From Sphingomonas gilva (GTDB lineage: Bacteria; Pseudomonadota; Alphaproteobacteria; Sphingomonadales; Sphingomonadaceae), in the NCBI RefSeq assembly GCF_003515075.1, contig NZ_QWLV01000006.1, positions 1-64,000 on the forward strand: a stretch of 64,000 nt of DNA, read 5' to 3'. A program made the position numbers and the translations under genes. Positions 1-64,000 of this stretch are shown piece after piece (the first letter of the stretch is position 1; every line of letters starts with the position of its first letter). Below the pieces are notes generated by a model that was given only the letters and a program-made list of their open reading frames with translations, made no database searches and was not told the DNA's origin.

Positions 1-340
1 GAACCACGCTCAAGCCCAGCCCCAAGCCCCGCAAATATCCCCAACATCACCCAACCCCCGACCGCCTCCAAAAGGCAAACCTCCGCTCACCCACACCCCC
101 AATCAGGAAAAACCGACATATGTTTAACCGGGGAAAAGACGGCACAACCAGAAGCCGGAAACCAACGCCAAGCTCGGTAAACGGCGAGCGGCCTTTCTTC
201 CGGCCGCAGACGGGCCATTAGACACAGCATCAGATCGCCGACATGCGGCGGCGCCGCTTCGCCGCGACGGATCAGCCATGAAAAGGTCGCTGGAACAGCC
301 GCCTTTCGATGTGCCTTCGACACTCTTCGGGAAAATGCCG
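1..340. other. Window edge without a confident gene
   Basis: This stretch contains no gene I can support. A 78-codon frame on the minus strand (87-323) starts 18 bases after the tRNA-Glu 3' end, but its product is rich in Arg, Ala and Pro, has no recognisable motif or Shine-Dalgarno, and could be chance coding in GC-rich DNA. The first 120 bases are C- and A-rich and look non-coding. Confidence 0.4.
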
Positions 341-416
341 TGGTGACCCCTACGGGACTCGAACCCGTGTTTTCGCCGTGAGAGGGCGACGTCCTAGACC
401 GCTAGACGAAGGGGCC
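341..416 (-). tRNA. tRNA-Glu (anticodon CTC)
   Basis: The reverse strand folds as a complete 76-nt cloverleaf. The 7-bp acceptor stem (GGCCCCT with AGGGGTC) has one G-U pair. There is a D arm, an anticodon stem TCGCC/GGCGA with loop CTCTCAC (anticodon CTC, reading GAG), a canonical T arm with GTTCGAGTC, discriminator A and an encoded CCA end at 341-343. It would serve the common GAG glutamate codon of a GC-rich genome. No terminator is obvious just beyond the CCA. Confidence 0.95.
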
Positions 417-550
417 GCGCGCGACGGCAAGGGCGCGCATTTAGGGGGATGGGGGAGGGGCGTCAAGCGGCGACATCGGTGACGTAGTCCGTCGTTCGCT
501 ATGCAGCGGGGCGAGGGCCAATGGCCCTGACATCAGGTCCGGATGAAAAA

Positions 551-593
551 GCCCGTACGGTTGTTGCAAATGCCTCGCAACAACCGTACGGGC
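551..593. promoter_or_regulatory. 17-bp hairpin with Fur-box-like core
   Basis: A perfect inverted repeat has arms at 551-567 and 577-593, separated by 9 nt, about 32 nt before the siderophore-receptor start. Its centre, TGCAAATGCCTCGCA (565-579), resembles the TGCnAAT-n-ATTnGCA dyad reported for alphaproteobacterial Fur sites, differing at two central positions. A run of five A at 546-550 means that, read on the minus strand, the hairpin would be followed by T5, like an intrinsic terminator; but no minus-strand gene lies just upstream to need one. An iron-responsive operator or a leader RNA hairpin is more likely. Confidence 0.5.
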
Positions 594-624
594 TGCGAAC
601 TCGTCGCAATAGCAGTTCGGGGGA

Positions 625-2727
625 ATGATGGTTCGGGTTTGGTTTTCACGCGTCAGCGCCTTCGCCCTCGCGATTTCGCTGGGCACGGCGGCTGCGGCGC
701 AATCGGACGAGCAGGTTGAGGCCGATAGCGCCCCCGGCGACGACATCGTCGTCATCGGCGAATCCGCGACCACCGCGACCAAGACCGACACGCCGATCAT
801 CGAGACGCCGCAGGCGATCAGCGTGGTCCCGAGCGAACTCTATCTCGATCGCGGCGCGCGCAACATCCAGGAGACGCTGCGCTATTCGGCGGGCGTCACC
901 GCAGAGCCCTTCGGCCTCGACAGCCGCAGTGACGGGTCGTTGGTTCGCGGGCTCAACCCGGTCGAGTATCTCGACGGGATGCGCCGCATCTTCAATTACA
1001 TCGTCCTGCCGCGCATCGACGTCGAGACGCTCGACCGCGTCGAGGTGCTGCGCGGCCCCGCGTCGGTGCTCTACGGCCAGGGCGCCAATGGCGGCATCGT
1101 CAACATGGTGAGCAAGCGGCCCGAGTTCACGCCGCTCGGCGGCGAGGTGAAGCTGCAATATGGCAGCTTTGACCGCAAACAGGCCTCGATCGATATTGGC
1201 GGTCAGCTGAATGCTGAGGGCAATTTCGCCGGGCGGCTGGTGGCGCTGGTGCGCGACGCCGGCGCCCAGACCGATTTCGTCCGCGACGACCGCGTGGTGC
1301 TGGCGCCCTCCTTCGCCTGGCGGCCGGGGCCGGATACCGAGATCGCGCTGCTCGGCACCTATCAGCGCGATCGCGGCGCCTCCACCCAGCAGTTCCTGCC
1401 GGTCGCCGCATCGCTCAACGCGAGCGGCAACCGGCGGCTCGACATCTCGACCTTCCTCGGCGATCCCGACAAGGACCGGCTCGACGCCGATCAATATACC
1501 ATGACGCTGCTGGCCCAGCACCGCTTCTCCGATACGATCATGTTCAGGACCAGCCTGCGCTTTCTGGACGGCGACACCTTCTTCCAGGAAATCTATCCCG
1601 ACAGCTACACCAATCCGCAGGACCCCTTCATCGACGCCGACGATCGGGTGGTGAACCGCTTCATCTACGCGACCCAGCAGCATGTCGAGACGCTGACCAG
1701 CGACACCAACCTGCAGTTCGACTTCGCCACCGGGCCGTTCGTCCACAAGCTGCTCGCCGGCATCGACTACACCGATTTCCGCCAGCGTTCGAAATCGGGG
1801 AGCGGGCTCACCACGCCGATCGACGTCTACGATCCGGTTTCGACCGGGGTCGAGGACGCGCCGCTGTTCGACGATCCCTATCAGGTCAACACGCAGCTGG
1901 GTTTCTATCTGCAGGATCAGATCCGTTACGCCGACCGGGTGACGCTGGTCGTCGGCGTGCGCCGCGACCGCGCGGTGTCGCGCACCGGATCCGACCCGCA
2001 GCGGGTGGACGAGGCGACCACCTTCCGTGCCGGCCTGATCGGCGAGATCGGCGGCGGCGTCTCGCCCTATGTCAGCTATTCGGAGGCGTTCCTGCCCGTC
2101 GCGGGCTTCAACTTCGGCGGCGAGGCGTTCGTGCCCCAGCGCGGGCGGCAATATGAAGCGGGCGTGAAGTTCCAGCCGATGCGCGGGGTGCTGCTGACCG
2201 CGAGCGTGTTCGACATCGAGGAGACCAACCGGCCGATCAACGATCCGGACAATGTCCTCAACCTTATCCAGACGGGCCGCATCAAGTCTCGCGGAATCGA
2301 GCTGGAGGGCAGCTATGTCGTGCCCGGAGACGTCACGCTGACGGCCGCGTTCAGCCACAACGAGGTCGAGGTCACCGAGAGCAGCTTCGCGCCCGAGGTC
2401 GGCGTGCAGTTGAGCGATACGCCCAAGACGCTCGCCTCGCTATGGGCCGCCAAGACCTTCGCGCTGACTCCCGAGGTGGCCCTGGAGCTGGGCGGCGGCG
2501 TGCGCCATGTCGGGGAGACGTTGTCGACGGGCACCACCGGCTCGCTCGTCACCCCGTCCTATACGCTCGCCGATGCGCTGGCTTCGGTCGCATGGCGCGA
2601 TTGGACGCTGTCGATCAACGCCACCAACCTGTTCGACAAGGAATATTTCGCGCCGTGCCGCGCTTTCGGCGATTGCTTCACCGGCAATGGCCGGTCGGTC
2701 GTCGGCACGCTGGCGTTCCGGTTCTGA
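625..2727 (+). CDS. TonB-dependent siderophore receptor
   Basis: Outer-membrane receptor of the ferric-siderophore class, importing an iron chelate with TonB energy. A signal peptide covers about residues 1-25 (ends A-A-A-A-Q). A TonB-box-like D-D-I-V-V-I-G follows at 39-45, then a plug domain containing LRGPASVLYG and G-G-I-V-N-M-V-S-K-R-P (about 141-167), typical of FhuA/FhuE/FoxA-type receptors. A 22-strand barrel follows, ending in Phe. The length of 700 residues is normal. ATG codons at 625 and 628 are both in frame; the G-rich Shine-Dalgarno at 619-624 fits 628 slightly better. The gene begins an operon with the PepSY protein and sits behind a Fur-like hairpin, so iron repression is expected. 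The ligand cannot be named from sequence. Confidence 0.93.
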   Translation: MMVRVWFSRVSAFALAISLGTAAAAQSDEQVEADSAPGDDIVVIGESATTATKTDTPIIETPQAISVVPSELYLDRGARNIQETLRYSAGVTAEPFGLDSRSDGSLVRGLNPVEYLDGMRRIFNYIVLPRIDVETLDRVEVLRGPASVLYGQGANGGIVNMVSKRPEFTPLGGEVKLQYGSFDRKQASIDIGGQLNAEGNFAGRLVALVRDAGAQTDFVRDDRVVLAPSFAWRPGPDTEIALLGTYQRDRGASTQQFLPVAASLNASGNRRLDISTFLGDPDKDRLDADQYTMTLLAQHRFSDTIMFRTSLRFLDGDTFFQEIYPDSYTNPQDPFIDADDRVVNRFIYATQQHVETLTSDTNLQFDFATGPFVHKLLAGIDYTDFRQRSKSGSGLTTPIDVYDPVSTGVEDAPLFDDPYQVNTQLGFYLQDQIRYADRVTLVVGVRRDRAVSRTGSDPQRVDEATTFRAGLIGEIGGGVSPYVSYSEAFLPVAGFNFGGEAFVPQRGRQYEAGVKFQPMRGVLLTASVFDIEETNRPINDPDNVLNLIQTGRIKSRGIELEGSYVVPGDVTLTAAFSHNEVEVTESSFAPEVGVQLSDTPKTLASLWAAKTFALTPEVALELGGGVRHVGETLSTGTTGSLVTPSYTLADALASVAWRDWTLSINATNLFDKEYFAPCRAFGDCFTGNGRSVVGTLAFRF

Positions 2728-2740
2728 AGGGGAGGGCGGC

Positions 2741-3892
2741 GTGACGCGGCGATCGATCAAGGCGTGGTATCTGGTCCACAAATGGACCAGCCTGATCTGC
2801 ACGGTGTTCCTGCTGCTGCTGTGCATCACCGGGCTGCCGCTGATCTTCTGGGAGGAGATCGACCACGCGACCTCCTATATGGCGGAACCCGCCGCCGTCG
2901 CGCCCGGCACGCCGCCCGCCAATCTCGACACGCTGATGACGGCCGCGCTCAAGGAGCATCCGGGCGACGTGCCGCTGTTCCTCGGTTGGGACGATCATGC
3001 GCCGATCGTCTATGTGAACACCGGCCCCCGGCCCGACGCAGCGGTAGCCGAGATGAGCTACACGCTGCTCGACGCGCATACCGGCGCGGTGCTGGGAAAG
3101 GCGGGGCTGGACGAGGGGGTGATGATGTTCATCTTCCGCCTCCATACCGACCTGTTCATGGGACTGGCCGGGATGCTGTTTCTCGGCGCAATGGGGCTGC
3201 TGTTCGCCGCCGCGATCGTCTCCGGCATCGTCGTCTACGGCCCGTTCATGCGCAAGCTGGACTTCGGCACGGTGCGCAAGACCGGGAGCAGGCGGCTCAA
3301 ATGGCTCGACCTGCATAATCTGATCGGCGCGATCACCCTGGCCTGGGCGCTGGTCGTCGGGCTGACCGGGGCGATCAACACGCTGGCGCTGCCGCTGCAG
3401 CAGCAATGGCAGGCGAGCGCGATCGCCGAGTTCTCCGCGCAATATCAGGGCAAGCCGCGGCCCGAGCGCTTCGCCTCGATCGACGCGGCGGTGCGCGCGG
3501 CCAGGGCGGCGGCGCCGGGGATGACGCCGGCCTTCGTGAGCTATCCCGGCACCGGCTATAGCGGCGAGCATCATTACGGCGTTTTCCTCCACGGCGACAC
3601 GCCGATCACCGAGCGGCTGGTCAAGCCGGTGCTGGTCGATGTGGAGACGGGCGAGGTGACCGCCCAGCCGGCGGTGCCGTGGTACATCACCACGCTGCTG
3701 CTGTCGCAACCGCTGCATTTCGGGGATTATGGCGGGCTGCCATTGAAGATCATCTGGGCGCTGCTCGATCTGGCGACGATCGTCGTGCTGGTGAGCGGGC
3801 TCTATCTTTGGCTGCGCCGCGCGGGCGGCCCGGCCGATCGCCGGGTGAGCGAGATCCTTGAGGCCGGCAAGCTCGCGCGGGGCGGGGCATGA
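2741..3892 (+). CDS. PepSY-associated TM protein (PiuB-like)
   Basis: Inner-membrane protein of the PepSY/PiuB family, often encoded beside siderophore receptors and suspected of a role in iron release or reduction after uptake. Four membrane segments can be seen, at about residues 15-38, 141-168, 190-215 and 340-362, with periplasmic PepSY-like stretches between them. I chose the GTG at 2741 because AAGGGGAGG lies 6-14 bases upstream, the receptor stop ends at 2727, and the product then begins with the usual cytoplasmic R/K-rich tail (T-R-R-S-I-K-A-W-Y). The open frame extends further back inside the receptor gene, but that part is shadow. The length of 383 residues is normal. Its last bases overlap the start of the next small gene (ATGA). 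Confidence 0.88.
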   Translation: MTRRSIKAWYLVHKWTSLICTVFLLLLCITGLPLIFWEEIDHATSYMAEPAAVAPGTPPANLDTLMTAALKEHPGDVPLFLGWDDHAPIVYVNTGPRPDAAVAEMSYTLLDAHTGAVLGKAGLDEGVMMFIFRLHTDLFMGLAGMLFLGAMGLLFAAAIVSGIVVYGPFMRKLDFGTVRKTGSRRLKWLDLHNLIGAITLAWALVVGLTGAINTLALPLQQQWQASAIAEFSAQYQGKPRPERFASIDAAVRAARAAAPGMTPAFVSYPGTGYSGEHHYGVFLHGDTPITERLVKPVLVDVETGEVTAQPAVPWYITTLLLSQPLHFGDYGGLPLKIIWALLDLATIVVLVSGLYLWLRRAGGPADRRVSEILEAGKLARGGA

Positions 3893-4062
3893 GCAAGGCG
3901 CGGACCGGCCTCTGGCGGGTATACCGCGTCCCCGTGCTGCTGGCGGCGGCAAGCGCCGTCGGTCTCGTCGCCGCGCTGCTCGGCGACGGCGCGATGGACG
4001 CGCTGTCCTGGCTGACGCTCGGCGTGATGGCGCTGCTGACGGTGTGGGCGCTGAGGCGCTAG
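3889..4062 (+). CDS. 57-residue two-TM membrane protein
   Basis: Small protein with a basic N-terminus and two hydrophobic segments (about residues 13-32 and 38-54). It ends in L-R-R. Its ATG overlaps the PepSY stop codon (ATGA at 3889-3892), which implies translational coupling and a shared role with the receptor and PepSY protein. It has no catalytic motif; a small accessory subunit of the iron-uptake system is an inference from position. Its stop TAG (4060-4062) overlaps the stop of the convergent DAHP synthase gene (CTAG at 4059-4062). Confidence 0.72.
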
Positions 4063-5432
4063 GCCGCCGCCTTGCGCCGCTCCTCCATCTCCAGGTTGAG
4101 CATCTCGGCGAGCAGGAAGGCGAGCTCCAGGCTCTGGCTGGCGTTGAGGCGCGGGTCGCAGTGGGTGTGGTAGCGGTCGGCGAGCGACTGTTCGGTCACG
4201 TCGACCGCGCCGCCGGTGCATTCGGTGACGTTCTGTCCGGTCATCTCGGCATGGATGCCGCCGGCGAAGCTGCCCTCCGCCCGGTGGACCGCGAAGAAGC
4301 CGCGCACTTCGGCCAGGATGCGCTCGAACGGGCGCGTCTTGTAGCCGTTCGCCGCCTTGATGACGTTGCCGTGCATCGGATCGCAGCTCCACACCACCGG
4401 ATGCCCTTCGCGTTGCACCGCGCGGACGAGGGGAGGGAGGCCCGCCTCTATCTTGTCATGGCCGTAGCGGGTGATGAGCGTAATGCGGCCCGGCGTGCGC
4501 GCAGGATTGAGCGTGTCGAGCATGCGCAGCAGCGCGTCCGGCTCCAGGCTCGGCCCGCACTTCATGCCGATCGGGTTGCCGATGCCGCGAAGGAATTCGA
4601 CATGCGCCGAGCCTTCGAAGCGGGTGCGGTCGCCGATCCAGAGGAAATGCGCCGAGGTGTCGTACCAGTCGCCGGTGAGCGAATCCTGCCTGGTCAGCGC
4701 CTGCTCGTAAGGCAGCAGCAGCGCCTCGTGGCTGGTGTAGAACTGCGTGGCGGAAAGCTGCGGCACGGTGTCCGGGTTGATCCCGCACGCCGCCATGAAA
4801 TCGAGCGCCTCGCCGATGCGGTCGGCGGTCTCGGCATATTTCTTGGCCCATGGGCTGCGGCCCATGAAGTCGTGCGTCCAGCGGTGGACCTGATGGAGGT
4901 TGGCGTAGCCGCCCGAGGCGAAGGCGCGCAGCAGGTTGAGCGTCGCCGCCGACTGCGAATAGGCGCGCACCATCCGCTGCGGATCGGGGTGGCGCGCTTC
5001 GGGCGTGAAGGCGATATCGTTGACGTTGTCGCCGCGGTAGCTGGGCAGCTCGACGCCATCGATCGTCTCGGTCGGCGCGCTGCGCGGCTTGGCGAACTGG
5101 CCGGCCATGCGCCCGACCTTCACCACCGGCAGCTTCGACGCATAGGTGAGGACGACCGCCATCTGCAGGATGACGCGGAAGGTGTCGCGGATGTTGTTGG
5201 GGTGGAACTCGGCGAAGCTCTCGGCGCAGTCGCCGCCCTGGAGCAGGAACGCCTTGCCTTCCGCGACCTTGGCCAGATCGGCGGTCAGGTTGCGCGCTTC
5301 GCCGGCGAACACCAGCGGCGGATAGGTGGCGAGCTGATCGGTCGCCGCGCCCAGCGCGGCGGCGTCCGGATAGTCGGGCAGCTGGCGCGCCTCGTGCTTC
5401 GTCCAGCTCTCGGGGGCCCAGTTGGCGGCCAT
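4059..5432 (-). CDS. 3-deoxy-7-phosphoheptulonate synthase, class II
   Basis: Condenses phosphoenolpyruvate with erythrose 4-phosphate, the first step of the shikimate pathway to aromatic amino acids. The class II (plant/AroA-II) fold is shown by QGGDCAE (about residues 65-71), [14 protein letters not shown] (105-118) and CDPMHGN (near 347), which carry the metal-binding Cys and substrate-binding Arg/Lys residues. From ATG 5432 (M-A-A-N-W-A-P) the protein has 457 residues, the usual class II size; ATG 5441 adds three residues and neither has a strong Shine-Dalgarno. Longer readings run into repeat A1 and are not credible. It is convergent with the iron operon, with overlapping stop codons. 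Confidence 0.95.
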
Positions 5433-5530
5433 GTGCGTCATCCAATCAATCGGTGTCGGCAATTTCCATGCGCCAGCGCGCGCGCGGAGGCAATTGCGGA
5501 AAACTTGTGACGGTGATCGAACGGCTTCGC

Positions 5531-5658
5531 CGTCGCTCCTGTGAAGGCAGGAGCCTCCGGCGGCGAGCGCGCGTTCGGATGCGCCACAAACCTGGCGGCC
5601 CCTGCCTTGGGTTCCCAGCAAAGTAATACTTTGCTGGGGGCCCTGCGCAGGGGCGACG
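5531..5658. repeat. Family A repeat, copy A1 (with nested module)
   Basis: Palindromic intergenic repeat that begins CGTCGCTCCTG and ends CAGGGGCGACG. It carries a nested stretch with the 11-bp inverted repeat CCCAGCAAAGT/ACTTTGCTGGG, shared nearly identically with copy A3. The element ends 3 bases from the stop codon of the hydroxyacid dehydrogenase (5662). Confidence 0.85.
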
Positions 5659-5661
5659 GAG

Positions 5662-6597
5662 TCAGTAGCCGGCGTCGAGGTCCACGGTATTGCGCAGCGG
5701 CTGTCCTGCGCGGAAACGCTCCAGATTCTCGACGAACAGCGCCACCGCGCGCTGGAACATCGTCGTCTGGCTGCGGCCCGAGAGATGCATCGAATGGAGC
5801 GCGTTGGGCGCCGACCAGAGGGGATGATCGGCCGGGAGCGGCTCGGGATCGACGGTGTCGAGGAACGCGCCGGCGATGGTCCGCGCGTCGAGCGCCGCGA
5901 TCAGCGCCTCCTGATCGACCATGTCGCCGCGCGCCATGTTGATCAGCCAGGCGCTGGGCTTCATCGCCGCGAGCTCGTCGGCGCCGATCAGCGCCGCGGT
6001 GTCGCCGGTCGAGGGCGCGGCGAGGACGATCCAGTCGAATTCGGCGATGCGCGGCTTCCACGCATCGGGCGTCAGCGTGCCGTCGCGGCCCGAACGGGTG
6101 ACGCCGGTGACGGCCACGTCGAACGCCTTCAGTCGCTCGCCGATCAGCCGGCCGATCGTGCCGTAGCCGACAATCAGCGCGCGGCTGCCGGCGAGCTCGA
6201 CCGTGCCCGGCGCGGCGGTGGTCCATTCGTGGCGGTCGGCGAGGCGCACAACCTCGTCATAGCGCTTGGCCGCGGCGAGCATGCCGAGCACGGCATATTC
6301 GGCGACCGCGACCGCGTTGATGCCGGTGCCGTTGGTCATCACCGTGCCGCGCGAGCGGAGCAGCGCGGTGTCATAGGCGTCGATCCCGGCGCGGAGCGTG
6401 AACAGCCATTTGAGGCGCTCGCCCCTGGCGGCGATGGCGGCGCTGTCCTCCGCGCCCTGGACATCGACCCAGGCGATATCGGCATCGACGATCGCCTCCG
6501 CCGCATCGGCGCGCGAGGCGAACCAGTGGACGGCGAGATCGGCCGGAAGCTGCGGCTCGATCAGCGGGCGGGCGAGGGCGGGGAGCACGGCTTTCAT
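5662..6597 (-). CDS. D-2-hydroxyacid dehydrogenase (NAD-binding)
   Basis: Member of the D-isomer-specific 2-hydroxyacid dehydrogenase family, which interconverts 2-keto and 2-hydroxy acids with NAD(P)H. The Rossmann motif GYGTIG is at 144-149. The catalytic set appears as Arg223 (I-N-M-A-R-G), Glu252 (D-P-E-P-L) and His271 (S-M-H-L-S-G), so the enzyme looks intact at 311 residues. The C-terminal half resembles GhrA-like glyoxylate/hydroxypyruvate reductases, but the substrate cannot be set from sequence. It sits alone between repeat A1 and a long non-coding stretch, downstream of cysS on the same strand. Confidence 0.88.
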
Positions 6598-6960
6598 GGC
6601 GGAGGCCTAGCGCATGGCGAGCACAGCCGAAAGCTCCGGGTTGGTCAGGGTTGGTCTCAGGAAGCGCCGGACAGCCCGCGGAGGGGGCGAGGGCCGAGCG
6701 GCGGCCTTGGCCGCTTGCGTCGCATAAGTCGCAGGTGTTGCGCAGTTTCGTTACGCGAAATTGTTCTATTGTTACACGAAGTTCAGTATGTTCAGCGTCT
6801 GGCGCGCGCGAGCTGAACACGGCGAGGCACGCGTCGGGACACAGGACGAGGCGGAGCTAACAGCGTCAAAGAGCGGCGGGCGATCACACCCGCGAATCGG
6901 AACAATAGAAGAACATTGCCATGTAGGAAAGGGGGCATTGGCGATCGGGATGTGACAGCT
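6598..6960. other. Non-coding spacer with small motifs
   Basis: I see no gene here. The centre is AT-richer than its surroundings. It holds a 10-bp inverted repeat, TTCTATTGTT (6764-6773) and AACAATAGAA (6901-6910), about 127 bases apart. It also holds a 31-nt element (6777-6807) that recurs before the MFS gene. A promoter for the downstream dehydrogenase may lie here. Confidence 0.5.
6777..6807 (-). promoter_or_regulatory. Element D, copy 1
   Basis: A 31-nt sequence that matches 36513-36543 at 29 positions. On the minus strand it contains the near-direct repeat CTGAACATACTGAAC followed by TTCG. It lies 180 bases before the hydroxyacid dehydrogenase start, in the same orientation relative to the downstream gene as copy 2. 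Function unknown. Confidence 0.45.
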
Positions 6961-7023
6961 CAAGCCCCCTCCACCACCAGCCTGCGGCTGGCGGTCCCCC
7001 TCCCCCGCTGCGCGAGGGAGGAT
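6961..7023. repeat. Family C repeat, copy C1
   Basis: Repeat containing CCCCCTCCACCA, a short hairpin (CCAGCCTGCGGCTGG), GGTCCCCCTCCCCC and the end GCGAGGGAGGATTT. It abuts the stop codon of cysS (7024). Confidence 0.85.
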
Positions 7024-8535
7024 TTAGGCGAGCTTCCAGTCCCAGCCGAGCGGATCGCCGTCCATCACCTCGACGCCGGCGGCGGCGAGCTCGTCGCGAA
7101 GCGCGTCGGAGCGAGCGAAGTCCTTGGCGGCGCGGGCCTCGCGACGCTCGGCGAGGCGGGCTTCGATGGCGGGTTCGTCGATGGTTGCGGCGGCGGGGCG
7201 GACGCGGAGATCGGCGCGGGTGAGGGTGGTGAGGTTGAGGCCCAGGATGGTGTCGAAGGATTCCAGGGTGGCGAGGCGGTCGGCTGGTGCCAGGCTCTTG
7301 TCAGAGAGCAATTCTTCGAGCGCCGGAAGAGCTTGAGCGGTGTTGAGGTCGTCCGAGACGGCTTGGTCGAGGCGCTCCAAGCCCCCTCCACCGTGCTGCG
7401 CCCACGGGTGCGCTGACGCACCCGGCTCCGTCGGATGACCTGCCCCCGGCAGGTCATTTGATCCGACTACGCCCCCCTCCCCCGCTGCGCGAGGGAGGAT
7501 TTGACCACGCAGCTTTTCGACCGTCTGGACCAGCCGTTTCAGCCGCGTCAGCGCCGCGAGCAGGCTTTCCCAGGTAAACTCCAGCTCGCTGCGGTAATGC
7601 GCCTGGAGGCACATCAGGCGGTAGGCGAGGGGATGGACGCCGCGGTCGACGAGGACCTGCAGCGTCAGGAACTCGCCCGTCGATTTGGACATCTTGCCGC
7701 CCCGATCGACCAGGAAATTGTTGTGCATCCAGAGGCGTGCGCCGGTGTCGGCGCAGCTGCAATAGGCCTGGTTCTGGGCGATCTCGTTGGGGTGGTGGAT
7801 TTCGCGGTGGTCGATGCCGCCGGTGTGGATGTCGAACGGGTGGCCGAGATGCTGGAGGCTCATCACCGAGCATTCGAGATGCCAGCCGGGCGCGCCCCTG
7901 CCCCAGGGCGAATCCCATTCCATCTGGCGCCGCTCGCCGGGGGAAGATTTGCGCCAGATGGCGAAATCGGCCGGATTGCGCTTGCCCGAGACCGGATCGA
8001 TCCGGCTCTCGCCCTCGTCGGTCGCGGCGCGGGCGAGGCTGCCGTAGTTCGGCACCTTGGAGGTGTCGAAATAGAGCCCGCCCTCGATCTCGTAGCAGTC
8101 CCGCTCGATCCTCCTGGCGAAGTCGATCATCTGCGGGATGTGATCGGTGGCGACGGTCCATTCGGCGGGCGGGGTGATGTTGAGGCGGGCGACGTCGCGC
8201 TTAAACGCTTCGGTATAGTGCGCCGCGATTTCCCAGATCGACTTCGCCTGCGCCGCCGCGGCCTTTTCCATCTTGTCGTCGCCGGCATCGGCGTCCGACG
8301 TGAGGTGGCCGACATCGGTGATGTTGATGATGTGCTTGAGATTGTAGCCCTTCCAGCGCAGCACGCGGCCGAGCGTGTCGGCGAACAGGAAGGCGCGCAT
8401 ATTGCCGATATGCTGGTAGTTATAGACGGTGGGGCCACAGGTGTAGACGCGGACCTGCGCGGGATCGATCGGCTGGAAGGCCTCCAGCTGGCGGGTGAGC
8501 GAGTTGTAGAGTTTGAGGGGCGCGCCGGTCGTCAT
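7024..8535 (-). CDS. cysS: Cysteinyl-tRNA synthetase with repeat-derived insert
   Basis: Charges tRNA-Cys with cysteine in the cytosol; essential. HIGN is at 42-45 and GGKMSKST near 280. The zinc ligands of the family appear as C33, W-H-L-E-C-S and G-I-D-H-R-E-I-H-H-P-N-E. The protein is 503 residues, about 40 longer than usual. The excess lies at about 344-385 between the K-R-L-V-Q-T-V-E-K-L-R-G-Q helix and G-L-E-R-L-D-Q-A-V-S-D-D-L-N-T. It is encoded by a family C repeat (7379-7503) read in frame, giving a Gly/Pro/Ala-rich loop. Without it the length would be about 461, the normal size. Both catalytic motifs and the C-terminal region are intact, so the insert is probably tolerated as a surface loop between catalytic and anticodon-binding parts. 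Confidence 0.95.
   Translation of the reverse strand: MTTGAPLKLYNSLTRQLEAFQPIDPAQVRVYTCGPTVYNYQHIGNMRAFLFADTLGRVLRWKGYNLKHIINITDVGHLTSDADAGDDKMEKAAAAQAKSIWEIAAHYTEAFKRDVARLNITPPAEWTVATDHIPQMIDFARRIERDCYEIEGGLYFDTSKVPNYGSLARAATDEGESRIDPVSGKRNPADFAIWRKSSPGERRQMEWDSPWGRGAPGWHLECSVMSLQHLGHPFDIHTGGIDHREIHHPNEIAQNQAYCSCADTGARLWMHNNFLVDRGGKMSKSTGEFLTLQVLVDRGVHPLAYRLMCLQAHYRSELEFTWESLLAALTRLKRLVQTVEKLRGQILPRAAGEGGVVGSNDLPGAGHPTEPGASAHPWAQHGGGGLERLDQAVSDDLNTAQALPALEELLSDKSLAPADRLATLESFDTILGLNLTTLTRADLRVRPAAATIDEPAIEARLAERREARAAKDFARSDALRDELAAAGVEVMDGDPLGWDWKLA
7379..7503. repeat. Family C repeat C2, inside cysS coding sequence
   Basis: Composite repeat of about 125 bases. The outer ends match family C (CCCCCTCCACC and GCGAGGGAGGATTT). 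The interior has two further hairpins, GGGTGCGCTGACGCACCC and ATGACCTGCC/GGCAGGTCAT. It is read through in frame by cysS with no stop, adding about 41 residues. Confidence 0.9.
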
Positions 8536-8593
8536 GCGCCGGCGTTTAGCCAGCGGGGAAGCGGGGGGGAAGGGGAAGACTTCCTCACCAACA

Positions 8594-8723
8594 CGTCATG
8601 CCGGACTGGTTCCGGCATCCATCGTGCCGCTGGACGGGAGGTAGCAGGTGGCGCGGGATGCGTGCCATCTGAGGGCCTGGGCGCGCGCGGCACGATGGAC
8701 CCCGGAACAAGTCCGGGGTGACG
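8594..8723. repeat. Family B repeat, copy B1
   Basis: Element with inverted ends CGTCATGCCGGACTGGTTCC and, at the far side, GGAACAAGTCCGGGGTGACG, enclosing a spacer. It lies between cysS and the iron-sulfur subunit gene, 12 bases after the latter's stop codon. It has drifted more than copies B3-B5. Confidence 0.8.
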
Positions 8724-8735
8724 GTTATGGGCGGG

Positions 8736-9281
8736 TTATCTTGCTGGCCCGGGCGTCAGCGCCGGGACCGCCCTAGCCGCGTCAGCCGGGTCGATTCCCG
8801 GGGGCGGGGCGGCGGCGATGGTTTCGCGGCCGGCCTGGACGCGGGCGGCGCGCTGAATGGCGCGGACGAGGCGGGGATAGACGCCGCAGCGGCACAGGTT
8901 GGTGATCGCCGCCTCGATCTCGGCCTCTGACGGGTTGGCGTTCTTCTTGAGCAGCACCGAGGCCGCCATGACGATGCCCGGCGTGCAGAAGCCGCACTGG
9001 ACGGCGTTCTCCGCCACCATCGCCTGCTGCACCGGGTGCGAGCGGTCGCGCGACAGGCCTTCTACGGTGGTGACGAACGCGCCTTCCACGGCGGCGATCG
9101 AGATCTGGCAGCTCTTCACCGCATTGCCGTCGACGTCGACGATGCACGCGCCGCAATCGCCCGTGCCGCAGCCATATTTGGCGCCGGTCAGGTTGGACGC
9201 GTCGCGCAGCGCCCAGAGCAGGGGCGTCTCCGGGTCCATGCGGTATCGCACCGGCTGGTTGTTGACGGTGAAGGCGGTCAT
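8736..9281 (-). CDS. (2Fe-2S) small subunit, xanthine dehydrogenase family
   Basis: Electron-transfer subunit of a molybdenum hydroxylase of the isoquinoline 1-oxidoreductase/aldehyde oxidase type. Residues C38, C43, C46 and C58 form the plant-ferredoxin-type cluster motif. C96, C99, C130 and C132 (C-G-F-C and C-R-C-G) form the second four-helix cluster. The length of 181 residues is slightly above the roughly 155 typical of IorA, because of a Pro/Ala-rich C-terminal tail. Its ATG overlaps the ampR stop codon (ATGA at 9278-9281), so the two are coupled. The large molybdopterin subunit expected beside it is absent from the window, so its partner must be encoded elsewhere or lost. Confidence 0.88.
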   Translation of the reverse strand: MTAFTVNNQPVRYRMDPETPLLWALRDASNLTGAKYGCGTGDCGACIVDVDGNAVKSCQISIAAVEGAFVTTVEGLSRDRSHPVQQAMVAENAVQCGFCTPGIVMAASVLLKKNANPSEAEIEAAITNLCRCGVYPRLVRAIQRAARVQAGRETIAAAPPPGIDPADAARAVPALTPGPAR

Positions 9282-10195
9282 GCCGCGCTGTCATGCCCAG
9301 CGCCGCGCGCGTCCGCAAGCCATCCGCGAAACGCCGCCATCGCGCGCGTCACCGGCCGGCTCCTGAGGCGGGCGAGCCAATAGGCGCCCGCATCCACCTG
9401 AACCGCGAAGGGCTGGACGATCCGCCCCGCCGCGATCTCGCCCGCGAACATCGACGGGGGAGCGAGCGCGACGCCCTCGCCCAGCACCGCCGCCTGCACC
9501 ATGATCCACGAGCTGTCGAACAGCGGCCCGCGCGCGGTGACGCCCGAGACGCCCGCGGCGGCGAACCAGCGCGGCCAATCCTCCACGCGATAGGATCTGA
9601 GCAGCGGCACCTCCGCCAGATCGGCCGGCCGGCGCAGCTTCTCGGCGAGCGCGGGCGACGCCAGCGGCGCGAAGGGCGCGGGCGCGACCCGTTCCGCCTC
9701 GCAGCCCGGCCATACGCCGTCGCCGAAGCGGATGGCATAGTCCAGGCTCTCGCCCGCGAGATCGACGCGGTTGTTGTTGGTGAGGAGGCGCAGGTCGACG
9801 TTCGGGTGCGCCGCGCGGAAGGCGGACAGCCGCGGCAGCAGCCAGCCGACCGCGAAGGTGCCGACGACGCTGAGCGTCAGCACCTCCTTGAGGCGCCCGC
9901 CGTGGAACTGGCCGAGCACGCGCGACATCCGCTCGAACGCTTCGGTGAGCGTCGGCAGCAGCGCATGGCCCTCGTCGGTCAGCACCAGCCCGCGCGCCGT
10001 GCGGCGGAACAGCGGCGCGCCCAGCCGCGCCTCCAGCGACTTCACCTGATGGCTCACCGCCGCCTGCGTCACCGACAATTCCAGGCCGGCGCGGGTGAAG
10101 GAGAGGTGCCGCGCCGCCGCTTCGAACGCGCGCAGGGCGTTCAGGGACACGTCGGTAAGGTCGAGCCCGCCATGAGAAAATATAGGGGCTGGCAC
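9278..10195 (-). CDS. ampR: AmpR-type LysR regulator of beta-lactamase
   Basis: LysR-family regulator with an N-terminal winged HTH (LNALRAFEAAARHLSFTRAG, from about residue 18) and an effector domain. Beyond the HTH it follows AmpR closely from memory of the enterobacterial proteins: VVGTFAVGWLLPRL, N-N-R-V-D-L-A-G-E-S-L-D-Y-A-I-R-F-G, L-L-R-S-Y-R, FDSSWIMVQAA and I-V-Q-P-F-A. In that family muropeptides switch AmpR between repressor and activator of a divergent beta-lactamase gene, and a beta-lactamase is indeed divergent here, 74 bases away. The start is GTG at 10195 with AAAGGA upstream. The length of 305 residues is slightly above AmpR because of the N-terminus. It is coupled to the following iron-sulfur gene. 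Confidence 0.87.
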   Translation of the reverse strand: MPAPIFSHGGLDLTDVSLNALRAFEAAARHLSFTRAGLELSVTQAAVSHQVKSLEARLGAPLFRRTARGLVLTDEGHALLPTLTEAFERMSRVLGQFHGGRLKEVLTLSVVGTFAVGWLLPRLSAFRAAHPNVDLRLLTNNNRVDLAGESLDYAIRFGDGVWPGCEAERVAPAPFAPLASPALAEKLRRPADLAEVPLLRSYRVEDWPRWFAAAGVSGVTARGPLFDSSWIMVQAAVLGEGVALAPPSMFAGEIAAGRIVQPFAVQVDAGAYWLARLRSRPVTRAMAAFRGWLADARGAGHDSAA

Positions 10196-10269
10196 GAAGC
10201 ATCATCCTTTGCGATGGCGGCCTGATCCAACGAAAAAGCGGCTGCCGATGGTCGGCCGGAGAGTTCTAC
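10196..10269. promoter_or_regulatory. ampR-bla divergent promoter region
   Basis: The 74-bp gap between the AmpR GTG and the beta-lactamase ATG must hold both promoters and the regulator's operator. I could not identify an unambiguous T-N11-A palindrome or sigma-70 boxes by eye. Confidence 0.5.
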
Positions 10270-11175
10270 ATGAGCAAAGCTTATTGGCTATTTGGCATGT
10301 TGGCCGCAACCGCCGCGTGCACGCCGGAGGGGGAGCTCGCCAACGCCGCCCCCGGCCCGGCCGATGTCGCGCAGATCGAGGCGCCGCAGCCGCTGCTCGA
10401 AAGCTGGGTGCCGTGGAACGCGCCGCAGCGGCCGTTCAAGATCGCCGGCGACCTCTATTATGTCGGCGCGAAGAATGTCAGCGCCTATGCGGTGAAGACG
10501 CCGGATGGGATCATCCTGATCGATACGGGCTTCGCCCAGACGCTGCCGCAGATCGAGGCGAACCTGAAGACGCTCGGCATGGACATCTCCGATGTGAAGA
10601 TCATCCTCACCAGCCATGCGCATGCCGATCATGTCGGCGGGGTCGCCGCGCTCAAGGCGAAGACCGGCGCGCGGCTGGTGGCGAGCGAAGCCGATGCCGC
10701 GCTGATGGCGGCGGGCGGGCGCGGCGATTTCACCTGGGGCGACGATCTCGCCTATCCGCGGGTGCGGGCGGACCGGATCGTCGGCGATCGCGAAACGGTG
10801 GAACTGGGCGGCGCGGTGCTGACGGCGCATGTCACGCCCGGCCACACCAAAGGCTGCACCACCTGGACGATGAAGGCGGGCGGGGCCGATGTGGTCGTGC
10901 TGTGCGGCACCAGCGCGCCCGGCTACGACCTGGTCGACAACGCCGCTTATCCGGGGATCGCGGAGGACTATGCGGCGAGCTTCGATCGCATGGCCTCGCT
11001 GCCGTGCGACATCGTGCTGGCGGGACATATCGAGACGATCGGGCTCGCCGAGAAGGCGGCGTCCGGCGCACTGGTCGATCCCGCCGCGTGCAAGAAGACC
11101 ATCGCGGACGCCCGCGCCGCGTTCGAGAAGGAGCTGGCGCGGCAGCGTGCCGGCGGTGCGCCGGACGAGAGCTGA
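10270..11175 (+). CDS. Subclass B3 metallo-beta-lactamase
   Basis: Periplasmic or membrane-anchored zinc beta-lactamase that hydrolyses the beta-lactam ring. All B3 ligands are visible: H116, H118, D120 and H121 in HAHADH, H192 in PGHTKG, and H253 in L-A-G-H. The B3 signature blocks NVSAYAVKTPDG, GGRGDFTWGDD, TPGHTKGCTTWTM and TSAPGYDL are in order. The N-terminus is a signal peptide, possibly a lipoprotein signal (L-A-A-T-A-A-C at 11-17; the Thr at -3 is not ideal). The length of 301 residues fits. It is transcribed away from ampR and followed by two terminator-like hairpins. It is probably a resident environmental enzyme, since codon use and GC match its neighbours and no mobile element is near. 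Confidence 0.9.
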   Translation: MSKAYWLFGMLAATAACTPEGELANAAPGPADVAQIEAPQPLLESWVPWNAPQRPFKIAGDLYYVGAKNVSAYAVKTPDGIILIDTGFAQTLPQIEANLKTLGMDISDVKIILTSHAHADHVGGVAALKAKTGARLVASEADAALMAAGGRGDFTWGDDLAYPRVRADRIVGDRETVELGGAVLTAHVTPGHTKGCTTWTMKAGGADVVVLCGTSAPGYDLVDNAAYPGIAEDYAASFDRMASLPCDIVLAGHIETIGLAEKAASGALVDPAACKKTIADARAAFEKELARQRAGGAPDES

Positions 11176-11184
11176 AAAATTTAA

Positions 11185-11221
11185 GGGCGGCGTGGAACCG
11201 ATCCGTACGCCGCCCGTTTTT
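11185..11221 (+). terminator. Rho-independent terminator of beta-lactamase gene
   Basis: A perfect 9-bp stem (GGGCGGCGT at 11185-11193, ACGCCGCCC at 11207-11215) with a 13-nt loop is followed by GTTTTT. It starts 9 bases after the stop codon. The A-run before it could also serve the opposite strand. Confidence 0.85.
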
Positions 11222-11284
11222 CACTGGCTTGATCGAAAGAAAGAGCAATCGTCTTCTCAGGACTTCGGTCCAGAGAGACAAGGG

Positions 11285-11323
11285 AGCCCCGCCGCCTCGT
11301 GCGACGGGGCTTACTTGTTTTTT
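11285..11323 (+). terminator. Second terminator-like hairpin
   Basis: Stem AGCCCCG (11285-11291) and CGGGGCT (11305-11311) with a 13-nt loop, followed by TACTTG and T6 at 11318-11323. It lies 110 bases after the beta-lactamase stop, so it may back up the first terminator or mark a lost small gene. Confidence 0.55.
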
Positions 11324-11357
11324 GGCGTTGTTGCCGAGCGCCATCTGCAATCATCCC

Positions 11358-11472
11358 CGTCATGCCGGACCCTTCGACAGGCTCAGGACAGGCTTGTTCC
11401 GGCATCCAGCGTGCCCCAAGCGCATGCAGAGCCCGTGGAGAGATGGACTCCGGAACAAGCCCGGGGAGACGG
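11358..11472. repeat. Family B repeat, copy B2 (interrupted)
   Basis: Family B element between convergent genes. Its left arm CGTCATGCCGGAC is split from TTGTTCCGGCATCCA by a segment containing TTCGACAGGCTCAGGACAGG. The right arm reads GGAACAAGCCCGGGGAGACGG. The segment looks like a nested insertion. Confidence 0.75.
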
Positions 11473-11492
11473 AACGGAAAGTGTGACGGAGG

Positions 11493-11711
11493 TCAGCGCT
11501 CCCGCCGCAGTTCCACCGCTTCCAATATCTTCGCGCCGGCCATGAACACGGCGATCGGGCAGAGCGCGAAGAGGAGCCAGCCGAAGGCGCCGGGATATTG
11601 CTGCTGATAGTGCAGCCCGCGCTCCACCGCGCCCAGGCCGAGGCCGTAGATGACGAGGAACGCCTCGAATTTGGTCTTGATGGTGAAGAGGCGGGCGATA
11701 CGCTTGAACAT
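11493..11711 (-). CDS. 72-residue conserved-looking membrane protein
   Basis: Small protein M-F-K-R-I-A-R-L-F-T-I-K with two hydrophobic stretches (about residues 17-33 and 43-63) and a charged C-terminal tail E-L-R-R-E-R. The alternating charge and hydrophobic layout and sharp ends suggest a real gene of the type seen in sphingomonads, but I cannot assign a function. It is a lone gene convergent with the beta-lactamase. A 14-nt element (ATGCGTATTTTCGG) upstream of it also precedes the EAL gene at 53 kb. Confidence 0.72.
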   Translation of the reverse strand: MFKRIARLFTIKTKFEAFLVIYGLGLGAVERGLHYQQQYPGAFGWLLFALCPIAVFMAGAKILEAVELRRER

Positions 11712-11744
11712 GTGAAAAGGTTAAGCAAGCCTTGGGCCAGCCGC

Positions 11745-11766
11745 GAAAATGCGTATTTTCGGGTTA
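11745..11766 (-). promoter_or_regulatory. Element E, copy 1
   Basis: Contains the palindrome GAAAAT-GCGT-ATTTTC (11745-11760) and, on the minus strand, AACCCGAAAATACGCAT. It is 34 bases before the 72-residue gene. The core is shared with 53302-53315 before the EAL gene. Probably a promoter or operator; identity unknown. Confidence 0.4.
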
Positions 11767-11776
11767 GGATCCTTGG

Positions 11777-13042
11777 TTAACTGTCAAGAATCCCGACAAG
11801 ATCGAGCGCCTCGGCAAGCGCGCGGCGGGCGGCGCGGATCCGGGCGATCAATGCCGGATCGGTCAGCCGCGCGGGCTCGATCGTCTCGGGCCAGTGCGCG
11901 GCGATCACCGCGGCGATCCGGTCAAGCTTTGCCGTATTGACCAGGAAACGCGGATCGACCGTCGCGGGGTCCGCTACGACGCGCAGACGCAGGCAGGCGG
12001 GGCCGCCGCCGTTGGACATGCTCTCGCGCACGTCGACCGGCACCAGCCGGCGGATCGGGCCGTTGCCGGCGACCATCTCCTCCAGCCAGCTCCAGACGCG
12101 CGGGTTGTCGCGCGATTCGGTCGGCAGGATCAGCGCCATTCCGCCTTGCGGAAGCGTGACCAGCTGGGCGTTGAACAGATAGGACCGGACCGCGTCCGCC
12201 AGGCTGACGCGATCGGCGGGCACCTCGACGATCGCCACCTCGGGCAGCCGATCGCGCAGCTCTGCGTAAAATGCGGATTTGTCCTTGAAGGCCAGCTCGT
12301 GGGCGAACAGCACATTCGCGTTCGCGACCGCTACGACGTCGTTGTGGAACGCGCCGGCGGCGATGGCGTCGGGATTCTGTTCGACGAACAAGGTGCGCGC
12401 GGGATCGAGCACGTGCGCGCGGGCGATCGCTTTCGACGCCTCGATATGCTGGCGCGCCGGAAAGGGTCCGCCCGAGACGCCGTAGACGAAGACCTCCACG
12501 CCCGGCTCGCCGTGCGCGGGGGTGAGGCGCATGTGATTGGCCGCGCCCTCGTCTCCGAAAGGGGCGGGGACGGGCGGATGCACCGCGAAGGCGGGATGGG
12601 CGAAGGCGAGCTTGAGCTGCGCCAGCGTGCCCGGCCATTCATGGCTGCGGTGCGGCATGGTGACGAGGTTGGCGACGGTCAGGTGGCACCTGCCGTCCGC
12701 CGCGTCGGGGGCGGGGGAGACCGTGGCGGCGTTGGCCGCCCACATCGCCGACGCGCTCATCGCCTGCGCGGCGAGGTGCGGTTCGGCGGTGGCGATATCG
12801 GTGGCGAGGCTCGCCAGCCAGCGCGCGTCGGGCCGGTCGAGTGGAAGGAAGATGCCTTGCGCCAGCCCCAGCTCGACATTGGCGCGCATCTTGGCGATGC
12901 CCTGCAGCGCCGCCGCGCGGGGATGCGAGATTTTCCCCGCATTGCCTGTCGCCGCGAGGTTGCCGGGGGAGAGGCCGGCGTAGTTGTGGCTGGGGCCGAT
13001 GATGCCGTCGAAGTTGATTTCCTGGAGCATGGGCTGTGCCAT
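11777..13042 (-). CDS. astB: N-succinylarginine dihydrolase
   Basis: Second enzyme of the AST pathway; converts N2-succinylarginine to N2-succinylornithine, CO2 and ammonia. Typical blocks are INFDGIIGPSHNYAGLSPGN at the N-terminus, G-A-F-H-N-D-V-V (catalytic His) and N-G-G-G-P-A-C-L-R-L-R-V (catalytic Cys). The length of 421 residues from ATG 13042 is normal; ATG 13030 and GTG 13048 are alternatives and none has a clear Shine-Dalgarno. It follows astA in the same direction with repeat A2 filling the gap. It provides nitrogen from arginine. Confidence 0.93.
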   Translation of the reverse strand: MAQPMLQEINFDGIIGPSHNYAGLSPGNLAATGNAGKISHPRAAALQGIAKMRANVELGLAQGIFLPLDRPDARWLASLATDIATAEPHLAAQAMSASAMWAANAATVSPAPDAADGRCHLTVANLVTMPHRSHEWPGTLAQLKLAFAHPAFAVHPPVPAPFGDEGAANHMRLTPAHGEPGVEVFVYGVSGGPFPARQHIEASKAIARAHVLDPARTLFVEQNPDAIAAGAFHNDVVAVANANVLFAHELAFKDKSAFYAELRDRLPEVAIVEVPADRVSLADAVRSYLFNAQLVTLPQGGMALILPTESRDNPRVWSWLEEMVAGNGPIRRLVPVDVRESMSNGGGPACLRLRVVADPATVDPRFLVNTAKLDRIAAVIAAHWPETIEPARLTDPALIARIRAARRALAEALDLVGILDS

Positions 13043-13051
13043 AGCCACAAC

Positions 13052-13142
13052 CGTCGCCCCTGCGAAGGCAGGGGCCGCTGAGTTTGGGACGCAATCGGCT
13101 TTGCATATGCCGACAGCGGCCCCTGCCTGCGCAGGGGCGACG
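13052..13142. repeat. Family A repeat, copy A2
   Basis: Repeat with ends CGTCGCCCCTGCGAAGGCAG and CCTGCGCAGGGGCGACG and a spacer containing CCGCTG/CAGCGG. It starts 2 bases after the astA stop codon and ends 9 bases before the astB ATG, filling the intercistronic gap. Confidence 0.9.
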
Positions 13143-13144
13143 CG

Positions 13145-14149
13145 CTATCTTGCGATGTAGCTCACGCTGTCGCCGGGCTTTACGCCCAGCACCGCCGCGC
13201 TCGCCTCGTCCAGCGTGACGCCCTTGCCGATCTTACCATAGGCGCAGCGGAAATCCGCGAGGCGGCCGGTCGCGATCAGCGCATCCTCGCCGCCGCCGTT
13301 CAGGGCGCTCACCATGCCTTCGCGCGCGTCGCGAATGCTGCGCACCCCGTCGGTCATCGCGGTCATCGTCGGGCCGCCGTCGAAGATGTCGATATAGCGT
13401 TCGAAGGCGAAGCCCTCATTCTCCAGCATCCGCATCGCCGCGCGGCCGGAAGGGTGGGGCATGCCGATCGCGGCGCGTGCGGTCTCGCTGAGCATCGCGG
13501 TGTAGATCGGGTGCTTGGGCATCAGATCGGCGATGAACTGGTTGCCGTGGACCGCGTTGAACTGGTCGGCCTCCTGGAAGGTCATGCCGAAGAACTTGCC
13601 GGCGAGCCCGTCCCAGAAGGGCGAGCCGCCCGCCTCGTCGATCACCCCGCGCAACTCGGCGAGGATGCGGTTCCCGAAGCGCGCGCGGTGGGCGCGAATG
13701 AACAGGTAGCGGCTGCGGGCGAGCAGCAGTCCCAGCCCGCCCGCTCGCTCGCCCGGGTGGAGGAACAGCCCGCCCACCTCGCTCGCGCCCTCGAGATCGG
13801 TCGAGAGCGTCAGCATCTCGGCCTTGAAGGTGCGCGCGAGCTCCTGGCTGTGCTGAGTGAGCGTGCCGATGCGGTAGCTGTAGAAGGGCCAGCGCTGCCC
13901 GACCATGGTGAACAGCTGGCAGGTGCCGCGCACCTCGCCGGTCTCGGTGTTCTCCAGCACCAGCACGAACAGCTCGTCGCGCGGATCATCGACATCGCCG
14001 CGCGCGAACGCCTCGGCCGAGCGTTCGAGCTTGGCGCGGAGCGCGGGCTTTTCAGGCGGCAGGTTGGTGAAGCCGCCGCCGGTCAATTTGGCCATCTCGT
14101 AAAGCGGCTGCAGATCGCCTTCGTGCGCGGCGCGAATGACGAAGCTCAT
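13145..14149 (-). CDS. astA: Arginine N-succinyltransferase
   Basis: First AST enzyme; transfers succinyl from succinyl-CoA to the alpha-amino group of arginine. The start is ATG 14149 (M-S-F-V-I-R-A-A), giving 334 residues; it overlaps the stop of the upstream hydrolase (ATGA). Family blocks include GGGFTNLP, SEVGGLFLHP, AELRGVIDEAG and SPFWDGLAGKFFGM. The open frame extends further upstream but that part is shadow of the hydrolase gene. The gene order hydrolase-astA-astB indicates an arginine-degradation operon; astC, astD and astE are not in the window. Confidence 0.94.
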   Translation of the reverse strand: MSFVIRAAHEGDLQPLYEMAKLTGGGFTNLPPEKPALRAKLERSAEAFARGDVDDPRDELFVLVLENTETGEVRGTCQLFTMVGQRWPFYSYRIGTLTQHSQELARTFKAEMLTLSTDLEGASEVGGLFLHPGERAGGLGLLLARSRYLFIRAHRARFGNRILAELRGVIDEAGGSPFWDGLAGKFFGMTFQEADQFNAVHGNQFIADLMPKHPIYTAMLSETARAAIGMPHPSGRAAMRMLENEGFAFERYIDIFDGGPTMTAMTDGVRSIRDAREGMVSALNGGGEDALIATGRLADFRCAYGKIGKGVTLDEASAAVLGVKPGDSVSYIAR

Positions 14150-15336
14150 GCGGCGCCCTTTTCGGCGATGCGCAGGATGGTGACGGCGGACAGCGCCGCG
14201 CGCTCCGCCAGGCTGTCGGCGATAAGGAATTCGTCCGCCGAATGGATCGCCCCGCCGCGCGCGCCCATCGTGTCGACCACGGGCACGCCGCACGCGGCGA
14301 TGTTGTTGCCGTCGCACACCCCGCCGGTATCGCGCCAGCCGATATCGAGGCCGAGGTCGGCGCCGGCTTGCTTGACCAGCCCGAACAGCTTTTCGGCGCC
14401 GGGGTCGATCGGTTTGGGCGGGCGGTTGAAGCCGCCATGCACCTCGATCTTCACCTCATGCGCCGCCGCGACCGCGGTGACCGCGGCATCGATTTCGGTT
14501 TGGGCGTGTGCAATTTCCTGCTGCGAGGCGGGGCGGAAATTGATCCGGAGCACGGCGAGATCGGGGACGACGTTGTTCGGCCCGCCGCCGTCGATCCGCG
14601 CCGGGTTGACCGCGAGGCCTGGCCCCTTGGCCCCGGCCAGCCGCACCGCCAGCGCGGCGGCGGCGACGACGGCGTTGCGCCCGTCCTCCGGATTGCGCCC
14701 GGCATGCGCGCTCCGTCCGCGCACCACGATCGAGAAATTGCCCGTGCCGCCGCGCGCGCCCGCGAGCGTGCCGTCGGGCAGCGCCGGTTCGTAGGTCAGC
14801 GCCGCAACCTTGCCGCGCGCCGCCTGGGCGAGCAGGGCGGCGGAGGAGAAGGAGCCGGTCTCCTCGTCCGAATTGATCACCACCTCATAGCCGATCCGCC
14901 CTGCTGCAGGGGTGGTCTCGACGGCCTCCAGCGCGGCGAGCATCAGCGCGAGCCCGCCCTTCATGTCTGCGACGCCGGGCCCGTTCAGCACGCCCTCTTC
15001 CAGCCATTGCTGCGCCTGGAAGGGATGATCGGCGGGAAAAACGGTGTCCATATGGCCGGTGAACAGCATCTGCACCGGCGCCTCGGGACGCACCGTCAGG
15101 TGCAGGTGCCGCCCATGCTCCAATACGCGCACCGATCCGTCGGGATCGACCGCCTCGACCGGCGCGGGCTGGACCAGCCGCAGCTCGCCGGGCAGCGCCG
15201 AGAAGGCGTCGGCCAGCCCCGCGGCCAGCTGCGCCAGGCCGCCCATGTTGCGCGTGCCGCTGTTGATCGCCGCCCAGCCTTGGGTGTTCTCCAGCATCGG
15301 GCGGCTTCGGGCGAACGCGACCGCATCCGCCTCCAT
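14146..15336 (-). CDS. M20 family metallo-hydrolase in ast operon
   Basis: Zinc hydrolase of the M20 (carboxypeptidase G2/DapE/ArgE) family. Metal-site residues are H95 and D97 (GHMDTVF), D124 (GVADMKGG), E158/E159 (N-S-D-E-E-T-G) and H365 (G-A-I-H-S-A-D-E-F). The start is ATG 15336, chosen because GAGAGGA lies 9 bases upstream; the product is 396 residues. Its stop overlaps the astA start, so it is translationally coupled to arginine succinyltransferase. Carboxypeptidase G2 relatives cleave N-acyl-glutamates, so a role as succinylglutamate desuccinylase in place of AstE is plausible, but this is inference. Confidence 0.87.
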   Translation of the reverse strand: MEADAVAFARSRPMLENTQGWAAINSGTRNMGGLAQLAAGLADAFSALPGELRLVQPAPVEAVDPDGSVRVLEHGRHLHLTVRPEAPVQMLFTGHMDTVFPADHPFQAQQWLEEGVLNGPGVADMKGGLALMLAALEAVETTPAAGRIGYEVVINSDEETGSFSSAALLAQAARGKVAALTYEPALPDGTLAGARGGTGNFSIVVRGRSAHAGRNPEDGRNAVVAAAALAVRLAGAKGPGLAVNPARIDGGGPNNVVPDLAVLRINFRPASQQEIAHAQTEIDAAVTAVAAAHEVKIEVHGGFNRPPKPIDPGAEKLFGLVKQAGADLGLDIGWRDTGGVCDGNNIAACGVPVVDTMGARGGAIHSADEFLIADSLAERAALSAVTILRIAEKGAA

Positions 15337-15443
15337 CGTCGAAAGTCCTCTCATCCGCCCGCGTCTAGCGCGATTGGATGCGTTTCCGTAACCCCCCGGC
15401 GTTCGTGTCGAAATATTGCGCCGCGTTCCCACCAACTCAAACT

Positions 15444-15571
15444 CGTCGCCCCTGCGAAGGCAGGGGCCGCCGTCGGCATATGCAACATCGGTTGCGCCAC
15501 AAACCCAGCGGCCCCTGCCTTGGGTTCCCAGCAAAGTAATACTTTGCTGGGGGCCCTGCGCAGGGGCGACG
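15444..15571. repeat. Family A repeat, copy A3 (with nested module)
   Basis: Same composite architecture as A1, including CCCAGCAAAGT-AAT-ACTTTGCTGGG inside the right palindrome. It lies 42 bases after the DUF481 gene stop and about 107 bases before the M20 hydrolase start. Confidence 0.88.
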
Positions 15572-15613
15572 GATGATAATGAGGCAATCGACAACGGGGA
15601 ACGCTAGGCGCGC

Positions 15614-16588
15614 CTAGAAGTCGTAGACCAGCGCCGCCCGGCTGATCGTGTCGACCGAGGTGCGCCCCGCCGCGGGCACGCTTTCATATTGCAGGTTGTA
15701 GGAAAGGCGCGCGGAAAGCGGGCCGATCAGCTTGGCCTCGATGCCCGACGTCGCGCTGATCGTCGAGTTGATCGTGTGGACATAGGCCGAGGCGTCCTGG
15801 GTGAATTTCAGCCCGCGCGCGATGTTCCAGTTGAAATCCATGCTGCCGCGCCCGCCGACGCTGTTCTCCAAAGGCTCCACGGTATAGTTGGTCTGGCGAA
15901 AGGCCGGGCCGATGGTGATGTCGAGCGACATGTCGCGTTCGCGGATCAGGCCGTAACCGACACCCGCCGATGCCGAATAGCGGTCGAAATAGCCCAGAAA
16001 GCGGTCGCTTTCGTACAGCACCGCGCCATAGGCGTAGAGCCGGTCGTCGAACTTGTAGTTGGGTTCGTAGCCCACCGCGTAGCGTTCGCGCGATACGACG
16101 CCCAGGCTCTCCTGGTAATCGGCGTTGGCGAACACACGGTGGCGCCATTGCAGCCCTTCGCGGGTCAGGTCGAACTTGGCGGAAAGCCCGACATTCTCGG
16201 TATTGCCGGTGGTCAGGAACCCGCCGACCTCGCCGCGCCCGTTCCACAGATCGAACGCGCTTGCGCCGCGGATATGGGCGACGCGCTGCTGCTCGCGATC
16301 GTCGCGCCATTTGTTGGCCAGCGCGCGGATTTCCTTGGTGAAGTCGGGCGCCGCCTTCACGGCATATTTGACGATGGTGTTGACCTCGCCCTCATTCCCG
16401 CTGGCGAGCGCCGCGTCGACCATCGCGCGCACCTCCGGCGGAATGCGCGCCGGCTCGATCCGGGGCGCGCGCGGTAGGCCCTGGCCGGGATCGATCGCGA
16501 CCAGATCGGCTTCCGTCTGCGCGATCTGGCTGCTGTCCGGCGCGTTCGCGTTGAGCAGCAGGGCGGGGAGGATGGCGAAACGGTACAT
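15614..16588 (-). CDS. DUF481 outer-membrane protein (YdiY-like)
   Basis: Predicted outer-membrane beta-barrel of the DUF481 family. A short signal peptide is seen (M-Y-R-F-A-I-L-P-A-L-L-L-N-A-N-A), then a helical periplasmic segment to about residue 100. A barrel follows with alternating aromatic strands such as EVGGFLTTGNTENVGLSAKF and ARLSYNLQYE, ending in V-Y-D-F with terminal Phe. It has 324 residues from ATG 16588; an upstream extension of the frame lacks a signal sequence. Family function is unclear (a salt-induced outer-membrane protein in E. coli). It sits downstream of rppH on the same strand. Confidence 0.88.
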   Translation of the reverse strand: MYRFAILPALLLNANAPDSSQIAQTEADLVAIDPGQGLPRAPRIEPARIPPEVRAMVDAALASGNEGEVNTIVKYAVKAAPDFTKEIRALANKWRDDREQQRVAHIRGASAFDLWNGRGEVGGFLTTGNTENVGLSAKFDLTREGLQWRHRVFANADYQESLGVVSRERYAVGYEPNYKFDDRLYAYGAVLYESDRFLGYFDRYSASAGVGYGLIRERDMSLDITIGPAFRQTNYTVEPLENSVGGRGSMDFNWNIARGLKFTQDASAYVHTINSTISATSGIEAKLIGPLSARLSYNLQYESVPAAGRTSVDTISRAALVYDF

Positions 16589-16620
16589 GGCGACGCTCGT
16601 TAGGCAGCGATTTTGACCAT

Positions 16621-16645
16621 GAAAAGGCACCGGACCGCGCCGGTT
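16621..16645 (-). terminator. Weak hairpin after rppH
   Basis: On the minus strand ACCGG-CGCGGT-CCGGT is followed by GCCTTTTC just after the RppH stop codon. The stem is only 5 bp, so termination would be partial at best. Confidence 0.3.
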
Positions 16646-17132
16646 AAGATTTATCCGCCAAATGGCCGGCAAAGGCGGCGAGTATCTGCCGGTAGAGCGC
16701 CTGCTTGAACGGCACGATCATGTGCGGCAGCTCGGACGCGTCGGCCCATTTCCACGCGCGGAATTCGGGGTGCGCGGTGCGGATGTCGATGTCGCTGTCG
16801 CGGCCGGTGAAGCGCGCTAGGAACCAGATCTGCCGCTGGCCGCGATAGCGGCCGCCCCAGATCTTGCCGATCATTTCTTGCGGAAGGTCGTAGAACAGCT
16901 CCTCCGGCGCGCGCGCGACGATCTCGATATGCTCGGGCGCGATGCCGGTTTCCTCGCCCAGCTCGCGGATGGCGGTGGCCTCGGCGTCCTCGCCGGGATC
17001 GATCCCGCCCTGCGGCATCTGCCAGGCCTCCAGCTTGTTGTCGAGCCGCTGGCCGACGAACACCTGACCCTCTCTGTTGAGCAGCATCACGCCGACGCAG
17101 GGGCGGTAGGGGAGGGAGGTGGGGTCGGTCAT
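16644..17132 (-). CDS. rppH: RNA pyrophosphohydrolase (Nudix)
   Basis: Removes pyrophosphate from mRNA 5' ends, opening transcripts to degradation; also of the diadenosine polyphosphate hydrolase type. The Nudix box lies at residues 42-64 (G-G-I-D-P-G-E-D-A-E-A-T-A-I-R-E-L-G-E-E-T-G-I) with the R-E-x2-E-E core. The start is ATG 17132, with GAGGAAG six bases upstream. The length of 162 residues is normal. Longer frames run into repeat C3, which ends just before the Shine-Dalgarno. Confidence 0.93.
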   Translation of the reverse strand: MTDPTSLPYRPCVGVMLLNREGQVFVGQRLDNKLEAWQMPQGGIDPGEDAEATAIRELGEETGIAPEHIEIVARAPEELFYDLPQEMIGKIWGGRYRGQRQIWFLARFTGRDSDIDIRTAHPEFRAWKWADASELPHMIVPFKQALYRQILAAFAGHLADKS

Positions 17133-17142
17133 GCTCACTTCC

Positions 17143-17281
17143 TCAAGATCCTCCCCGGCACGGGGAGGGGGACCAGCCGCAGGCTGGTGGAGGGGGCCGG
17201 CCGCGAGCAAGGCGGTGGTGGAGAGCCCCCTCCACCATGCTGCGCATGGTCCCCCTCCCCGCAAAGCGGGGAGGATTTCAC
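17143..17281. repeat. Family C repeat, copy C3 (two units)
   Basis: Two opposed family C units back to back: GATCCTCCCCGGCACGGGGA at the left, CCAGCCGCAGGCTGG and GGTGGAGGGGGC in the middle, then CCCCCTCCACCATG, GGTCCCCCTCCCC and GGGGAGGATTT at the right. The element ends within the esterase stop codon and begins just before the rppH Shine-Dalgarno. Confidence 0.87.
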
Positions 17282-18252
17282 CCCGCCGCCTGGGCCATGA
17301 CGCGGTTGGCCTCGGCCTCGGCGATCACCGCCTTGGCCGCCGCCAGGAAGCCCGCCACGTCGCCCTGGCTAGACGGGATCGCCTGGCGGACGTTGATGAA
17401 GCCGTGGACGTTGCCGACGGCCTCGCGGTACACCACCGGCACGCCCGCCGCGGCGAGCGCGCCGGCATAGGCGCGGCCCTGGTCGCGGATCGGATCGAGG
17501 CTGGCGGTGATGATCACCGCCGGCGGCAGCCCGGCCAGATCGGCGTTCATCGGCGATCCGCGCAGGTGGGTCAGATCGGCGCGATAGGCGTCGTCGAACC
17601 ACGTCATCGCATCACGCGTCAGCAGGAAGCCCTCGGCGAACTGTTCGTAGGACGGATAGTCGCGCGCCATGTCCGCCGCCGGATAGATCGGCAGCTGGGC
17701 GATCACGGGGACGGCCGCGGGCCGGTCGCGCAGGTCGATCGCCGCGACGATGGTCAGCGTGCCGCCGGCGCTGTCGCCCGACAAGACCAAACCGGTGACC
17801 GTGCGCCCCAGCGCCGCCGGGCTTTCCGCCACCCAGCGCGCCGCCGCCTCGCAATCGTCGGGCGCGGCGGGCCAGCGATGCTCGGGCGCGAGGCGGTAGT
17901 CGACCGAGACCACCGGCATGTCGAGCACGCGCGCCGCCTCCGCGCAGTAGCTGGCATGGGTGTCGATATCGCCGATCACCCAGCCGCCGCCGTGGAAGAA
18001 GACCATCGCCGGCCCCGGCTCGCGCGTTTCCCTGGCGTCGAACAGCCGCGCGGGGATGTCGCCCGCCGGGCCGGGAATGGTCAGGTCCCTGATCACCGCC
18101 AGATCGCCCACGGGCGGATCGGCCACGTCCTTCATCGCGCGATAGACCGCGCGGGCGGAGGGCGCGTCCATCTCGTGCATCTTCGGTCCCGGCAGCGCGT
18201 TGAGATAGGCGAGGAACTGCTGGACATCGGGACGGACGAAAGGCTCGGTCAT
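17278..18252 (-). CDS. Alpha/beta hydrolase, hormone-sensitive-lipase family esterase
   Basis: Carboxylesterase of the HSL (family IV) type acting on short-chain esters. The oxyanion motif HGGG is at 87-90. The nucleophile elbow GDSAGG is at 159-164 (Ser161). The acid is in A-S-L-D-P-I-R-D-Q-G and the His in G-N-V-H-G-F-I-N near the C-terminus. The length of 324 residues is normal. No signal peptide, so it is cytosolic. It is first of a run with rppH and the DUF481 gene on the minus strand, divergent from korA. Confidence 0.9.
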   Translation of the reverse strand: MTEPFVRPDVQQFLAYLNALPGPKMHEMDAPSARAVYRAMKDVADPPVGDLAVIRDLTIPGPAGDIPARLFDARETREPGPAMVFFHGGGWVIGDIDTHASYCAEAARVLDMPVVSVDYRLAPEHRWPAAPDDCEAAARWVAESPAALGRTVTGLVLSGDSAGGTLTIVAAIDLRDRPAAVPVIAQLPIYPAADMARDYPSYEQFAEGFLLTRDAMTWFDDAYRADLTHLRGSPMNADLAGLPPAVIITASLDPIRDQGRAYAGALAAAGVPVVYREAVGNVHGFINVRQAIPSSQGDVAGFLAAAKAVIAEAEANRVMAQAAG

Positions 18253-18441
18253 CGGCGGCTCTCCTTACGAGCTCTTTGCTTAGCCGTTCGGTAGCCAAAG
18301 AAAACCCGTTGCGGCGTGACGAGGCGGGAAAGAGGCCAAGCCGAGGTTGTCCGCGCCGCGCCATTTTCTACCTTGGGGTGAAGGCCGTGCGGGCGTAGAG
18401 ACGCAGGCACGATATAAAGCTTACCGCAGGACGACGACATA

Positions 18442-20433
18442 ATGGCGACAGCCGCGCATCAGGTGACCCCCAGTGAGGCCGCCGCCAATCCCGTACCCGA
18501 AGCCATCGTAGTGCGTTTCGCCGGGGATTCGGGCGACGGCATGCAGCTGACCGGCGGCCAGTTCACGCTGGCGACCGCGCTCGCGGGCAACGATCTGGCG
18601 ACCTTCCCTGACTTCCCCGCCGAAATCCGCGCGCCGCAGGGCACGCTGTTCGGCGTCTCCGCCTTCCAGATCAATTTCGGATCGACCGCGATCGAGACCG
18701 CGGGCGACGCGCCCGACGTGCTCGTCGCGATGAACCCCGCGGCGCTCAAGGTGAATGTCGAGGCGCTGAAGCCCGGCGGCCTGATCATCGCCGACGAGGG
18801 CGAGTTCACCGACCGCAACCTCGCCAAGGCCAAATACGACGTCAATCCGCTGAGCGACGGCAGCCTGTCGAAGTGGCAGCTGTTGAGCTTCAACATCTCG
18901 CAGCTGACGCTCGACGCGGTGAAGCCCTTCGGCCTGGGCAACAAGGAAGCGCTGCGCTGCAAGAACATGTGGACGCTGGGGCTGGCGCTGTGGATGTTCG
19001 ATCGCGACCGCCAGCCGATCGTCGACTGGCTCAAGGCCAAGTTCGCCAAGAAGCCCGAGCTGGCCGAAGCCAACATCGCCGCGCTGAACGCCGGCCATGC
19101 CTATGGCGAAACCGCGGAGATCGGCGGCGACATCACCCAGCATTCGGTGCCCGCCGCGCCGGTCGAGCCGGGGCTTTACCGCACCGTCACCGGCGCCGAG
19201 TCGATCTCGCTCGGGCTGGTCGCGGGCGCGCAGCTTGCCGATCTGCCGATGTTCTTCGGCGGCTATCCGATCACGCCCGCCTCGGCGATCCTCCACCACC
19301 TGTCGCGGCTGAAGGAGTTCGGCGTCACCACCTTCCAGGCGGAGGACGAGATCGCCGCGGTCGCCTCTGCGCTGGGCGCGTCCTATGCCGGGTCGCTCGG
19401 CGTCACCTCCTCCTCGGGGCCGGGCATCGCGCTCAAGACCGAGGCGATCGGGCTCGCGATCATGACCGAGCTGCCGCTGGTGATCATCAACTCGCAGCGC
19501 GGCGGGCCTTCGACCGGGCTTCCCACCAAGACCGAGCAGTCCGACCTATATCAGGCTGTTTATGGGCGAAATGGCGACGCGCCGATGCCGGTGATCGCCG
19601 CGCGCAGCCCCGCCGACGCATTCGACTGCGCGATCGAGGCGGTGCGGATCGCGACGCAATATATGACCCCGGTGATGCTCTTGACCGACGGCTATATCGC
19701 CAATGCCGCGGAGCCGTGGAAGGTGCCCGACATGGCGGGCTACGCGCCGTTCCCCGTCAGCTTCCTCACCCAGGCGCCCGAGAGCGGCTTCCTGCCCTAT
19801 GGCCGCGACGAGAAGCTGGCGCGGCCCTGGGTCAAGCCGGGCACGCCGGGGCTGCTCCACCGCATCGGCGGCATCGAGAAGGCGCAAGGGACGGGCAATA
19901 TCGACTATTCGCCCGCCAACCACCAGGCGATGACCGAGCTTCGCCGCGACAAGGTGGCGGGGATCGACGTGCCCGATCAGGACGTCGCGCTGGGCGAGGC
20001 TTCGGGCAGGCTCGCCGTGGTCGGCTGGGGATCGACCTTCGGGCCGATCCACATGGCGGTGCGCCGCGCGCGCAAGCAGGGGCTGGACGTCAGCCACATC
20101 CACATCCGCCACATCTGGCCGATGCCGGGGAACATGGGCGAGCTGCTCGCCGGTTACGACCGCATCCTGGTGCCGGAAATGAACACCGGCCAGCTCAAGA
20201 CCGTGCTGCGCGACCAGTATCTGGTCGACGCGACGCCGCTCAACAAGGTCTCCGGCCAGCCCTTCCGCATCGCCGAGATCGAGGCGGCGATCGCCGCCTG
20301 CTTCGACGGCATAGCCGGCAACGAGGGCGGCGAGCTTCCCGCCGACCGCACGCAGCTTCCCGAACCGATGTCCGGCCATGACGACGGACACAACAAGGCC
20401 GGCGAGGGCGCGACGTCGCCCCAGTCCGCCTGA
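18442..20433 (+). CDS. korA: 2-oxoacid:ferredoxin oxidoreductase, alpha (gamma-alpha fused)
   Basis: Large subunit of a two-subunit 2-oxoacid (probably 2-oxoglutarate):ferredoxin oxidoreductase, which oxidatively decarboxylates the keto acid to acyl-CoA and reduces ferredoxin. The N-terminal gamma domain (about 20-190) begins R-F-A-G-D-S-G-D-G-M. The alpha domain starts near 245 (GLVAGAQLADLPMFFGGYPI) with ASAILHHLSR and S-G-P-G-I-A-L-K-T-E. The length of 663 residues fits the fused class. The spacing of 18 bases to korB indicates an operon. A TATAAA at 18413 precedes the gene, but a matching -35 box is not clear. Confidence 0.92.
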   Translation: MATAAHQVTPSEAAANPVPEAIVVRFAGDSGDGMQLTGGQFTLATALAGNDLATFPDFPAEIRAPQGTLFGVSAFQINFGSTAIETAGDAPDVLVAMNPAALKVNVEALKPGGLIIADEGEFTDRNLAKAKYDVNPLSDGSLSKWQLLSFNISQLTLDAVKPFGLGNKEALRCKNMWTLGLALWMFDRDRQPIVDWLKAKFAKKPELAEANIAALNAGHAYGETAEIGGDITQHSVPAAPVEPGLYRTVTGAESISLGLVAGAQLADLPMFFGGYPITPASAILHHLSRLKEFGVTTFQAEDEIAAVASALGASYAGSLGVTSSSGPGIALKTEAIGLAIMTELPLVIINSQRGGPSTGLPTKTEQSDLYQAVYGRNGDAPMPVIAARSPADAFDCAIEAVRIATQYMTPVMLLTDGYIANAAEPWKVPDMAGYAPFPVSFLTQAPESGFLPYGRDEKLARPWVKPGTPGLLHRIGGIEKAQGTGNIDYSPANHQAMTELRRDKVAGIDVPDQDVALGEASGRLAVVGWGSTFGPIHMAVRRARKQGLDVSHIHIRHIWPMPGNMGELLAGYDRILVPEMNTGQLKTVLRDQYLVDATPLNKVSGQPFRIAEIEAAIAACFDGIAGNEGGELPADRTQLPEPMSGHDDGHNKAGEGATSPQSA

Positions 20434-20451
20434 CCCGAAGGTCCCAGCTCC

Positions 20452-21486
20452 ATGAACGACATGACCCCGATCGCCAAGACCAGCCCCAAGGACTGGGAGT
20501 CCGACCAGGAGGTGCGCTGGTGCCCCGGCTGCGGCGACTATGCCGTGCTGAAGGCGGTGCAGCGCACCATGCCCGAGCTGGGCGTGAAGCCGGAGAACAC
20601 CGTCTTCGTCAGCGGCATCGGCTGCTCCAGCCGCTTCCCCTATTATATGGAGACCTACGGCTTCCACACCATCCACGGCCGCGCGCCGGCGGTGGCGACC
20701 GGGGTCAAGCTGGCCAATCCCGAGCTGGACGTGTGGATCATCACCGGCGACGGCGACGCGCTGTCGATCGGCGGCAACCACACGATGCACCTGTTGCGCC
20801 GCAACCTCGACTGCCAGGTGCTGCTGTTCAACAACGAGATCTACGGGCTGACCAAGGGGCAATATTCGCCGACGAGCCGCGTCGGGACGCGCAGCCCGTC
20901 GACGCCGTTCGGCTCGGTCGACCGGCCCGCCAGCCCCTGCGCCTTCGCGCTGGGATCGGGCGCGCGGTTCGTCGCGCGCGGGATCGACGTGCACAAGAAC
21001 CTGCCGGCGGTGCTGAAGGCGGCGCATGCGCACAAGGGCGCGGCGTTCGTCGAGATCTTCCAGAACTGCATCGTCTATAATGACGACGTGTTCGCCCCCT
21101 TTACCGAAAAGGCCAATGCGGCGACCGGGCAGCTGTGGCTGGAGGACGGCAAGCCGATGCTGTTCGACAAGGATATGAAGGGCCTGGCGCTCGACATGGA
21201 GACGCTGTCGCTGAAGGTGATCGATGTCGCGGACGGCGACTGGCAGGCGGCGGGCGTGATCGTCCACAACGTCAGGAACCGGGCGGTGGCGCACATGCTG
21301 GTCGAGATGCCGTTCGGGCCGTTCCCGATGGCGCTGGGCGTGCTTTACGACGATCCGCGCCCGACCTTCGACAGCGCGGTGGTCGAGCAGAACCGCGCCG
21401 CCGCGCAGGGCAAGGCGGCCGACCTGCAGAAGCTGGTCGCCAAGGGGCAGACCTGGCAGGTCGAAAAGCAGCCGCACGTCATCTGA
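20452..21486 (+). CDS. korB: 2-oxoacid:ferredoxin oxidoreductase, beta
   Basis: Catalytic subunit binding thiamine diphosphate and one [4Fe-4S] cluster. C24 and C27 (W-C-P-G-C-G-D), C58 (G-I-G-C-S-S-R) and a later Cys in F-Q-N-C-I-V-Y are the cluster ligands. The TPP motif runs G-D-G-D-A-L-S-I-G-G-N-H (99-110) to F-N-N-E-I-Y-G-L-T-K-G-Q. The length of 344 residues is usual. It forms the complex with KorA. It is followed after 57 bases by a methyltransferase gene of unrelated role. Confidence 0.93.
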   Translation: MNDMTPIAKTSPKDWESDQEVRWCPGCGDYAVLKAVQRTMPELGVKPENTVFVSGIGCSSRFPYYMETYGFHTIHGRAPAVATGVKLANPELDVWIITGDGDALSIGGNHTMHLLRRNLDCQVLLFNNEIYGLTKGQYSPTSRVGTRSPSTPFGSVDRPASPCAFALGSGARFVARGIDVHKNLPAVLKAAHAHKGAAFVEIFQNCIVYNDDVFAPFTEKANAATGQLWLEDGKPMLFDKDMKGLALDMETLSLKVIDVADGDWQAAGVIVHNVRNRAVAHMLVEMPFGPFPMALGVLYDDPRPTFDSAVVEQNRAAAQGKAADLQKLVAKGQTWQVEKQPHVI

Positions 21487-21543
21487 CAGGCGCCCGCCGG
21501 TTCGGTCTTGTCCCGGAGCGCCGGTTGGGCGCATGGGAGGGAC

Positions 21544-22812
21544 ATGAACGCGCCTTCGACCAATCGCGGCCGCCGCACCGCCGTCCACCGGGCGGCGGGA
21601 CGCGGCGGGCGCTGGCTGGCGCTGTTCGAGCCGCTGTTCCAGAAGATGCTCGACCGGATCGATCGCGGGCTGGAGACGGGCGCGGTCGAGGCGACGCTGC
21701 CCGATGGGCGGACGCGGCTGCTCGGCGGGCGTGCGCCCGGCCCGGTGGCGATCGTCGGCCTTGCGAGCTGGCGCGCGCTGGTGCGGCTGGCGTTCGACGG
21801 ATCGGCGGGCTGGTACGTCGCCTGGGCGAAGGGGGAATGGACCAGCCCCGACCCCGTGCCGCTGTTCGACCTGTTCATGCGCAACCGCGTGCCGCTGGGC
21901 GCGAGCGGGCGGCCCAAGGGCTGGCCGCGGCTGATGCGGCGCGCGCGGCACTGGCTGCGGCGCAACGACCGCGGCGGGGCGCGGCGCAACATCGCCTTCC
22001 ATTACGACCTGGGCAACGACTTCTACGCCGCTTGGCTCGATCCCACGCTGAGCTATTCGAGCGCGATCTTCGCCGACCCGGCCGAACCGCTGACCGACGC
22101 GCAGCTGCGCAAGATGGAGCGGCTGGCCGGGCGGCTCGACCTCAAGCCCGGATCGCGGGTGCTTGAGATCGGCTGCGGCTGGGGGGCGCTCGCCTGCCAC
22201 ATGGCGAAGGAGCATGGGGCGCATGTCACCGCGCTGACGCTTTCGCCCAGCCAGCGCGCGGTGGCGGTCGCCGCGGCGGAAGCGCAGGGGGTGGCGGACC
22301 GCGTCTCGATCGAGCTGACCGACTATCGCGACGCGACCGGCAGCTACGACGCGGTGGCCAGCGTCGAGATGGTGGAGGCGGTCGGGCGGCAATATTGGCC
22401 CGCCTATCTCGACGCGATCGCCGCGCGGCTGAGGCCGGGCGGACGCGCCGCCATCCAGTATATCATGATCCAGGACGACGTGTTCGAGGCCTATGCCCGG
22501 AGCGTCGATTTCATCCAGGCCTATGTCTTTCCCGGCGGCATGCTGCTTTCCGAAAGCCGCTTCCGCGCGCTGGCCGAGGCGCGGGGACTGGAATGGCGTG
22601 ACAGGCACGGCTTCGGGCTCGATTACGCCGAGACGCTCAGGCGCTGGCGCATCGCCTTCGACACGGCGGTGGAGGAGGGGCGGCTGCCGCATGAATTCGA
22701 TCGTGATTTCGTGGATTTGTGGCGATATTATCTGATGTATTGCGAGGGCGGATTCCGGGGCGGCGGCATCGACGTCGCCCAGGTGACGCTGGTGAAGAAG
22801 GGGGCTGCATGA
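21544..22812 (+). CDS. Cyclopropane-fatty-acid-synthase-like methyltransferase
   Basis: SAM-dependent methyltransferase of the CFA synthase family, which methylates unsaturated acyl chains in phospholipids or related lipids. The family motif HYDLGNDFY is at 153-161. The SAM loop LEIGCGWG is at 207-214, followed by V-E-M-V-E-A-V-G. The C-terminal region Y-L-M-Y-C-E-G-G-F also fits. The start is ATG 21544, with GGGAGGGA before it. The length of 422 residues is slightly longer than E. coli Cfa. Whether it cyclopropanates or only methylates cannot be told. Its stop overlaps the next start (ATGA). Confidence 0.9.
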   Translation: MNAPSTNRGRRTAVHRAAGRGGRWLALFEPLFQKMLDRIDRGLETGAVEATLPDGRTRLLGGRAPGPVAIVGLASWRALVRLAFDGSAGWYVAWAKGEWTSPDPVPLFDLFMRNRVPLGASGRPKGWPRLMRRARHWLRRNDRGGARRNIAFHYDLGNDFYAAWLDPTLSYSSAIFADPAEPLTDAQLRKMERLAGRLDLKPGSRVLEIGCGWGALACHMAKEHGAHVTALTLSPSQRAVAVAAAEAQGVADRVSIELTDYRDATGSYDAVASVEMVEAVGRQYWPAYLDAIAARLRPGGRAAIQYIMIQDDVFEAYARSVDFIQAYVFPGGMLLSESRFRALAEARGLEWRDRHGFGLDYAETLRRWRIAFDTAVEEGRLPHEFDRDFVDLWRYYLMYCEGGFRGGGIDVAQVTLVKKGAA

Positions 22813-23990
22813 GGATTTGGGGGACGGCGCTGGCGCTGCTGCTGGGGGCTTGCGCGAGCGTCGGCGATGCGCCGGTTGCCGAGGCGCCGCTGGTCGGCAA
22901 GCCGCTGACGGCCGAAAACCAGGCGCAGATGAAATCCGCCGGCGCGGAGATCCTGTTCTGGGCGCAGGCGCAGCGCTTCGAACGGTTCCGCGCGATGGAG
23001 ACGCTTTTTCCGGGGCATCGGGTGACCGCGGGCGGCAATGTCCGCACCCTGCCGGCGGGGGCGCCGCTCGCGATCGGCGACGCGGAGGTCGACGCCTATA
23101 TGCAGGCCAACAACGTCGCCGGGCTGATCGTGCTGCAGGACGGCAAGGTGCGGCTGGAGAGATACGCCTTCGGCTATGGCCCCGAAGGGCGCTGGACGAG
23201 CTTTTCGGTGGCCAAGTCTTTCACCTCCACGCTGGTGGGCGCGGCGGTGCGCGACGGTTCCATCAAGTCACTTTCCGATCCCGTCACGCGGTATATCCCG
23301 GAACTGGCGGGATCGGGCTATGACGGGGTGACGGTCGAGCAGCTGCTGACGATGACCTCCGGCGTGCGGTGGAACGAGGACTATACCGATCCCAATTCGG
23401 ACGTGGCGAAGATGTACGCAGCGGAGGTGCCGCCCGGGGTCGATCCCACTGTGGCCTATATGCGCACGCTGCCGCGCGCCACGCCGCCGGGCGAGAAATG
23501 GGTCTACAAGACCGGCGAGACCAATCTGATCGGCGTGCTGGTGACCCGCGTGACGGGGAAGAGCCTGGCCGCCTATCTGAGCGAGAAGGTGTGGCGGCCC
23601 TATGGGATGGAGCAGGACGCCTTCTGGATGATCGACGGGACGATGCAGGACCTGGGCGGGTGCTGCATGTCGGTTTCGCTGCGCGACTATGCCCGCATGG
23701 GGCAGTTCGCGCTGGAGGGCGGCAAGGGCGTGGTGCCCGACAACTGGTTCGCCAACGCGACCGCGGCGAAGGCCCAGACCGGGCGGCCGGGCTTCGGCTA
23801 CGGCTATCAGTGGTGGACCTATCCGCAGGGCCGCTACGGCGCGCAGGGGATATTCGGGCAGGCGATCACGGTCGATCCGGCGAAGCGCATCGTCATCGCG
23901 CAATCGGCCGCCTGGCCGAAGGCGACCGGGCCCGAGCTGGGCGCGGCGCGGCTGGCCTTTTTCGGCAGGCTGATCGCGGCGGCGGATTGA
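22809..23990 (+). CDS. Serine hydrolase lipoprotein, beta-lactamase family
   Basis: Penicillin-binding-protein-like serine hydrolase (class C beta-lactamase/EstB fold), probably an esterase or peptidase in the periplasm. A lipoprotein signal is present: M-R-I-W-G-T-A-L-A-L-L-L-G-A-C with lipid Cys15. The active-site S-V-A-K is at 133-136. A Tyr-containing second motif Y-K-T-G-E-T-N follows, and a W-W-T-Y-P-Q-G block lies near the end. The length of 393 residues is typical. The ATG overlaps the previous stop, so it is coupled to the methyltransferase. Nothing shows that it degrades antibiotics. Confidence 0.87.
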   Translation: MRIWGTALALLLGACASVGDAPVAEAPLVGKPLTAENQAQMKSAGAEILFWAQAQRFERFRAMETLFPGHRVTAGGNVRTLPAGAPLAIGDAEVDAYMQANNVAGLIVLQDGKVRLERYAFGYGPEGRWTSFSVAKSFTSTLVGAAVRDGSIKSLSDPVTRYIPELAGSGYDGVTVEQLLTMTSGVRWNEDYTDPNSDVAKMYAAEVPPGVDPTVAYMRTLPRATPPGEKWVYKTGETNLIGVLVTRVTGKSLAAYLSEKVWRPYGMEQDAFWMIDGTMQDLGGCCMSVSLRDYARMGQFALEGGKGVVPDNWFANATAAKAQTGRPGFGYGYQWWTYPQGRYGAQGIFGQAITVDPAKRIVIAQSAAWPKATGPELGAARLAFFGRLIAAAD

Positions 23991-24041
23991 AGACGGCATT
24001 CGCGGCCGGGGGAGGCGGGCGCGGACGACAAGAGGGGCATC

Positions 24042-25019
24042 ATGCAGAACAGGCAATTGGCCGAAGAGGTGATCGGCTTTCTGGAGGAGCAGCGGCTGGA
24101 GCCGCTGCCGGTCAACTATGCGCTAGGCTATCTCTTCCTCACCGGCGAGGATGAGGAGGTCGCGCGCGCCGTCTCGGCGATCGTCGACGGGCGGGTGCGG
24201 ATCAGCCAGAGCGAGGTCGAGGCGATCATGGCGGCGCAGGGCTTCGGCCGCGCCGACGGCGGACGGACCGAGGCGATCGCCAATGCGGTGCGGCGCCAGG
24301 CGCTGCGGCTGGTCGACCTGACCGCCGAGACCGCGCGCGCCACCGGGGAGTTCGGCCGCGACATCGCCGCCAATCTCGACCAGCTCGACGCGGTCGCCGA
24401 GGGGCGGATCGCGCTGCGCGACGTGGCCGCGGCGATGATCGAGCGCACCGCGATCGCCGAGAAGCAGCTGGCCGACGCGACCGCCGAGGCGATCCAGCTG
24501 CGCGCCGACCTGGAGGAGGCGCGGCTGGAGGCGATGGCCGATCACCTAACGGGGCTGCCCAACCGCCGCGGGATCAACGCCGAGATCGAGCGGCTGGTGG
24601 TTGCGAAGGCGCGCTGGTCCGCTGCGATCATCGACATCGACGACTTCAAGCTGATCAACGACCGCTGGGGCCACGGCGTCGGCGACCGGGTGCTGAAGGC
24701 GGTGGCGAGCACGTTGGCCGAGGCCTGCGCGCCGCACTTCACCGGCCGCTGGGGCGGCGAGGAGTTCGTCGTGCTGTTCGAGGGGCTGGACGTCGCCGCG
24801 GCGACCGCGATCGTCGACAAGGCGCGCGAGACGGTGGGCGACCGGCGGATGCGGCTGCGCGAGACCGACCAGCCGCTGGGGCGCATCACCTTTTCGGCCG
24901 GCGTCGCCGAGGCCGCGCCGCCCGACGCGCCGGTGGAGGAGGGCGACACGCTGGAGCGGGCCGACGAGCGGCTTTATGCGGCGAAAGAGGCGGGCAAGGA
25001 CCGGGTGCTGGCGGCTTAG
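24042..25019 (+). CDS. GGDEF diguanylate cyclase
   Basis: Makes cyclic di-GMP from two GTP. The N-terminal 165 residues are soluble and helical (long coiled-coil-like run about 84-165) and probably sense a signal. The GGDEF domain begins at D-H-L-T-G-L-P-N-R-R (about 167) and carries the active GGEEF at 238-242. The inhibitory RxxD site usually found five residues before GGDEF is absent (C-A-P-H-F-T-G-R-W), so product inhibition may be lacking. The start has AAGAGGGG upstream. A lone gene, convergent with the SDR gene. Confidence 0.92.
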   Translation: MQNRQLAEEVIGFLEEQRLEPLPVNYALGYLFLTGEDEEVARAVSAIVDGRVRISQSEVEAIMAAQGFGRADGGRTEAIANAVRRQALRLVDLTAETARATGEFGRDIAANLDQLDAVAEGRIALRDVAAAMIERTAIAEKQLADATAEAIQLRADLEEARLEAMADHLTGLPNRRGINAEIERLVVAKARWSAAIIDIDDFKLINDRWGHGVGDRVLKAVASTLAEACAPHFTGRWGGEEFVVLFEGLDVAAATAIVDKARETVGDRRMRLRETDQPLGRITFSAGVAEAAPPDAPVEEGDTLERADERLYAAKEAGKDRVLAA

Positions 25020-25140
25020 ATAGGTCCTCCACCTGCGAAGCATGGTGGGAGCTTCACCACGCAGCGCAGCCCCCTGTGGCTTGCCCCCTCCACCACCCTT
25101 CGGGTGGTCCCCCTCCCCCTGCTTCGCATGGGGAGGATCA
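25020..25140. repeat. Family C repeat, copy C4
   Basis: A partial unit (AGGTCCTCCACCTGCGAAGC) is followed by a full unit CCCCCTCCACCACC, CTTCGGG loop, GGTCCCCCTCCCC and CATGGGGAGGATCAG. It lies in the convergent gap between the diguanylate cyclase and SDR genes and starts at the cyclase stop codon. Confidence 0.8.
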
Positions 25141-25175
25141 GGGTGGGATGCCGACCCCGTCGTTGAAGCCGGTGC

Positions 25176-25883
25176 TCAATCCAGCCTGACGCGGTGGCCC
25201 GTCTCGAAATCATGGGCGAGCAGATCGGCGATCGCCTCGGCGACCACCTCCGGTTGCTTGACGCTCGCGGGGTCCTCGCCGGGATAGGCGCGGGCGCGCA
25301 TCTGGGTGCGGGTGGCGCCGGGATCGAGGATGGCGGTGCGGACCTGGGAGAGGTTGCGCATCTCCTCGCCATAGGCCGTCACGAGCGTTTCCAGCGCGGC
25401 CTTGGAGGCGCCGTAAGCGCCCCAATAGGCGCGCGGGCGGGCGGCGACGCTCGACGTGACGGCGATGACGCGGGCGCGCTTCGACCTGCGCAGCAGCGGA
25501 TCGAAGGCGGCGATCAGCGCCTGCTGGGCGGTGACGTTCAAGGTCATCACCCTGGCGAATTCCTTGGGGTCGGCGGTCGGGACGGGACCAAGCGAGCCGA
25601 GCATCGCCGCGTTGAGGACCAATGTGTCGAGCGCGTCCCAGCGATCGGCCACCGCCTGCGCCAGCCGGCCGATGCTGCTGCCGTCGGTCAGGTCGAGCGG
25701 GGCGATGGTGGCGCTGCCGCCGGCCGCATGGATCGCGTCCTCGACCTCCTCGAGCCCGCCGGCGGTGCGGGCGGTGAGGATGACATGCGCGCCCGCCGCA
25801 GCGAGCGCCTTTGCGGTGGCCGCGCCGATCCCCCGGCTCGCCCCCGTGACGAGGGCGAGCGTGTCCTTCAGATGATCGGTCAT
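25176..25883 (-). CDS. Short-chain dehydrogenase/reductase (SDR)
   Basis: NAD(P)-dependent oxidoreductase of the classical SDR type. TGASRGIG (13-20) binds the cofactor, N-A-A is at 91-93, and the catalytic Ser and Y157/K161 (Y-G-A-S-K) are present. It has 235 residues. The substrate is unknown. Its ATG overlaps the purF stop (ATGA at 25880-25883), an arrangement that suggests cotranscription without a clear metabolic link. Confidence 0.88.
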   Translation of the reverse strand: MTDHLKDTLALVTGASRGIGAATAKALAAAGAHVILTARTAGGLEEVEDAIHAAGGSATIAPLDLTDGSSIGRLAQAVADRWDALDTLVLNAAMLGSLGPVPTADPKEFARVMTLNVTAQQALIAAFDPLLRRSKRARVIAVTSSVAARPRAYWGAYGASKAALETLVTAYGEEMRNLSQVRTAILDPGATRTQMRARAYPGEDPASVKQPEVVAEAIADLLAHDFETGHRVRLD

Positions 25884-27337
25884 GCGGTCTTTTCGGCTAG
25901 CAGCGAGAACTGGTCGGCGGGGGCGAGCTCATCCTGATCGGTGAGCCGCGTCGGATAATCGCCGGTGAAGCAGGCGTCGCAATATTGCGGGTGGATGTCG
26001 GCGCGGCGCGCCTCGCCCAGCGCCTTGTAGAGCCCGCCGATCGAGACGAAGGCGAGGCTGTCGGCGTGGATGAACTCCCGCATGCCGGCGACGTCGTGCT
26101 GCGCGGCGAGCAGCTTGGTGCGCTCCGGCGTGTCGACGCCGTAGAAGCAGCTGTGGCGCGTCGGCGGGCTGGCGATACGCATGTGCACCTCCGCCGCGCC
26201 GGCGTCGCGCATCATCTGGACGATCTTGAGCGACGTGGTGCCGCGGACGATCGAATCGTCGATCAGGATGATCCGCTTGCCCTCGATCAGCGCGCGGTTG
26301 GCGTTGTGCTTGAGCTTGACGCCGAGATGCCGGACCTTGTCGCCGGGCTGGATGAAGGTGCGGCCGACATAGTGCGAGCGGATGATGCCGAGTTCGAACG
26401 GGATGCCCGATTGCTGGGCATAGCCGATCGCCGCAGGCACGCCCGAATCGGGGACCGGGATGACCAGATCGGCGTCGACCGGGCTTTCGATGGCGAGCTC
26501 CGCGCCGATCGCCTTGCGCACCGAGTAAACCGATTCGCCCGCGACGATCGAATCGGGGCGCGAGAAATAGACATGCTCGAAGATGCAGGGGCGAGGACTG
26601 ACGGTGGCAAACGGGCGGATCGACTTGACCTCACCATTCTGCACCGTGACCAGCTCGCCCGGCTCCACCTCGCGCTCGAAGGTCGCGCCGACGACGTCGA
26701 GCGCCACGGTTTCCGAGGCGAAGATCACCGACTTGTCCAGCCGGCCCATGACGAGCGGGCGGATGCCGAGCGGATCGCGGCAGGCGATCATGCCCTCGGG
26801 CGTCATGCAGATCAGCGAATAGGCGCCCTCGACCTGGCGCAGCGCATCGATGAAGCGATCGAGCAAGGTCCGGTAATGCGAGGTGGCGACGAGGTGGATG
26901 ATCGTCTCGGTATCGCTGGTCGACTGGAAGATCGAACCGCGGCGGACCAGCTCCCGCCGGAGCTTCATCGCGTTCGAGATGTTGCCGTTATGCGCCACCG
27001 CGAAGCCGCCCGAGGCGAGATCGGCGTAGAGCGGCTGGACGTTCCGGAGGGCGGTCTCCCCCGTGGTCGAATAGCGGACATGGCCGCACGCCATGGTGCC
27101 GGCCAATGCGCGGATGATCTCGTCGCGGTCGAAATTGCCGGCGACATGGCCCATCGCGCGGTGGGTGTGGAAGTGCTGGCCGTCGAAGCTGGTGATGCCG
27201 GCGGCCTCCTGCCCGCGATGCTGCAGGGCGTGGAGGCCCAATGCGACGAGCGCGGACGCGCCCTCCGCCTGGGCGACGCCGAAGATGCCGCATTCCTCGC
27301 GCAGCTTGTCGTCATCGAAAGGGTTGGTCGTCAGCAT
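25880..27337 (-). CDS. purF: Amidophosphoribosyltransferase
   Basis: First committed step of purine synthesis: PRPP plus glutamine to 5-phosphoribosylamine. ATG 27337 gives 485 residues with a 15-residue propeptide before the nucleophile Cys16 (R-E-E-C-G-I-F-G). The glutaminase blocks [11 protein letters not shown] and H-N-G-N follow. The PRPP-binding motif [15 protein letters not shown] is near residue 360. The open frame extends far upstream through a repeat and the opposite strand of hisI, which is shadow. Its stop is coupled to the SDR gene; it is divergent from hisI across repeat B3. Confidence 0.95.
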
Positions 27338-27468
27338 CTCTGCGGCCGGATCATTGGGGGGTGCGCGCCATATAGGGAGCCGAAGGGGGTTTGTCGCCCT
27401 TTTGTCATCATTCGTGGAAAATGCCTGATGTTCAGTTGGGTAGGATATGTCGTGAACAGCCCGCCCCC

Positions 27469-27575
27469 CGTCACCCCGGACTTGTTCCGGGGTCCATGGT
27501 GCCGCAAGAGTGGCGTTCACCCCTCCAGCGCCTGCCCAGCCGCCCGATGGACCCCGGAACAAGTCCGGGGTGACG
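27469..27575. repeat. Family B repeat, copy B3
   Basis: Inverted ends CGTCACCCCGGACTTGTTCC and GGAACAAGTCCGGGGTGACG enclose a roughly 60-base spacer. It lies in the divergent region between purF and hisI. Confidence 0.92.
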
Positions 27576-27627
27576 GGGAGGGTATGGCTCTCCATTGCAT
27601 AGAACCGGGAGGGTATGGCTCTCCATT
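27576..27627. repeat. Direct duplication upstream of hisI
   Basis: A 21-bp sequence (core GGTATGGCTCTCCATT) occurs at 27576-27596 and again at 27607-27627, 10 bases apart. It begins at the edge of repeat B3 and lies 56 bases before the chosen hisI ATG, within the likely leader. Confidence 0.85.
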
Positions 27628-27682
27628 TGATGGCAAGATGCCGGGCGTGACCTTTGCCGATGCGCGCTCTATTTCTCCGGTC

Positions 27683-28042
27683 ATGGACGACAAACGCGAA
27701 GCCGGGCTGGAGCTCGATCCCAAATTCGACGCGGCGGGGCTGATCACCGCCGTCGTGACCGACGCCGGATCGGGCGCGGTGCTGATGGTCGCGCATATGG
27801 ACGCCGAGGCGCTGGCGGCGACCTATGCGACGGGCGAGGCGCATTTCTGGTCGCGCAGCCGCCAGCGGCTGTGGAAGAAGGGCGAGAGCTCGGGCAATGT
27901 GCTCAAGGTGATCGAGATGCGGATCGATTGCGACCAGGACGCGGTGTGGGTGATCGCCGAGCCCGCCGGCCCGGCCTGCCACACCGGCGAGGCGAGCTGC
28001 TTCTATCGCCGGATCGCGGGCGACCGGCTGGAGCGGCTGTGA
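27683..28042 (+). CDS. hisI: Phosphoribosyl-AMP cyclohydrolase
   Basis: Third step of histidine synthesis: opens the purine ring of phosphoribosyl-AMP. Motifs [17 protein letters not shown] and I-D-C-D-Q-D-A-V-W (metal Asp and Cys residues) and [10 protein letters not shown] are all present. ATG 27683 gives 119 residues, the normal size for a stand-alone HisI; ATG 27638 would add 15 residues. Neither has a good Shine-Dalgarno. No other his genes are near. Its stop overlaps the GTG start of the following lipoprotein gene. Confidence 0.93.
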
Positions 28043-28533
28043 GGATCGCCACGGCGGCGCTTCTGCTGCTGGCGGCGTGCGACGGCGGCATCGCATCGGG
28101 CGAGAGCGCCGGCGAGCGGCTGGAGGAGGCGGCGATCGCGCGCGGCGTGATCCCCGATCCCGAGAGCCTGGACGTGGCGGGCGCCTATGGCCGTGGCGCG
28201 GACAGCCTGTGCGTGATCGAGCGGGACGGGGACCTCCGCCTGGGCGTCGATGTCGCCTATGGCGGCGATCTGGGCTGCACCGCGCGGGGGACCGCGCGGC
28301 AGGACGGCGAGGATATCGACATCATGCTGGAAGGTGCGGACGGATGCCGCTTCACCGCGCGCTTCGACGGCGCGAAGCTCGCTTTTCCCGGCCGCCTGCC
28401 GGCGAGCTGCGCCGCGTTTTGCGACGCGCCCGCCTCGCTCGCCGGCATGACGGTCGACCGGCTGAGCGACGCCGCGTCCGAGGTGCGGGCGATGCGCGGG
28501 CAGCAGGGCGGGTTGCTGTGCGGCGGAGATTGA
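28039..28533 (+). CDS. Small lipoprotein, unknown function
   Basis: 164-residue protein beginning at a GTG that overlaps the hisI stop (GTGA). The signal [15 protein letters not shown] has a lipobox L-A-A-C, with lipid Cys14. The mature part is acidic with six or more Cys residues (for example [25 protein letters not shown]), suggesting disulfides. I do not recognise the family. Confidence 0.72.
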
Positions 28534-28565
28534 CGTTAGCGTAAACGGAAAGTAGGAAGGACGAC

Positions 28566-28979
28566 ATGACGGCGCGCGCCTATGCTGCGATCGAAATGCC
28601 ACGGCTGCCGGATCGCGAGCAGTTCACCATCTCCGATCTGTCCGCCGAGTTCGGCGTGACCGCGCGCGCGCTGCGCTTCTATGAGGATGAGGGGCTGATC
28701 GCGCCCGAGCGGCGCGGCACCGCGCGCATCTATTCGCAGCGCGACCGCGCCCGGCTGGCGTGGATCCTGCGCGGCAAGCGGGTAGGGTTCAGCCTGACGG
28801 TGATCCGCGAGCTGATCGACCTCTACGACCTGGGCGACGGGCGCGAGACGCAGCGCGTCGCCACGATCGGCAAGTGCCGCGAGCATGTCGGCGCGCTGAA
28901 GGCGCAGCGCCGCGACATCGACGCGGCGATCGACGAGATCGAGGAATTCATCGGCCTGCTCGAGGGCAGGGCCACTTAG
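28566..28979 (+). CDS. MerR-family regulator, LiuR-type
   Basis: DNA-binding regulator with an N-terminal MerR HTH (F-T-I-S-D-L-S-A-E-F-G-V-T, R-A-L-R-F-Y-E-D-E-G-L-I) and a C-terminal coiled helix, without metal-binding Cys pairs. The 137-residue size and F-Y-E-D-E-G-L-I-A-P-E-R-R-G block match LiuR-like regulators of branched-chain amino acid and acyl-CoA degradation. GAAGGA precedes the ATG. The next gene, 9 bases on, is an acyl-CoA dehydrogenase, its probable target. Confidence 0.87.
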   Translation: MTARAYAAIEMPRLPDREQFTISDLSAEFGVTARALRFYEDEGLIAPERRGTARIYSQRDRARLAWILRGKRVGFSLTVIRELIDLYDLGDGRETQRVATIGKCREHVGALKAQRRDIDAAIDEIEEFIGLLEGRAT

Positions 28980-28988
28980 GAGATCATC

Positions 28989-30791
28989 ATGCCGCAATAC
29001 ACCGCCCCGGTGCGCGATACGCGCTTCATCTTGAGCGAGGTGATCGGGCTGGACCGCTACGCCAACCTGCCGGGCTTCGAGAATGCCGGGGCGGAGCTGG
29101 TCGATGCGGTGCTCGACGAGGGCGGGCGGTTCGTCGCGGAGGTGCTGTTCCCGCTCAACCATTCGGGCGATCAGCAGGGCTGCACGCGCCATGCCGACGG
29201 ATCGGTGACCACGCCCGACGGGTTCAAGGAAGCCTATGCCAAGTTCCGCGAGGGCGGCTGGTCGACGCTGTCCGCGCCCGAGGCGTTCGGCGGGCAGGGG
29301 CTGCCGCACGTCGTCTCGACCGCGTTCGAGGAATATATGATCTCCGCCAACATGGCCTTCGCCATGTATCCCGGGCTGACCCACGGCGCGGCGGCGGCGA
29401 TCCTGGCTAAGGGATCGGACGAGCAGAAGGCGACCTATCTCCCCAAGATGGTATCGGGCGAATGGGGCGGGACGATGAACCTGACCGAGCCGCAGTGCGG
29501 CACCGATCTCGGCCTGATCCGCACCCGCGCCGAGCCGCAGGCGGACGGCAGCTACCGCATCAGCGGCACGAAGATCTTCATCTCCTCGGGCGAGCACGAC
29601 CTGACCGACAACATCATCCACCTGGTGCTGGCGAAGACCCCCGACGCGCCCGAATCGACCAAGGGCATCAGCCTGTTCGTGGTGCCCAAGTTCCTGGTGA
29701 ACGCGGATGGTTCGCTCGGCGAGCGCAACGCGGTGGCGTGCGGGTCGATCGAGCACAAGATGGGCATCCACGCCAATTCGACCTGCGTGATGAACTATGA
29801 CGGCGCCACCGGCTGGATGGTCGGCGAGGAGAACAAGGGGCTCGCCGCGATGTTCATCATGATGAACGTCGCGCGGCTGGGCGTGGGGCTGCAGGGGTTG
29901 GGGATCGGCGAGGTCGCCTATCAGAACGCGGTGCAATATGCCGGCGACCGGCGGCAGGGGCGGGCGCTGACCGGGCCGAAGGAGCCCAACGAGAAGGCCG
30001 ATCCGCTGTTCGTCCATCCCGATGTCCGCCGGATGCTGATGGAGGCCAAGGCGCTGACCGAGGGGCTGCGCGCGCTGTGCCTGTGGGGGGCGCTGCAGGT
30101 CGATCTCTCCCATAAGGCGCAGACCGAGGAGGAGCGCGAGGCCGCCGACGACCTGATCAGCCTGTTGACGCCGGTGATCAAGGGCTTCGGCACCGACGCC
30201 GGCTACCGGATCGCGACCGATGCGCAGCAGGTCTATGGCGGGCATGGCTACATCGCCGAATGGGGGATGGAGCAATATGTCCGCGATGCGCGGATCGCGA
30301 TGATCTACGAAGGCACCAACGGTGTGCAGGCGATGGACCTGGTCGGCCGCAAGCTGGCGCAGAAGGGCGGCCGCGCGGTGCAGGCGCTGTTCGCTTTGGT
30401 CGATGCCGAGACAGCGGCGGCCAAGGACCATGTGCGGATGGGCGATTTCGCCCAGCGGCTGGAGAAGGCGAATGGCGAGCTGACGGCGGCGACCATGTGG
30501 TTCATGGCGAACGGCATGCAGAATCCGGAGCATGTCGGCGCGGGCGCGTACAGCTATATGAACCTGATGGGGCTGGTGTCGGTCGGGCTGATGTGGCTGC
30601 GCATGGGCCTCGCCGCCGCTCGCGCGCTCGAAGCCGGGGGCGGCGACGCCAAATTCTACGAGGCGAAGCTGGTCACCGCGCGCTTCTACGGCGAGCGGCT
30701 GCTGCCCGATGCGGGTGCGCTCAGGCGCAAGATCGAGGGCGGGGCCGAGTCGATCATGGCGCTTGAACCGGAGATGTTCCGCGCTGCATAA
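28989..30791 (+). CDS. Acyl-CoA dehydrogenase, 600-residue (DmdC-like) class
   Basis: FAD enzyme introducing a 2,3 double bond into an acyl-CoA. The N-terminal M-P-Q-Y-T-A-P-V-R-D block, the long central domain (LTEPQCGTDLGLIRTRAEP, about 161-179) and the C-terminal extension with A-M-W-F-M-A-N-G place it with the roughly 600-residue group that includes methylmercaptopropionyl-CoA dehydrogenase DmdC and some medium/long-chain enzymes. Y-E-G-T-N-G-V-Q-A precedes the extension. AGGAG lies before the ATG. The true substrate is not set by sequence; the adjacent LiuR-type regulator suggests a branched or short acyl-CoA. Confidence 0.9.
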   Translation: MPQYTAPVRDTRFILSEVIGLDRYANLPGFENAGAELVDAVLDEGGRFVAEVLFPLNHSGDQQGCTRHADGSVTTPDGFKEAYAKFREGGWSTLSAPEAFGGQGLPHVVSTAFEEYMISANMAFAMYPGLTHGAAAAILAKGSDEQKATYLPKMVSGEWGGTMNLTEPQCGTDLGLIRTRAEPQADGSYRISGTKIFISSGEHDLTDNIIHLVLAKTPDAPESTKGISLFVVPKFLVNADGSLGERNAVACGSIEHKMGIHANSTCVMNYDGATGWMVGEENKGLAAMFIMMNVARLGVGLQGLGIGEVAYQNAVQYAGDRRQGRALTGPKEPNEKADPLFVHPDVRRMLMEAKALTEGLRALCLWGALQVDLSHKAQTEEEREAADDLISLLTPVIKGFGTDAGYRIATDAQQVYGGHGYIAEWGMEQYVRDARIAMIYEGTNGVQAMDLVGRKLAQKGGRAVQALFALVDAETAAAKDHVRMGDFAQRLEKANGELTAATMWFMANGMQNPEHVGAGAYSYMNLMGLVSVGLMWLRMGLAAARALEAGGGDAKFYEAKLVTARFYGERLLPDAGALRRKIEGGAESIMALEPEMFRAA

Positions 30792-30800
30792 GCGCATTAC

Positions 30801-31289
30801 ATGGACAGCACACCCGCACCGCCCGCGCTCACCCCGCTCGAACCCGGTCAGCGCCGGGTGATGCACGTCGCCGCGCTGATCCCCTCGCTGCTGCTCACGG
30901 CGGGCGGGTTCGGGCTGGGGATGGTGCTCAACGACAATCTGGGCTGGCCGTGGTGGCCGGCGTTCGTGGTCGTCGGCCTGGTCGCGCTGTGGAGTGTGGC
31001 GGTGGCGCCGCGGCGGCGCTGGCAGGCCTGGGGCTGGGCGCTTGCCGAGGACGAGCTGCATGTCGGCTGGGGCGTGTGGACCGAGGTGCATACCATCGTG
31101 CCGCTCGCGCGCGTGCAGCATATCGATGTGGCGCAAGGGCCGCTGGAGCGCGCCTTCGGCGTCGCGCGGCTGATCGTCCACACCGCGGGCACCGCGCATG
31201 CGACGGTGGTGCTGCCGGGGATCACCCGCGAGACCGCCGAGGGGCTGCGCGACACGATCCGGCAGCATATCCGCGGCGACCCGTGGTGA
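30801..31289 (+). CDS. PH-domain membrane protein (YdbS-like)
   Basis: 162-residue protein with two membrane segments (about residues 27-45 and 49-67), followed by a bacterial PH domain (bPH2; E-L-H-V-G-W-G-V-W-T to the C-terminus). Its stop overlaps the GTG of the next gene, a larger PH-domain protein, giving the usual YdbS-YdbT pair. The function of such pairs is poorly known. Confidence 0.84.
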   Translation: MDSTPAPPALTPLEPGQRRVMHVAALIPSLLLTAGGFGLGMVLNDNLGWPWWPAFVVVGLVALWSVAVAPRRRWQAWGWALAEDELHVGWGVWTEVHTIVPLARVQHIDVAQGPLERAFGVARLIVHTAGTAHATVVLPGITRETAEGLRDTIRQHIRGDPW

Positions 31290-32740
31290 GCGGCGATGCG
31301 CCGCGGCGGCTGCACCCCGCCACCGTCCTGACCAGCATCATCCGCGGCGCGCCCTCGACCCTGCTCGGCCTGCCGGCGATCCTGGCGGTCACCTCCGATT
31401 TCAACCTGCTCTATGTGATCGGGCTGGCGATCGTCGCGACGTTGGTGGCGGGATTCGTCCGCTATCTCGCCTGGCGGCGCTTCACCTATGCGCTGACCGG
31501 CGACGCGGTCGTGATCGAGAGCGGGCTCTTGAGCCGCAACCGGCGCACCATCCCGTTCGACCGGGTGCAGGATGTCGATATCGAGCAGCAGCTGCTCGCG
31601 CGCATCTTCGGCCTCGCCAAGGTGAGCCTGGAGACCGGCGGCGCGGGCAAGGACGAGGGCGCGCTCGACAGCGTCAGCCTGGCCGAGGCGCACCGGCTGC
31701 GCGGGGTGATCCGCGGCCGCGCGGCGGCGGCGCATCACGCGGAGGCGGCAGCGGCGGGCGAGGAGGCGCCAGCGCCGGTCGAGGGACAAGTGCTGTTCGC
31801 CATGCCCTTCCCGCGCGTGCTGCTGTGGGGGCTGTTCAACTTCTCGCTGGTGTGGCTCGCGGTGATCTTCGGCGCGTTGCAATATGTCGACGATTTCGTG
31901 TCGTTCGACGTGTGGGACTGGCTGAGCGAGAATGGCGACGCCGAGGCGCGCGAGATCGCCGCGGGGCTGGCGGTGGGCGCGTGGGTATCGCTGGCGCTGC
32001 TGTTCGCGGCGCTGGGCGTCGTGGCCGGCGTGGTGCGCACGGTGCTGCGCGATTTCGGCTTCACCCTGACCGACGAGGGCGGGCGCTTCCGCCGCGTGCG
32101 CGGGCTGGTGACGCACACCGAGGCGGTGATCGCGTTGAAGCGTGTGCAACTGGCGCTGGTCGAGAACGGACTTGTGCGGCGGACGCTGGGCTGGTCGGGG
32201 CTGAAGCTGCAGACATTGGGCGGCAGCGGCGATGCGAGCGGCCGGCAGGAGGCCGCGCCGTTCGCGCGCGACGCGGAGATCGACGCGCTGCTCGCGCCGC
32301 TCGGCTGGGCGCGGCCCGACCCGGCGGAATTGAGGCAGGTGTCGCGCGGGCATGTCTGGCGCGCGCTGGCGCGGCTGGTGGGCCTGCCGCTGGTGGCGAT
32401 CCTCATCGGCGGCATCTTCCTGCCGCCGGTGCTGTTCGCGCTGACCCTGCTCGCGCCGCTGCTCGCCGTGGCGATGCTGAGGCGGCGCTTCCATCGCTAT
32501 GGGCTGCCGGGCGACAGGCTGTTCGTCCAGCGCGGCGTGCTGACGCGGCAGATGTGGATCGTGCCGGTGAGAAACGTGCAGGCGGTGTCGATCCGGCGGA
32601 GCTGGCTGCAGCGGCGGCTGGGCACCGCGAGCGTGCTGCCCGACACCGCGGGCGCGGGGGTGCTCAGCGATCCGACGGTGCACGATATCCGGCTGGGCGA
32701 CGCCTGGGCGCTGGCGGGGGAATTGCGGACGCGGCGGTGA
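31286..32740 (+). CDS. PH-domain membrane protein (YdbT-like)
   Basis: 484-residue membrane protein with three bPH2 modules between membrane helices. The first PH module begins at Y-A-L-T-G-D-A-V-V-I-E-S-G-L-L-S. A second follows V-R-T-V-L-R-D-F-G-F-T-L-T-D-E-G-G. The third holds R-Q-M-W-I-V-P-V-R-N-V-Q-A-V. The start is GTG 31286, overlapping the upstream stop (GTGA); the open frame beyond it is shadow. A Gly/Ala/His-rich linker (about 140-165) separates modules. It probably forms a complex with its neighbour in the inner membrane. Confidence 0.84.
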   Translation: MSGDAPRRLHPATVLTSIIRGAPSTLLGLPAILAVTSDFNLLYVIGLAIVATLVAGFVRYLAWRRFTYALTGDAVVIESGLLSRNRRTIPFDRVQDVDIEQQLLARIFGLAKVSLETGGAGKDEGALDSVSLAEAHRLRGVIRGRAAAAHHAEAAAAGEEAPAPVEGQVLFAMPFPRVLLWGLFNFSLVWLAVIFGALQYVDDFVSFDVWDWLSENGDAEAREIAAGLAVGAWVSLALLFAALGVVAGVVRTVLRDFGFTLTDEGGRFRRVRGLVTHTEAVIALKRVQLALVENGLVRRTLGWSGLKLQTLGGSGDASGRQEAAPFARDAEIDALLAPLGWARPDPAELRQVSRGHVWRALARLVGLPLVAILIGGIFLPPVLFALTLLAPLLAVAMLRRRFHRYGLPGDRLFVQRGVLTRQMWIVPVRNVQAVSIRRSWLQRRLGTASVLPDTAGAGVLSDPTVHDIRLGDAWALAGELRTRR

Positions 32741-32780
32741 TATCCGGTCCACCCGGGGTGACGATTGTAGGTTAGGCAGG

Positions 32781-34076
32781 TCAGCGTCCCGGTTCGATGG
32801 TGCGCTGCACTGGTGGCGGGCCGACCAGGGGCGGCGTTGCCGGGGCGGGCGCAGGTTCGGGCACGGAGGCGCGTTTGGCGGCGGGTTCGAGCCTGAAACC
32901 CTGCGTCTGCGCCGTCGGCAGGATGAGGCGCGGCTTCATGCATTCGTTGGGGTTGGGCCGTTTGTGCTCCGCGCAGTTCCACAGCGCGCGTTCGAACTTG
33001 GCGGCGCGGTTGCGCAGATAGGTGAAGGAAGCGGTGGCGGTCTGTGCGTCGGTGAGCGGCAGCTCGCGAGGCAGCCTGGCACGGTCCGACCAGGCGAACA
33101 GCTTGCAGAAAGGCCGATCGGCGCAGACCGAGGCGGCGAGCGCGGGGAAGTCGTTGGCGGAGAAGCGCCTGTCGAACAGCATGACGAAGGTGCCCTGGCC
33201 GTCCTGCAGCACCGGCTGAACGCCAAGCGCCGCCACGTCGAGCGCGTCGATCAGCGTCTCCTGGCCCTCGACGCCGGCGCGATGCGCTTCGGAGAGGAAG
33301 CCGATCTTCGGAACGACGGGCTCCGGCCCGGCATGGCGGCCGCGGAAGGCGCCCGGCGTGCCCCACCAGCCGGTCCAGCGGAAGAAGAGGTGGGTATTGA
33401 CCGCGACGACCTTGTCGAGGCTCGAGCTCCAATAGGGCACCACCCAATCGGTGTGATAATGGGTCGAATGGCCGACGGGCTTGTACACCGCGCCGTCGAG
33501 CATCGCGCCCGCGCGCTTGCGCGCGTCCTCCCACGCCTCGGGCCGGGGGATGCGCAGCAGCGCGCCGTCGCAGGTGAAGGTGAACTGGCAGCCGGTGCTG
33601 CGCTCCTGGCCCTGGAACACGACGCCGCAGATGGTGGCGGGGAAGGCCGGGTGGCGCATCCGGTTGATGACCACCTGCGCCACCGCGCGCTGGCCCTCGG
33701 GATCGCCCGAACCGGCTTCGTAGAGCATCGCTGCGGCGAGGCAGTCCTGCGCGCGGGTGCGGTCGAGCTCCGGCTGCTTGAGGATGAGGGGCCGCGCCGC
33801 CGGATTGGGATCGGTCGAGAAGGGCACCGCGGCGTTGATCTCGCGCGCGGTGTCGGGATCGACATCGGCATATTCGATCGGCTCGACCGGCGGGACGACG
33901 GTCGGCGGCACGACGGGCTGGACGGCCAGCGCGCGGCGCGGCGCAGTGGGCGGCGCGATCGGCGTCAGCAGCCAGGCCGCGACGATCGCGGCGATGGTGG
34001 CGAGCGCGACCAGCCCCACCACCGCGCGCATGCCGGGCGGAGGCTGGATGACTCCCTGGGTGGTCCGATCATGCAT
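32781..34076 (-). CDS. Cell-wall hydrolase, SleB/Hydrolase_2 family
   Basis: Membrane-anchored predicted peptidoglycan hydrolase. One TM helix is at about 17-40. A Pro-rich linker follows, then the Hydrolase_2 (SleB-type) domain at about 115-240 with A-A-M-L-Y-E-A-G-S-G-D-P-E-G-Q (catalytic Glu), VAQVVINRMRHPAFP and G-C-Q-F-T-F-T-C-D-G. The C-terminal 190 residues have several Cys and end in a Pro-rich tail. It has 431 residues. A lone gene, convergent with the PH pair. Confidence 0.87.
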   Translation of the reverse strand: MHDRTTQGVIQPPPGMRAVVGLVALATIAAIVAAWLLTPIAPPTAPRRALAVQPVVPPTVVPPVEPIEYADVDPDTAREINAAVPFSTDPNPAARPLILKQPELDRTRAQDCLAAAMLYEAGSGDPEGQRAVAQVVINRMRHPAFPATICGVVFQGQERSTGCQFTFTCDGALLRIPRPEAWEDARKRAGAMLDGAVYKPVGHSTHYHTDWVVPYWSSSLDKVVAVNTHLFFRWTGWWGTPGAFRGRHAGPEPVVPKIGFLSEAHRAGVEGQETLIDALDVAALGVQPVLQDGQGTFVMLFDRRFSANDFPALAASVCADRPFCKLFAWSDRARLPRELPLTDAQTATASFTYLRNRAAKFERALWNCAEHKRPNPNECMKPRLILPTAQTQGFRLEPAAKRASVPEPAPAPATPPLVGPPPVQRTIEPGR

Positions 34077-34130
34077 TCGCGGTCTGCGACTGATCGGCGG
34101 TTAGTGGAGACAGGTGAATGCGAATCCCCC

Positions 34131-34237
34131 CGTCACCCCGGACTTGTTCCGGGGTCCATCGCGCCGCACGGCAGAAGCAGGAGGAGCGAACGCCACCCTT
34201 GTGGAACCATGGACCCCGGAACAAGTCCGGGGTGACG
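34131..34237. repeat. Family B repeat, copy B4
   Basis: Ends CGTCACCCCGGACTTGTTCC and GGAACAAGTCCGGGGTGACG flank a variable spacer. It lies between cysK and the cell-wall hydrolase gene on the minus strand. Confidence 0.92.
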
Positions 34238-34301
34238 GGAAGGGAGTGTATGCGCCCCATGGCCAGCTGAATGTCGATCGCGCTAGCGGTCTGCTCAGCG
34301 C

Positions 34302-35219
34302 TTACTGCTCGGGCAGGAAATCGGGGACCGACAGGTAGCGCTCGCCGGTGTCGTAGTTGAAGCCCAGCACGCGCTTGCCGGCGAGCTCGGGCAGCTTCTG
34401 CGCGATCGCGGCGAGGGTCGCGCCCGAGGAGATGCCGACGAGCAGGCCCTCCTCGCGCGCCGCGCGCCGCGCCATCTCCTTCGCATCGGCGGGCTCGACC
34501 TGGATCACCCCGTCGATCGCCTGGGTGTGGAGGTTGGCCGGCACGAAGCCCGCGCCGATGCCCTGGATCGGGTGCGGCCCCGGCGCGCCGCCCGAGATGA
34601 CGGGCGAGAGCGTCGGCTCGACCGCATAGACCTTCAGGTTCGGCCAGCGCTCCTTGAGCACCTCCGCGACGCCGGTGATGTGGCCGCCGGTGCCGACGCC
34701 GGTGATGATCACCTCGATCGGCGATTCGGCGAAGTCCTTGAGGATCTCGTGCGCGGTGGCGCGGCGATGAACCTCGATGTTCGCGGGATTGTCGAACTGC
34801 TGCGGCATCCAGCTGTTGTCGGTCTGCTCGACCAGTTCGAGCGCGCGGGCGATCGCCGCCTTCATCCCGCCCTCCTTGGGCGTGAGATCGAAGGTCGCGC
34901 CGTAAGCGAGCATCAGCCGGCGCCGCTCGACCGACATGCTTTCGGGCATGACGAGGATCAGCTTGTAGCCCTTGACCGCGGCGACCATGGCGAGGCCGAC
35001 GCCGGTGTTGCCGCTGGTCGGCTCGATGATCGTGCCGCCGGGCTTCAGACTGCCGTCCTTCTCCGCCGCCTCGATCATCGACAGCGCGATGCGGTCCTTG
35101 ATCGACCCGCCGGGGTTCGACCGCTCGGACTTGATCCACACCTCGGCCTCTCCGAACAGCCGCTGGACGCGGATATGCGGGGTGTTGCCGATCGTATCGA
35201 GGATGGTGTTGGCCTTCAT
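34302..35219 (-). CDS. cysK: Cysteine synthase A
   Basis: O-acetylserine sulfhydrylase; makes cysteine from O-acetylserine and sulfide with PLP. The PLP lysine is K41 ([11 protein letters not shown]). The substrate loop TSGNTG is at 68-73, and GTGGHITG binds phosphate. The length of 305 residues is normal. Its ATG overlaps the stop of the upstream MFS gene (ATGA at 35216-35219), so the two are cotranscribed. Confidence 0.95.
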
Positions 35220-36499
35220 GGCTGCGCTACTCCGTGGATGGGCGGGGTTTCGAGGATGTCGGGCGGGTCGAAAGTCTTTGCAAGCCTCAACTCGGGATAG
35301 AGGCGCGACCATAGCAGGGTGACGGCGATCGCGCCCACCCCGCCGAACACCACCGCGCCGACCGGCCCGAGCAGCGAGGCGAGCAGCCCGCTTTCCGCCT
35401 CGCCCAGCTCGTTCGAGGCCGAGATGGTGAGCTGCGACACCGCGCCGACGCGGCCGCGCATCGCATCGGGCGTGTGCAGCTGGATCAGCGAGGAGCGGAC
35501 ATAGACCGACACCATATCCGCCCCGCCCGCGATCACCAGCGCGACGAAGCTCAGCCAGAAGATCTTCGACAACCCGAAGGTGAGGATCGCGAGGCCGAAG
35601 ACGACGACCGCGATCAGCATCTTCACGCCGACATTGGTCTTCATCGGCCGGAACGAGAACCACAGGGCGGTGGAGGCGGCGCCGATCCCCATCGCGGCGG
35701 CGAGGAAGCCGAGCCCGCTCGCGCCGACATGCAGGATGTCGCGCGCGAAGATCGGCAGCAGCGCGGTCGCGCCGGCGAGCAGCACCGCGAACAGATCGAG
35801 CGTGATCGTCGCCTGGACCAGCCGATTGCTGCGGACATAGGCGAAGCCATCGAGGATGCGGTGGAGCGGACGCCGGTCCTTCTGCACCGGCGGCTGCGGC
35901 ACTGGACCGATCAGGAACATCAGCCCGAGCGCGCAGACGAACAGGGCCGAGATGGTGAGATAGGCGACGTCCGGGTGGATCGCGTAGAGCAGCCCGCCGA
36001 CGCTGGGCCCGGCGATGGTTCCGGTCTGCCAGGCGATCGAGCTGATCGCGATCGCCGTGGGCAGGCTTTCGCGCGGCACCAGATTGGGCGCCAGCGCCGA
36101 ATAGGCCGGCCCCGAGAAGGCGCGCGCGATGCCGACGAACATCGCGGCGCCGAACAGGAAGGGCAGGCTGAGATCGCCGAGCCAGGTCAGCAATCCAAGC
36201 ATCGCGGCGTTGAGCGTCAGAAGCGCGGTGGTGCCGCGCACGATCCAGCGCCGATCGACGCTGTCGGCGACCAGCCCGACGATCGGGGTCAGCAGGAACA
36301 GGGGCACGAACTGGACGAGGCCGATCATGCCCAGCAGGAACGCCGCCTCACGGATCTCCATCGTCTCGCGGGCGAGGCCGTAGACCTGCCAGCCGATGAT
36401 GATCGCCTGCGCGCTGATCGCGATCGTCCCGGCGAAGCGCGACAGCCAATAGGCGCGGAAATTGGCGATGCGTAGGGGATGGAGCGAGCGGGGTGTCAT
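35216..36499 (-). CDS. MFS transporter (EntS/MFS_3-like)
   Basis: Twelve-helix major facilitator of the MFS_3 group, which includes enterobactin exporter EntS and macrolide exporters. The signature D-S-V-D-R-R after helix 2 is present, and helices are regular throughout. The start is ATG 36499 ([10 protein letters not shown]), giving 427 residues; longer frames read through element D. The gene is translationally coupled to cysK, which hints at export of cysteine, a sulfur metabolite or a toxic analogue, but the substrate is not shown. Confidence 0.87.
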
Positions 36500-36512
36500 C
36501 GGGCGGGCGGAG

Positions 36513-36543
36513 CGAAGTTCAGCATGTTCAGTGTCTGGCGCGC
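36513..36543 (-). promoter_or_regulatory. Element D, copy 2
   Basis: 31-nt element matching 6777-6807 at 29 positions; the minus strand carries CTGAACATGCTGAAC then TTCG. It lies 14 bases before the MFS start, so it overlaps the leader. Its spacing (GTTC-N5-GTTC on the plus strand) differs from the alphaproteobacterial LexA box (N7). Confidence 0.45.
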
Positions 36544-36648
36544 ATTGTGAAAAGCCCAATCACGGGACTCATCTGCGCATGCATTGCGATGAGGCACTAG
36601 GGCCGATCGATATTTGGCGCTGCAGCACCTGGGCCACGTTAAATTCCC

Positions 36649-36756
36649 CGTCACCCCGGACTTGTTCCGGGGTCCATCAAGCGGCTTGGGAAGAAATAAG
36701 AGGCGTGGACGCGACGCTCGCGGCACGATGGACCCCGGAACAAGTCCGGGGTGACG
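36649..36756. repeat. Family B repeat, copy B5
   Basis: Same inverted ends as B3 and B4 (CGTCACCCCGGACTTGTTCC and GGAACAAGTCCGGGGTGACG), with a different spacer. Confidence 0.92.
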
Positions 36757-36815
36757 GAAAAAGGTGGAATATGCTCCCAAAGCCAACTCAATCCGCCCCA
36801 GGGGAAGCGGAGGAG

Positions 36816-36840
36816 ACCCCTGCCTTCGCAGGGGCGACGG
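36816..36840. repeat. Family A half-repeat, copy A7
   Basis: Only the right palindrome CCCCTGCCTTCGCAGGGGCG-ACGG is present, without the spacer and left palindrome found in full copies. Confidence 0.7.
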
Positions 36841-36956
36841 GAAGTGCAGGGTGGCCGGGGGCGATCGTCACGCTGGCCCCATGTCATACTCGTTCGATGT
36901 AGGACAGCCTTGGACGGGAGCAAAATCGTTGCGTGCGCGCAAGGCTGCCTATCGGA

Positions 36957-37781
36957 TCAGCCTTTGAGGAAGGTGAGCAGGTCGCCCGTCAGCCGCTCGC
37001 CTTCGGTCGCGAACAGGCCGTGCGGGGCGCCGTTATATTCGACCAGCTGCGCCGCGGCGATGCCCTCCGCCGCCTTGCGCCCCGAGGTGTCGATCGGCAC
37101 GGTCTTGTCGCTGGTGCCGTGGATGATCAGCGTCGGCACGCGGAAATGCGGCAGATCGGGCCGGAAGTCGGTGGTGGCGAAGGCCTGGGCGCAGGCGAGC
37201 GTCGGTCTGCGCCCGGCCTGCATGGCGAGCCGCCACGCCCAGTCGAGCGTTTCCTCGTAGATCGGGCTGCTGATATAGCCGACGCCGAAGAAATCGTTGA
37301 AGAAGTTGCGGAAGAAATGCGGGCGGCTCTTTTTCATGCCCTCGGTCATCTGGTCGAACGTCGATTGGGGCACGCCGTCGGGATTGTCGTCGGTCTGGAG
37401 CATATAGGGCACGACCGAGGCGACCAGCGCAGCGCGCGTCACCCCCGCGCCGCCATGGCGCGACATGTAGCGCGCGACCTCTCCGCCGCCCATCGAGAAG
37501 CCGACCAGCGCGACGTCCTCGGTCGCGTCCATCTCTTCCATCACATCGGCGAGGTCGTCGGCCAGCGTGTCGTAGTCATAGCCGTGCCAGGGCTGGTCCG
37601 AGCGGCCGAACCCGCGGCGATCATAGGCGATGGCGCGGAAGCCGTTCTCCGCGAGCGCCTGCATCTGATCGTCCCAGCTGTCGGCCGAGAGCGGCCAGCC
37701 GTGGATCAGGACGACGGGGCGCCCCTCGCCCCATTCCTTGACGTAGAGATCGGTGCCGTCGCGGGTCGAGACATAGGGCAT
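36957..37781 (-). CDS. Alpha/beta hydrolase, non-heme haloperoxidase type
   Basis: Serine hydrolase of the bacterial non-heme chloroperoxidase family, in practice usually an esterase. H-G-W-P-L-S is at the oxyanion site. The nucleophile elbow G-F-S-M-G-G-G is near residue 97, the Asp in T-S-D-K-T-V-P, and the His in A-P-H-G-L-F-A-T-E. The length of 274 residues is typical. No signal peptide. A lone gene on the minus strand. Confidence 0.92.
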   Translation of the reverse strand: MPYVSTRDGTDLYVKEWGEGRPVVLIHGWPLSADSWDDQMQALAENGFRAIAYDRRGFGRSDQPWHGYDYDTLADDLADVMEEMDATEDVALVGFSMGGGEVARYMSRHGGAGVTRAALVASVVPYMLQTDDNPDGVPQSTFDQMTEGMKKSRPHFFRNFFNDFFGVGYISSPIYEETLDWAWRLAMQAGRRPTLACAQAFATTDFRPDLPHFRVPTLIIHGTSDKTVPIDTSGRKAAEGIAAAQLVEYNGAPHGLFATEGERLTGDLLTFLKG

Positions 37782-37857
37782 GGGGGCGCACTCCGGTTGG
37801 GTTTGGATTGCGCGGTGAACGCATCGCGGCGTGAGTGTTTCCCCGATATGAGCCGGA

Positions 37858-38316
37858 TCAATCCCGGCAATAGCCCTCGCTGCCGGCCACCACGACGAGG
37901 CAATCCTGCTTGCCGGCGAGCCATTTCATGCCGGTCGCGTTGCCGTCGCCGGGGGTGATGGTGACCGACTGGCCGGCGCGGGTGAGCTTCAATGTATCGC
38001 CCTCGCGCGTGGCGGTGAACTTGCCCCTGTCGTCGAGCGTGTACTGCATCTCGACGGTGTATGCGCCCGGCGTGGCGGCGGGGGTGATCTGCGCGTAGAG
38101 CCCCTCGGGCCCGGTCCAGCGGCCGGCGAAGGGATCGTCGGTCTCGGCGGTTTCGTTCGACGGCGGGATATCCTGCGGCGGCAGGATCGGCTCGGCGGGC
38201 ATCGCCGCCATCTCGTTCTCCGGCGGCAGCATCGCGGTGTTCTCCGACGTCGGCTGCTCGCCGCACGCGGCGAGCGCCAGCGCGGACAGGGGAGCGAGAA
38301 GGAGGGCGTGGCGCAT
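37858..38316 (-). CDS. Small lipoprotein, unknown function
   Basis: 152-residue lipoprotein: M-R-H-A-L-L-L-A-P-L-S-A-L-A-L-A-A-C with lipid Cys18. A Pro/Glu/Met-rich linker (about 20-60) precedes a small folded domain beginning D-P-F-A-G-R-W-T-G-P-E-G-L and containing a Cys pair (D-C-L-V-V, G-Y-C-R-D at the end). The domain resembles the lipoprotein at 43.5 kb in layout (linker, then G-R-W). Function unknown. Confidence 0.75.
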   Translation of the reverse strand: MRHALLLAPLSALALAACGEQPTSENTAMLPPENEMAAMPAEPILPPQDIPPSNETAETDDPFAGRWTGPEGLYAQITPAATPGAYTVEMQYTLDDRGKFTATREGDTLKLTRAGQSVTITPGDGNATGMKWLAGKQDCLVVVAGSEGYCRD

Positions 38317-38374
38317 ATGGGCGATTCCTGTGCTGTTGGTCGGGCCGGTCAACGCGCGGACGGCCGGGCGCGTT

Positions 38375-39247
38375 TCAATCGAGCGTATCGATGATCGCCG
38401 AGAAATCCAGCCCACCCGATCCGGCGTCGGCGAAGGCCTGGTAGAGCTCGGTCGCGCGCGTGCCCATCGGGGTGGCGACGTTCGCGCCCTGGGCGGCCTC
38501 CTGCGACAGCTTGAGGTCCTTGAGCATGAGGGCGGCGGCGAATCCGCCCTGATAGCCGCGATCGGCCGGGCTTTCGGGGCCGACGCCGGGCAGGGGGCAA
38601 TAGCTGGTCATCGACCAGCTCTGGCCCGAGGAGACCGAGGAGATGTCATAGAAGGTCTGCGGATCGAGCCCGAGTTTCCGCGCCAGCGCGAAGGCCTCGC
38701 AGGTGGCGATCATCGTCGCGCCGAGGAGCATGTTGTTGCAGATCTTGGCGGCCTGGCCCGCGCCGTTGCCGCCGGCGTGGATCACCGCCTTGCCCATCTT
38801 GGCCAGAATCTGCTCGGCTCGCTTGAAGCCTTCGGCGCTGCCGCCGACCATGAAGGTGAGCGTGCCGGCGTTGGCCGCGGCGATGCCGCCCGAGACGGGG
38901 GCATCGACCGCGACAAGACCCTTGGCTTCGGCGGCGGCAGCGACGCGTTTGGCGGTGGCGACGTCGATCGTGGAGCAGTCGATCAGGATCGCGGAGGCGG
39001 GCGCGGCGTCGAACAGGGTGGCGTAGACCTGTTCGACATGCTTGCCCGCGGGGAGCATGGTGACGATCGCCTCGGCGCCCTCGGCCGCCTCTGCGGCGGA
39101 GGCGACGGGCAGGCAGCCGGCGTCCTTGGCGCGATCGAGCGCTTCGGGCGACAGGTCGAAGGCGCGAACGTCGTGCCCCGCCCTGGCCAGGTTCGCGGCC
39201 ATGCCGCCGCCCATATTGCCGAGCCCGATGAATGCGATGCGTGCCAT
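38375..39247 (-). CDS. mmsB: 3-hydroxyisobutyrate dehydrogenase
   Basis: Oxidises 3-hydroxyisobutyrate to methylmalonate semialdehyde in valine degradation. GLGNMGGGMA (8-17) is the NAD-binding loop, V-S-G-G is at the substrate site, and the catalytic Lys is in G-Q-A-A-K-I-C-N-N. ATG 39247 gives 290 residues. GGAG just after repeat A4 serves as Shine-Dalgarno. It is last of the valine gene run transcribed from 46.2 kb. Confidence 0.93.
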   Translation of the reverse strand: MARIAFIGLGNMGGGMAANLARAGHDVRAFDLSPEALDRAKDAGCLPVASAAEAAEGAEAIVTMLPAGKHVEQVYATLFDAAPASAILIDCSTIDVATAKRVAAAAEAKGLVAVDAPVSGGIAAANAGTLTFMVGGSAEGFKRAEQILAKMGKAVIHAGGNGAGQAAKICNNMLLGATMIATCEAFALARKLGLDPQTFYDISSVSSGQSWSMTSYCPLPGVGPESPADRGYQGGFAAALMLKDLKLSQEAAQGANVATPMGTRATELYQAFADAGSGGLDFSAIIDTLD

Positions 39248-39257
39248 GTCTTTACTC

Positions 39258-39348
39258 CGTCGCCCCAGCGCAGGCGGGGGCCGCTGTGTTTGTGGCACAC
39301 CGGCCGTCGCGTGTGCCGACTGAGGCCCCCGCCTTCGCGGGGGCGACG
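39258..39348. repeat. Family A repeat, copy A4
   Basis: Ends CGTCGCCCCAGCGCAGGCGG and CCGCCTTCGCGGGGGCGACG with a spacer holding TTGTGGCACAC. It begins 4 bases after the enoyl-CoA hydratase stop and ends 10 bases before the mmsB ATG. Confidence 0.9.
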
Positions 39349-39352
39349 TTTG

Positions 39353-40129
39353 TTACTTCCCCGTCCATTTCCCCGGCCGCTTCTCGACGAACGCCGCCAT
39401 GCCTTCCTTCTGGTCCTCAGTCCCGAACAGGCCGTGGAACAGCCGGCGTTCGAACCGGATGCCCTGGGCGAGCGTCGTCTCATAGGCGGCGTCGACCATC
39501 TCCTTGTTGGCCTTGACCGCGAGCGGGGCCATGCCGGCGATGGTGGTGGCGGTCCTGACCGCTTCCTCGACCAGATCGGCGAGGGGGACGATGCGGCTGA
39601 CGAGGCCCGAGCGCTCGGCTTCTTCCGCGTCCATCATCCGGCCGGTGAGGCACATCTCCATCGCCTTGGCCTTGCCCACCGCGCGGGCGAGGCGCTGCGA
39701 TCCGCCCATGCCGGGGGAGACGGCGAGCTTGATCTCGGGCTGGCCGAACTTCGCATTGTCCGCCGCGAGGATGAAGTCGCACATCATCGCCAGCTCGCAG
39801 CCGCCGCCCAGCGCGTAGCCGGCGACCGCGGCGACGATCGGCTTGCGCGTCGCGGTGATGCGGTCATAGCCGCCGAAATGGTTGGTGCCGTACATCTCGG
39901 CGAAGCCCATCGCCTGCATCTCCTTGATGTCCGCGCCGGCGGCGAACGCCTTCTCGCTGCCGGTGAGGACGGCGCAGCCCTGCGTATCTTCGGCGTCGAA
40001 CGCCTCGAGTGCGGCGATCAACTCCGCTAACACCTGGCTGTTGAGCGCGTTGAGCGCCTGCGGGCGATTCAAGGTGATCAGCGTGACGGGGCCGCGCTGT
40101 TCGACGAGGATGGTCTGGTAGTCGGGCAT
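39353..40129 (-). CDS. Enoyl-CoA hydratase
   Basis: Crotonase-family enzyme hydrating 2-enoyl-CoA; here probably methacrylyl-CoA in valine degradation. A-A-G-A-D-I-K-E-M forms the oxyanion hole. The two catalytic Glu residues lie in G-G-G-C-E-L-A-M and G-Q-P-E-I-K-L-A. The length of 258 residues is the usual single-domain size. Flanked by repeats A4 and A5; the Shine-Dalgarno GGAG lies at the repeat edge. Confidence 0.92.
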
Positions 40130-40138
40130 TTCATTCTC

Positions 40139-40229
40139 CGTCGCCCCTGCGAAGGCAGGGGCCGCTGGGTTTGTGGCGCACGCTTATCCGCGCTTGCCGC
40201 CTGAGGCCCCTGCATGCGCAGGGGCGACG
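40139..40229. repeat. Family A repeat, copy A5
   Basis: Ends CGTCGCCCCTGCGAAGGCAG and CCTGCATGCGCAGGGGCGAC-G. It fills the gap between the 3-hydroxyisobutyryl-CoA hydrolase stop (3 bases away) and the enoyl-CoA hydratase ATG (9 bases away). Confidence 0.92.
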
Positions 40230-40232
40230 GGC

Positions 40233-41273
40233 TTATCCGGGCGTCCACTCCTCATCGGCGGGAAGCGGCGCGAAGATCTGGTCGATGACGTGATCGCTGA
40301 CGCCCTCGGGCGTGGCGGGGTCCCACCTCGGCGCGTTGTCCTTGTCGACGATCACCGCGCGGACGCCCTCGAGGAAATCGTGGCGCTGCACGACGCGGCT
40401 GCCGACGGCATATTCCTGGCGCATCTCGTCGGCGAAATCCTGCATGCCGGCGCCGTCCTTCAGGAGCTTGAGGCTGACCTTCATCGTCTGCGGTGATTTG
40501 GTCTTGAGCGTGGCGAGCGTTTCGGCGGCGAACGCGCCGTCATCCCCCTCCAGCGCGGCGAACACCTCCTCCAGCCGGTCCAACGCGAACAGGCGGGCGA
40601 TGTCCTCGCGGTGGGTGAGGATGCGCGCCTCGCCGGGGTCGGCCGACAGATCCGTCAGCACCGTCTCGACCGCCTCGCCGCCGGCGATGCGCTGCTTGGC
40701 CTCCTCCAGCGCCGCGGCCGGGAGGAAATGCGTGGCGAGGCCGAGCGCGAGGCATTCGGCGCCGCCCAGCCGATGGCCGGTGAGCGCGAGATACTGGCCG
40801 ATGCGGTCGGGCAGGCGCGAGAGATACCAGCCGCCGCCGACGTCGGGGAACAGGCCGATGCCGGTCTCGGGCATGGCGAGGCGCGTATTCTCGGTCGCGA
40901 TCCGGTAGCGGCACGGCTGCGAGATGCCCACGCCGCCGCCCATGGTGATGCCGTCCATGAAGGCGATGGTCGGCTTCACATAGGTGAACAGCCGGTGGTT
41001 CATGCGGTATTCGGTGTGGAAGAACTGGCGCGCCTCGCCGCCGTCTTTCGCGCCCGATGCCGCCAGCATGCGGATGTCGCCGCCAGCGCAGAAGCCGCGG
41101 CCGTCGGCATGGTCGATCAGGACGCAGCGGACCGCGTCGTCTGCACGCCAGGCTTCCAGTGCCTCCAATATGCCTTCACACATCGCCGTGGTCAGCGCGT
41201 GGATCGCCTTGGGCCGGTTGAGGCGAATGCGACCGGTGGGGCCTTCGACGTGTGTGGTGAGGTCTTCGGTCAT
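40233..41273 (-). CDS. 3-hydroxyisobutyryl-CoA hydrolase
   Basis: Crotonase-fold thioesterase releasing 3-hydroxyisobutyrate from its CoA ester in valine catabolism. F-C-A-G-G-D-I (oxyanion site), M-G-G-G-V-G-I-S and the acidic pair in P-E-T-G-I-G-L-F-P-D-V-G are diagnostic. The C-terminal K-D-N-A-P-R-W-D-P block is typical of HIBCH. ATG 41273 gives 346 residues. The Shine-Dalgarno is GGGGAGGATT, the very end of repeat C5, 2-4 bases from the ATG. Confidence 0.92.
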   Translation of the reverse strand: MTEDLTTHVEGPTGRIRLNRPKAIHALTTAMCEGILEALEAWRADDAVRCVLIDHADGRGFCAGGDIRMLAASGAKDGGEARQFFHTEYRMNHRLFTYVKPTIAFMDGITMGGGVGISQPCRYRIATENTRLAMPETGIGLFPDVGGGWYLSRLPDRIGQYLALTGHRLGGAECLALGLATHFLPAAALEEAKQRIAGGEAVETVLTDLSADPGEARILTHREDIARLFALDRLEEVFAALEGDDGAFAAETLATLKTKSPQTMKVSLKLLKDGAGMQDFADEMRQEYAVGSRVVQRHDFLEGVRAVIVDKDNAPRWDPATPEGVSDHVIDQIFAPLPADEEWTPG

Positions 41274-41276
41274 GCA

Positions 41277-41421
41277 ATCCTCCCCATCGCGCAGCGAAGG
41301 GGAGGGGGACCATGACGCGCAGCGGCATGGTGGAGGGGGCGACCGCGAGCGGACCGTATGTGGCGAAACCCCCTCCACCGCCTTCGGCGGTCCCCCTCCC
41401 CCGCTTCGCGAGGGAGGATTT
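41277..41421. repeat. Family C repeat, copy C5 (two units)
   Basis: Two opposed units as in C3: ATCCTCCCCATCGCGCAGCG at the left and CCCCCTCCACCGCC, TTCGGCGG, TCCCCCTCCCCC and GCGAGGGAGGATTTTC at the right. It lies between isobutyryl-CoA dehydrogenase and the HIBCH gene and supplies the latter's Shine-Dalgarno. Confidence 0.9.
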
Positions 41422-41433
41422 TCATGTTCTTCA

Positions 41434-42579
41434 TCATTGCCGCGTCAGCTCCCGCCCGACGATCATGCGCATGACCTGGTTGGTGCCTTCGAGGATCGAA
41501 TGGACGCGCAGGTCGCGCCAGAAGCGCTCGATCGGATAATCCTGCAGATAGCCGTAGCCGCCATGGAGCTGGAGCGCGCGGTCGACCACCGCCGAGCCGG
41601 TGTCGGTGGCGAGGCGCTTGGCCATCGCGGCGAACCTGGTCTTGTCGGGCGCGTTCGCGGTCACCTTGGCGGCCGCCAGGTAGAGCAGCGCGCGCGCCGC
41701 CTCCAGCTCGGTCGCCATGTCGGCGAGCATGAACTGGGTGTTCTGAAAATCGGCTATCGGCTTGCCGAACTGCTTGCGCTCCTTCGTATAGGCGATCGCC
41801 TCGTCGAGGCAGCGCTGCGCGCCGCCCAGCGAGCAGGCGCCGATGTTGAGGCGGCCGCCGTCCAGCCCCATCATCGCGATGCGGAAGCCTTCGCCCAGGC
41901 CGCCGACCAGGTTCTCGGCCGGCACGCGCACCCCGTCGAAATTGACCTGTGCGGTCGGCTGCGAACGCCAGCCGAGCTTCCGCTCATTGGCGCCGAAGCT
42001 GACGCCGGGCATGTCCTTCTCGATGACGAGGCAGCTGATGCCCTTCGGCCCGTCCTCGCCGGTGCGGACCATCGTCACATAGACCTCGTTGGCGCCGCCG
42101 CCCGAGATGAACGCCTTCGATCCGGTGACGACGAAATCGTCGCCGTCGTGCACCGCCTTGGTCTTGAGCGCCGCTGCGTCGGAGCCTGATCCGGGCTCGG
42201 TCAGGCAATAGCTGGCGATCTTTTCCATCGTGACCAGCGAGGGGAGGTATTTCGCCTTCACCGCCTCCGATCCAAACCGGTCGATCATCCACGACGCCAT
42301 GTTGTGGATGCTGATGAACGCGGAGGTGGAGGGGCAGCCATAGGCCATCGCCTCCATGATCAGCGCCGCCTCCAGCCGCCCGAGCCCGATCCCGCCCGCT
42401 TCCTCGCTGACATAGATCGAGGCGAAGCCGAGTTCGGCGGACGCCTTGATCACATCGCGCGGGAAATGGTGCTTCTCGTCCCATTCCGCCGCATGCGGGG
42501 TGATGCGATCGGCGGTGAAGGCGCGCGCCATGTCCTGGATCTGGCGCTGCTCGTCGGTCAGGTCGAACTGGGTGGTCAT
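41434..42579 (-). CDS. Isobutyryl-CoA dehydrogenase-type acyl-CoA dehydrogenase
   Basis: FAD-dependent dehydrogenase converting isobutyryl-CoA to methacrylyl-CoA. The 381-residue protein has Y-C-L-T-E-P-G-S-G-S-D-A-A and F-I-S-G-G-G in the FAD domain and L-Q-L-H-G-G-Y-G-Y-L-Q-D-Y-P-I-E-R near the C-terminus, with the family's L-E-G-T-N-Q-V-M-R. Context with mmsA, mmsB, HIBCH and hydratase supports the branched substrate. Its ATG overlaps the stop of the upstream deacetylase gene (ATGA). Confidence 0.92.
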   Translation of the reverse strand: MTTQFDLTDEQRQIQDMARAFTADRITPHAAEWDEKHHFPRDVIKASAELGFASIYVSEEAGGIGLGRLEAALIMEAMAYGCPSTSAFISIHNMASWMIDRFGSEAVKAKYLPSLVTMEKIASYCLTEPGSGSDAAALKTKAVHDGDDFVVTGSKAFISGGGANEVYVTMVRTGEDGPKGISCLVIEKDMPGVSFGANERKLGWRSQPTAQVNFDGVRVPAENLVGGLGEGFRIAMMGLDGGRLNIGACSLGGAQRCLDEAIAYTKERKQFGKPIADFQNTQFMLADMATELEAARALLYLAAAKVTANAPDKTRFAAMAKRLATDTGSAVVDRALQLHGGYGYLQDYPIERFWRDLRVHSILEGTNQVMRMIVGRELTRQ

Positions 42580-43526
42580 CGCTTGTCCTTCAGCACGCGC
42601 GCCTGGAACAGCGCGGTGAGCACATCCTCATCGGTGCGCGGATCGATCAGGTCCTTTGGCGCGCCGCCGGCGTCTTGCGCAAGCGCGGCGACGCGGCCGC
42701 CATTGGTGAACCAGCCGTCCGGCTCGCGCGCGGCGATCGGATCGCGATACGCCTCGTCGATGGTGACGATCTCCCAGCCGTCCTTGCGCAGCCCGGCGAC
42801 GACATCGGCGATGTACATGGCGTTGAGATCGGTTTCGTGGAGGAGGAGCACCTGCGCCGGCTGGCGGCCCAGCGCCTCGCGGGCGATGCGATCATAGAAA
42901 TTCGCCGCGCCGACCAATGTCTCGACATAGAGATCGCGCAGCGCCGCCATGTCCATCTCGCGCCCTTCGCGCTTCGCCTCGTTGGCGAGGGCATCGAGAT
43001 GCCAGTCGTAATTGTCGACGGTGACATAGCCGTTGGCGAGCCCACGCTGGGCGAGCGCGGCGCGCACCTCGGCCCGCTTGGCGAGATCGCCGCGGCCCTC
43101 GTCAAGGAACGGGAAGCGATACCAGGGACGATAGCCTGCGCGCCCCTTCAGCCAGGCGGCTGCGCGATCGATATCGGCGATATAGTCGGCGGCGGGCGTG
43201 CGCGAGAGCCATTTGTGGCTGTAGCTGTGATTGGCGATGACGTGGCCGGCGCGGACATAGGCGTCGATCCGCGCTTCGCCGCCCTCGCCGTCGGGCTTTT
43301 CGAGGTTGCCGGGCGTGACGAAGAACGCCGCCTGATCGACGCCGCCCTCCTTCAGGCCCGCGATCAGCCGCTCGGTGCGCTCGTCGGGGGTGAGGAAGGC
43401 GCCGGCGTGGCGCGGCACGTCATCGAAGCTGAGCGCGATGCGTTTCTGCGCGGCGGCGGGCGCGGCGAGGGCGAACACCGCCCACAGCGCGGCCAGCCAG
43501 AACGCGGCCGCCCTCACGCCTCGCAT
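42576..43526 (-). CDS. Secreted polysaccharide deacetylase
   Basis: NodB-type carbohydrate esterase (CE4) with a signal peptide (M-R-G-V-R-A-A-A-F-W to A-A-P-A-A-A-Q, about 1-27). Metal site: S-F-D-D-V-P (Asp pair) and N-H-S-Y-S-H (His residues). Y-R-F-P-F and L-L-L-H-E-T-D-L-N-A complete the fold. ATG 43526 gives 316 residues and overlaps the upstream lipoprotein gene by 13 bases; its stop overlaps the next start. The substrate may be a cell-wall or exopolysaccharide glycan. Its place inside the valine run is odd. Confidence 0.9.
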   Translation of the reverse strand: MRGVRAAAFWLAALWAVFALAAPAAAQKRIALSFDDVPRHAGAFLTPDERTERLIAGLKEGGVDQAAFFVTPGNLEKPDGEGGEARIDAYVRAGHVIANHSYSHKWLSRTPAADYIADIDRAAAWLKGRAGYRPWYRFPFLDEGRGDLAKRAEVRAALAQRGLANGYVTVDNYDWHLDALANEAKREGREMDMAALRDLYVETLVGAANFYDRIAREALGRQPAQVLLLHETDLNAMYIADVVAGLRKDGWEIVTIDEAYRDPIAAREPDGWFTNGGRVAALAQDAGGAPKDLIDPRTDEDVLTALFQARVLKDKR

Positions 43527-44095
43527 TTCCGGTAGCGGAGCGCACCGGGCATGGCGTCCTCGCCATATTCGCGGCGGACGAGCGTGCGGCCGCGATCCTG
43601 CCCGTCGAGCAGCACGCGCCGCGTCCAGGTCTGGCCTTCGCCGGTGAAGGCGAACTCGGCCACGATGCGCGAACGGTCGCGCTCGATCACGCGCGCGAGC
43701 GTGCCGCGCGACTCGTAGAAGCGCAGCGTGTCGCGGTTGATCCGCAGCAGCCCCTTGGCGTCGCCGCGGGTCGAAGTGCAATCGGCCGGGGTCAGGCCCC
43801 AACGCCCGCGCAGCTGTGCTGGTATCGTGACGGTGGCGGTGTCTTCGGGTTCCTCTCCCGGTTCTGCGGGCGCCGGAGCAGGCGTCGGGGCAGGTGAGGG
43901 CGCGGGCGCTGGCGTGTCCGAATCCTCGGGGGTGGGGGCCGGCGTGTCGTCCGCAGGGTCAGCCACCGCATCGTCGGTTTCCGCGCCGGTATTGCTGGCC
44001 GGCAGGGCGTCGTTGGCGGGCAGCGTCTGGTTCGCCGGCTCGCCGCCGCACGCGGCGAGCGCCAGGGCCAGCGCGGTCATCGTCAGGTTACGCAT
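43514..44095 (-). CDS. Lipoprotein with Pro/Ala/Thr/Glu linker
   Basis: 193-residue lipoprotein: M-R-N-L-T-M-T-A-L-A-L-A-L-A-A-C with lipid Cys16. A low-complexity acidic linker of about 65 residues follows (D-T-P-A-P-T-P and A-P-S-P-A-P-T-P-A-P repeats), then a small domain starting L-R-G-R-W-G-L-T-P-A-D-C-T-S-T-R-G-D-A-K-G and ending K-C-E-A. The start is ATG 44095 with GAGG six bases before; ATG 44107 overlaps the upstream stop and is the alternative. The function is unknown; the domain may bind or inhibit an envelope protein. Confidence 0.77.
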   Translation of the reverse strand: MRNLTMTALALALAACGGEPANQTLPANDALPASNTGAETDDAVADPADDTPAPTPEDSDTPAPAPSPAPTPAPAPAEPGEEPEDTATVTIPAQLRGRWGLTPADCTSTRGDAKGLLRINRDTLRFYESRGTLARVIERDRSRIVAEFAFTGEGQTWTRRVLLDGQDRGRTLVRREYGEDAMPGALRYRKCEA

Positions 44096-44103
44096 TACAC
44101 ACC

Positions 44104-44688
44104 TCATCTTTGCATGGTCGCGCCGTGCGGAGCCGGAGCATCGGCATCATCCATGGAGCCGATCGTACCGAGGTCAATCGTCCAATCGCATACGGTATCG
44201 GATCTTCGCGTCGAGATGCGGCTAAGGACGGCGGCATCTCGCGCATCTCCCGTCAACGCGCCGCCGTCGATACCGGGCAGCACATATCGCCCCGAGGCGT
44301 CCACGAGATGATAGGGTAAGCCCGCATCGCCGCGGGACTCCGACGCATGGCGATGCAATCCCGGCAACCAATCCACGGGCACGCGCCAGCGCGTTCCATC
44401 ATTCGGCCAGAAATCCTCATCGCCGAACCGGATCGTTCCCGTCGATGTTTCTATCACGTTCAGGAAACTTCCCGATCGTCGACGCTCGGCGCGCAGCCGG
44501 TCCCCACGGCGCAGGGCAAAGGCGAAGTGCCGGCTGCACGCGATTCCGGGGCCATGCAGTAGTTGGGAGTCGGCCGCCTTGCGCGCGATCGACGTGCAGA
44601 TGAAGCGGCCGGCGCTACCATCACCCGGATCAAGGACCGCGCATGTGGGCGCCACCGCTTGAAGCGTAAGGGCGAGGACGAGAGCCAA
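44104..44688 (-). CDS. Hypothetical protein after mmsA
   Basis: 194-codon frame beginning at TTG 44688, only 3 bases after the mmsA stop, and ending in overlap (ATGA) with ATG 44107 of the next gene. The first 16 residues (M-A-L-V-L-A-L-T-L-Q-A-V-A-P-T-C) resemble a secretion signal. The body is Arg/Asp/Gly-rich, has no known motif, and its base composition is less GC-biased at third positions than its neighbours. It is supported mainly by tight spacing on both sides. Confidence 0.5.
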   Translation of the reverse strand: MALVLALTLQAVAPTCAVLDPGDGSAGRFICTSIARKAADSQLLHGPGIACSRHFAFALRRGDRLRAERRRSGSFLNVIETSTGTIRFGDEDFWPNDGTRWRVPVDWLPGLHRHASESRGDAGLPYHLVDASGRYVLPGIDGGALTGDARDAAVLSRISTRRSDTVCDWTIDLGTIGSMDDADAPAPHGATMQR

Positions 44689-44691
44689 TTC

Positions 44692-46188
44692 CTAACCCAT
44701 CGTCGGGATGACGAACGCGTTCGATCCGTCCGGCGATCCGTCGGGCCAGCGCTGGGTGATGGTCTTGACTTTTGTCCAGAACTTCACGCCCTCCATGCCG
44801 TGCTGGTTGGTGTCGCCGAAGGCCGAGCGCTTCCAGCCGCCGAAGGTATGATAGGCGACCGGCACCGGAATCGGCACGTTGATGCCGACCATGCCGACAT
44901 TGACGCGGGCGGCGAATTCGCGCGCGGCGTGGCCGTTGCGGGTGAAGATGGCGACGCCGTTGCCGTATTGGTGCTGGCTGGGGAGGGCGACCGCCTCCTC
45001 GAAATCCGCCGCGCGGACGATCTGGAGGACGGGGCCGAAGATCTCCTCCTTGTAGCTTTCCATGTCAGGCGTGACGCGGTCGAACAGGCTGGGGCCGATG
45101 AAGAAGCCCTGCTCATGCCCTTGCAGCGCGAAGCCGCGGCCGTCGACGACCAGTTCGGCGCCTTCGTCGACGCCGGTCTGGATCCAGTTCTCCACCCGCT
45201 GCTTGTGCGCGGCGTTGACCACCGGGCCGTAATGCGCCTCGGCATCGGTCGAGACGCCGACGCGTAGCTTCTCGATCGCCGGGATCAGTTTTTCACGCAG
45301 CGCGTCGGCGGTCTTGTCGCCGACGGGGACGACGACGGGGAGGGCCATGCAACGCTCGCCGGCCGATCCGAAGGCGGCGCCGGAGAGGTCGTTCACCACC
45401 TGATCGAGATCGGCGTCGGGCATGACGATGCCGTGGTTCTTCGCCCCGCCCATTGCCTGGACGCGCTTCCCGGCGTCGACGCCCCGCCGATAGACATAGT
45501 GCGCGATGTCGGACGAGCCGACGAAGCTCACCGCGCTGATCGCCGGATGGTCGAGGATCGCGTCGACCATCTCCTTGTCGCCGTGGACGACCTGGAGGAT
45601 GCCTTCTGGCGCGCCGGCCTCGAGCATCAGCTCGGCAAGGCGGACGGGGACCGAGGGGTCGCGCTCGCTGGGCTTCAGGATGAAGGCGTTGCCGCAGGCG
45701 ATGGCGACGCCGAACATCCACATCGGGATCATCGCGGGGAAGTTGAACGGGGTGATCCCCGCGCCGATGCCGAGCGGCTGGCGCATCGAATAGACGTCGA
45801 TCCCCGGGCCGGCGCCTTGGGTGTATTCACCCTTCAGCACATGCGGGATTCCGCAGGCGAACTCGATGACGTCGAGCCCGCGCTGCACATCACCCTTCGC
45901 ATCGGCGATCACCTTGCCGTGTTCTGAGGAGAGCATCTGGGCAAGCTCGTCGATATTCGCTTCGACCAGCCGCTTGAATTCGAACATCACGCGCGCGCGG
46001 CGCTGCGGGTTGGTCGCCGCCCAGCCGGGCTGCGCCGCCTGCGCCCTGGCGATCGCCGCGTCGAGATCGGCCTGTGTGCCGAGCGGGACGCGCGCCTGGA
46101 CCTGGCCGGTGTTGGGATCGAACACGTCGGAATGGCGCGCGGCGGCGCCGGTGTGGCCGCCGGCGATGAAATGATCGATGATGCGCAA
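44692..46188 (-). CDS. mmsA: Methylmalonate-semialdehyde dehydrogenase (CoA-acylating)
   Basis: Converts methylmalonate semialdehyde to propionyl-CoA (and malonate semialdehyde to acetyl-CoA) with NAD and CoA, the last step of valine degradation in this run. The aldehyde-dehydrogenase fold is shown by P-F-N-F-P-A-M-I-P-M-W-M, K-P-S-E-R-D-P-S-V and the nucleophile Cys in G-E-R-C-M-A-L-P; the E-to-non-acid change at the second site is typical of CoA-acylating members. It has 498 residues. It is first of the minus-strand valine run and divergent from the Cds1-like gene. Confidence 0.95.
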   Translation of the reverse strand: MRIIDHFIAGGHTGAAARHSDVFDPNTGQVQARVPLGTQADLDAAIARAQAAQPGWAATNPQRRARVMFEFKRLVEANIDELAQMLSSEHGKVIADAKGDVQRGLDVIEFACGIPHVLKGEYTQGAGPGIDVYSMRQPLGIGAGITPFNFPAMIPMWMFGVAIACGNAFILKPSERDPSVPVRLAELMLEAGAPEGILQVVHGDKEMVDAILDHPAISAVSFVGSSDIAHYVYRRGVDAGKRVQAMGGAKNHGIVMPDADLDQVVNDLSGAAFGSAGERCMALPVVVPVGDKTADALREKLIPAIEKLRVGVSTDAEAHYGPVVNAAHKQRVENWIQTGVDEGAELVVDGRGFALQGHEQGFFIGPSLFDRVTPDMESYKEEIFGPVLQIVRAADFEEAVALPSQHQYGNGVAIFTRNGHAAREFAARVNVGMVGINVPIPVPVAYHTFGGWKRSAFGDTNQHGMEGVKFWTKVKTITQRWPDGSPDGSNAFVIPTMG

Positions 46189-46285
46189 AAGGGGTTCCTC
46201 TCTTTGGCGGCCTTCTAGTCGCGGGTGATACCAAATCTCAAGGGCGGCTCTGGCGATCCGGCGAGACGGTGCTTATGGCCGCTTG

Positions 46286-47371
46286 ATGGACCATGGAAGC
46301 AATAACGCGCCGTGCCGCGATTGGGTGCGCTGGGCGATCGGGCGGATCGATGCGGATTACACGCGTTCGGCGGATACCCATCTGATCCCTGTGGAGATGC
46401 CCGCGCTGCCGCATATCGCGCTGTATCTGAAGGACGAGGCGAGCCATCCGACGGGGAGCCTGAAGCACCGGCTGGCGCGATCTTTGTTCCTCTATGCGCT
46501 GTGCAATGGCTGGGTGCGCGAGGGGATGACGATCGTCGAGGCGTCGAGCGGATCGACCGCAGTCAGCGAGGCGTATTTCGCGCGGATGCTGCGGCTGCCC
46601 TTCGTCGCGGTGGTGCCGCGGACGACCGCCCAGGAGAAGGTCGCAGCGATCGAGTTCCAGGGCGGGCGGTGCCATTTCGTTGACGATGGCGGGGCGGTCT
46701 ATGCCGAGGCGGAGCGGCTCGCGGCCGATCTGGGCGGGCATTATCTCGACCAGTTCACCTATGCCGAGCGCGCGACCGACTGGCGCGGCAACAACAATAT
46801 CGCCGAATCGATCTTCCAGCAGATGGCGCGCGAGCCGCATCCGATCCCGCGCTGGATCGTCTGCGGGGCGGGGACGGGGGGCACATCCGCCACCATCGGG
46901 CGGTTCGCGCGGTATAACCGGCATGCGACGCGGATCTGCGTGGCCGATCCCGAGGCTTCGGTGTTCCACCGGCATTGGGCGGATCGATCGGTGACGGTGG
47001 CCACTGGTGGGATGTCGCGGATCGAGGGGATCGGGCGGCCGCGCGTCGAGCCCTCCTTCATCCCCGACGTGATCGACCGGGTGGAGGTGGTGGACGACGC
47101 CGCGAGCATCGCCGCCGCCCGCGTGCTGAGCCTCAGGCTGGGACGCCGCTGCGGCGGATCGACCGGCACCAACCTGATCGCCTGCGCGCGGATCGCGACC
47201 GGGATGGCGGCGGCGGGCGAGGCGGGATCGATCGTCTCGATCCTGTGCGACGACGGCGCGCGCTACGCCTCGACCTATTTCAACGACGGCTGGCTGGCGG
47301 CGTGCGGGATCGACGTCGCGCCGTGGGAGGCGAAGGTGCAGGCGTTCTTCGCGAACGGGCGGATGGAATAG
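46286..47371 (+). CDS. PLP enzyme, Cds1-like cysteine desulfhydrase/synthase family
   Basis: Fold type II PLP enzyme related to cysteine synthase and to mycobacterial Cds1, which breaks cysteine to pyruvate, sulfide and ammonia. PLP lysine K60 ([11 protein letters not shown]) differs from the Cys[15 protein letters not shown] replaces [17 protein letters not shown] binds phosphate, and C-G-G-S-T-G-T-N near the end is Cds1-like. ATG 46286 gives 361 residues. Whether it makes or breaks cysteine is not shown. Divergent from mmsA; repeat A6 begins right after its stop. Confidence 0.85.
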
Positions 47372-47461
47372 CGTCGCCCATGCGCAGGCAGGGGCCGCTG
47401 TCGGCACACGCGAAGCCGGATGCGCCACAAACTGAGCGGCCCCCGCCTTCGCGGGGGCGAT
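47372..47461. repeat. Family A repeat, copy A6
   Basis: Ends CGTCGCCCATGCGCAGGCAG and CGCCTTCGCGGGGGCGATG. It starts on the base after the Cds1-like TAG and ends 4 bases from the convergent phosphatase stop, so it fills the whole gap. Confidence 0.9.
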
Positions 47462-47465
47462 GGAC

Positions 47466-48164
47466 CTAGGCGATCGCCACCACCACCACCGTCACATTGT
47501 CCGTACCGCCCTCATCGAGCGCGGCGGCGATCAGCGAATCGACCGCGGATGCGGGTTCCTGCGCCAGCAAGCGGGCGATCGCATCGCCCGCGACAAGGCT
47601 GGAAAGCCCGTCCGAGCAGATCAGGAAGCGGTCGCCCGGCCGGGCCTCGCTGACCGTGCTGTCCGGCGCGGTCCAGGCGTCGATGCCGATCGCGCGGGTG
47701 ATGATGTTGGCGTGCGGATGGCGCGCGGCCTGTTCGGGGGTGAGCGTCCCGCTGTCGACCAGCTCCTGCACCAGGCTGTGATCGCGCGTGAGCTGTTCGA
47801 GCCGCCCATCGCGCAGGCGATAGACGCGGCTGTCGCCGATCCAGAAGGCGGTGACCTCGCCGCCCGAGAAGGTCAGCCCGGCGACGGTGGTCCCGCGCTC
47901 GTCGCCCGCGCCGTGCACCGCCTCATGCGCCGAGGCGAGCGCGGCCTCGATCGCGTCGATCGTCACAGGGCAGGAGAGCGCGCACAGCGCGCGGATCGCC
48001 TCGGTCGCCGCCGCGCCGCCGCCGACATGGCCGCCCATGCCGTCGGCCACGGCCCACAGCCCCGATTCGGGCGCGTCGAACAGGCGGTCCTCGTTGACCT
48101 GGCGGACCCGGCCGACATGGGTGCGCGCCGCCGAGCGCGCCGTGAGCGTTGGGCGCGGCTGCAT
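47466..48164 (-). CDS. PP2C-family protein phosphatase (PppA/Stp1-like)
   Basis: Metal-dependent Ser/Thr phosphatase. V-N-E-D (23-26), A-D-G-M-G-G (40-45), F-W-I-G-D-S-R-V-Y-R, L-I-C-S-D-G-L-S and G-G-T-D-N-V-T give the full PP2C metal site. ATG 48164 gives 232 residues, all phosphatase domain. It lies 17 bases after the TagH-type FHA gene, which follows a Ser/Thr kinase; such a kinase-FHA-phosphatase set controls T6SS firing in Pseudomonas (PpkA, Fha, PppA). It would reverse the neighbouring kinase's phosphorylation. Confidence 0.92.
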   Translation of the reverse strand: MQPRPTLTARSAARTHVGRVRQVNEDRLFDAPESGLWAVADGMGGHVGGGAAATEAIRALCALSCPVTIDAIEAALASAHEAVHGAGDERGTTVAGLTFSGGEVTAFWIGDSRVYRLRDGRLEQLTRDHSLVQELVDSGTLTPEQAARHPHANIITRAIGIDAWTAPDSTVSEARPGDRFLICSDGLSSLVAGDAIARLLAQEPASAVDSLIAAALDEGGTDNVTVVVVAIA

Positions 48165-48181
48165 GATGGGGGCGTGTAGCG

Positions 48182-49198
48182 TCACTTGGCGTCGCGCGAC
48201 AGTCTGGAGACGGTCTCGCCATAGGCATCGACGAACGCCTGGTTGAGGCTGCCGTCCTCGCCCTCGTTCAGCTGGCGGGCGAGATCGGCGTGGCGTTCGC
48301 CGGCCTCTTCCCAGGCGAGCGCGGCCTTGCTCTTGAGCAGCGAGCTCTTGCCGGCGACCGCCTTTTCGACCTTGGCGGGATCGAACGCGGCGACGGCGGT
48401 CTCGATCGACGCCTTGAAGCCGGCGAAGGTCGCGACGAGGTGGCGCTTCACGTCGGAGAAGCTCGCCTTGAGCGCCGCGGGGCCGGACAGGAAGCTCGAT
48501 TCGCCCGCCATCAGCAGGTCGATCGCGAGCCGCTGGGTCGGCGCCCATTTGAACGGGTTGTTGTCCGCCCCGCCGATGGTGGTGAGCGCGAGGCGATATT
48601 GCGCGCGGGCGCGGTCGCGCTCGGACATCAGATCGCCGACGCCGAGCACCATCTGGCGATAGACCGCGCCGGCGCGGCGCATGATCTCCGCCGGGCTTTC
48701 CGCCGAGAAGGCCGAGACGTCGAGCCCCGCGCCCTCGCAAAACGCCTCGAGCAGCGATCCTTCCTCGCCCAGTGCGGTGATCATCACCGGATCGTCCCAG
48801 TCGCTCGGCACCTCGACCGACGTGCCGAGCGGCGGGGTGAGCACCATCGTGCGGCCGGCGGCGGCCGGATCGAGCATCGCATCGGGCGCATGCTCGGCGA
48901 CCATGCGGTAACGGCCGAAGCGGATCGCGCGCGGCACCGCGAGCGCGACATCGGCGCGGTCGGCGAAGCGCGCCTCGGTCTCCGCGTCATAGACGCCGTT
49001 GGCGCCGAGCGCGCGCAGCGTCAGCCCGTCGGGCCCGGCATGGAGCTCGCAATGCGCGCGGCTGATCTCGCATTCGGGATCGGTGATCACCCAGTCCGAC
49101 GCGGGATCGCGGCCGATGCGCATGACGCCCTCGCGCAGCATCCGCGCGTCGACCGGATTGACCTCGTCGTCCTTCTCGAACAGGCGGAAGACGTACAT
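48182..49198 (-). CDS. tagH: FHA-domain protein with TagH C-terminal domain
   Basis: 338-residue cytosolic protein. The N-terminal FHA domain (about 1-100) holds R-I-G-R (27-30), S46 and H49 (S-R-A-H) and N-G-V-Y, the phosphothreonine-binding core. The C-terminal half (about 145-310) has the TagH/T6SS-FHA signature: L-L-E-A-F-C-E-G-A-G-L, M-R-R-A-G, N-N-P-F-K-W-A-P and L-K-A-S-F-S-D-V-K-R-H. Such proteins bind a phosphothreonine target of a PpkA-type kinase and license T6SS assembly. Its ATG overlaps the kinase stop codon (ATGA). No T6SS structural gene is in the window. Confidence 0.82.
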   Translation of the reverse strand: MYVFRLFEKDDEVNPVDARMLREGVMRIGRDPASDWVITDPECEISRAHCELHAGPDGLTLRALGANGVYDAETEARFADRADVALAVPRAIRFGRYRMVAEHAPDAMLDPAAAGRTMVLTPPLGTSVEVPSDWDDPVMITALGEEGSLLEAFCEGAGLDVSAFSAESPAEIMRRAGAVYRQMVLGVGDLMSERDRARAQYRLALTTIGGADNNPFKWAPTQRLAIDLLMAGESSFLSGPAALKASFSDVKRHLVATFAGFKASIETAVAAFDPAKVEKAVAGKSSLLKSKAALAWEEAGERHADLARQLNEGEDGSLNQAFVDAYGETVSRLSRDAK

Positions 49199-50871
49199 CA
49201 GGCCGCCCTCTTGCCGAAGGTGGTGGCGCGCGGCGCGGGCGTCGGCGCAGGCGCGGCGGTCGAGATGCGCGTGTGGAGCAGCGCGGCGGCGTCCTCCTCG
49301 CGGTCCAGCCGCGGCTCGATCGCCGCCGCCATGCGGTTGAACGCGTCCATCAGCCCGCCCAGCTCGTCGCGGCGGCGATGCGAGATGCGGAAGGCCAGAT
49401 CGCCCTTGGCCGCATCGTCGAGCGCGCGGCGCAGGCGGCGGACGGGCCGCGAGATCATCTGCGCGCTGGCGAGGCCGATGGCGAGGACGATCCCCATCAC
49501 CACGACCGCGAGCGCGATCAGCAGCATGCGCGTGTTGGCGATCGCCGCATCCAGCTCGTCGCGCTTCAGCAGCAGATCGACCTTGCCGAACTCCGCGCCG
49601 GCATAGGTGATCGGGCGAACGAAGCGATAGCCCTGCGCGGTGCGGGTGGCGTTGCCGACCTTGGTCTCGCCGCCGGGCGCTACGTAGCGCTTGCCCTGCA
49701 GCCGCGGATCGCTGGCCGCGCGGATCACCCCGCGATCGTCGGTGACGACGAGTCGCGCGACATTCTCGTTGCGCACCGCGGTCGCGACGAACGCCTGCAG
49801 CGGCACCCAATCCTGCATCTCGGGCGGCAGCCCGGCGTTGCTGGCGGCATAGACCGCCGCGTTGCTGGTGACGAAGCCGGTGATCGAGCTGCCCGAGGTG
49901 AGCGTCATCCGCTCCAGCGTCTCCGACTGGCGGTCGAGCACCATCGAGGTGCTGAGCGCGAGCGCGCCGGCGGTGGCGGCGCCCAGGATCAGCGGCAGCT
50001 TGACCTTGAGCGCGAGGCCGCGGCGCTTGACCGGCTCGTCTGCGGTGATCGCGTCCAGCTCGCGCTGCAGCGCGTCGCGCAGCTCGTCGCCCGACTGGAA
50101 GCGCGCTTCGGGCTTCTTCGCCAGCAGTTTCTCGATGATGAACTTCAGGCCCTTGGGGCAATCGCGCACGCTGCGTTCGATCGGCGCCGGATCGGCCTGC
50201 GCGATCTGGATGGCGAGCGTGGCGAGGCCGGTCGCGGTGAACGCGGTCTTGCCCGTCACCATTTCATAGAGGACGACGCCCAGCGAGAAGAGATCCGAGC
50301 GCGCGTCGACGGGCAAGCCCATCGCCTGTTCGGGGCTCATATAGCGCGGCGTGCCGATGACCTGGCCGACTTGGGTCGCAAGCGCGGCGCGCTCGGTCGC
50401 GGCCTCCTGGCCGAAACGGGCGATGCCGAAATCGAGCAGCTTGGGCGTGTTCGCATCGGCGAGGAGGATGTTGGACGGCTTGATGTCGCGGTGGACGATG
50501 CCGTTCCTGTGCGCATAGGCGAGCGCGTCGGCGAGCTGGCGCGCGATCTTCAGCGCGCGCTCGGCCGGGAACCGCCCGTCCTTCATCAGCTCGTCGAGGC
50601 CGCGTCCCTCGACGCATTCCATCGCGATATAGGCGAGCCCGCCGGTCTCGCCGACGTCGAAGATCGTCGCGATATTGGCGTGGCTGAGCATGCCCGCCGC
50701 CTGCGCTTCGCGCAGGAAACGGCGGACGATGTCCGGATCGCGCCGGAACTCGGGCTTGAGCACCTTGATCGCGACCGCGCGCGCGATGTCCGGATCATGC
50801 GCGCGATAGACGTCGGCCATCGCGCCCTCGCCGATCCGCGCGTCGATCTCGTAACGTCCGATACGCTCCAT
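49198..50871 (-). CDS. Transmembrane Ser/Thr kinase with HAMP domain
   Basis: 557-residue kinase. The catalytic domain (about 1-270) has a Gly-loop I-G-E-G-A-M-A-D-V at 13-21, K36, HRDIKPSN (127-134), DFG (147-149) and S-P-E (179-181). A first TM helix is near 283-305, then a periplasmic sensor of about 130 residues, a second TM near 440-462 and a HAMP domain (R-P-V-R-R-L-R-R-A-L). This layout fuses a eukaryotic-type kinase with a histidine-kinase-style sensor. ATG 50871 was chosen with GGGGAC before it. It is coupled to the FHA gene and followed by the phosphatase. Confidence 0.9.
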   Translation of the reverse strand: MERIGRYEIDARIGEGAMADVYRAHDPDIARAVAIKVLKPEFRRDPDIVRRFLREAQAAGMLSHANIATIFDVGETGGLAYIAMECVEGRGLDELMKDGRFPAERALKIARQLADALAYAHRNGIVHRDIKPSNILLADANTPKLLDFGIARFGQEAATERAALATQVGQVIGTPRYMSPEQAMGLPVDARSDLFSLGVVLYEMVTGKTAFTATGLATLAIQIAQADPAPIERSVRDCPKGLKFIIEKLLAKKPEARFQSGDELRDALQRELDAITADEPVKRRGLALKVKLPLILGAATAGALALSTSMVLDRQSETLERMTLTSGSSITGFVTSNAAVYAASNAGLPPEMQDWVPLQAFVATAVRNENVARLVVTDDRGVIRAASDPRLQGKRYVAPGGETKVGNATRTAQGYRFVRPITYAGAEFGKVDLLLKRDELDAAIANTRMLLIALAVVVMGIVLAIGLASAQMISRPVRRLRRALDDAAKGDLAFRISHRRRDELGGLMDAFNRMAAAIEPRLDREEDAAALLHTRISTAAPAPTPAPRATTFGKRAA

Positions 50872-50947
50872 AACGTCCCCGTGACCCGTGGCGCCCCCAC
50901 GCCGGTTCAAAGGCTTAGCGGGGAGGCGTTAAGACAAGGTGTGCGTG

Positions 50948-51685
50948 TCAGCGGCGCGCCTTGACCGTCTTCCTGATGCGCTGGGCGCGGGTCAGATCGG
51001 CCTTGATCACGGCACTTCCCGGATTGGCCGCAAGCGCCCGGTGCAGCAGCACCACGGCGCGGTCGACCTCGCCGCGATTGAGCGCGGCAAGCCCCTGCGA
51101 ACGGAGCTGGCGCGCAAGCGCCGGGTTGGCGGCGGGGGCCGCCGGCTTGGGCTTGGCGGCGGGCGGCGGGGTGACGGGCTTCGATGCCGGCGGCGGGGTG
51201 GGGCGAGGCTTGGGCGCGGGCGGCGGGGCCGCGCGGGGCTCCTCGCCGGGAATGCGCAGCGCGCGGCCCGCGGCGAGCGCTGACGGATTGTCGAAGCCGT
51301 TATAGCGCGCGAGCGCGTAGAATTTGTCGCGATTGCCGAGGAAGCGCTGCGCAAGCGCGGGGAATGTGTCGCCGGCCTTCGCGGTGTAGGCGAAGGATCG
51401 GGCGCCAAGAATCTCCTGCGGATCGGCGGTGATCGATTCGAGCAGCATCGCGGCGCGCGCATCGTTGGGATCGCGCTTGCGCATCGTCTCGAGCGACTTC
51501 TTCGCCGCCTTCGCGTCGCCGCGCTCCAGCCGGGCGATCACGTCGCCGATCTGGTCTGCATTGTCGATGGGCTGGACCGTTGCCGGCGCCGCCGGGCCGC
51601 CCGACTTGCTCGCGCAGCCGGCGAGCGCGACGCCGACCGCGGCAAGCAGGATCGCCGGACGCGCGGCGGTGAAGCGGAAATTCAT
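50948..51685 (-). CDS. LysM lipoprotein
   Basis: 245-residue lipoprotein: signal to L-A-G-C with lipid Cys24. A helical segment (about 40-85) is followed by a LysM peptidoglycan-binding domain (Y-T-A-K-A-G-D-T-F-P-A-L-A-Q-R-F to A-L-R-I-P, about 97-145). A long Pro/Ala/Lys linker follows, then a TPR-like end with L-N-R-G-E-V-D-R-A-V. Its ATG overlaps the EAL gene stop (ATGA) and the kinase gene starts 76 bases on. It could connect peptidoglycan state to the kinase sensor, but that is inference from position. Confidence 0.85.
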   Translation of the reverse strand: MNFRFTAARPAILLAAVGVALAGCASKSGGPAAPATVQPIDNADQIGDVIARLERGDAKAAKKSLETMRKRDPNDARAAMLLESITADPQEILGARSFAYTAKAGDTFPALAQRFLGNRDKFYALARYNGFDNPSALAAGRALRIPGEEPRAAPPPAPKPRPTPPPASKPVTPPPAAKPKPAAPAANPALARQLRSQGLAALNRGEVDRAVVLLHRALAANPGSAVIKADLTRAQRIRKTVKARR

Positions 51686-53262
51686 GCGGTGAGCCTTTCG
51701 ATGACATGCGATTGCAGCGCCGCGGGCGAAACCGCCGTGGCGCGGGTGATTGCGGCCGAATCGCGCACGAAGGCGGTGAAATCGGCGGGAGACAGCGGGC
51801 GCGAGAAGAGGAAGCCCTGGAACAGCCCGCAGCCGTGGCGGCGGAGCCATTCATACTCCTCGCGGCGCTCGACTCCCTCGGCGAGCACGCGGATGCCAAG
51901 GCCGCGTCCGAGCGCGATCAGGCTCTGGCAGATCGCCTGGCTGTCGCGCCGGGTATCGACCTCGCTGACGAATTCGCGGTCGATCTTGATCTTGTCGAAG
52001 GCGAGCGTGCGCAGATAGCTGAGGCTGGAATAGCCGGTGCCGAAATCGTCGATGGCGATACGCACCCCCATCGCGCGCAGCCGTTCGAACAGGCTGCGGA
52101 TGTGCGCGACGTCGCCGGCGGCCACGGTTTCGGTCAGCTCGATCTCCAGGGCGGCGGGCGGAAGGCGATGGCGCGCGAGCGTGCGCTCGATCATCTTGGG
52201 CAGGTCGTCGCGGTGGAGCTGCTGGGCGGAAAGGTTGACCGCGACGAACAGATCGCCCTTGCCGAGCGTGCGCCAGCCGCGCGCCTCGCGGCAGGCGGCG
52301 TTCATCGCCCACATGCCGATCTCCTCGGCAAGGCCCGCAGCCTCGACGATCGGGATGAACTCGGTCGGCTGCACCGGGCCGAACTCGGGATGCTGCCAGC
52401 GCATCAGCGCCTCGGCGCCGCAGACGCGCTGGCGCACGCCGTCGATCAGCGGCTGATAGACCAGCGCGAGCTGGCCGCGCGTCACGGCCTGGCGCAGATC
52501 CTGTTCGAGCACGAAGGCGCGGCGGGCCTGCGCTTCCGGGTCGGCCTCGGCCTCGGCCATGACGACGCCGCCGGTGGCGAGCGACGCGATCGCGCGTGTG
52601 ACGATCAGCTCGGCGGTGTCCTCGGCGGCGGCGCGGTGCGCCAGCCCGAGGCGCAGATCGGGGATGATCGTGCTGCCGTCATGCTCGATCGCGTCGGCGA
52701 GCGCGTAACGGATCGCGTCGAGCTCGGCGCGCGCGGTGTCGCCGTCGCATTCGCGGCCGAACCAGATGGCGATGCGCGCGCGGTCGATCTGCCCGACCGG
52801 ACGGCGCGGGCCGATCATGCGTCGGACGCGGTCGGCCAGCGTGCCGAGCGCGCGGTCGGCGAGCGCGCAATCGAAGCCGTTCAACCGGTCGAAATCGACG
52901 AACTCGACCACCCCGAGCGTGCCGCCCGACGGGCCGGCGGCGAGATCGGCGCGCATCGCCGCGAGCAGCGGCTCGCGCGTCGCGAGGCCCGTGGTCTGGT
53001 GGCGGTTCGCCTTGCGGGGGTCGGGCGTGGCCTCGGGATCGGCGGTGAAGCGCGAACGGGCCGAGGCGCGGTCGCGCAGCCAGGCGCCGGCCAGCGCCAG
53101 TGCCGCGGCGATCAGCGATGCGGCGGTGGCGACGGGATGGTCGCCCGGGCTGAGCATGACGGGGACGGGGATGGCGAGGCCGGCGCAGATGCACGTCATC
53201 GCGGCGTGGCGCTCGACCCACCCCGACAGACCGGTGCGACCCTGGTTTCTCGCTTTCGCCAC
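51682..53262 (-). CDS. EAL phosphodiesterase with degenerate GGDEF domain
   Basis: Predicted cyclic-di-GMP phosphodiesterase. Two TM helices (about 20-38 and 44-62) anchor it. A GGDEF-like domain (about 95-235) lacks the catalytic motif (F-G-R-E-C in its place), so it may only bind nucleotide. The EAL domain (about 265-510) is intact: G-A-E-A-L-M-R-W, N-L-S-A-Q-Q-L, E-L-T-E, D-D-F-G-T-G-Y-S-S-L, K-I-D-R-E-F-V, A-E-G-V-E. It has 526 residues. Its stop overlaps the LysM gene start. A short conserved element lies 40 bases upstream (53302-53319). Confidence 0.92.
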   Translation of the reverse strand: MAKARNQGRTGLSGWVERHAAMTCICAGLAIPVPVMLSPGDHPVATAASLIAAALALAGAWLRDRASARSRFTADPEATPDPRKANRHQTTGLATREPLLAAMRADLAAGPSGGTLGVVEFVDFDRLNGFDCALADRALGTLADRVRRMIGPRRPVGQIDRARIAIWFGRECDGDTARAELDAIRYALADAIEHDGSTIIPDLRLGLAHRAAAEDTAELIVTRAIASLATGGVVMAEAEADPEAQARRAFVLEQDLRQAVTRGQLALVYQPLIDGVRQRVCGAEALMRWQHPEFGPVQPTEFIPIVEAAGLAEEIGMWAMNAACREARGWRTLGKGDLFVAVNLSAQQLHRDDLPKMIERTLARHRLPPAALEIELTETVAAGDVAHIRSLFERLRAMGVRIAIDDFGTGYSSLSYLRTLAFDKIKIDREFVSEVDTRRDSQAICQSLIALGRGLGIRVLAEGVERREEYEWLRRHGCGLFQGFLFSRPLSPADFTAFVRDSAAITRATAVSPAALQSHVIERLTA

Positions 53263-53301
53263 GCGCTACTCCGTTGGCACGCGGGCGGTTTAGGCGAACA
53301 T

Positions 53302-53319
53302 ATGCGTATTTTCGGTTAA
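53302..53319 (-). promoter_or_regulatory. Element E, copy 2
   Basis: ATGCGTATTTTCGGTTAA, read on the minus strand as TTAACCGAAAATACGCAT, lies 40 bases before the EAL start. Its 14-nt core is shared with 11749-11762. The TTAACC end looks like a CtrA half-site, but only one half is present. Confidence 0.4.
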
Positions 53320-53350
53320 GCGCGTGAAACCTGCGGATTTTCGCGGATCG

Positions 53351-53806
53351 TTACGCCTGCGGCCGCGCCATCATCAGGGCGGCGCGCGATGTTTTCACGA
53401 CGATCTCGTCGCGCTGGTTGAGGCCGATATGCTCGAAGGTGACGATGCCCTGGCCCGGGCGCGAGGCGCTGGGGCGGAGCGCCTTCACCTCGGTCTCGGC
53501 GCGGATCGTGTCGCCGTGGAAGACGGGCTTGGGAAAGCTCGTCTCGCTCATGCCGAGATTGGCGATGGTGGTGCCGAGCGTGGTGTCCTGCACCGACAGC
53601 CCGATCACCAGCCCGAGCGTGAACAGCGAATTGACCAGCGGCCGGCCGAACTCGGTGGTCGCGGCATAGGCGTGGTCGATATGGATCGCCGCCGGATTAT
53701 AGGTGAGCGAGGAGAACAGCATATTGTCCATCTCGGTCACCGTGCGCCGGATCTCATGGCTGAAGCGCTGGCCCACCAGGAATTCGTCGAACCACAGACC
53801 CGCCAT
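53351..53806 (-). CDS. MaoC-like dehydratase
   Basis: Hot-dog-fold hydratase of the MaoC/(R)-enoyl-CoA hydratase type. F-D-E-F-L-V-G-Q-R-F begins the fold. The catalytic Asp/His-type pair is in N-P-A-A-I-H-I-D-H-A-Y, and F-H-G-D-T-I-R-A-E-T-E-V is diagnostic of mesaconyl-CoA-hydratase-like members. The length of 151 residues is normal. ATG 53806 (M-A-G-L-W-F-D-E) was preferred over the longer frame, which has no motif. The substrate is unknown and no pathway gene is adjacent. Confidence 0.9.
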   Translation of the reverse strand: MAGLWFDEFLVGQRFSHEIRRTVTEMDNMLFSSLTYNPAAIHIDHAYAATTEFGRPLVNSLFTLGLVIGLSVQDTTLGTTIANLGMSETSFPKPVFHGDTIRAETEVKALRPSASRPGQGIVTFEHIGLNQRDEIVVKTSRAALMMARPQA

Positions 53807-53869
53807 CACCCAAACTCCGCCATCCCGACCCCTGCCATCCATACAGCGCGGGGCGGCCTTGTGAACCGG

Positions 53870-53887
53870 CGTCACACAAGCGTCACA
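53870..53887 (+). promoter_or_regulatory. Pho-box-like direct repeats before the lipoprotein gene
   Basis: CGTCACA (53870-53876), four bases, CGTCACA (53881-53887): two identical 7-bp units with an 11-bp period, the geometry of PhoB sites (consensus CTGTCAT-N4-CTGTCAT). They lie 142 bases before the lipoprotein ATG and 63 bases upstream of the divergent MaoC start. Confidence 0.6.
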
Positions 53888-54029
53888 TCAGAGTCCCGTG
53901 ATTGACCCACCGCTCGCATCAGACCGTCAACCACCGCTCCTAGGGCCGCTCGCAGAGGGGCGGGCCTGAAGGGGGCTCGATTCGGCCACGCGTCCGTCCG
54001 CTCGCACCTTTTCTGAGCGGAGTACGGTG

Positions 54030-55562
54030 ATGACCTCTAACAAGTTCAAGACGATCCTGGCGCTGTCTGCGGCGAGCGCGGCGCTGGCGTCGTGCGGCGC
54101 GGACGAAATCGCCTCGCCCGGCGAAGGCGTGATCGTCGTGCCCGGACCGACCCCGGGGCCGACGCCTGGGCCAACCCCTGGACCGACGCCCGGACCAACG
54201 CCGGTGCCGACCAGCTGCACTGTGGGCACCGACGGCGGGACGATCGAGAGCGTCAACGGCACACGCCGCGTCTGCACGATCACCGGCCGCATCTCCTCAA
54301 ACCTCGCGATCCCGCGTGTCGAGGGCGTGCTGTACCAGATCTCCGGCCGCGTCGATGTCGGCACGGACGTGGGCGGTGATGGCGGTTCGGGCGCGGCGGT
54401 GACGCTGACGATCGATCCGGGCGTGACGTTGTTCGCGGCGTCGGGTGTCGACTTCCTGGTGGTCAACCGCGGATCGAAGCTGATCGCCGAGGGCACTGCG
54501 AGCCGGCCGATCATCTTTACCGCGCGCGCCAACGTGCTCGGCACGGCGAGCGACACCTCGGACGGGTTGTGGGGCGGCGTGGTGATGCTGGGCCGTGCGC
54601 CGATCAGCAACTGCATCGGCGCGGTGCCGGGCGGGTCGGTCGATTGCCAGGCGCAGATCGAGGGCACGACCAACGCGCTCTATGGCGGCGCGACCGCAAA
54701 CGACGACAGCGGCAGCCTGCGTTACGTCCAGATCCGCTATTCGGGCGTGGTCATCGGCGCGGGCAACGAGCTGCAGGGCCTGACCACCGGCGGCGTCGGA
54801 TCGGGAACCGATTTCGACTATGTCCAGGTCCACAACAGCTCCGACGACGGCGTCGAGTTCTTCGGCGGTCGGCATAATTTCCGCCACCTGATCGTGACCG
54901 GCGCGTCGGACGACAGCGTCGATACCGATGTCGGCTACAAGGGCAACATCCAGTATCTGATCGTTGCGCAGCGCACCGGCGCGGGCGACCGCCTGATGGA
55001 GGTCGACTCGGCTGGCGGCGAGGACACCACGCCGCGGCAGAACATCCGCGTCTCCAACGCGACCTTCCTGCACAATTCGACGGTGGGCGCGAACAGCTTC
55101 CTGATCCATGGCGGCGCCGACTACGGCCTGTACAACTCGGTGGTGGTCGCGCGCGCGGGCGTCGAGTGCTTCGACATCGACGGCGCGGGCACGATGCAGA
55201 CGAGCGGCACCGACGAAGCCGGCCCGCCCGCATTCAACTCGGTGGTGGTGCAGTGCGGTTCGACCCCGATCGACGATGACGGCAACATCACGCTCGCGGC
55301 CGTCCAGTCGCTGTTCACCAGCGGATCGAACAACAATCTCAGCTACACCGCTTCGCTGACCGGCGGCTTCGTAAACGGCGCGACCGAGACCTCCGTGCCT
55401 TATTTCGACGTCGCCCCGGTGAGCAGCTTCTTCGTCAACGCCGGGCATATCGGCGCGGTCAAGGACAGCGCCGACACCTGGTATCGCGGCTGGACCTGCG
55501 ATTCCACGACCGCTGACTTCGGCAGCGACTCCAACTGCATCGGCCTGCCCTCCTACGCCTGA
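54030..55562 (+). CDS. Putative secreted lipoprotein with beta-helix-like body
   Basis: 510-residue protein with lipoprotein signal M-T-S-N-K-F-K-T-I-L to L-A-S-C (lipid Cys22). It has five exact GPTP repeats at 39-58, then a Cys-containing body rich in short repeated beta segments: G-V-L-Y-Q-I-S-G-R-V, L-I-A-E-G-T-A-S-R-P-I-I-F-T-A, L-R-Y-V-Q-I-R-Y-S-G, V-E-F-F-G-G-R-H-N-F-R-H-L. These suggest a right-handed beta-helix. It is encoded just before a TonB receptor and a T2SS cluster, so it is a candidate T2SS substrate or surface partner of the receptor. The family is not recognised with certainty. GTG 54027 immediately precedes ATG 54030. Confidence 0.8.
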   Translation: MTSNKFKTILALSAASAALASCGADEIASPGEGVIVVPGPTPGPTPGPTPGPTPGPTPVPTSCTVGTDGGTIESVNGTRRVCTITGRISSNLAIPRVEGVLYQISGRVDVGTDVGGDGGSGAAVTLTIDPGVTLFAASGVDFLVVNRGSKLIAEGTASRPIIFTARANVLGTASDTSDGLWGGVVMLGRAPISNCIGAVPGGSVDCQAQIEGTTNALYGGATANDDSGSLRYVQIRYSGVVIGAGNELQGLTTGGVGSGTDFDYVQVHNSSDDGVEFFGGRHNFRHLIVTGASDDSVDTDVGYKGNIQYLIVAQRTGAGDRLMEVDSAGGEDTTPRQNIRVSNATFLHNSTVGANSFLIHGGADYGLYNSVVVARAGVECFDIDGAGTMQTSGTDEAGPPAFNSVVVQCGSTPIDDDGNITLAAVQSLFTSGSNNNLSYTASLTGGFVNGATETSVPYFDVAPVSSFFVNAGHIGAVKDSADTWYRGWTCDSTTADFGSDSNCIGLPSYA

Positions 55563-55580
55563 CGCGTTCGGGTGGGCTTG

Positions 55581-55611
55581 GGGGCGGCGGACCAAAGGGG
55601 GCCGCCGCCCC
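55581..55611 (+). terminator. Intercistronic hairpin between lipoprotein and TonB receptor
   Basis: Perfect 10-bp stem GGGGCGGCGG (55581-55590) and CCGCCGCCCC (55602-55611) with an 11-nt loop. No T-run follows (GTCATTTCAT), so it is more likely an mRNA-stabilising or attenuating hairpin than a full terminator. Confidence 0.6.
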
Positions 55612-55642
55612 GTCATTTCATACAGATATCAAGGGTTCCGCG

Positions 55643-58372
55643 ATGAACACGCCGCTGACGCTGGGCACGCTTCTGCTACTATCAACCGCGCTGACGTCGC
55701 CCGCCTGGGGCCAGACTCCGCCGCCTTCGAGCAGCACGCCCGGAGGCACGACAGCGGTGCAGGAGCTGCCGGGCCAGCCTGCCGCCGAAGTGCCGGCGCA
55801 AGACGGCGGGCAGGACGAGCTGGAGGTCTCGATCCCCGGCGGCGGCTCAGACCAACCCGACATCGTCGTGCGCGGCCGCTACATTCCCGATGTGGTGCGA
55901 TCGACGCCGGAGATCGTCGCGGTGCTTTCCAGCGCCGACATCGCGCGCACGGGCGAAGGCGACATCGCCGGCGCGCTGCAGCGGGTGACCGGACTTTCGG
56001 TCGTCGGCAACGGCTTCGTCTATGTCCGCGGCCTGGGCGACCGCTATTCGCTGGCGCTGCTCAACGGATCGCCGCTGCCGAGCCCGGAGCCGCTCAAGCG
56101 CGTCGTTCCGCTCGACATCTTTCCGACCAGTGTGCTGGGCTCGGCGCTGGTGCAGAAAAGCTATTCGGCGAACTATCCCGGCGAATTCGGCGGCGGAGTG
56201 ATCAACCTGACGACTAAGGCGATCCCCACCGAGAGCTTCCTGACGATCGGCGGCGGTGTCGGCGGCGACAGCGAGACGACGTTCGAGCTGGGCTACACCC
56301 ACTACGGCAGCGACACCGACTGGCTGGGCTATGACGACGGCACACGCAGCCCGCAGGGCGCGTTCGAGCGCGCGCTGGAGAGCGGCATGTCGATCACGCC
56401 GGGCAACTTCACCACCGAAGAGCTGCAAGCAGTCACCGCCAGCCTGGCCAATTCCCCGACCACGGTCGCGCAGACCAATCGCAACATTCCGGCCAACTTC
56501 TCCACCGATATCAGCGCCGGCACCGCGATGGACATCGGCGACGACGCGCGCGTCGGCGTGATCGCGGCCGCGGGCTTCAGCAACAGCTGGCGCACGCGCG
56601 ACGCGATCCAGCAAGTGACCGGCGGGTTCAGCGGCGACGAGCTCAATCCCGACGTCGATTTCCGATCGGTGCGGACCGACAATCGCATCACGTTGAATGG
56701 CCTGCTGGGCGTCGGCATCGAGTTCGGCGAGCAGACGATCCGCTGGACCAACCTCTATATTCACGACACGCTGAAGCAGACGCGCATAGGGCTGGGCATC
56801 GACGGCTTGTCAGTGGACGACACCCGCCAAGTGGCGCTGCAGAATACTGCCTGGTACGAACGCCAGCTGATCGACACGCAGCTGGTCGGCGAATTCGAGT
56901 TCGGCGATCTCGGCGTCGACGTCCGCGGCACTTACGCCAATTCGCAGCGCGAGGCGCCCTATGAGCGGAGCTTCAGCTATGTGTTCGACGAAACCGCGGG
57001 CGACTTCGTCAACAACCTGGAAGGGCCGGGCCAGTCGGCGACGGTCTCGTTCAGCGATTTGAACGAGGATGTCTGGGCCGGCGGCGTCGACCTGACCTAC
57101 AAGTTCGCGCCGCTCGCGATGTCGCTCAGCGCGGGCTATGCCTACAGCGACACTGAGCGCACCTCGGTGCGGCGCGACTTCCGCTACCTGACCGACGGCG
57201 ATCTGGGCCTGGCGGTGGCGCAGCAGCGGCCCGACTATCTGCTGTCGGACTTCAACGTCTATACCTACAACATCCTGCTCAATGAGATTTCTGGGCAGGC
57301 GGGCAACGCTGCCTATGACGCCGGTCTGCGTGTCCATGCCGGCTATGCCCAGTTGGAGGCCGATTTCGGCAGCGGCGTCAGCGCCACAGCGGGCGTACGC
57401 TATGAGGATGGCCGCCAGTTCGTCACCCCGGTCGACCTGCTCGGCGCGGGCGTCGGCGGGATCGAGCCGACGCTGATAGAGAATGATTACTGGCTGCCCG
57501 CGGCGACAATCACCTGGAACTTCGCCGAGGACATGCAGCTGCGGCTCAATGCGTCGAAGACGATCGCCCGGCCGCAATTCCGCGAACTCGCCTTTCAGGT
57601 CTATCAGGACACCGAATCCGATCGGCAGTTCTTCGGCAATCCTTTCCTGGTCGACAGCGAGCTGTTCAACGCCGAGGCGCGTTACGAATGGTATTTCGGG
57701 CGCGGTGAGCGGCTGAGCCTCGCCGGCTTCTACAAGAAGATCGACCGGCCGATCGAGGCGTTCGCCTTCCGCCAGTCAAGCTCGCTGCAGACCAGCTTCG
57801 CCAACGCGCCGCAGGCCGATCTATACGGCGCCGAGCTGGAGGTGGTGAAATATGTGCCGCTCGACAGCATGGGCGGCGACTTCTTCGCGCCCCGGCGGCT
57901 CGTGCTGATCGGCAACTATACCTACAGCAAGTCCGAGCTGAAGGTGGGCGAGGGCGACGAGGTGATCTTCTCCTCCGGCCAGGTGTTCGCGGCGTCCAAC
58001 CTGTTCCGCGACGGCGCGCCGCTCACCGGCCAGTCCGAGCACCTCGCCAATCTGCAGATCGGGCTGGAGAACACCGACCGGGTGTCGCAGCAGACCTTCC
58101 TCCTCACCTATGCAAGCGAGCGGGTGACCAACCGCGGGCCGTTCGGCAACCCGCAGGAGCCCGACATCATCGAACGGCCGGGCCTGCGGCTGGACTTCGT
58201 TGCACGCGAGGAGGTGCCGGCGTTCGGCACGACGTTGGGCTTCAAGTTCGAGGTGCGCAACATCACCGGCGAGGACTATGAGGAGTTCCAGGAGGCGGGC
58301 AGCTCGCGCATCGACGTCAACACCTATGACGTCGGAACGAGCGTGGCGCTTGGGGTCGAGGTCAAGTTCTGA
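55643..58372 (+). CDS. TonB-dependent receptor (909 residues)
   Basis: Large outer-membrane TonB-dependent transporter. The signal peptide ends near A-W-G-Q (23). A Pro/Gly-rich stretch leads to the TonB-box-like D-I-V-V-R-G at 73-78. The plug domain carries L-G-D-R-Y-S-L-A-L-L-N-G and Y-P-G-E-F-G-G-G-V-I-N-L-T-T-K. The barrel ends G-V-E-V-K-F with terminal Phe. It belongs to the group with conserved V-R-G-L-G-D-R-Y, distinct from siderophore receptors such as the one at 0.6 kb. It lies 80 bases after the lipoprotein and before gspC; a nutrient released under phosphate limitation is one possible ligand. Confidence 0.92.
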   Translation: MNTPLTLGTLLLLSTALTSPAWGQTPPPSSSTPGGTTAVQELPGQPAAEVPAQDGGQDELEVSIPGGGSDQPDIVVRGRYIPDVVRSTPEIVAVLSSADIARTGEGDIAGALQRVTGLSVVGNGFVYVRGLGDRYSLALLNGSPLPSPEPLKRVVPLDIFPTSVLGSALVQKSYSANYPGEFGGGVINLTTKAIPTESFLTIGGGVGGDSETTFELGYTHYGSDTDWLGYDDGTRSPQGAFERALESGMSITPGNFTTEELQAVTASLANSPTTVAQTNRNIPANFSTDISAGTAMDIGDDARVGVIAAAGFSNSWRTRDAIQQVTGGFSGDELNPDVDFRSVRTDNRITLNGLLGVGIEFGEQTIRWTNLYIHDTLKQTRIGLGIDGLSVDDTRQVALQNTAWYERQLIDTQLVGEFEFGDLGVDVRGTYANSQREAPYERSFSYVFDETAGDFVNNLEGPGQSATVSFSDLNEDVWAGGVDLTYKFAPLAMSLSAGYAYSDTERTSVRRDFRYLTDGDLGLAVAQQRPDYLLSDFNVYTYNILLNEISGQAGNAAYDAGLRVHAGYAQLEADFGSGVSATAGVRYEDGRQFVTPVDLLGAGVGGIEPTLIENDYWLPAATITWNFAEDMQLRLNASKTIARPQFRELAFQVYQDTESDRQFFGNPFLVDSELFNAEARYEWYFGRGERLSLAGFYKKIDRPIEAFAFRQSSSLQTSFANAPQADLYGAELEVVKYVPLDSMGGDFFAPRRLVLIGNYTYSKSELKVGEGDEVIFSSGQVFAASNLFRDGAPLTGQSEHLANLQIGLENTDRVSQQTFLLTYASERVTNRGPFGNPQEPDIIERPGLRLDFVAREEVPAFGTTLGFKFEVRNITGEDYEEFQEAGSSRIDVNTYDVGTSVALGVEVKF

Positions 58373-58375
58373 GAG

Positions 58376-58404
58376 CGTAACAAAGCCGTCACGCGGACGT
58401 CGCC
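58376..58404 (+). promoter_or_regulatory. Pho-box-like triple repeat before gspC
   Basis: CGTAACA (58376-58382), CGTCACG (58387-58393) and CGTCGCC (58398-58404) are three 7-bp units at 11-bp steps. They lie 62 bases before the gspC ATG, directly after the receptor stop, and match the spacing of the pair at 53870. Confidence 0.6.
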
Positions 58405-58466
58405 GAATCGTCGCGCATCCGCCCTAGGCCGGTCCCCGCAAGAGGGACGGACGGGCGGATTCGCGG

Positions 58467-59258
58467 ATGAGGCTGGAACTGGATGGGCGATTGCGCAGAC
58501 TGGTGCGGCTGGTCAGGCCGATCACGATCTACCGCGCATCCGAGCTGGCGATGATGGCGCTGGTCGCACTGCTGGCGGCGCGGCTGGTGTGGGCGGTGCT
58601 GACGCCGGTGACGCCGATCGGCGACTGGGCGCGTGGACAGATCGTCCAGCCCGCCAACCTGTCGCGCTTCGCCGGCTTCGATCCCTTCTTCCGCAACCAG
58701 CCGGCGGCGGGCGAGGCGGTGGTGACCTCGCTGCAGCTGGTGCTGTTCGGCATCCGCATGAACGAGGCGTCGGGCGGTGGATCGGCGATCATCGAGGTGC
58801 CGGGCGAGGGACAGCAAAGCTTCGCGGTAGGCGACGAGATCATGCCGGGCGTGACGCTGAAGGCGGTCGCCTGGGACCATGTCGTGATCGCGCGCGGAGG
58901 CGCCGACGAGCAGCTCTATGTGGCGCAGGGCGGAAGCGGCGATGCCGCCCCGGCACCCGCCGCCGACATTGCGAGCGCGCCGAGCGTCGCGACCATCGCC
59001 GGGGCGGTGACGGCGACGCCGCGCAGCGAGAACGGCCTCGTCACCGGCGTGACCATCCAGCCGGGCGGGGACGCCGCCGCCTTCGCCGCGACGGGATTGC
59101 AGGCGGGCGACGTGCTGCTGCGGGTCAACGGCGAACGCGTTCGCGCGCTCGAGGACATCGCCACGGCCGTCGCCGCCAATGCCGGCGAGGGTCCGGTCCA
59201 GATGGACATCGAGCGCGGCGGCCAGCGCATCACGATCAGCCGGGAGTTCCAGCCTTGA
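58467..59258 (+). CDS. gspC: Type II secretion protein GspC
   Basis: Inner-membrane link between the T2SS platform and the secretin. The cytosolic N-terminus is short; one TM helix is at about 26-46. The periplasmic HR domain (about 75-155; T-S-L-Q-L-V-L-F-G-I-R-M) binds GspD. A C-terminal PDZ domain (about 180-263; T-G-V-T-I-Q-P-G-G-D, A-G-D-V-L-L-R-V-N-G) follows. The length of 263 residues is normal. Its stop overlaps the gspD TTG start (TTGA), the first of the tightly packed gsp genes. Confidence 0.9.
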   Translation: MRLELDGRLRRLVRLVRPITIYRASELAMMALVALLAARLVWAVLTPVTPIGDWARGQIVQPANLSRFAGFDPFFRNQPAAGEAVVTSLQLVLFGIRMNEASGGGSAIIEVPGEGQQSFAVGDEIMPGVTLKAVAWDHVVIARGGADEQLYVAQGGSGDAAPAPAADIASAPSVATIAGAVTATPRSENGLVTGVTIQPGGDAAAFAATGLQAGDVLLRVNGERVRALEDIATAVAANAGEGPVQMDIERGGQRITISREFQP

Positions 59259-61408
59259 CCCGTTTTCGCGCCGCGTGTCTGGCGCTGATGATCAGTGTCG
59301 CCGCGCCGGTGCCGGCGCAGCAGACGCTCAACGTCCGCGACGCCGACATCCGCGCCTTCATCCAGGATGCCGCGCGCGTGACGGGGCGCACCTTCATCGT
59401 CGACAGCCGTGTGCAGGGGAAGGTTTCGGTCACCACCGATCGCCCCTTGAGCCGTTCCGAATATTTCGAGGTGTTCCTCTCGACGCTGCGCGCCAACGGG
59501 CTCGTCGCGGTGCCGACCACGGCGGGATCGTATCGCATTCAGCCGGCCGATGTCGCGGCGAGCTCGCCCAGCCGTGTGGGCAGTCGCGGCGCGGCGCAGA
59601 ACAGCTTCGTCACCGAGGTGTTCCGCCTGCGATCGATCGACGCGACCAGCGCGGTCGAGACATTGCGGCCGCTGGTCAGCCGTGAGGGATCGGTCACCGC
59701 CAATCGCGGGGCGAACTCGCTGGTGGTGGCGGATTATGCCGACAATATCCGGCGCATTCGGCAGCTTCTGCAGCGGATCGACACCGATGCGGCAGCGACC
59801 ACGCTGGTGCCGCTCACCAACGCCGGCGCCCGGGAGATCGCGACCTCGCTGCAGCAGCTTGTCGGCGGCGGCGAAGGTGGACGGGGCGGCGCGTCGGTGG
59901 TCGCGGTCGACGCCTCCAACGCGATCGCCATTCGTGGCGAGCCTTCGACCGTCGCCAAGCTCGCCGACATGGCACGCGAATTGGATGCGCGGGCGGAAAC
60001 GGGTGCGGAAATCCGGGTCGTGTTCCTTGAACATGCCGATGCCGGGCAGATATTGCCGGTTCTGCAGCAGCTCATCGGTCAGACGCCGACCCAAGCGGTC
60101 GAGACCCTGCAGCCTGTGCGTACCACCGGTGAGGATGGATCGACCACCACGGCAGTGCCGGTACAGCAGCAGACCGTCGCCGCGCCCCAGGCCGCCACGC
60201 CCGGCATCGCGCAGAGCGTCGTCGGGCGCGGGCCGGTGGCGGTGACCCGCTTCGAGGGCGCCAACGCGATCATCATCGCCGGCTCCGCGCAGGCGCAGAA
60301 GCAGCTCGGCAGCCTCGTCCGCCAGCTCGACGTGCGGCGCGAGCAGGTGCTGGTCGAAGCCATCGTCGTCGAGATCTCGGACGTCGCGGCGAAGCGGCTG
60401 GGGGTGCAGTTCCTGCTGGGCGGCACGCCCGACAGCGGCATCCCCTTCGCCATCACCAACTATTCGAACGCCGCACCCAATCTGGCGACGATCGCCGGCG
60501 CCTATGCCGCGCGCGAGCTCGATCAGACCACGACCGTGATCAACGGCGACACCGTGACGACCTCGACCGGATCGGAGCTGTCGAACCAGCTGCAGCAGGC
60601 CGCCGCCGCCTCGATCCTGGGCGCGACCGGCGGCATCGGCGGCTTCGTCACCAATGTCGGCCGCGACGGGCTGTTCGGCGCGATCATCAACGCGGTGAAA
60701 TCGGACAACCAGTCCAACATCCTCTCCACCCCCTGGCTCTATACGCTCGACAACAAGCAGGCGAGCATCCTGGTCGGGCAGGAGATTCCGGTTTCGACAG
60801 GTCAGGCGCTGAGCGGCAATTTCGACAACGCCTTCCGCACCATCCAGCGACAGAATGTCGGCATCCAGCTGGACGTGAAGCCGCAGATCAACGCCGGCGG
60901 CGCGATCAAGCTGTTCCTGCGCCAGGAAGTCAGCTCGATCGCCGGGCCGGTGAGCGACGACTTCCAGGAGCTGATCCTCAACAAGCGCGAGATCGAGACG
61001 ACGATCATCGTCGATGACGGGCAGATCGTCGCGCTGGGCGGGCTGCTCGACGACAATGAGCGGCGGACGCTCGAGAAGATCCCCCTGCTCGGCGACATTC
61101 CGCTCATCGGCAAGCTGTTCCAGTCCTCGTCCAAGCAGCGCGCCAAGACCAACCTGATGGTGTTCATCCGCCCGACGATCGTGCGGTCGGCGGCGGACGC
61201 GCGGCGGATCGCCGAGCAGCGCTACGGCTATGCGCGGGGCCAGCAGCTGCTCGCCCGGCCCGATCGCGAGCCGACGCTGGACGAACTGGTGCGCGATTAC
61301 ATGGGCGCGGCCCCGCCGATCCCGCCCGCGCCGCTGCCGACCGACGCGGTGATCGCGCCGGTATCGCTGCCGCCGTCGAGCGCGCCGCAAGCGGAGCCGG
61401 TCCGATGA
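59255..61408 (+). CDS. gspD: Type II secretion secretin GspD
   Basis: Forms the outer-membrane channel. The signal peptide A-C-L-A-L-M-I-S-V-A-A-P-V-P-A-Q places the start at TTG 59255, overlapping the gspC stop; ATG 59288 would cut the signal. N-terminal N0 domain (Q-T-L-N-V-R-D-A-D-I-R-A-F-I-Q-D-A), N1-N3 repeats including V-E-A-I-V-V-E-I-S-D, then the secretin core with L-S-T-P-W-L-Y-T-L-D-N-K-Q-A and V-P-L-L-G-D-I-P-type I-P-L-L-G-D-I-P-L-I-G-K-L-F-Q. It has 717 residues. A Pro-rich tail ends the protein. Confidence 0.95.
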   Translation: MTRFRAACLALMISVAAPVPAQQTLNVRDADIRAFIQDAARVTGRTFIVDSRVQGKVSVTTDRPLSRSEYFEVFLSTLRANGLVAVPTTAGSYRIQPADVAASSPSRVGSRGAAQNSFVTEVFRLRSIDATSAVETLRPLVSREGSVTANRGANSLVVADYADNIRRIRQLLQRIDTDAAATTLVPLTNAGAREIATSLQQLVGGGEGGRGGASVVAVDASNAIAIRGEPSTVAKLADMARELDARAETGAEIRVVFLEHADAGQILPVLQQLIGQTPTQAVETLQPVRTTGEDGSTTTAVPVQQQTVAAPQAATPGIAQSVVGRGPVAVTRFEGANAIIIAGSAQAQKQLGSLVRQLDVRREQVLVEAIVVEISDVAAKRLGVQFLLGGTPDSGIPFAITNYSNAAPNLATIAGAYAARELDQTTTVINGDTVTTSTGSELSNQLQQAAAASILGATGGIGGFVTNVGRDGLFGAIINAVKSDNQSNILSTPWLYTLDNKQASILVGQEIPVSTGQALSGNFDNAFRTIQRQNVGIQLDVKPQINAGGAIKLFLRQEVSSIAGPVSDDFQELILNKREIETTIIVDDGQIVALGGLLDDNERRTLEKIPLLGDIPLIGKLFQSSSKQRAKTNLMVFIRPTIVRSAADARRIAEQRYGYARGQQLLARPDREPTLDELVRDYMGAAPPIPPAPLPTDAVIAPVSLPPSSAPQAEPVR

Positions 61409-62940
61409 AGATCGCGATGGGGGGAGAACGGGCACTGGTCGCCGCCGAAGAAGCGCCGTTCGCGGCGGTCATCGTCTCGATCCCCTATGCCTATGCGCGC
61501 AAGTTCGGAACCGTCCTGATCGACGCCAGCGAAGGCCGAATCGCGGTGGGTTTCCGCGAAGGCGGCGATCCGCGCGCGCTGCTTGAGGTGCGGCGTGTGC
61601 TGGGGCGGCCGTTCGATGTCGAGATCGTCGATGCCGCTCGGTTCGATGCGCTGTTAAGTGAACGCTATGCGATGGACGGCGAGGCGGCCGCGATGGCGGC
61701 GGGGTCGCTGGGGCTGGGCGACGGGCTGGACCTGATCGCCAGCGACATCCCGACTGCCGAGGACCTGCTGGATTCGGCGGACGATGCCCCCGCGATCCGT
61801 CTGATCAACGGCATCATCGCCGATGCCGCGCGGCAGGGCGTCAGCGACATCCATGTCGAGCCCTATGAAAGCGGCCTCGTCGTCCGCATGCGGATGGACG
61901 GCGTGCTCAAGGAAACGCTGCGCATGCCCGCGCACGTCGCGCCGGTGCTGGTCAGCCGGATCAAGGTGATGGCACGGCTCGACATCGCCGAGCGGCGCGT
62001 GCCGCAGGACGGGCGGATCGGGCTGACATTGGGGGGCAAGGCGCTCGACGTGCGCGTCTCGACCTTGCCCAGCCGCGGCGGCGAGCGGGTGGTGCTGCGC
62101 ATCCTCGACCGCGAGACGGCGGCGATCGGCCTCGATGTGCTGGGCATGGACGAGGCAACGTTGAAGCTGTTCTTCGACGCGCTGTCGGAGCCCAACGGCA
62201 TCATCCTCGTCACCGGGCCGACCGGATCGGGCAAGACGACCACGCTCTATGCCGGCCTGCGCGAGCTCAACGATGGCCGCCGCAATATCCTGACCGTCGA
62301 GGACCCGGTCGAATATGCCGTCGACGGCGTCGGCCAGACCCAGGTCAACGCGAAGGTCGGGCTGACCTTCGCGGCGGGGTTGCGCGCGATCCTGCGGCAG
62401 GACCCCGACGTGGTGATGGTCGGCGAGATCCGCGACCGCGAGACGGCCGAGATCGCGGTGCAGGCTTCGCTCACGGGGCATCTGGTGCTGTCGACCGTCC
62501 ACACCAACGATTCGGTCGGCGCGATCACGCGGATGCGCGACATGAAGATCGAGCCCTTCCTGCTCGCCTCCACGCTGCGCGCAGTGATCGCGCAGCGGCT
62601 GGTGCGGCGGCTGTGCCCCGATTGCCGGCGGCCGGTGCAGGCGACGACCGCGGTCGCGTCGCTGCTGGGGTTCGATCCGGGGACGATCGTCTATGAGCCG
62701 GTCGGCTGTCCCTCATGCGACGGCACCGGCTTCAAGGGCCGGATCGGCGTGTTCGAGGCGATCCGCGTCGACGAGACGATCCGCCGGCTGATCAACGATG
62801 GCGGCGACGAGGCGATCATCGCGCGCCACGCCTTCCTCCATGCGCCCAACCTGGGATCGGCGGCGCGGCGGCTGGTGCGCGGCGGCTTCACCACGCCCGA
62901 GGAGGCGGTGCGCGTGTCGCGCAGCGACCCCGATGGCTGA
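61405..62940 (+). CDS. gspE: Type II secretion ATPase GspE
   Basis: Cytosolic hexameric ATPase driving pseudopilus assembly. The N-terminal N1E/N2E region runs to about 150. Walker A G-P-T-G-S-G-K-T-T is near 272. The Asp box, Walker B (D-P-D-V-V-M-V-G-E-I-R-D) and His box (S-T-V-H-T-N-D-S) follow. The zinc-binding Cys pairs C-P-D-C and C-P-S-C near 405-440 are intact. It has 511 residues. ATG overlaps the gspD stop (ATGA); the gene overlaps gspF by 8 bases. Confidence 0.96.
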   Translation: MKIAMGGERALVAAEEAPFAAVIVSIPYAYARKFGTVLIDASEGRIAVGFREGGDPRALLEVRRVLGRPFDVEIVDAARFDALLSERYAMDGEAAAMAAGSLGLGDGLDLIASDIPTAEDLLDSADDAPAIRLINGIIADAARQGVSDIHVEPYESGLVVRMRMDGVLKETLRMPAHVAPVLVSRIKVMARLDIAERRVPQDGRIGLTLGGKALDVRVSTLPSRGGERVVLRILDRETAAIGLDVLGMDEATLKLFFDALSEPNGIILVTGPTGSGKTTTLYAGLRELNDGRRNILTVEDPVEYAVDGVGQTQVNAKVGLTFAAGLRAILRQDPDVVMVGEIRDRETAEIAVQASLTGHLVLSTVHTNDSVGAITRMRDMKIEPFLLASTLRAVIAQRLVRRLCPDCRRPVQATTAVASLLGFDPGTIVYEPVGCPSCDGTGFKGRIGVFEAIRVDETIRRLINDGGDEAIIARHAFLHAPNLGSAARRLVRGGFTTPEEAVRVSRSDPDG

Positions 62941-64000
62941 GTTCGACTATCTGGCCATCGACCGGGCCGGGCGCGAGCGGACGGGGCGGGTTTCGGCCGA
63001 CGGTCTCGACCGGGCGCGGGGGATTCTGGAGGCGCGGCGGCTCTATGTGCTCAGGCTGGCGCAGGGCGCTGCTTCGCCCTCCGGGCCCTCGCTCGCCGGC
63101 CGGATGCGGTTCCGCCGCGAGCGGCTGTCGGGCAAGCAATTGTCCCTGTTCACCCGCCAGCTGGCCACGCTCGTTGCCGTCTCGCCGCTGGAGGAGGCGC
63201 TGCGCACCATTGCGCGCCAGACCGAAAAGCCGGCCGCGCAGGGCGTGATCGGGCGGGTGCATCTGGGCGTTACCGAAGGGCGGCGGCTGGCGGAGGCGAT
63301 GCGGCGCGAGGAACCGAGCTTTCCGCCGCTCTACCGCGCGATGGTGTCGGCGGGCGAAGCGTCGGGCACGCTGGGGCTGGCGCTGGAGCGGCTGGCGGGG
63401 CTGCTCGAACGCCAAGCGGAGATTCGCGGCAAGGTGCTTTCCGCGCTGGCCTATCCCATCGTGCTGTCGTTCGTCGCCGTCGCCGTGGTCGTCGCGCTGA
63501 TGACCTTCGTCGTCCCCAAGGTGGTGCAGCAGTTCGAGGATGTCGGACAGAGCCTGCCGCTTCTGACGCGTATCGTCATGGGCATTTCGGATGCGCTGGT
63601 GAATTGGTGGTGGGCGATCCTGGTCGGCATCGCCGCGCTCGGTTTTCTTGTCTGGCGGGCGTTGCAGGCGCCCGCGGCGCGGCTTGCGTTCGACCGCTGG
63701 CTGCTCCGCGTGCCGGGGCTTGGCCGCTTGATCCGCGATCTCCACGCCGCGCGGATGGCGCGGACTCTGTCGACGATGGTCGAGAGCCGCCTGCCTTTGG
63801 TCGAAGGTCTCGCGCTGACCGTGCCGACGATCCACAACCGCGCATTGCGCGCCGCGACTGCCGAGACGGTCGAGGCGATCCGCGGCGGCGGCAATCTTTC
63901 CGCCGCTTTCCGCCGATCGGGCCTGTTCCCGCCGCTGCTGGTCTACATGATCGCATCGGGCGAGGCGGCGGGGCAGCTCGACAGGATGCTCGAACGCGCC
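62933..64000 (+). CDS. gspF: Type II secretion inner-membrane protein GspF (partial)
   Basis: Platform protein of the T2SS. It begins M-A-E-F-D-Y-L-A-I-D-R-A-G and shows both T2SSF domains: L-F-T-R-Q-L-A-T-L-V (about 75 on), with helices V-L-S-A-L-A-Y-P-I-V-L-S-F-V-A-V-A-V and W-W-W-A-I-L-V-G-I-A-A-L. The second domain is under way with M-A-R-T-L-S-T-M-V. The window ends after 356 codons; a full GspF is about 400, so roughly 45-50 residues are missing. Further gsp genes should follow. Confidence 0.94.
   Translation, partial: MAEFDYLAIDRAGRERTGRVSADGLDRARGILEARRLYVLRLAQGAASPSGPSLAGRMRFRRERLSGKQLSLFTRQLATLVAVSPLEEALRTIARQTEKPAAQGVIGRVHLGVTEGRRLAEAMRREEPSFPPLYRAMVSAGEASGTLGLALERLAGLLERQAEIRGKVLSALAYPIVLSFVAVAVVVALMTFVVPKVVQQFEDVGQSLPLLTRIVMGISDALVNWWWAILVGIAALGFLVWRALQAPAARLAFDRWLLRVPGLGRLIRDLHAARMARTLSTMVESRLPLVEGLALTVPTIHNRALRAATAETVEAIRGGGNLSAAFRRSGLFPPLLVYMIASGEAAGQLDRMLERA

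Follow-up and report, generated by a model that had tools for sequence, protein, structure and literature searches.

The ElpS-like lipoprotein gene of Sphingomonas gilva, the TonB-dependent receptor gene next to it and the type II secretion system (T2SS) genes that follow very probably constitute one phosphate-scavenging locus, driven by two PhoB-dependent promoters. Each of these promoters carries an array of PhoB-type half-sites, followed at the same distance by the same -10-like element, and the two arrays are the best PhoB-matrix matches of the window, by which we mean the whole stretch of 64,000 nucleotides analyzed, at the beginning of contig 14 of the 3.54 Mb genome.

The gene order in the window is maoC-like (minus strand), ElpS-like lipoprotein, TonB receptor, gspC, gspD, gspE and gspF (Table 1), and on the same contig the series continues past the window with gspH, I, K, L, M and N, after which a prepilin peptidase gene is found on the opposite strand. 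The T2SS genes from gspC onward are thus downstream of the lipoprotein-receptor pair and on the same strand. The Gsp proteins profiled were C, D, E, F, H, I, K, L, M and N; all score above the Pfam cut-offs, and several (C, E and H) miss those of NCBIfam. For the lipoprotein, no Pfam or NCBIfam family matched at E 0.001. It starts with a lipobox, and lipobox-type starts were assigned at 69 of 77 lipoprotein loci by a search pattern that itself requires a lipobox. A sequence relation to Caulobacter crescentus cc0170 is stated for a sphingomonad by Le Blastier et al. (2010; PMC2996285), and for the window protein it is presumed.

Table 1. Features of the lipoprotein-receptor-T2SS locus (positions in the window)
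Feature	Position	Strand	Basis or remark
Pho array before lipoprotein	53870..53931	+	matrix score; in-phase half-sites; orthologues
-10-like CCTAGG, lipoprotein promoter	53939..53944	+	14 bp past start of last in-phase half-site
Leader inverted repeat, diverged copy (GGCCTGA...TTCGGCC)	53963..53987	+	repeat conserved in relatives
ElpS-like lipoprotein	54030..55562	+	lipobox LASC, predicted right-handed beta-helix
TonB-dependent receptor	55643..58372	+	Pfam plug and barrel
Pho array before gspC	58376..58415	+	half-sites at 58376, 58387, 58398, 58409
-10-like CCTAGG, gspC promoter	58423..58428	+	14 bp past start of last half-site
gspC	58467..59258	+	Pfam T2SSC 85.6 bits; NCBIfam 70.7, below cut-off 101.6
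gspD	59255..61408	+	TIGR02517 559.7 bits, cut-off 351.35
gspE	61405..62940	+	Pfam T2SSE 458.1 bits; TIGR02533 624.6 bits, cut-off 630.25
gspF	62933..64000	+	extends past window end; profile match on L126

A preliminary description of this DNA had pointed out two repeats, CGTCACA-N4-CGTCACA at 53870 and CGTAACA-N4-CGTCACG-N4-CGTCGCC at 58376, and had ascribed to them the 11-bp period of PhoB sites. Both repeats are present exactly at these positions and the period is found in both arrays, each promoter having at least two direct GTCAY-type half-sites in this register. In the lipoprotein array the strong half-sites at 53870 and 53881 are followed in phase by weaker ones at 53892, 53903 and 53914, the latter two being poor, and by CGTCAAC at 53925, while the gspC array is extended, in the same register, by a fourth half-site, CGTCGCG.

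Plain pattern counting did not tell these sites from chance. CGTCACA-N4-CGTCACA has its sole zero-mismatch match in the window at 53870, and with up to three mismatches 9 matches were obtained against 5.96 expected, an unremarkable count. Because the plain-string count was near chance, a PhoB half-site matrix was built from the pstS promoters of 18 relatives, all of which were used, with sites chosen partly by eye and the S. gilva genome left out; this matrix and a strict 17-letter pattern (see below) did make the distinction. The array at 53870 scored 17.7 bits and that at 58376 16.2 bits, ranking first and second among the 127,966 positions of both strands, ahead of a third match at 13.5 bits (27392) and a fourth at 9.3. 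Neither array's score was attained on one strand of 2 Mb of order-3 Markov sequence, and when arrays of three or four consecutive half-sites were considered, the gspC array came first and the lipoprotein array second. Both arrays therefore resemble the motif of the pst promoters of the same genus. The third match, 27392-27409 (+), overlaps the longest purF-like frame on the minus strand in its 5' portion, likely before the true start of that gene.

The spacing between the last in-phase half-site and the CCTAGG element is identical at the two promoters (Table 1); the window has three copies of CCTAGG in all. Among relatives, a CTA element at 14 bp is present in 51 of 69 lipoprotein promoters, compared with a distance of 13-15 bp in 3.5% of shuffled leaders. 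With a looser pattern that had no shuffled control, the 14-bp spacing was seen in 21 of 38 gspC promoters linked to the pair and in 6 of 23 others.

Further elements are found in these upstream regions. GANTC (CcrM-type methylation) sites occur within both window promoters, at 53891, 53979, 58405 and 58458, as in the methylation-controlled elpS promoter of Caulobacter, for which a 2016 paper (PMC5172544) describes induction by phosphate starvation and hypomethylated GANTC sites. Between the -10 element and the start codon, the lipoprotein leaders of relatives show an inverted repeat, GRYCGRC...GTCGRYC, whose loop is rich in G. In the alignment of these leaders 97.3% of cells are paired and 3 pairs are changed on both sides, values to be read in the light of a selection pattern which already prescribes a portion of the stem; of the 69 leaders, 24 depart from this pattern, among them that of the window, which was added by hand. 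Across 17 genomes a leader model (R1) gave 9 matches below E 0.01, each at an elpS locus and none of them in the genome of the window. The inverted-repeat hairpin is absent from the fold predicted for the window leader, and Rfam gave no match up to E 1 over 53000-60000. We regard the putative hairpin as a lead only.

The genome encodes the regulator that such arrays call for. Of 31 matches to the PhoB profile, eight are nearly full length and one is above the cut-off (TIGR02154, 332.3 bits; cut-off 296.2). The surrounding cluster reads phoR-pstS-pstC-pstA-pstB-phoU-phoB, pstC and phoB being assigned by profile and the remainder by eye, and the genome's own pstS has a Pho box 109 bp upstream. 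The strict Pho pattern YGTMAY-N5-YGTMAY has 15 matches in the 3.54 Mb, two of them in this locus, and the same pattern reversed, used as control, has 2. Some of the other 13 strict sites adjoin genes for a glycerophosphodiester phosphodiesterase (GDPD) and a NUDIX-PhoU_div protein, the start position of the latter being uncertain; one adjoins a type I phosphodiesterase gene transcribed away from it on the opposite strand, and another, one of two back-to-back sites, a calcineurin-like phosphoesterase gene. At least four of the 13 fall within open frames and may be chance matches.

When related genomes are analyzed, both the gene pair and its promoter site prove to be widespread. A lipoprotein match at E 1e-40 is present in 167 of 201 genomes of the genus, and in 60 genus loci chosen by the lipoprotein the receptor gene directly adjoins it in all 60, as in the window; gspC is within the stretch in 21 of these loci and absent from it in 39. 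A site of at least 12 bits precedes the lipoprotein gene in 58 of the 69 genus loci with an assigned start, in every case at -118 to -190, and a site of at least 9 bits in 65, leaving four without any 9-bit site; on the reverse strand of the same 69 promoters these thresholds are reached in 1 and 5, respectively. Most of the named relatives found through the lipoprotein belong to the Sphingomonadales (Sphingomonas, Sphingopyxis, Sphingobium, Hephaestia, Blastomonas, Erythrobacter). Their lipoprotein site reaches 12 bits at 55 of 75 loci, with a reverse-strand frequency (9/75) that is not negligible, and their gspC site at 35 of 40, with none of 40 on the reverse strand; one locus with gspC upstream of the pair (L244) was retained among the 40. 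Over the 80 named loci the density of sites is 3.04 per kb in the promoter regions, against 0.043 elsewhere on the same strand and 0.066 on the other, an enrichment of about 70-fold at the two promoters. The maximum was 7.4 bits in the gap before the receptor gene (61 loci) and 11.9 bits in 244 coding control windows. Loci without an assignable start or with too little upstream DNA numbered 8 of 77 in the genus set and 5 of 80 in the named set. As the sets of 69 and 80 overlap in eight records and include close relatives and repeats from one genome (L065/L167), the conservation counts are not independent.

Within the genus of the window, the gspC site is patchier. It reaches 12 bits in 12 and 9 bits in 26 of the 38 loci where the T2SS is linked to the pair, the reverse-strand control giving 3 and 7 of 61, respectively. 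T2SS loci without the pair, that is, with none in the sequence stretch examined (only 2,842 bases for L193), have a site of 9 bits in 5 of 23 and of 12 bits in 1 of 23, and the scores of pair-linked loci and these 23 differ with p = 6e-5. Nevertheless, inspection by eye finds a TTCACA/TGTAACA/CCTAGC layout in many of the no-pair loci, and some relatives show no more than one half-site before gspC. Since this layout is common to many loci without the pair, the tie of Pho control to the pair is not clean, and an initial generalization from six loci, that T2SS loci without the pair lack Pho boxes, was dropped. In one genome (G113) a second lipoprotein-receptor copy is found on contig 8 (L031), besides the T2SS-linked copy (L062); the forward-strand site scores 6.4 bits in L031 and 16.2 in L062, and the reverse strand of L031 has a site of 18.4 bits.

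From the observed sites, with their rank, register, -10 spacing and conservation, together with the phoB-pst cluster and the protein families, the following course of events can be proposed. At low phosphate PhoR would phosphorylate PhoB, and PhoB~P would occupy the 11-bp repeats of both arrays (53870 and 58376) and bring RNA polymerase to CCTAGG, which begins 14 bp past the start of the last half-site. The gene for the lipoprotein, a predicted beta-helix at the cell surface, would be transcribed from the first promoter, and gspC with the genes after it from the second. As the receptor gene lacks its own Pho box, its control would come via read-through from the first promoter. The T2SS may export phosphorus-releasing hydrolases as well as a protease that frees the lipoprotein, and the lipoprotein-receptor pair may handle phosphorus-containing surface material. 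The earlier proposal of a single Pho-controlled locus is thereby partly supported: it is confirmed as to the sites themselves, which stand before the lipoprotein gene and before gspC, and needs the qualification just given for the receptor.

Other explanations have to be weighed against two PhoB-dependent promoters. The repeats could be bound by another response regulator of the OmpR/PhoB family that answers a different stress, since the matrix is unable to separate paralogues with alike half-sites and the genome has the further profile matches mentioned above; in Caulobacter, moreover, the elpS promoter is also controlled by MucR and methylation (PMC5172544). On the other hand, the matrix was derived solely from pstS promoters, several of the other strict sites in the genome adjoin phosphorus genes, and Caulobacter elpS is induced by phosphate starvation (PMC2996285) and the Caulobacter T2SS belongs to the PhoB regulon (PMC11208175, 2024), so that we consider a different regulator improbable. 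Ordinary sigma-70 promoters, with GTCAC words occurring by chance and phosphate control absent, are less probable still. The near-chance number of plain string matches, a CCTAGG that can stand alone as a -10-like element and the single half-site before gspC in some relatives would be in line with such promoters; they would hardly account for the first and second rank in the window, scores unmatched in the simulated sequence, the excess of strict matches over the reversed control and the promoter enrichment in the named loci.

A separate question is the relation between the lipoprotein and the machine. The preliminary description implied that the lipoprotein is a T2SS substrate secreted by the adjoining system, and the adjacency of the genes, the alike promoters and the requirement of the T2SS for ElpS release in Caulobacter are consistent with this. 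However, according to Le Blastier et al. (2010; PMC2996285), ElpS is still present on the surface of Caulobacter when the T2SS is missing, and in the genus of the window the pair is often without an adjoining gspC. We judge such a substrate role unlikely, if less so than the two alternatives above. The parallel with Caulobacter holds for gene order, phosphate induction of elpS and membership of the T2SS in the PhoB regulon, and needs one amendment: in Caulobacter the T2SS is required for the release of ElpS, not for its arrival at the surface.

The AlphaFold2 model of the lipoprotein, made with 35 aligned sequences, is a right-handed beta-helix predicted with confidence (pLDDT 85.5, pTM 0.85); the alignment covers 35 of the 77 lipoprotein loci, L084 being excluded for a stop within the aligned range. 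The top VIA-align rows for the model are a phage tailspike (Z 22.6 over 280 residues, 3.3 A) and an alginate epimerase/lyase (Z 21.6). These matches reflect the general right-handed beta-helix of the model and are uninformative on function. Foldseek found no match of the model in the PDB at E <= 0.001, and a sequence search for solved relatives gave a best E of 0.06 for the lipoprotein and nothing at 1e-5 for the receptor. Seven acidic residues (D272, D273, E276, D294, D295, D298 and D300) are invariant in all 35 aligned lipoproteins, which suggests a metal or ligand site.

The genus also contains T2SS loci of another type. GspD is above the cut-off in 190 of 201 genus genomes, and many of them carry a T2SS unlike that of the window, with a GspD that is 33-39% identical over the part compared and a gspE that is upstream and divergent. 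Relatives that have no T2SS next to elpS possess such a different system at another place. In all 20 loci of this second type that were sampled (L145-L164), the region 2.1-2.4 kb before gspD holds a Pho-like site (no reverse-strand control). Its half-sites take the forms GTAAC, GTCAC and GTCAT and it scores between 11.7 and 14.5 bits; in the three loci examined it is within the gap read as gspL/gspG. In 22 of the 39 pair loci without gspC (two stretches being short), all within L040-L083, the receptor gene is followed after 0.2-1.5 kb by an orphan GspE-like gene, which in the three of these loci examined stands behind a convergent gene of 2OG-Fe(II) oxygenase type. All 22 frames are open across the match. 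None of the 22 has the lysine of Walker A or the glutamate of Walker B, in 21 the His-box histidine is replaced by Asp or Glu, and the four cysteines of both CxxC pairs are kept in every one; in the GspE of the second T2SS, Walker A is intact in 20 of 20. With dN/dS values of 0.07 to 0.58 (11 pairs, dS near saturation in several), the orphan GspE is apparently under purifying selection. A Pho-like site of at least 11.4 bits is close upstream of 12 of the 22 (no reverse-strand control), and because starts were assigned mechanically, sites within overlong frames were missed. It is conceivable, somewhat short of an even chance in our estimation, that selection keeps phosphate control and not a particular machine, and that the orphan GspE serves the replacing T2SS as a regulatory, phosphate-induced pseudo-ATPase.

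A search of the titles and abstract openings of the open-licence literature gave no fitting report on an orphan or inactive GspE, nor, the Caulobacter papers aside, on phosphate control of this kind in sphingomonads. What is new here is the sequence-level evidence for both promoters in sphingomonads, by which the Caulobacter observation would extend to many of these bacteria, with the pair and the T2SS wired to phosphate starvation through two like promoters. The locus offers a concrete setting in which to probe the role of an ElpS-type beta-helix lipoprotein and its receptor, and the exports of a phosphate-induced T2SS, and the relatives with a GspE devoid of ATPase motifs beside elpS constitute a natural experiment on machine replacement.

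The PHO box of Escherichia coli consists of direct repeats of GTCAY-type half-sites at 11 bp, with the -10 element just downstream. In comparison, the half-sites in the window are CGTCACA-like, and the last in-phase one begins 14 bp before CCTAGG. The Hxc T2SS of Pseudomonas aeruginosa is under PhoB control; we know of no ElpS-type pair beside it. This T2SS exports LapA, a phosphatase studied in phosphate-depleted medium.

The closest counterpart is the Caulobacter locus, elpS (cc0170, CCNA_00169)-cc0171-gspC-N, described by Le Blastier et al. (2010; PMC2996285), where the prepilin peptidase gene comes after gspN on the opposite strand. The idea of a locus under joint phosphate control is correct in substance, yet established there, and the same paper already showed a similar arrangement in 'Sphingomonas alaskensis'. 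There the cc0171 receptor gene is reported as constitutive (data not shown), gspE and gspL mRNA rise merely 1.7-fold in poor medium, GspL protein is similar in both media, and the term "Pho box" is absent from the main text. The two systems share a lipoprotein gene, a TonB receptor gene, gspC onward and an opposite-strand prepilin peptidase gene, with phosphate control in Caulobacter; in contrast, the sphingomonads show two separate Pho arrays, known from sequence, with a common 14-bp/CCTAGG layout.
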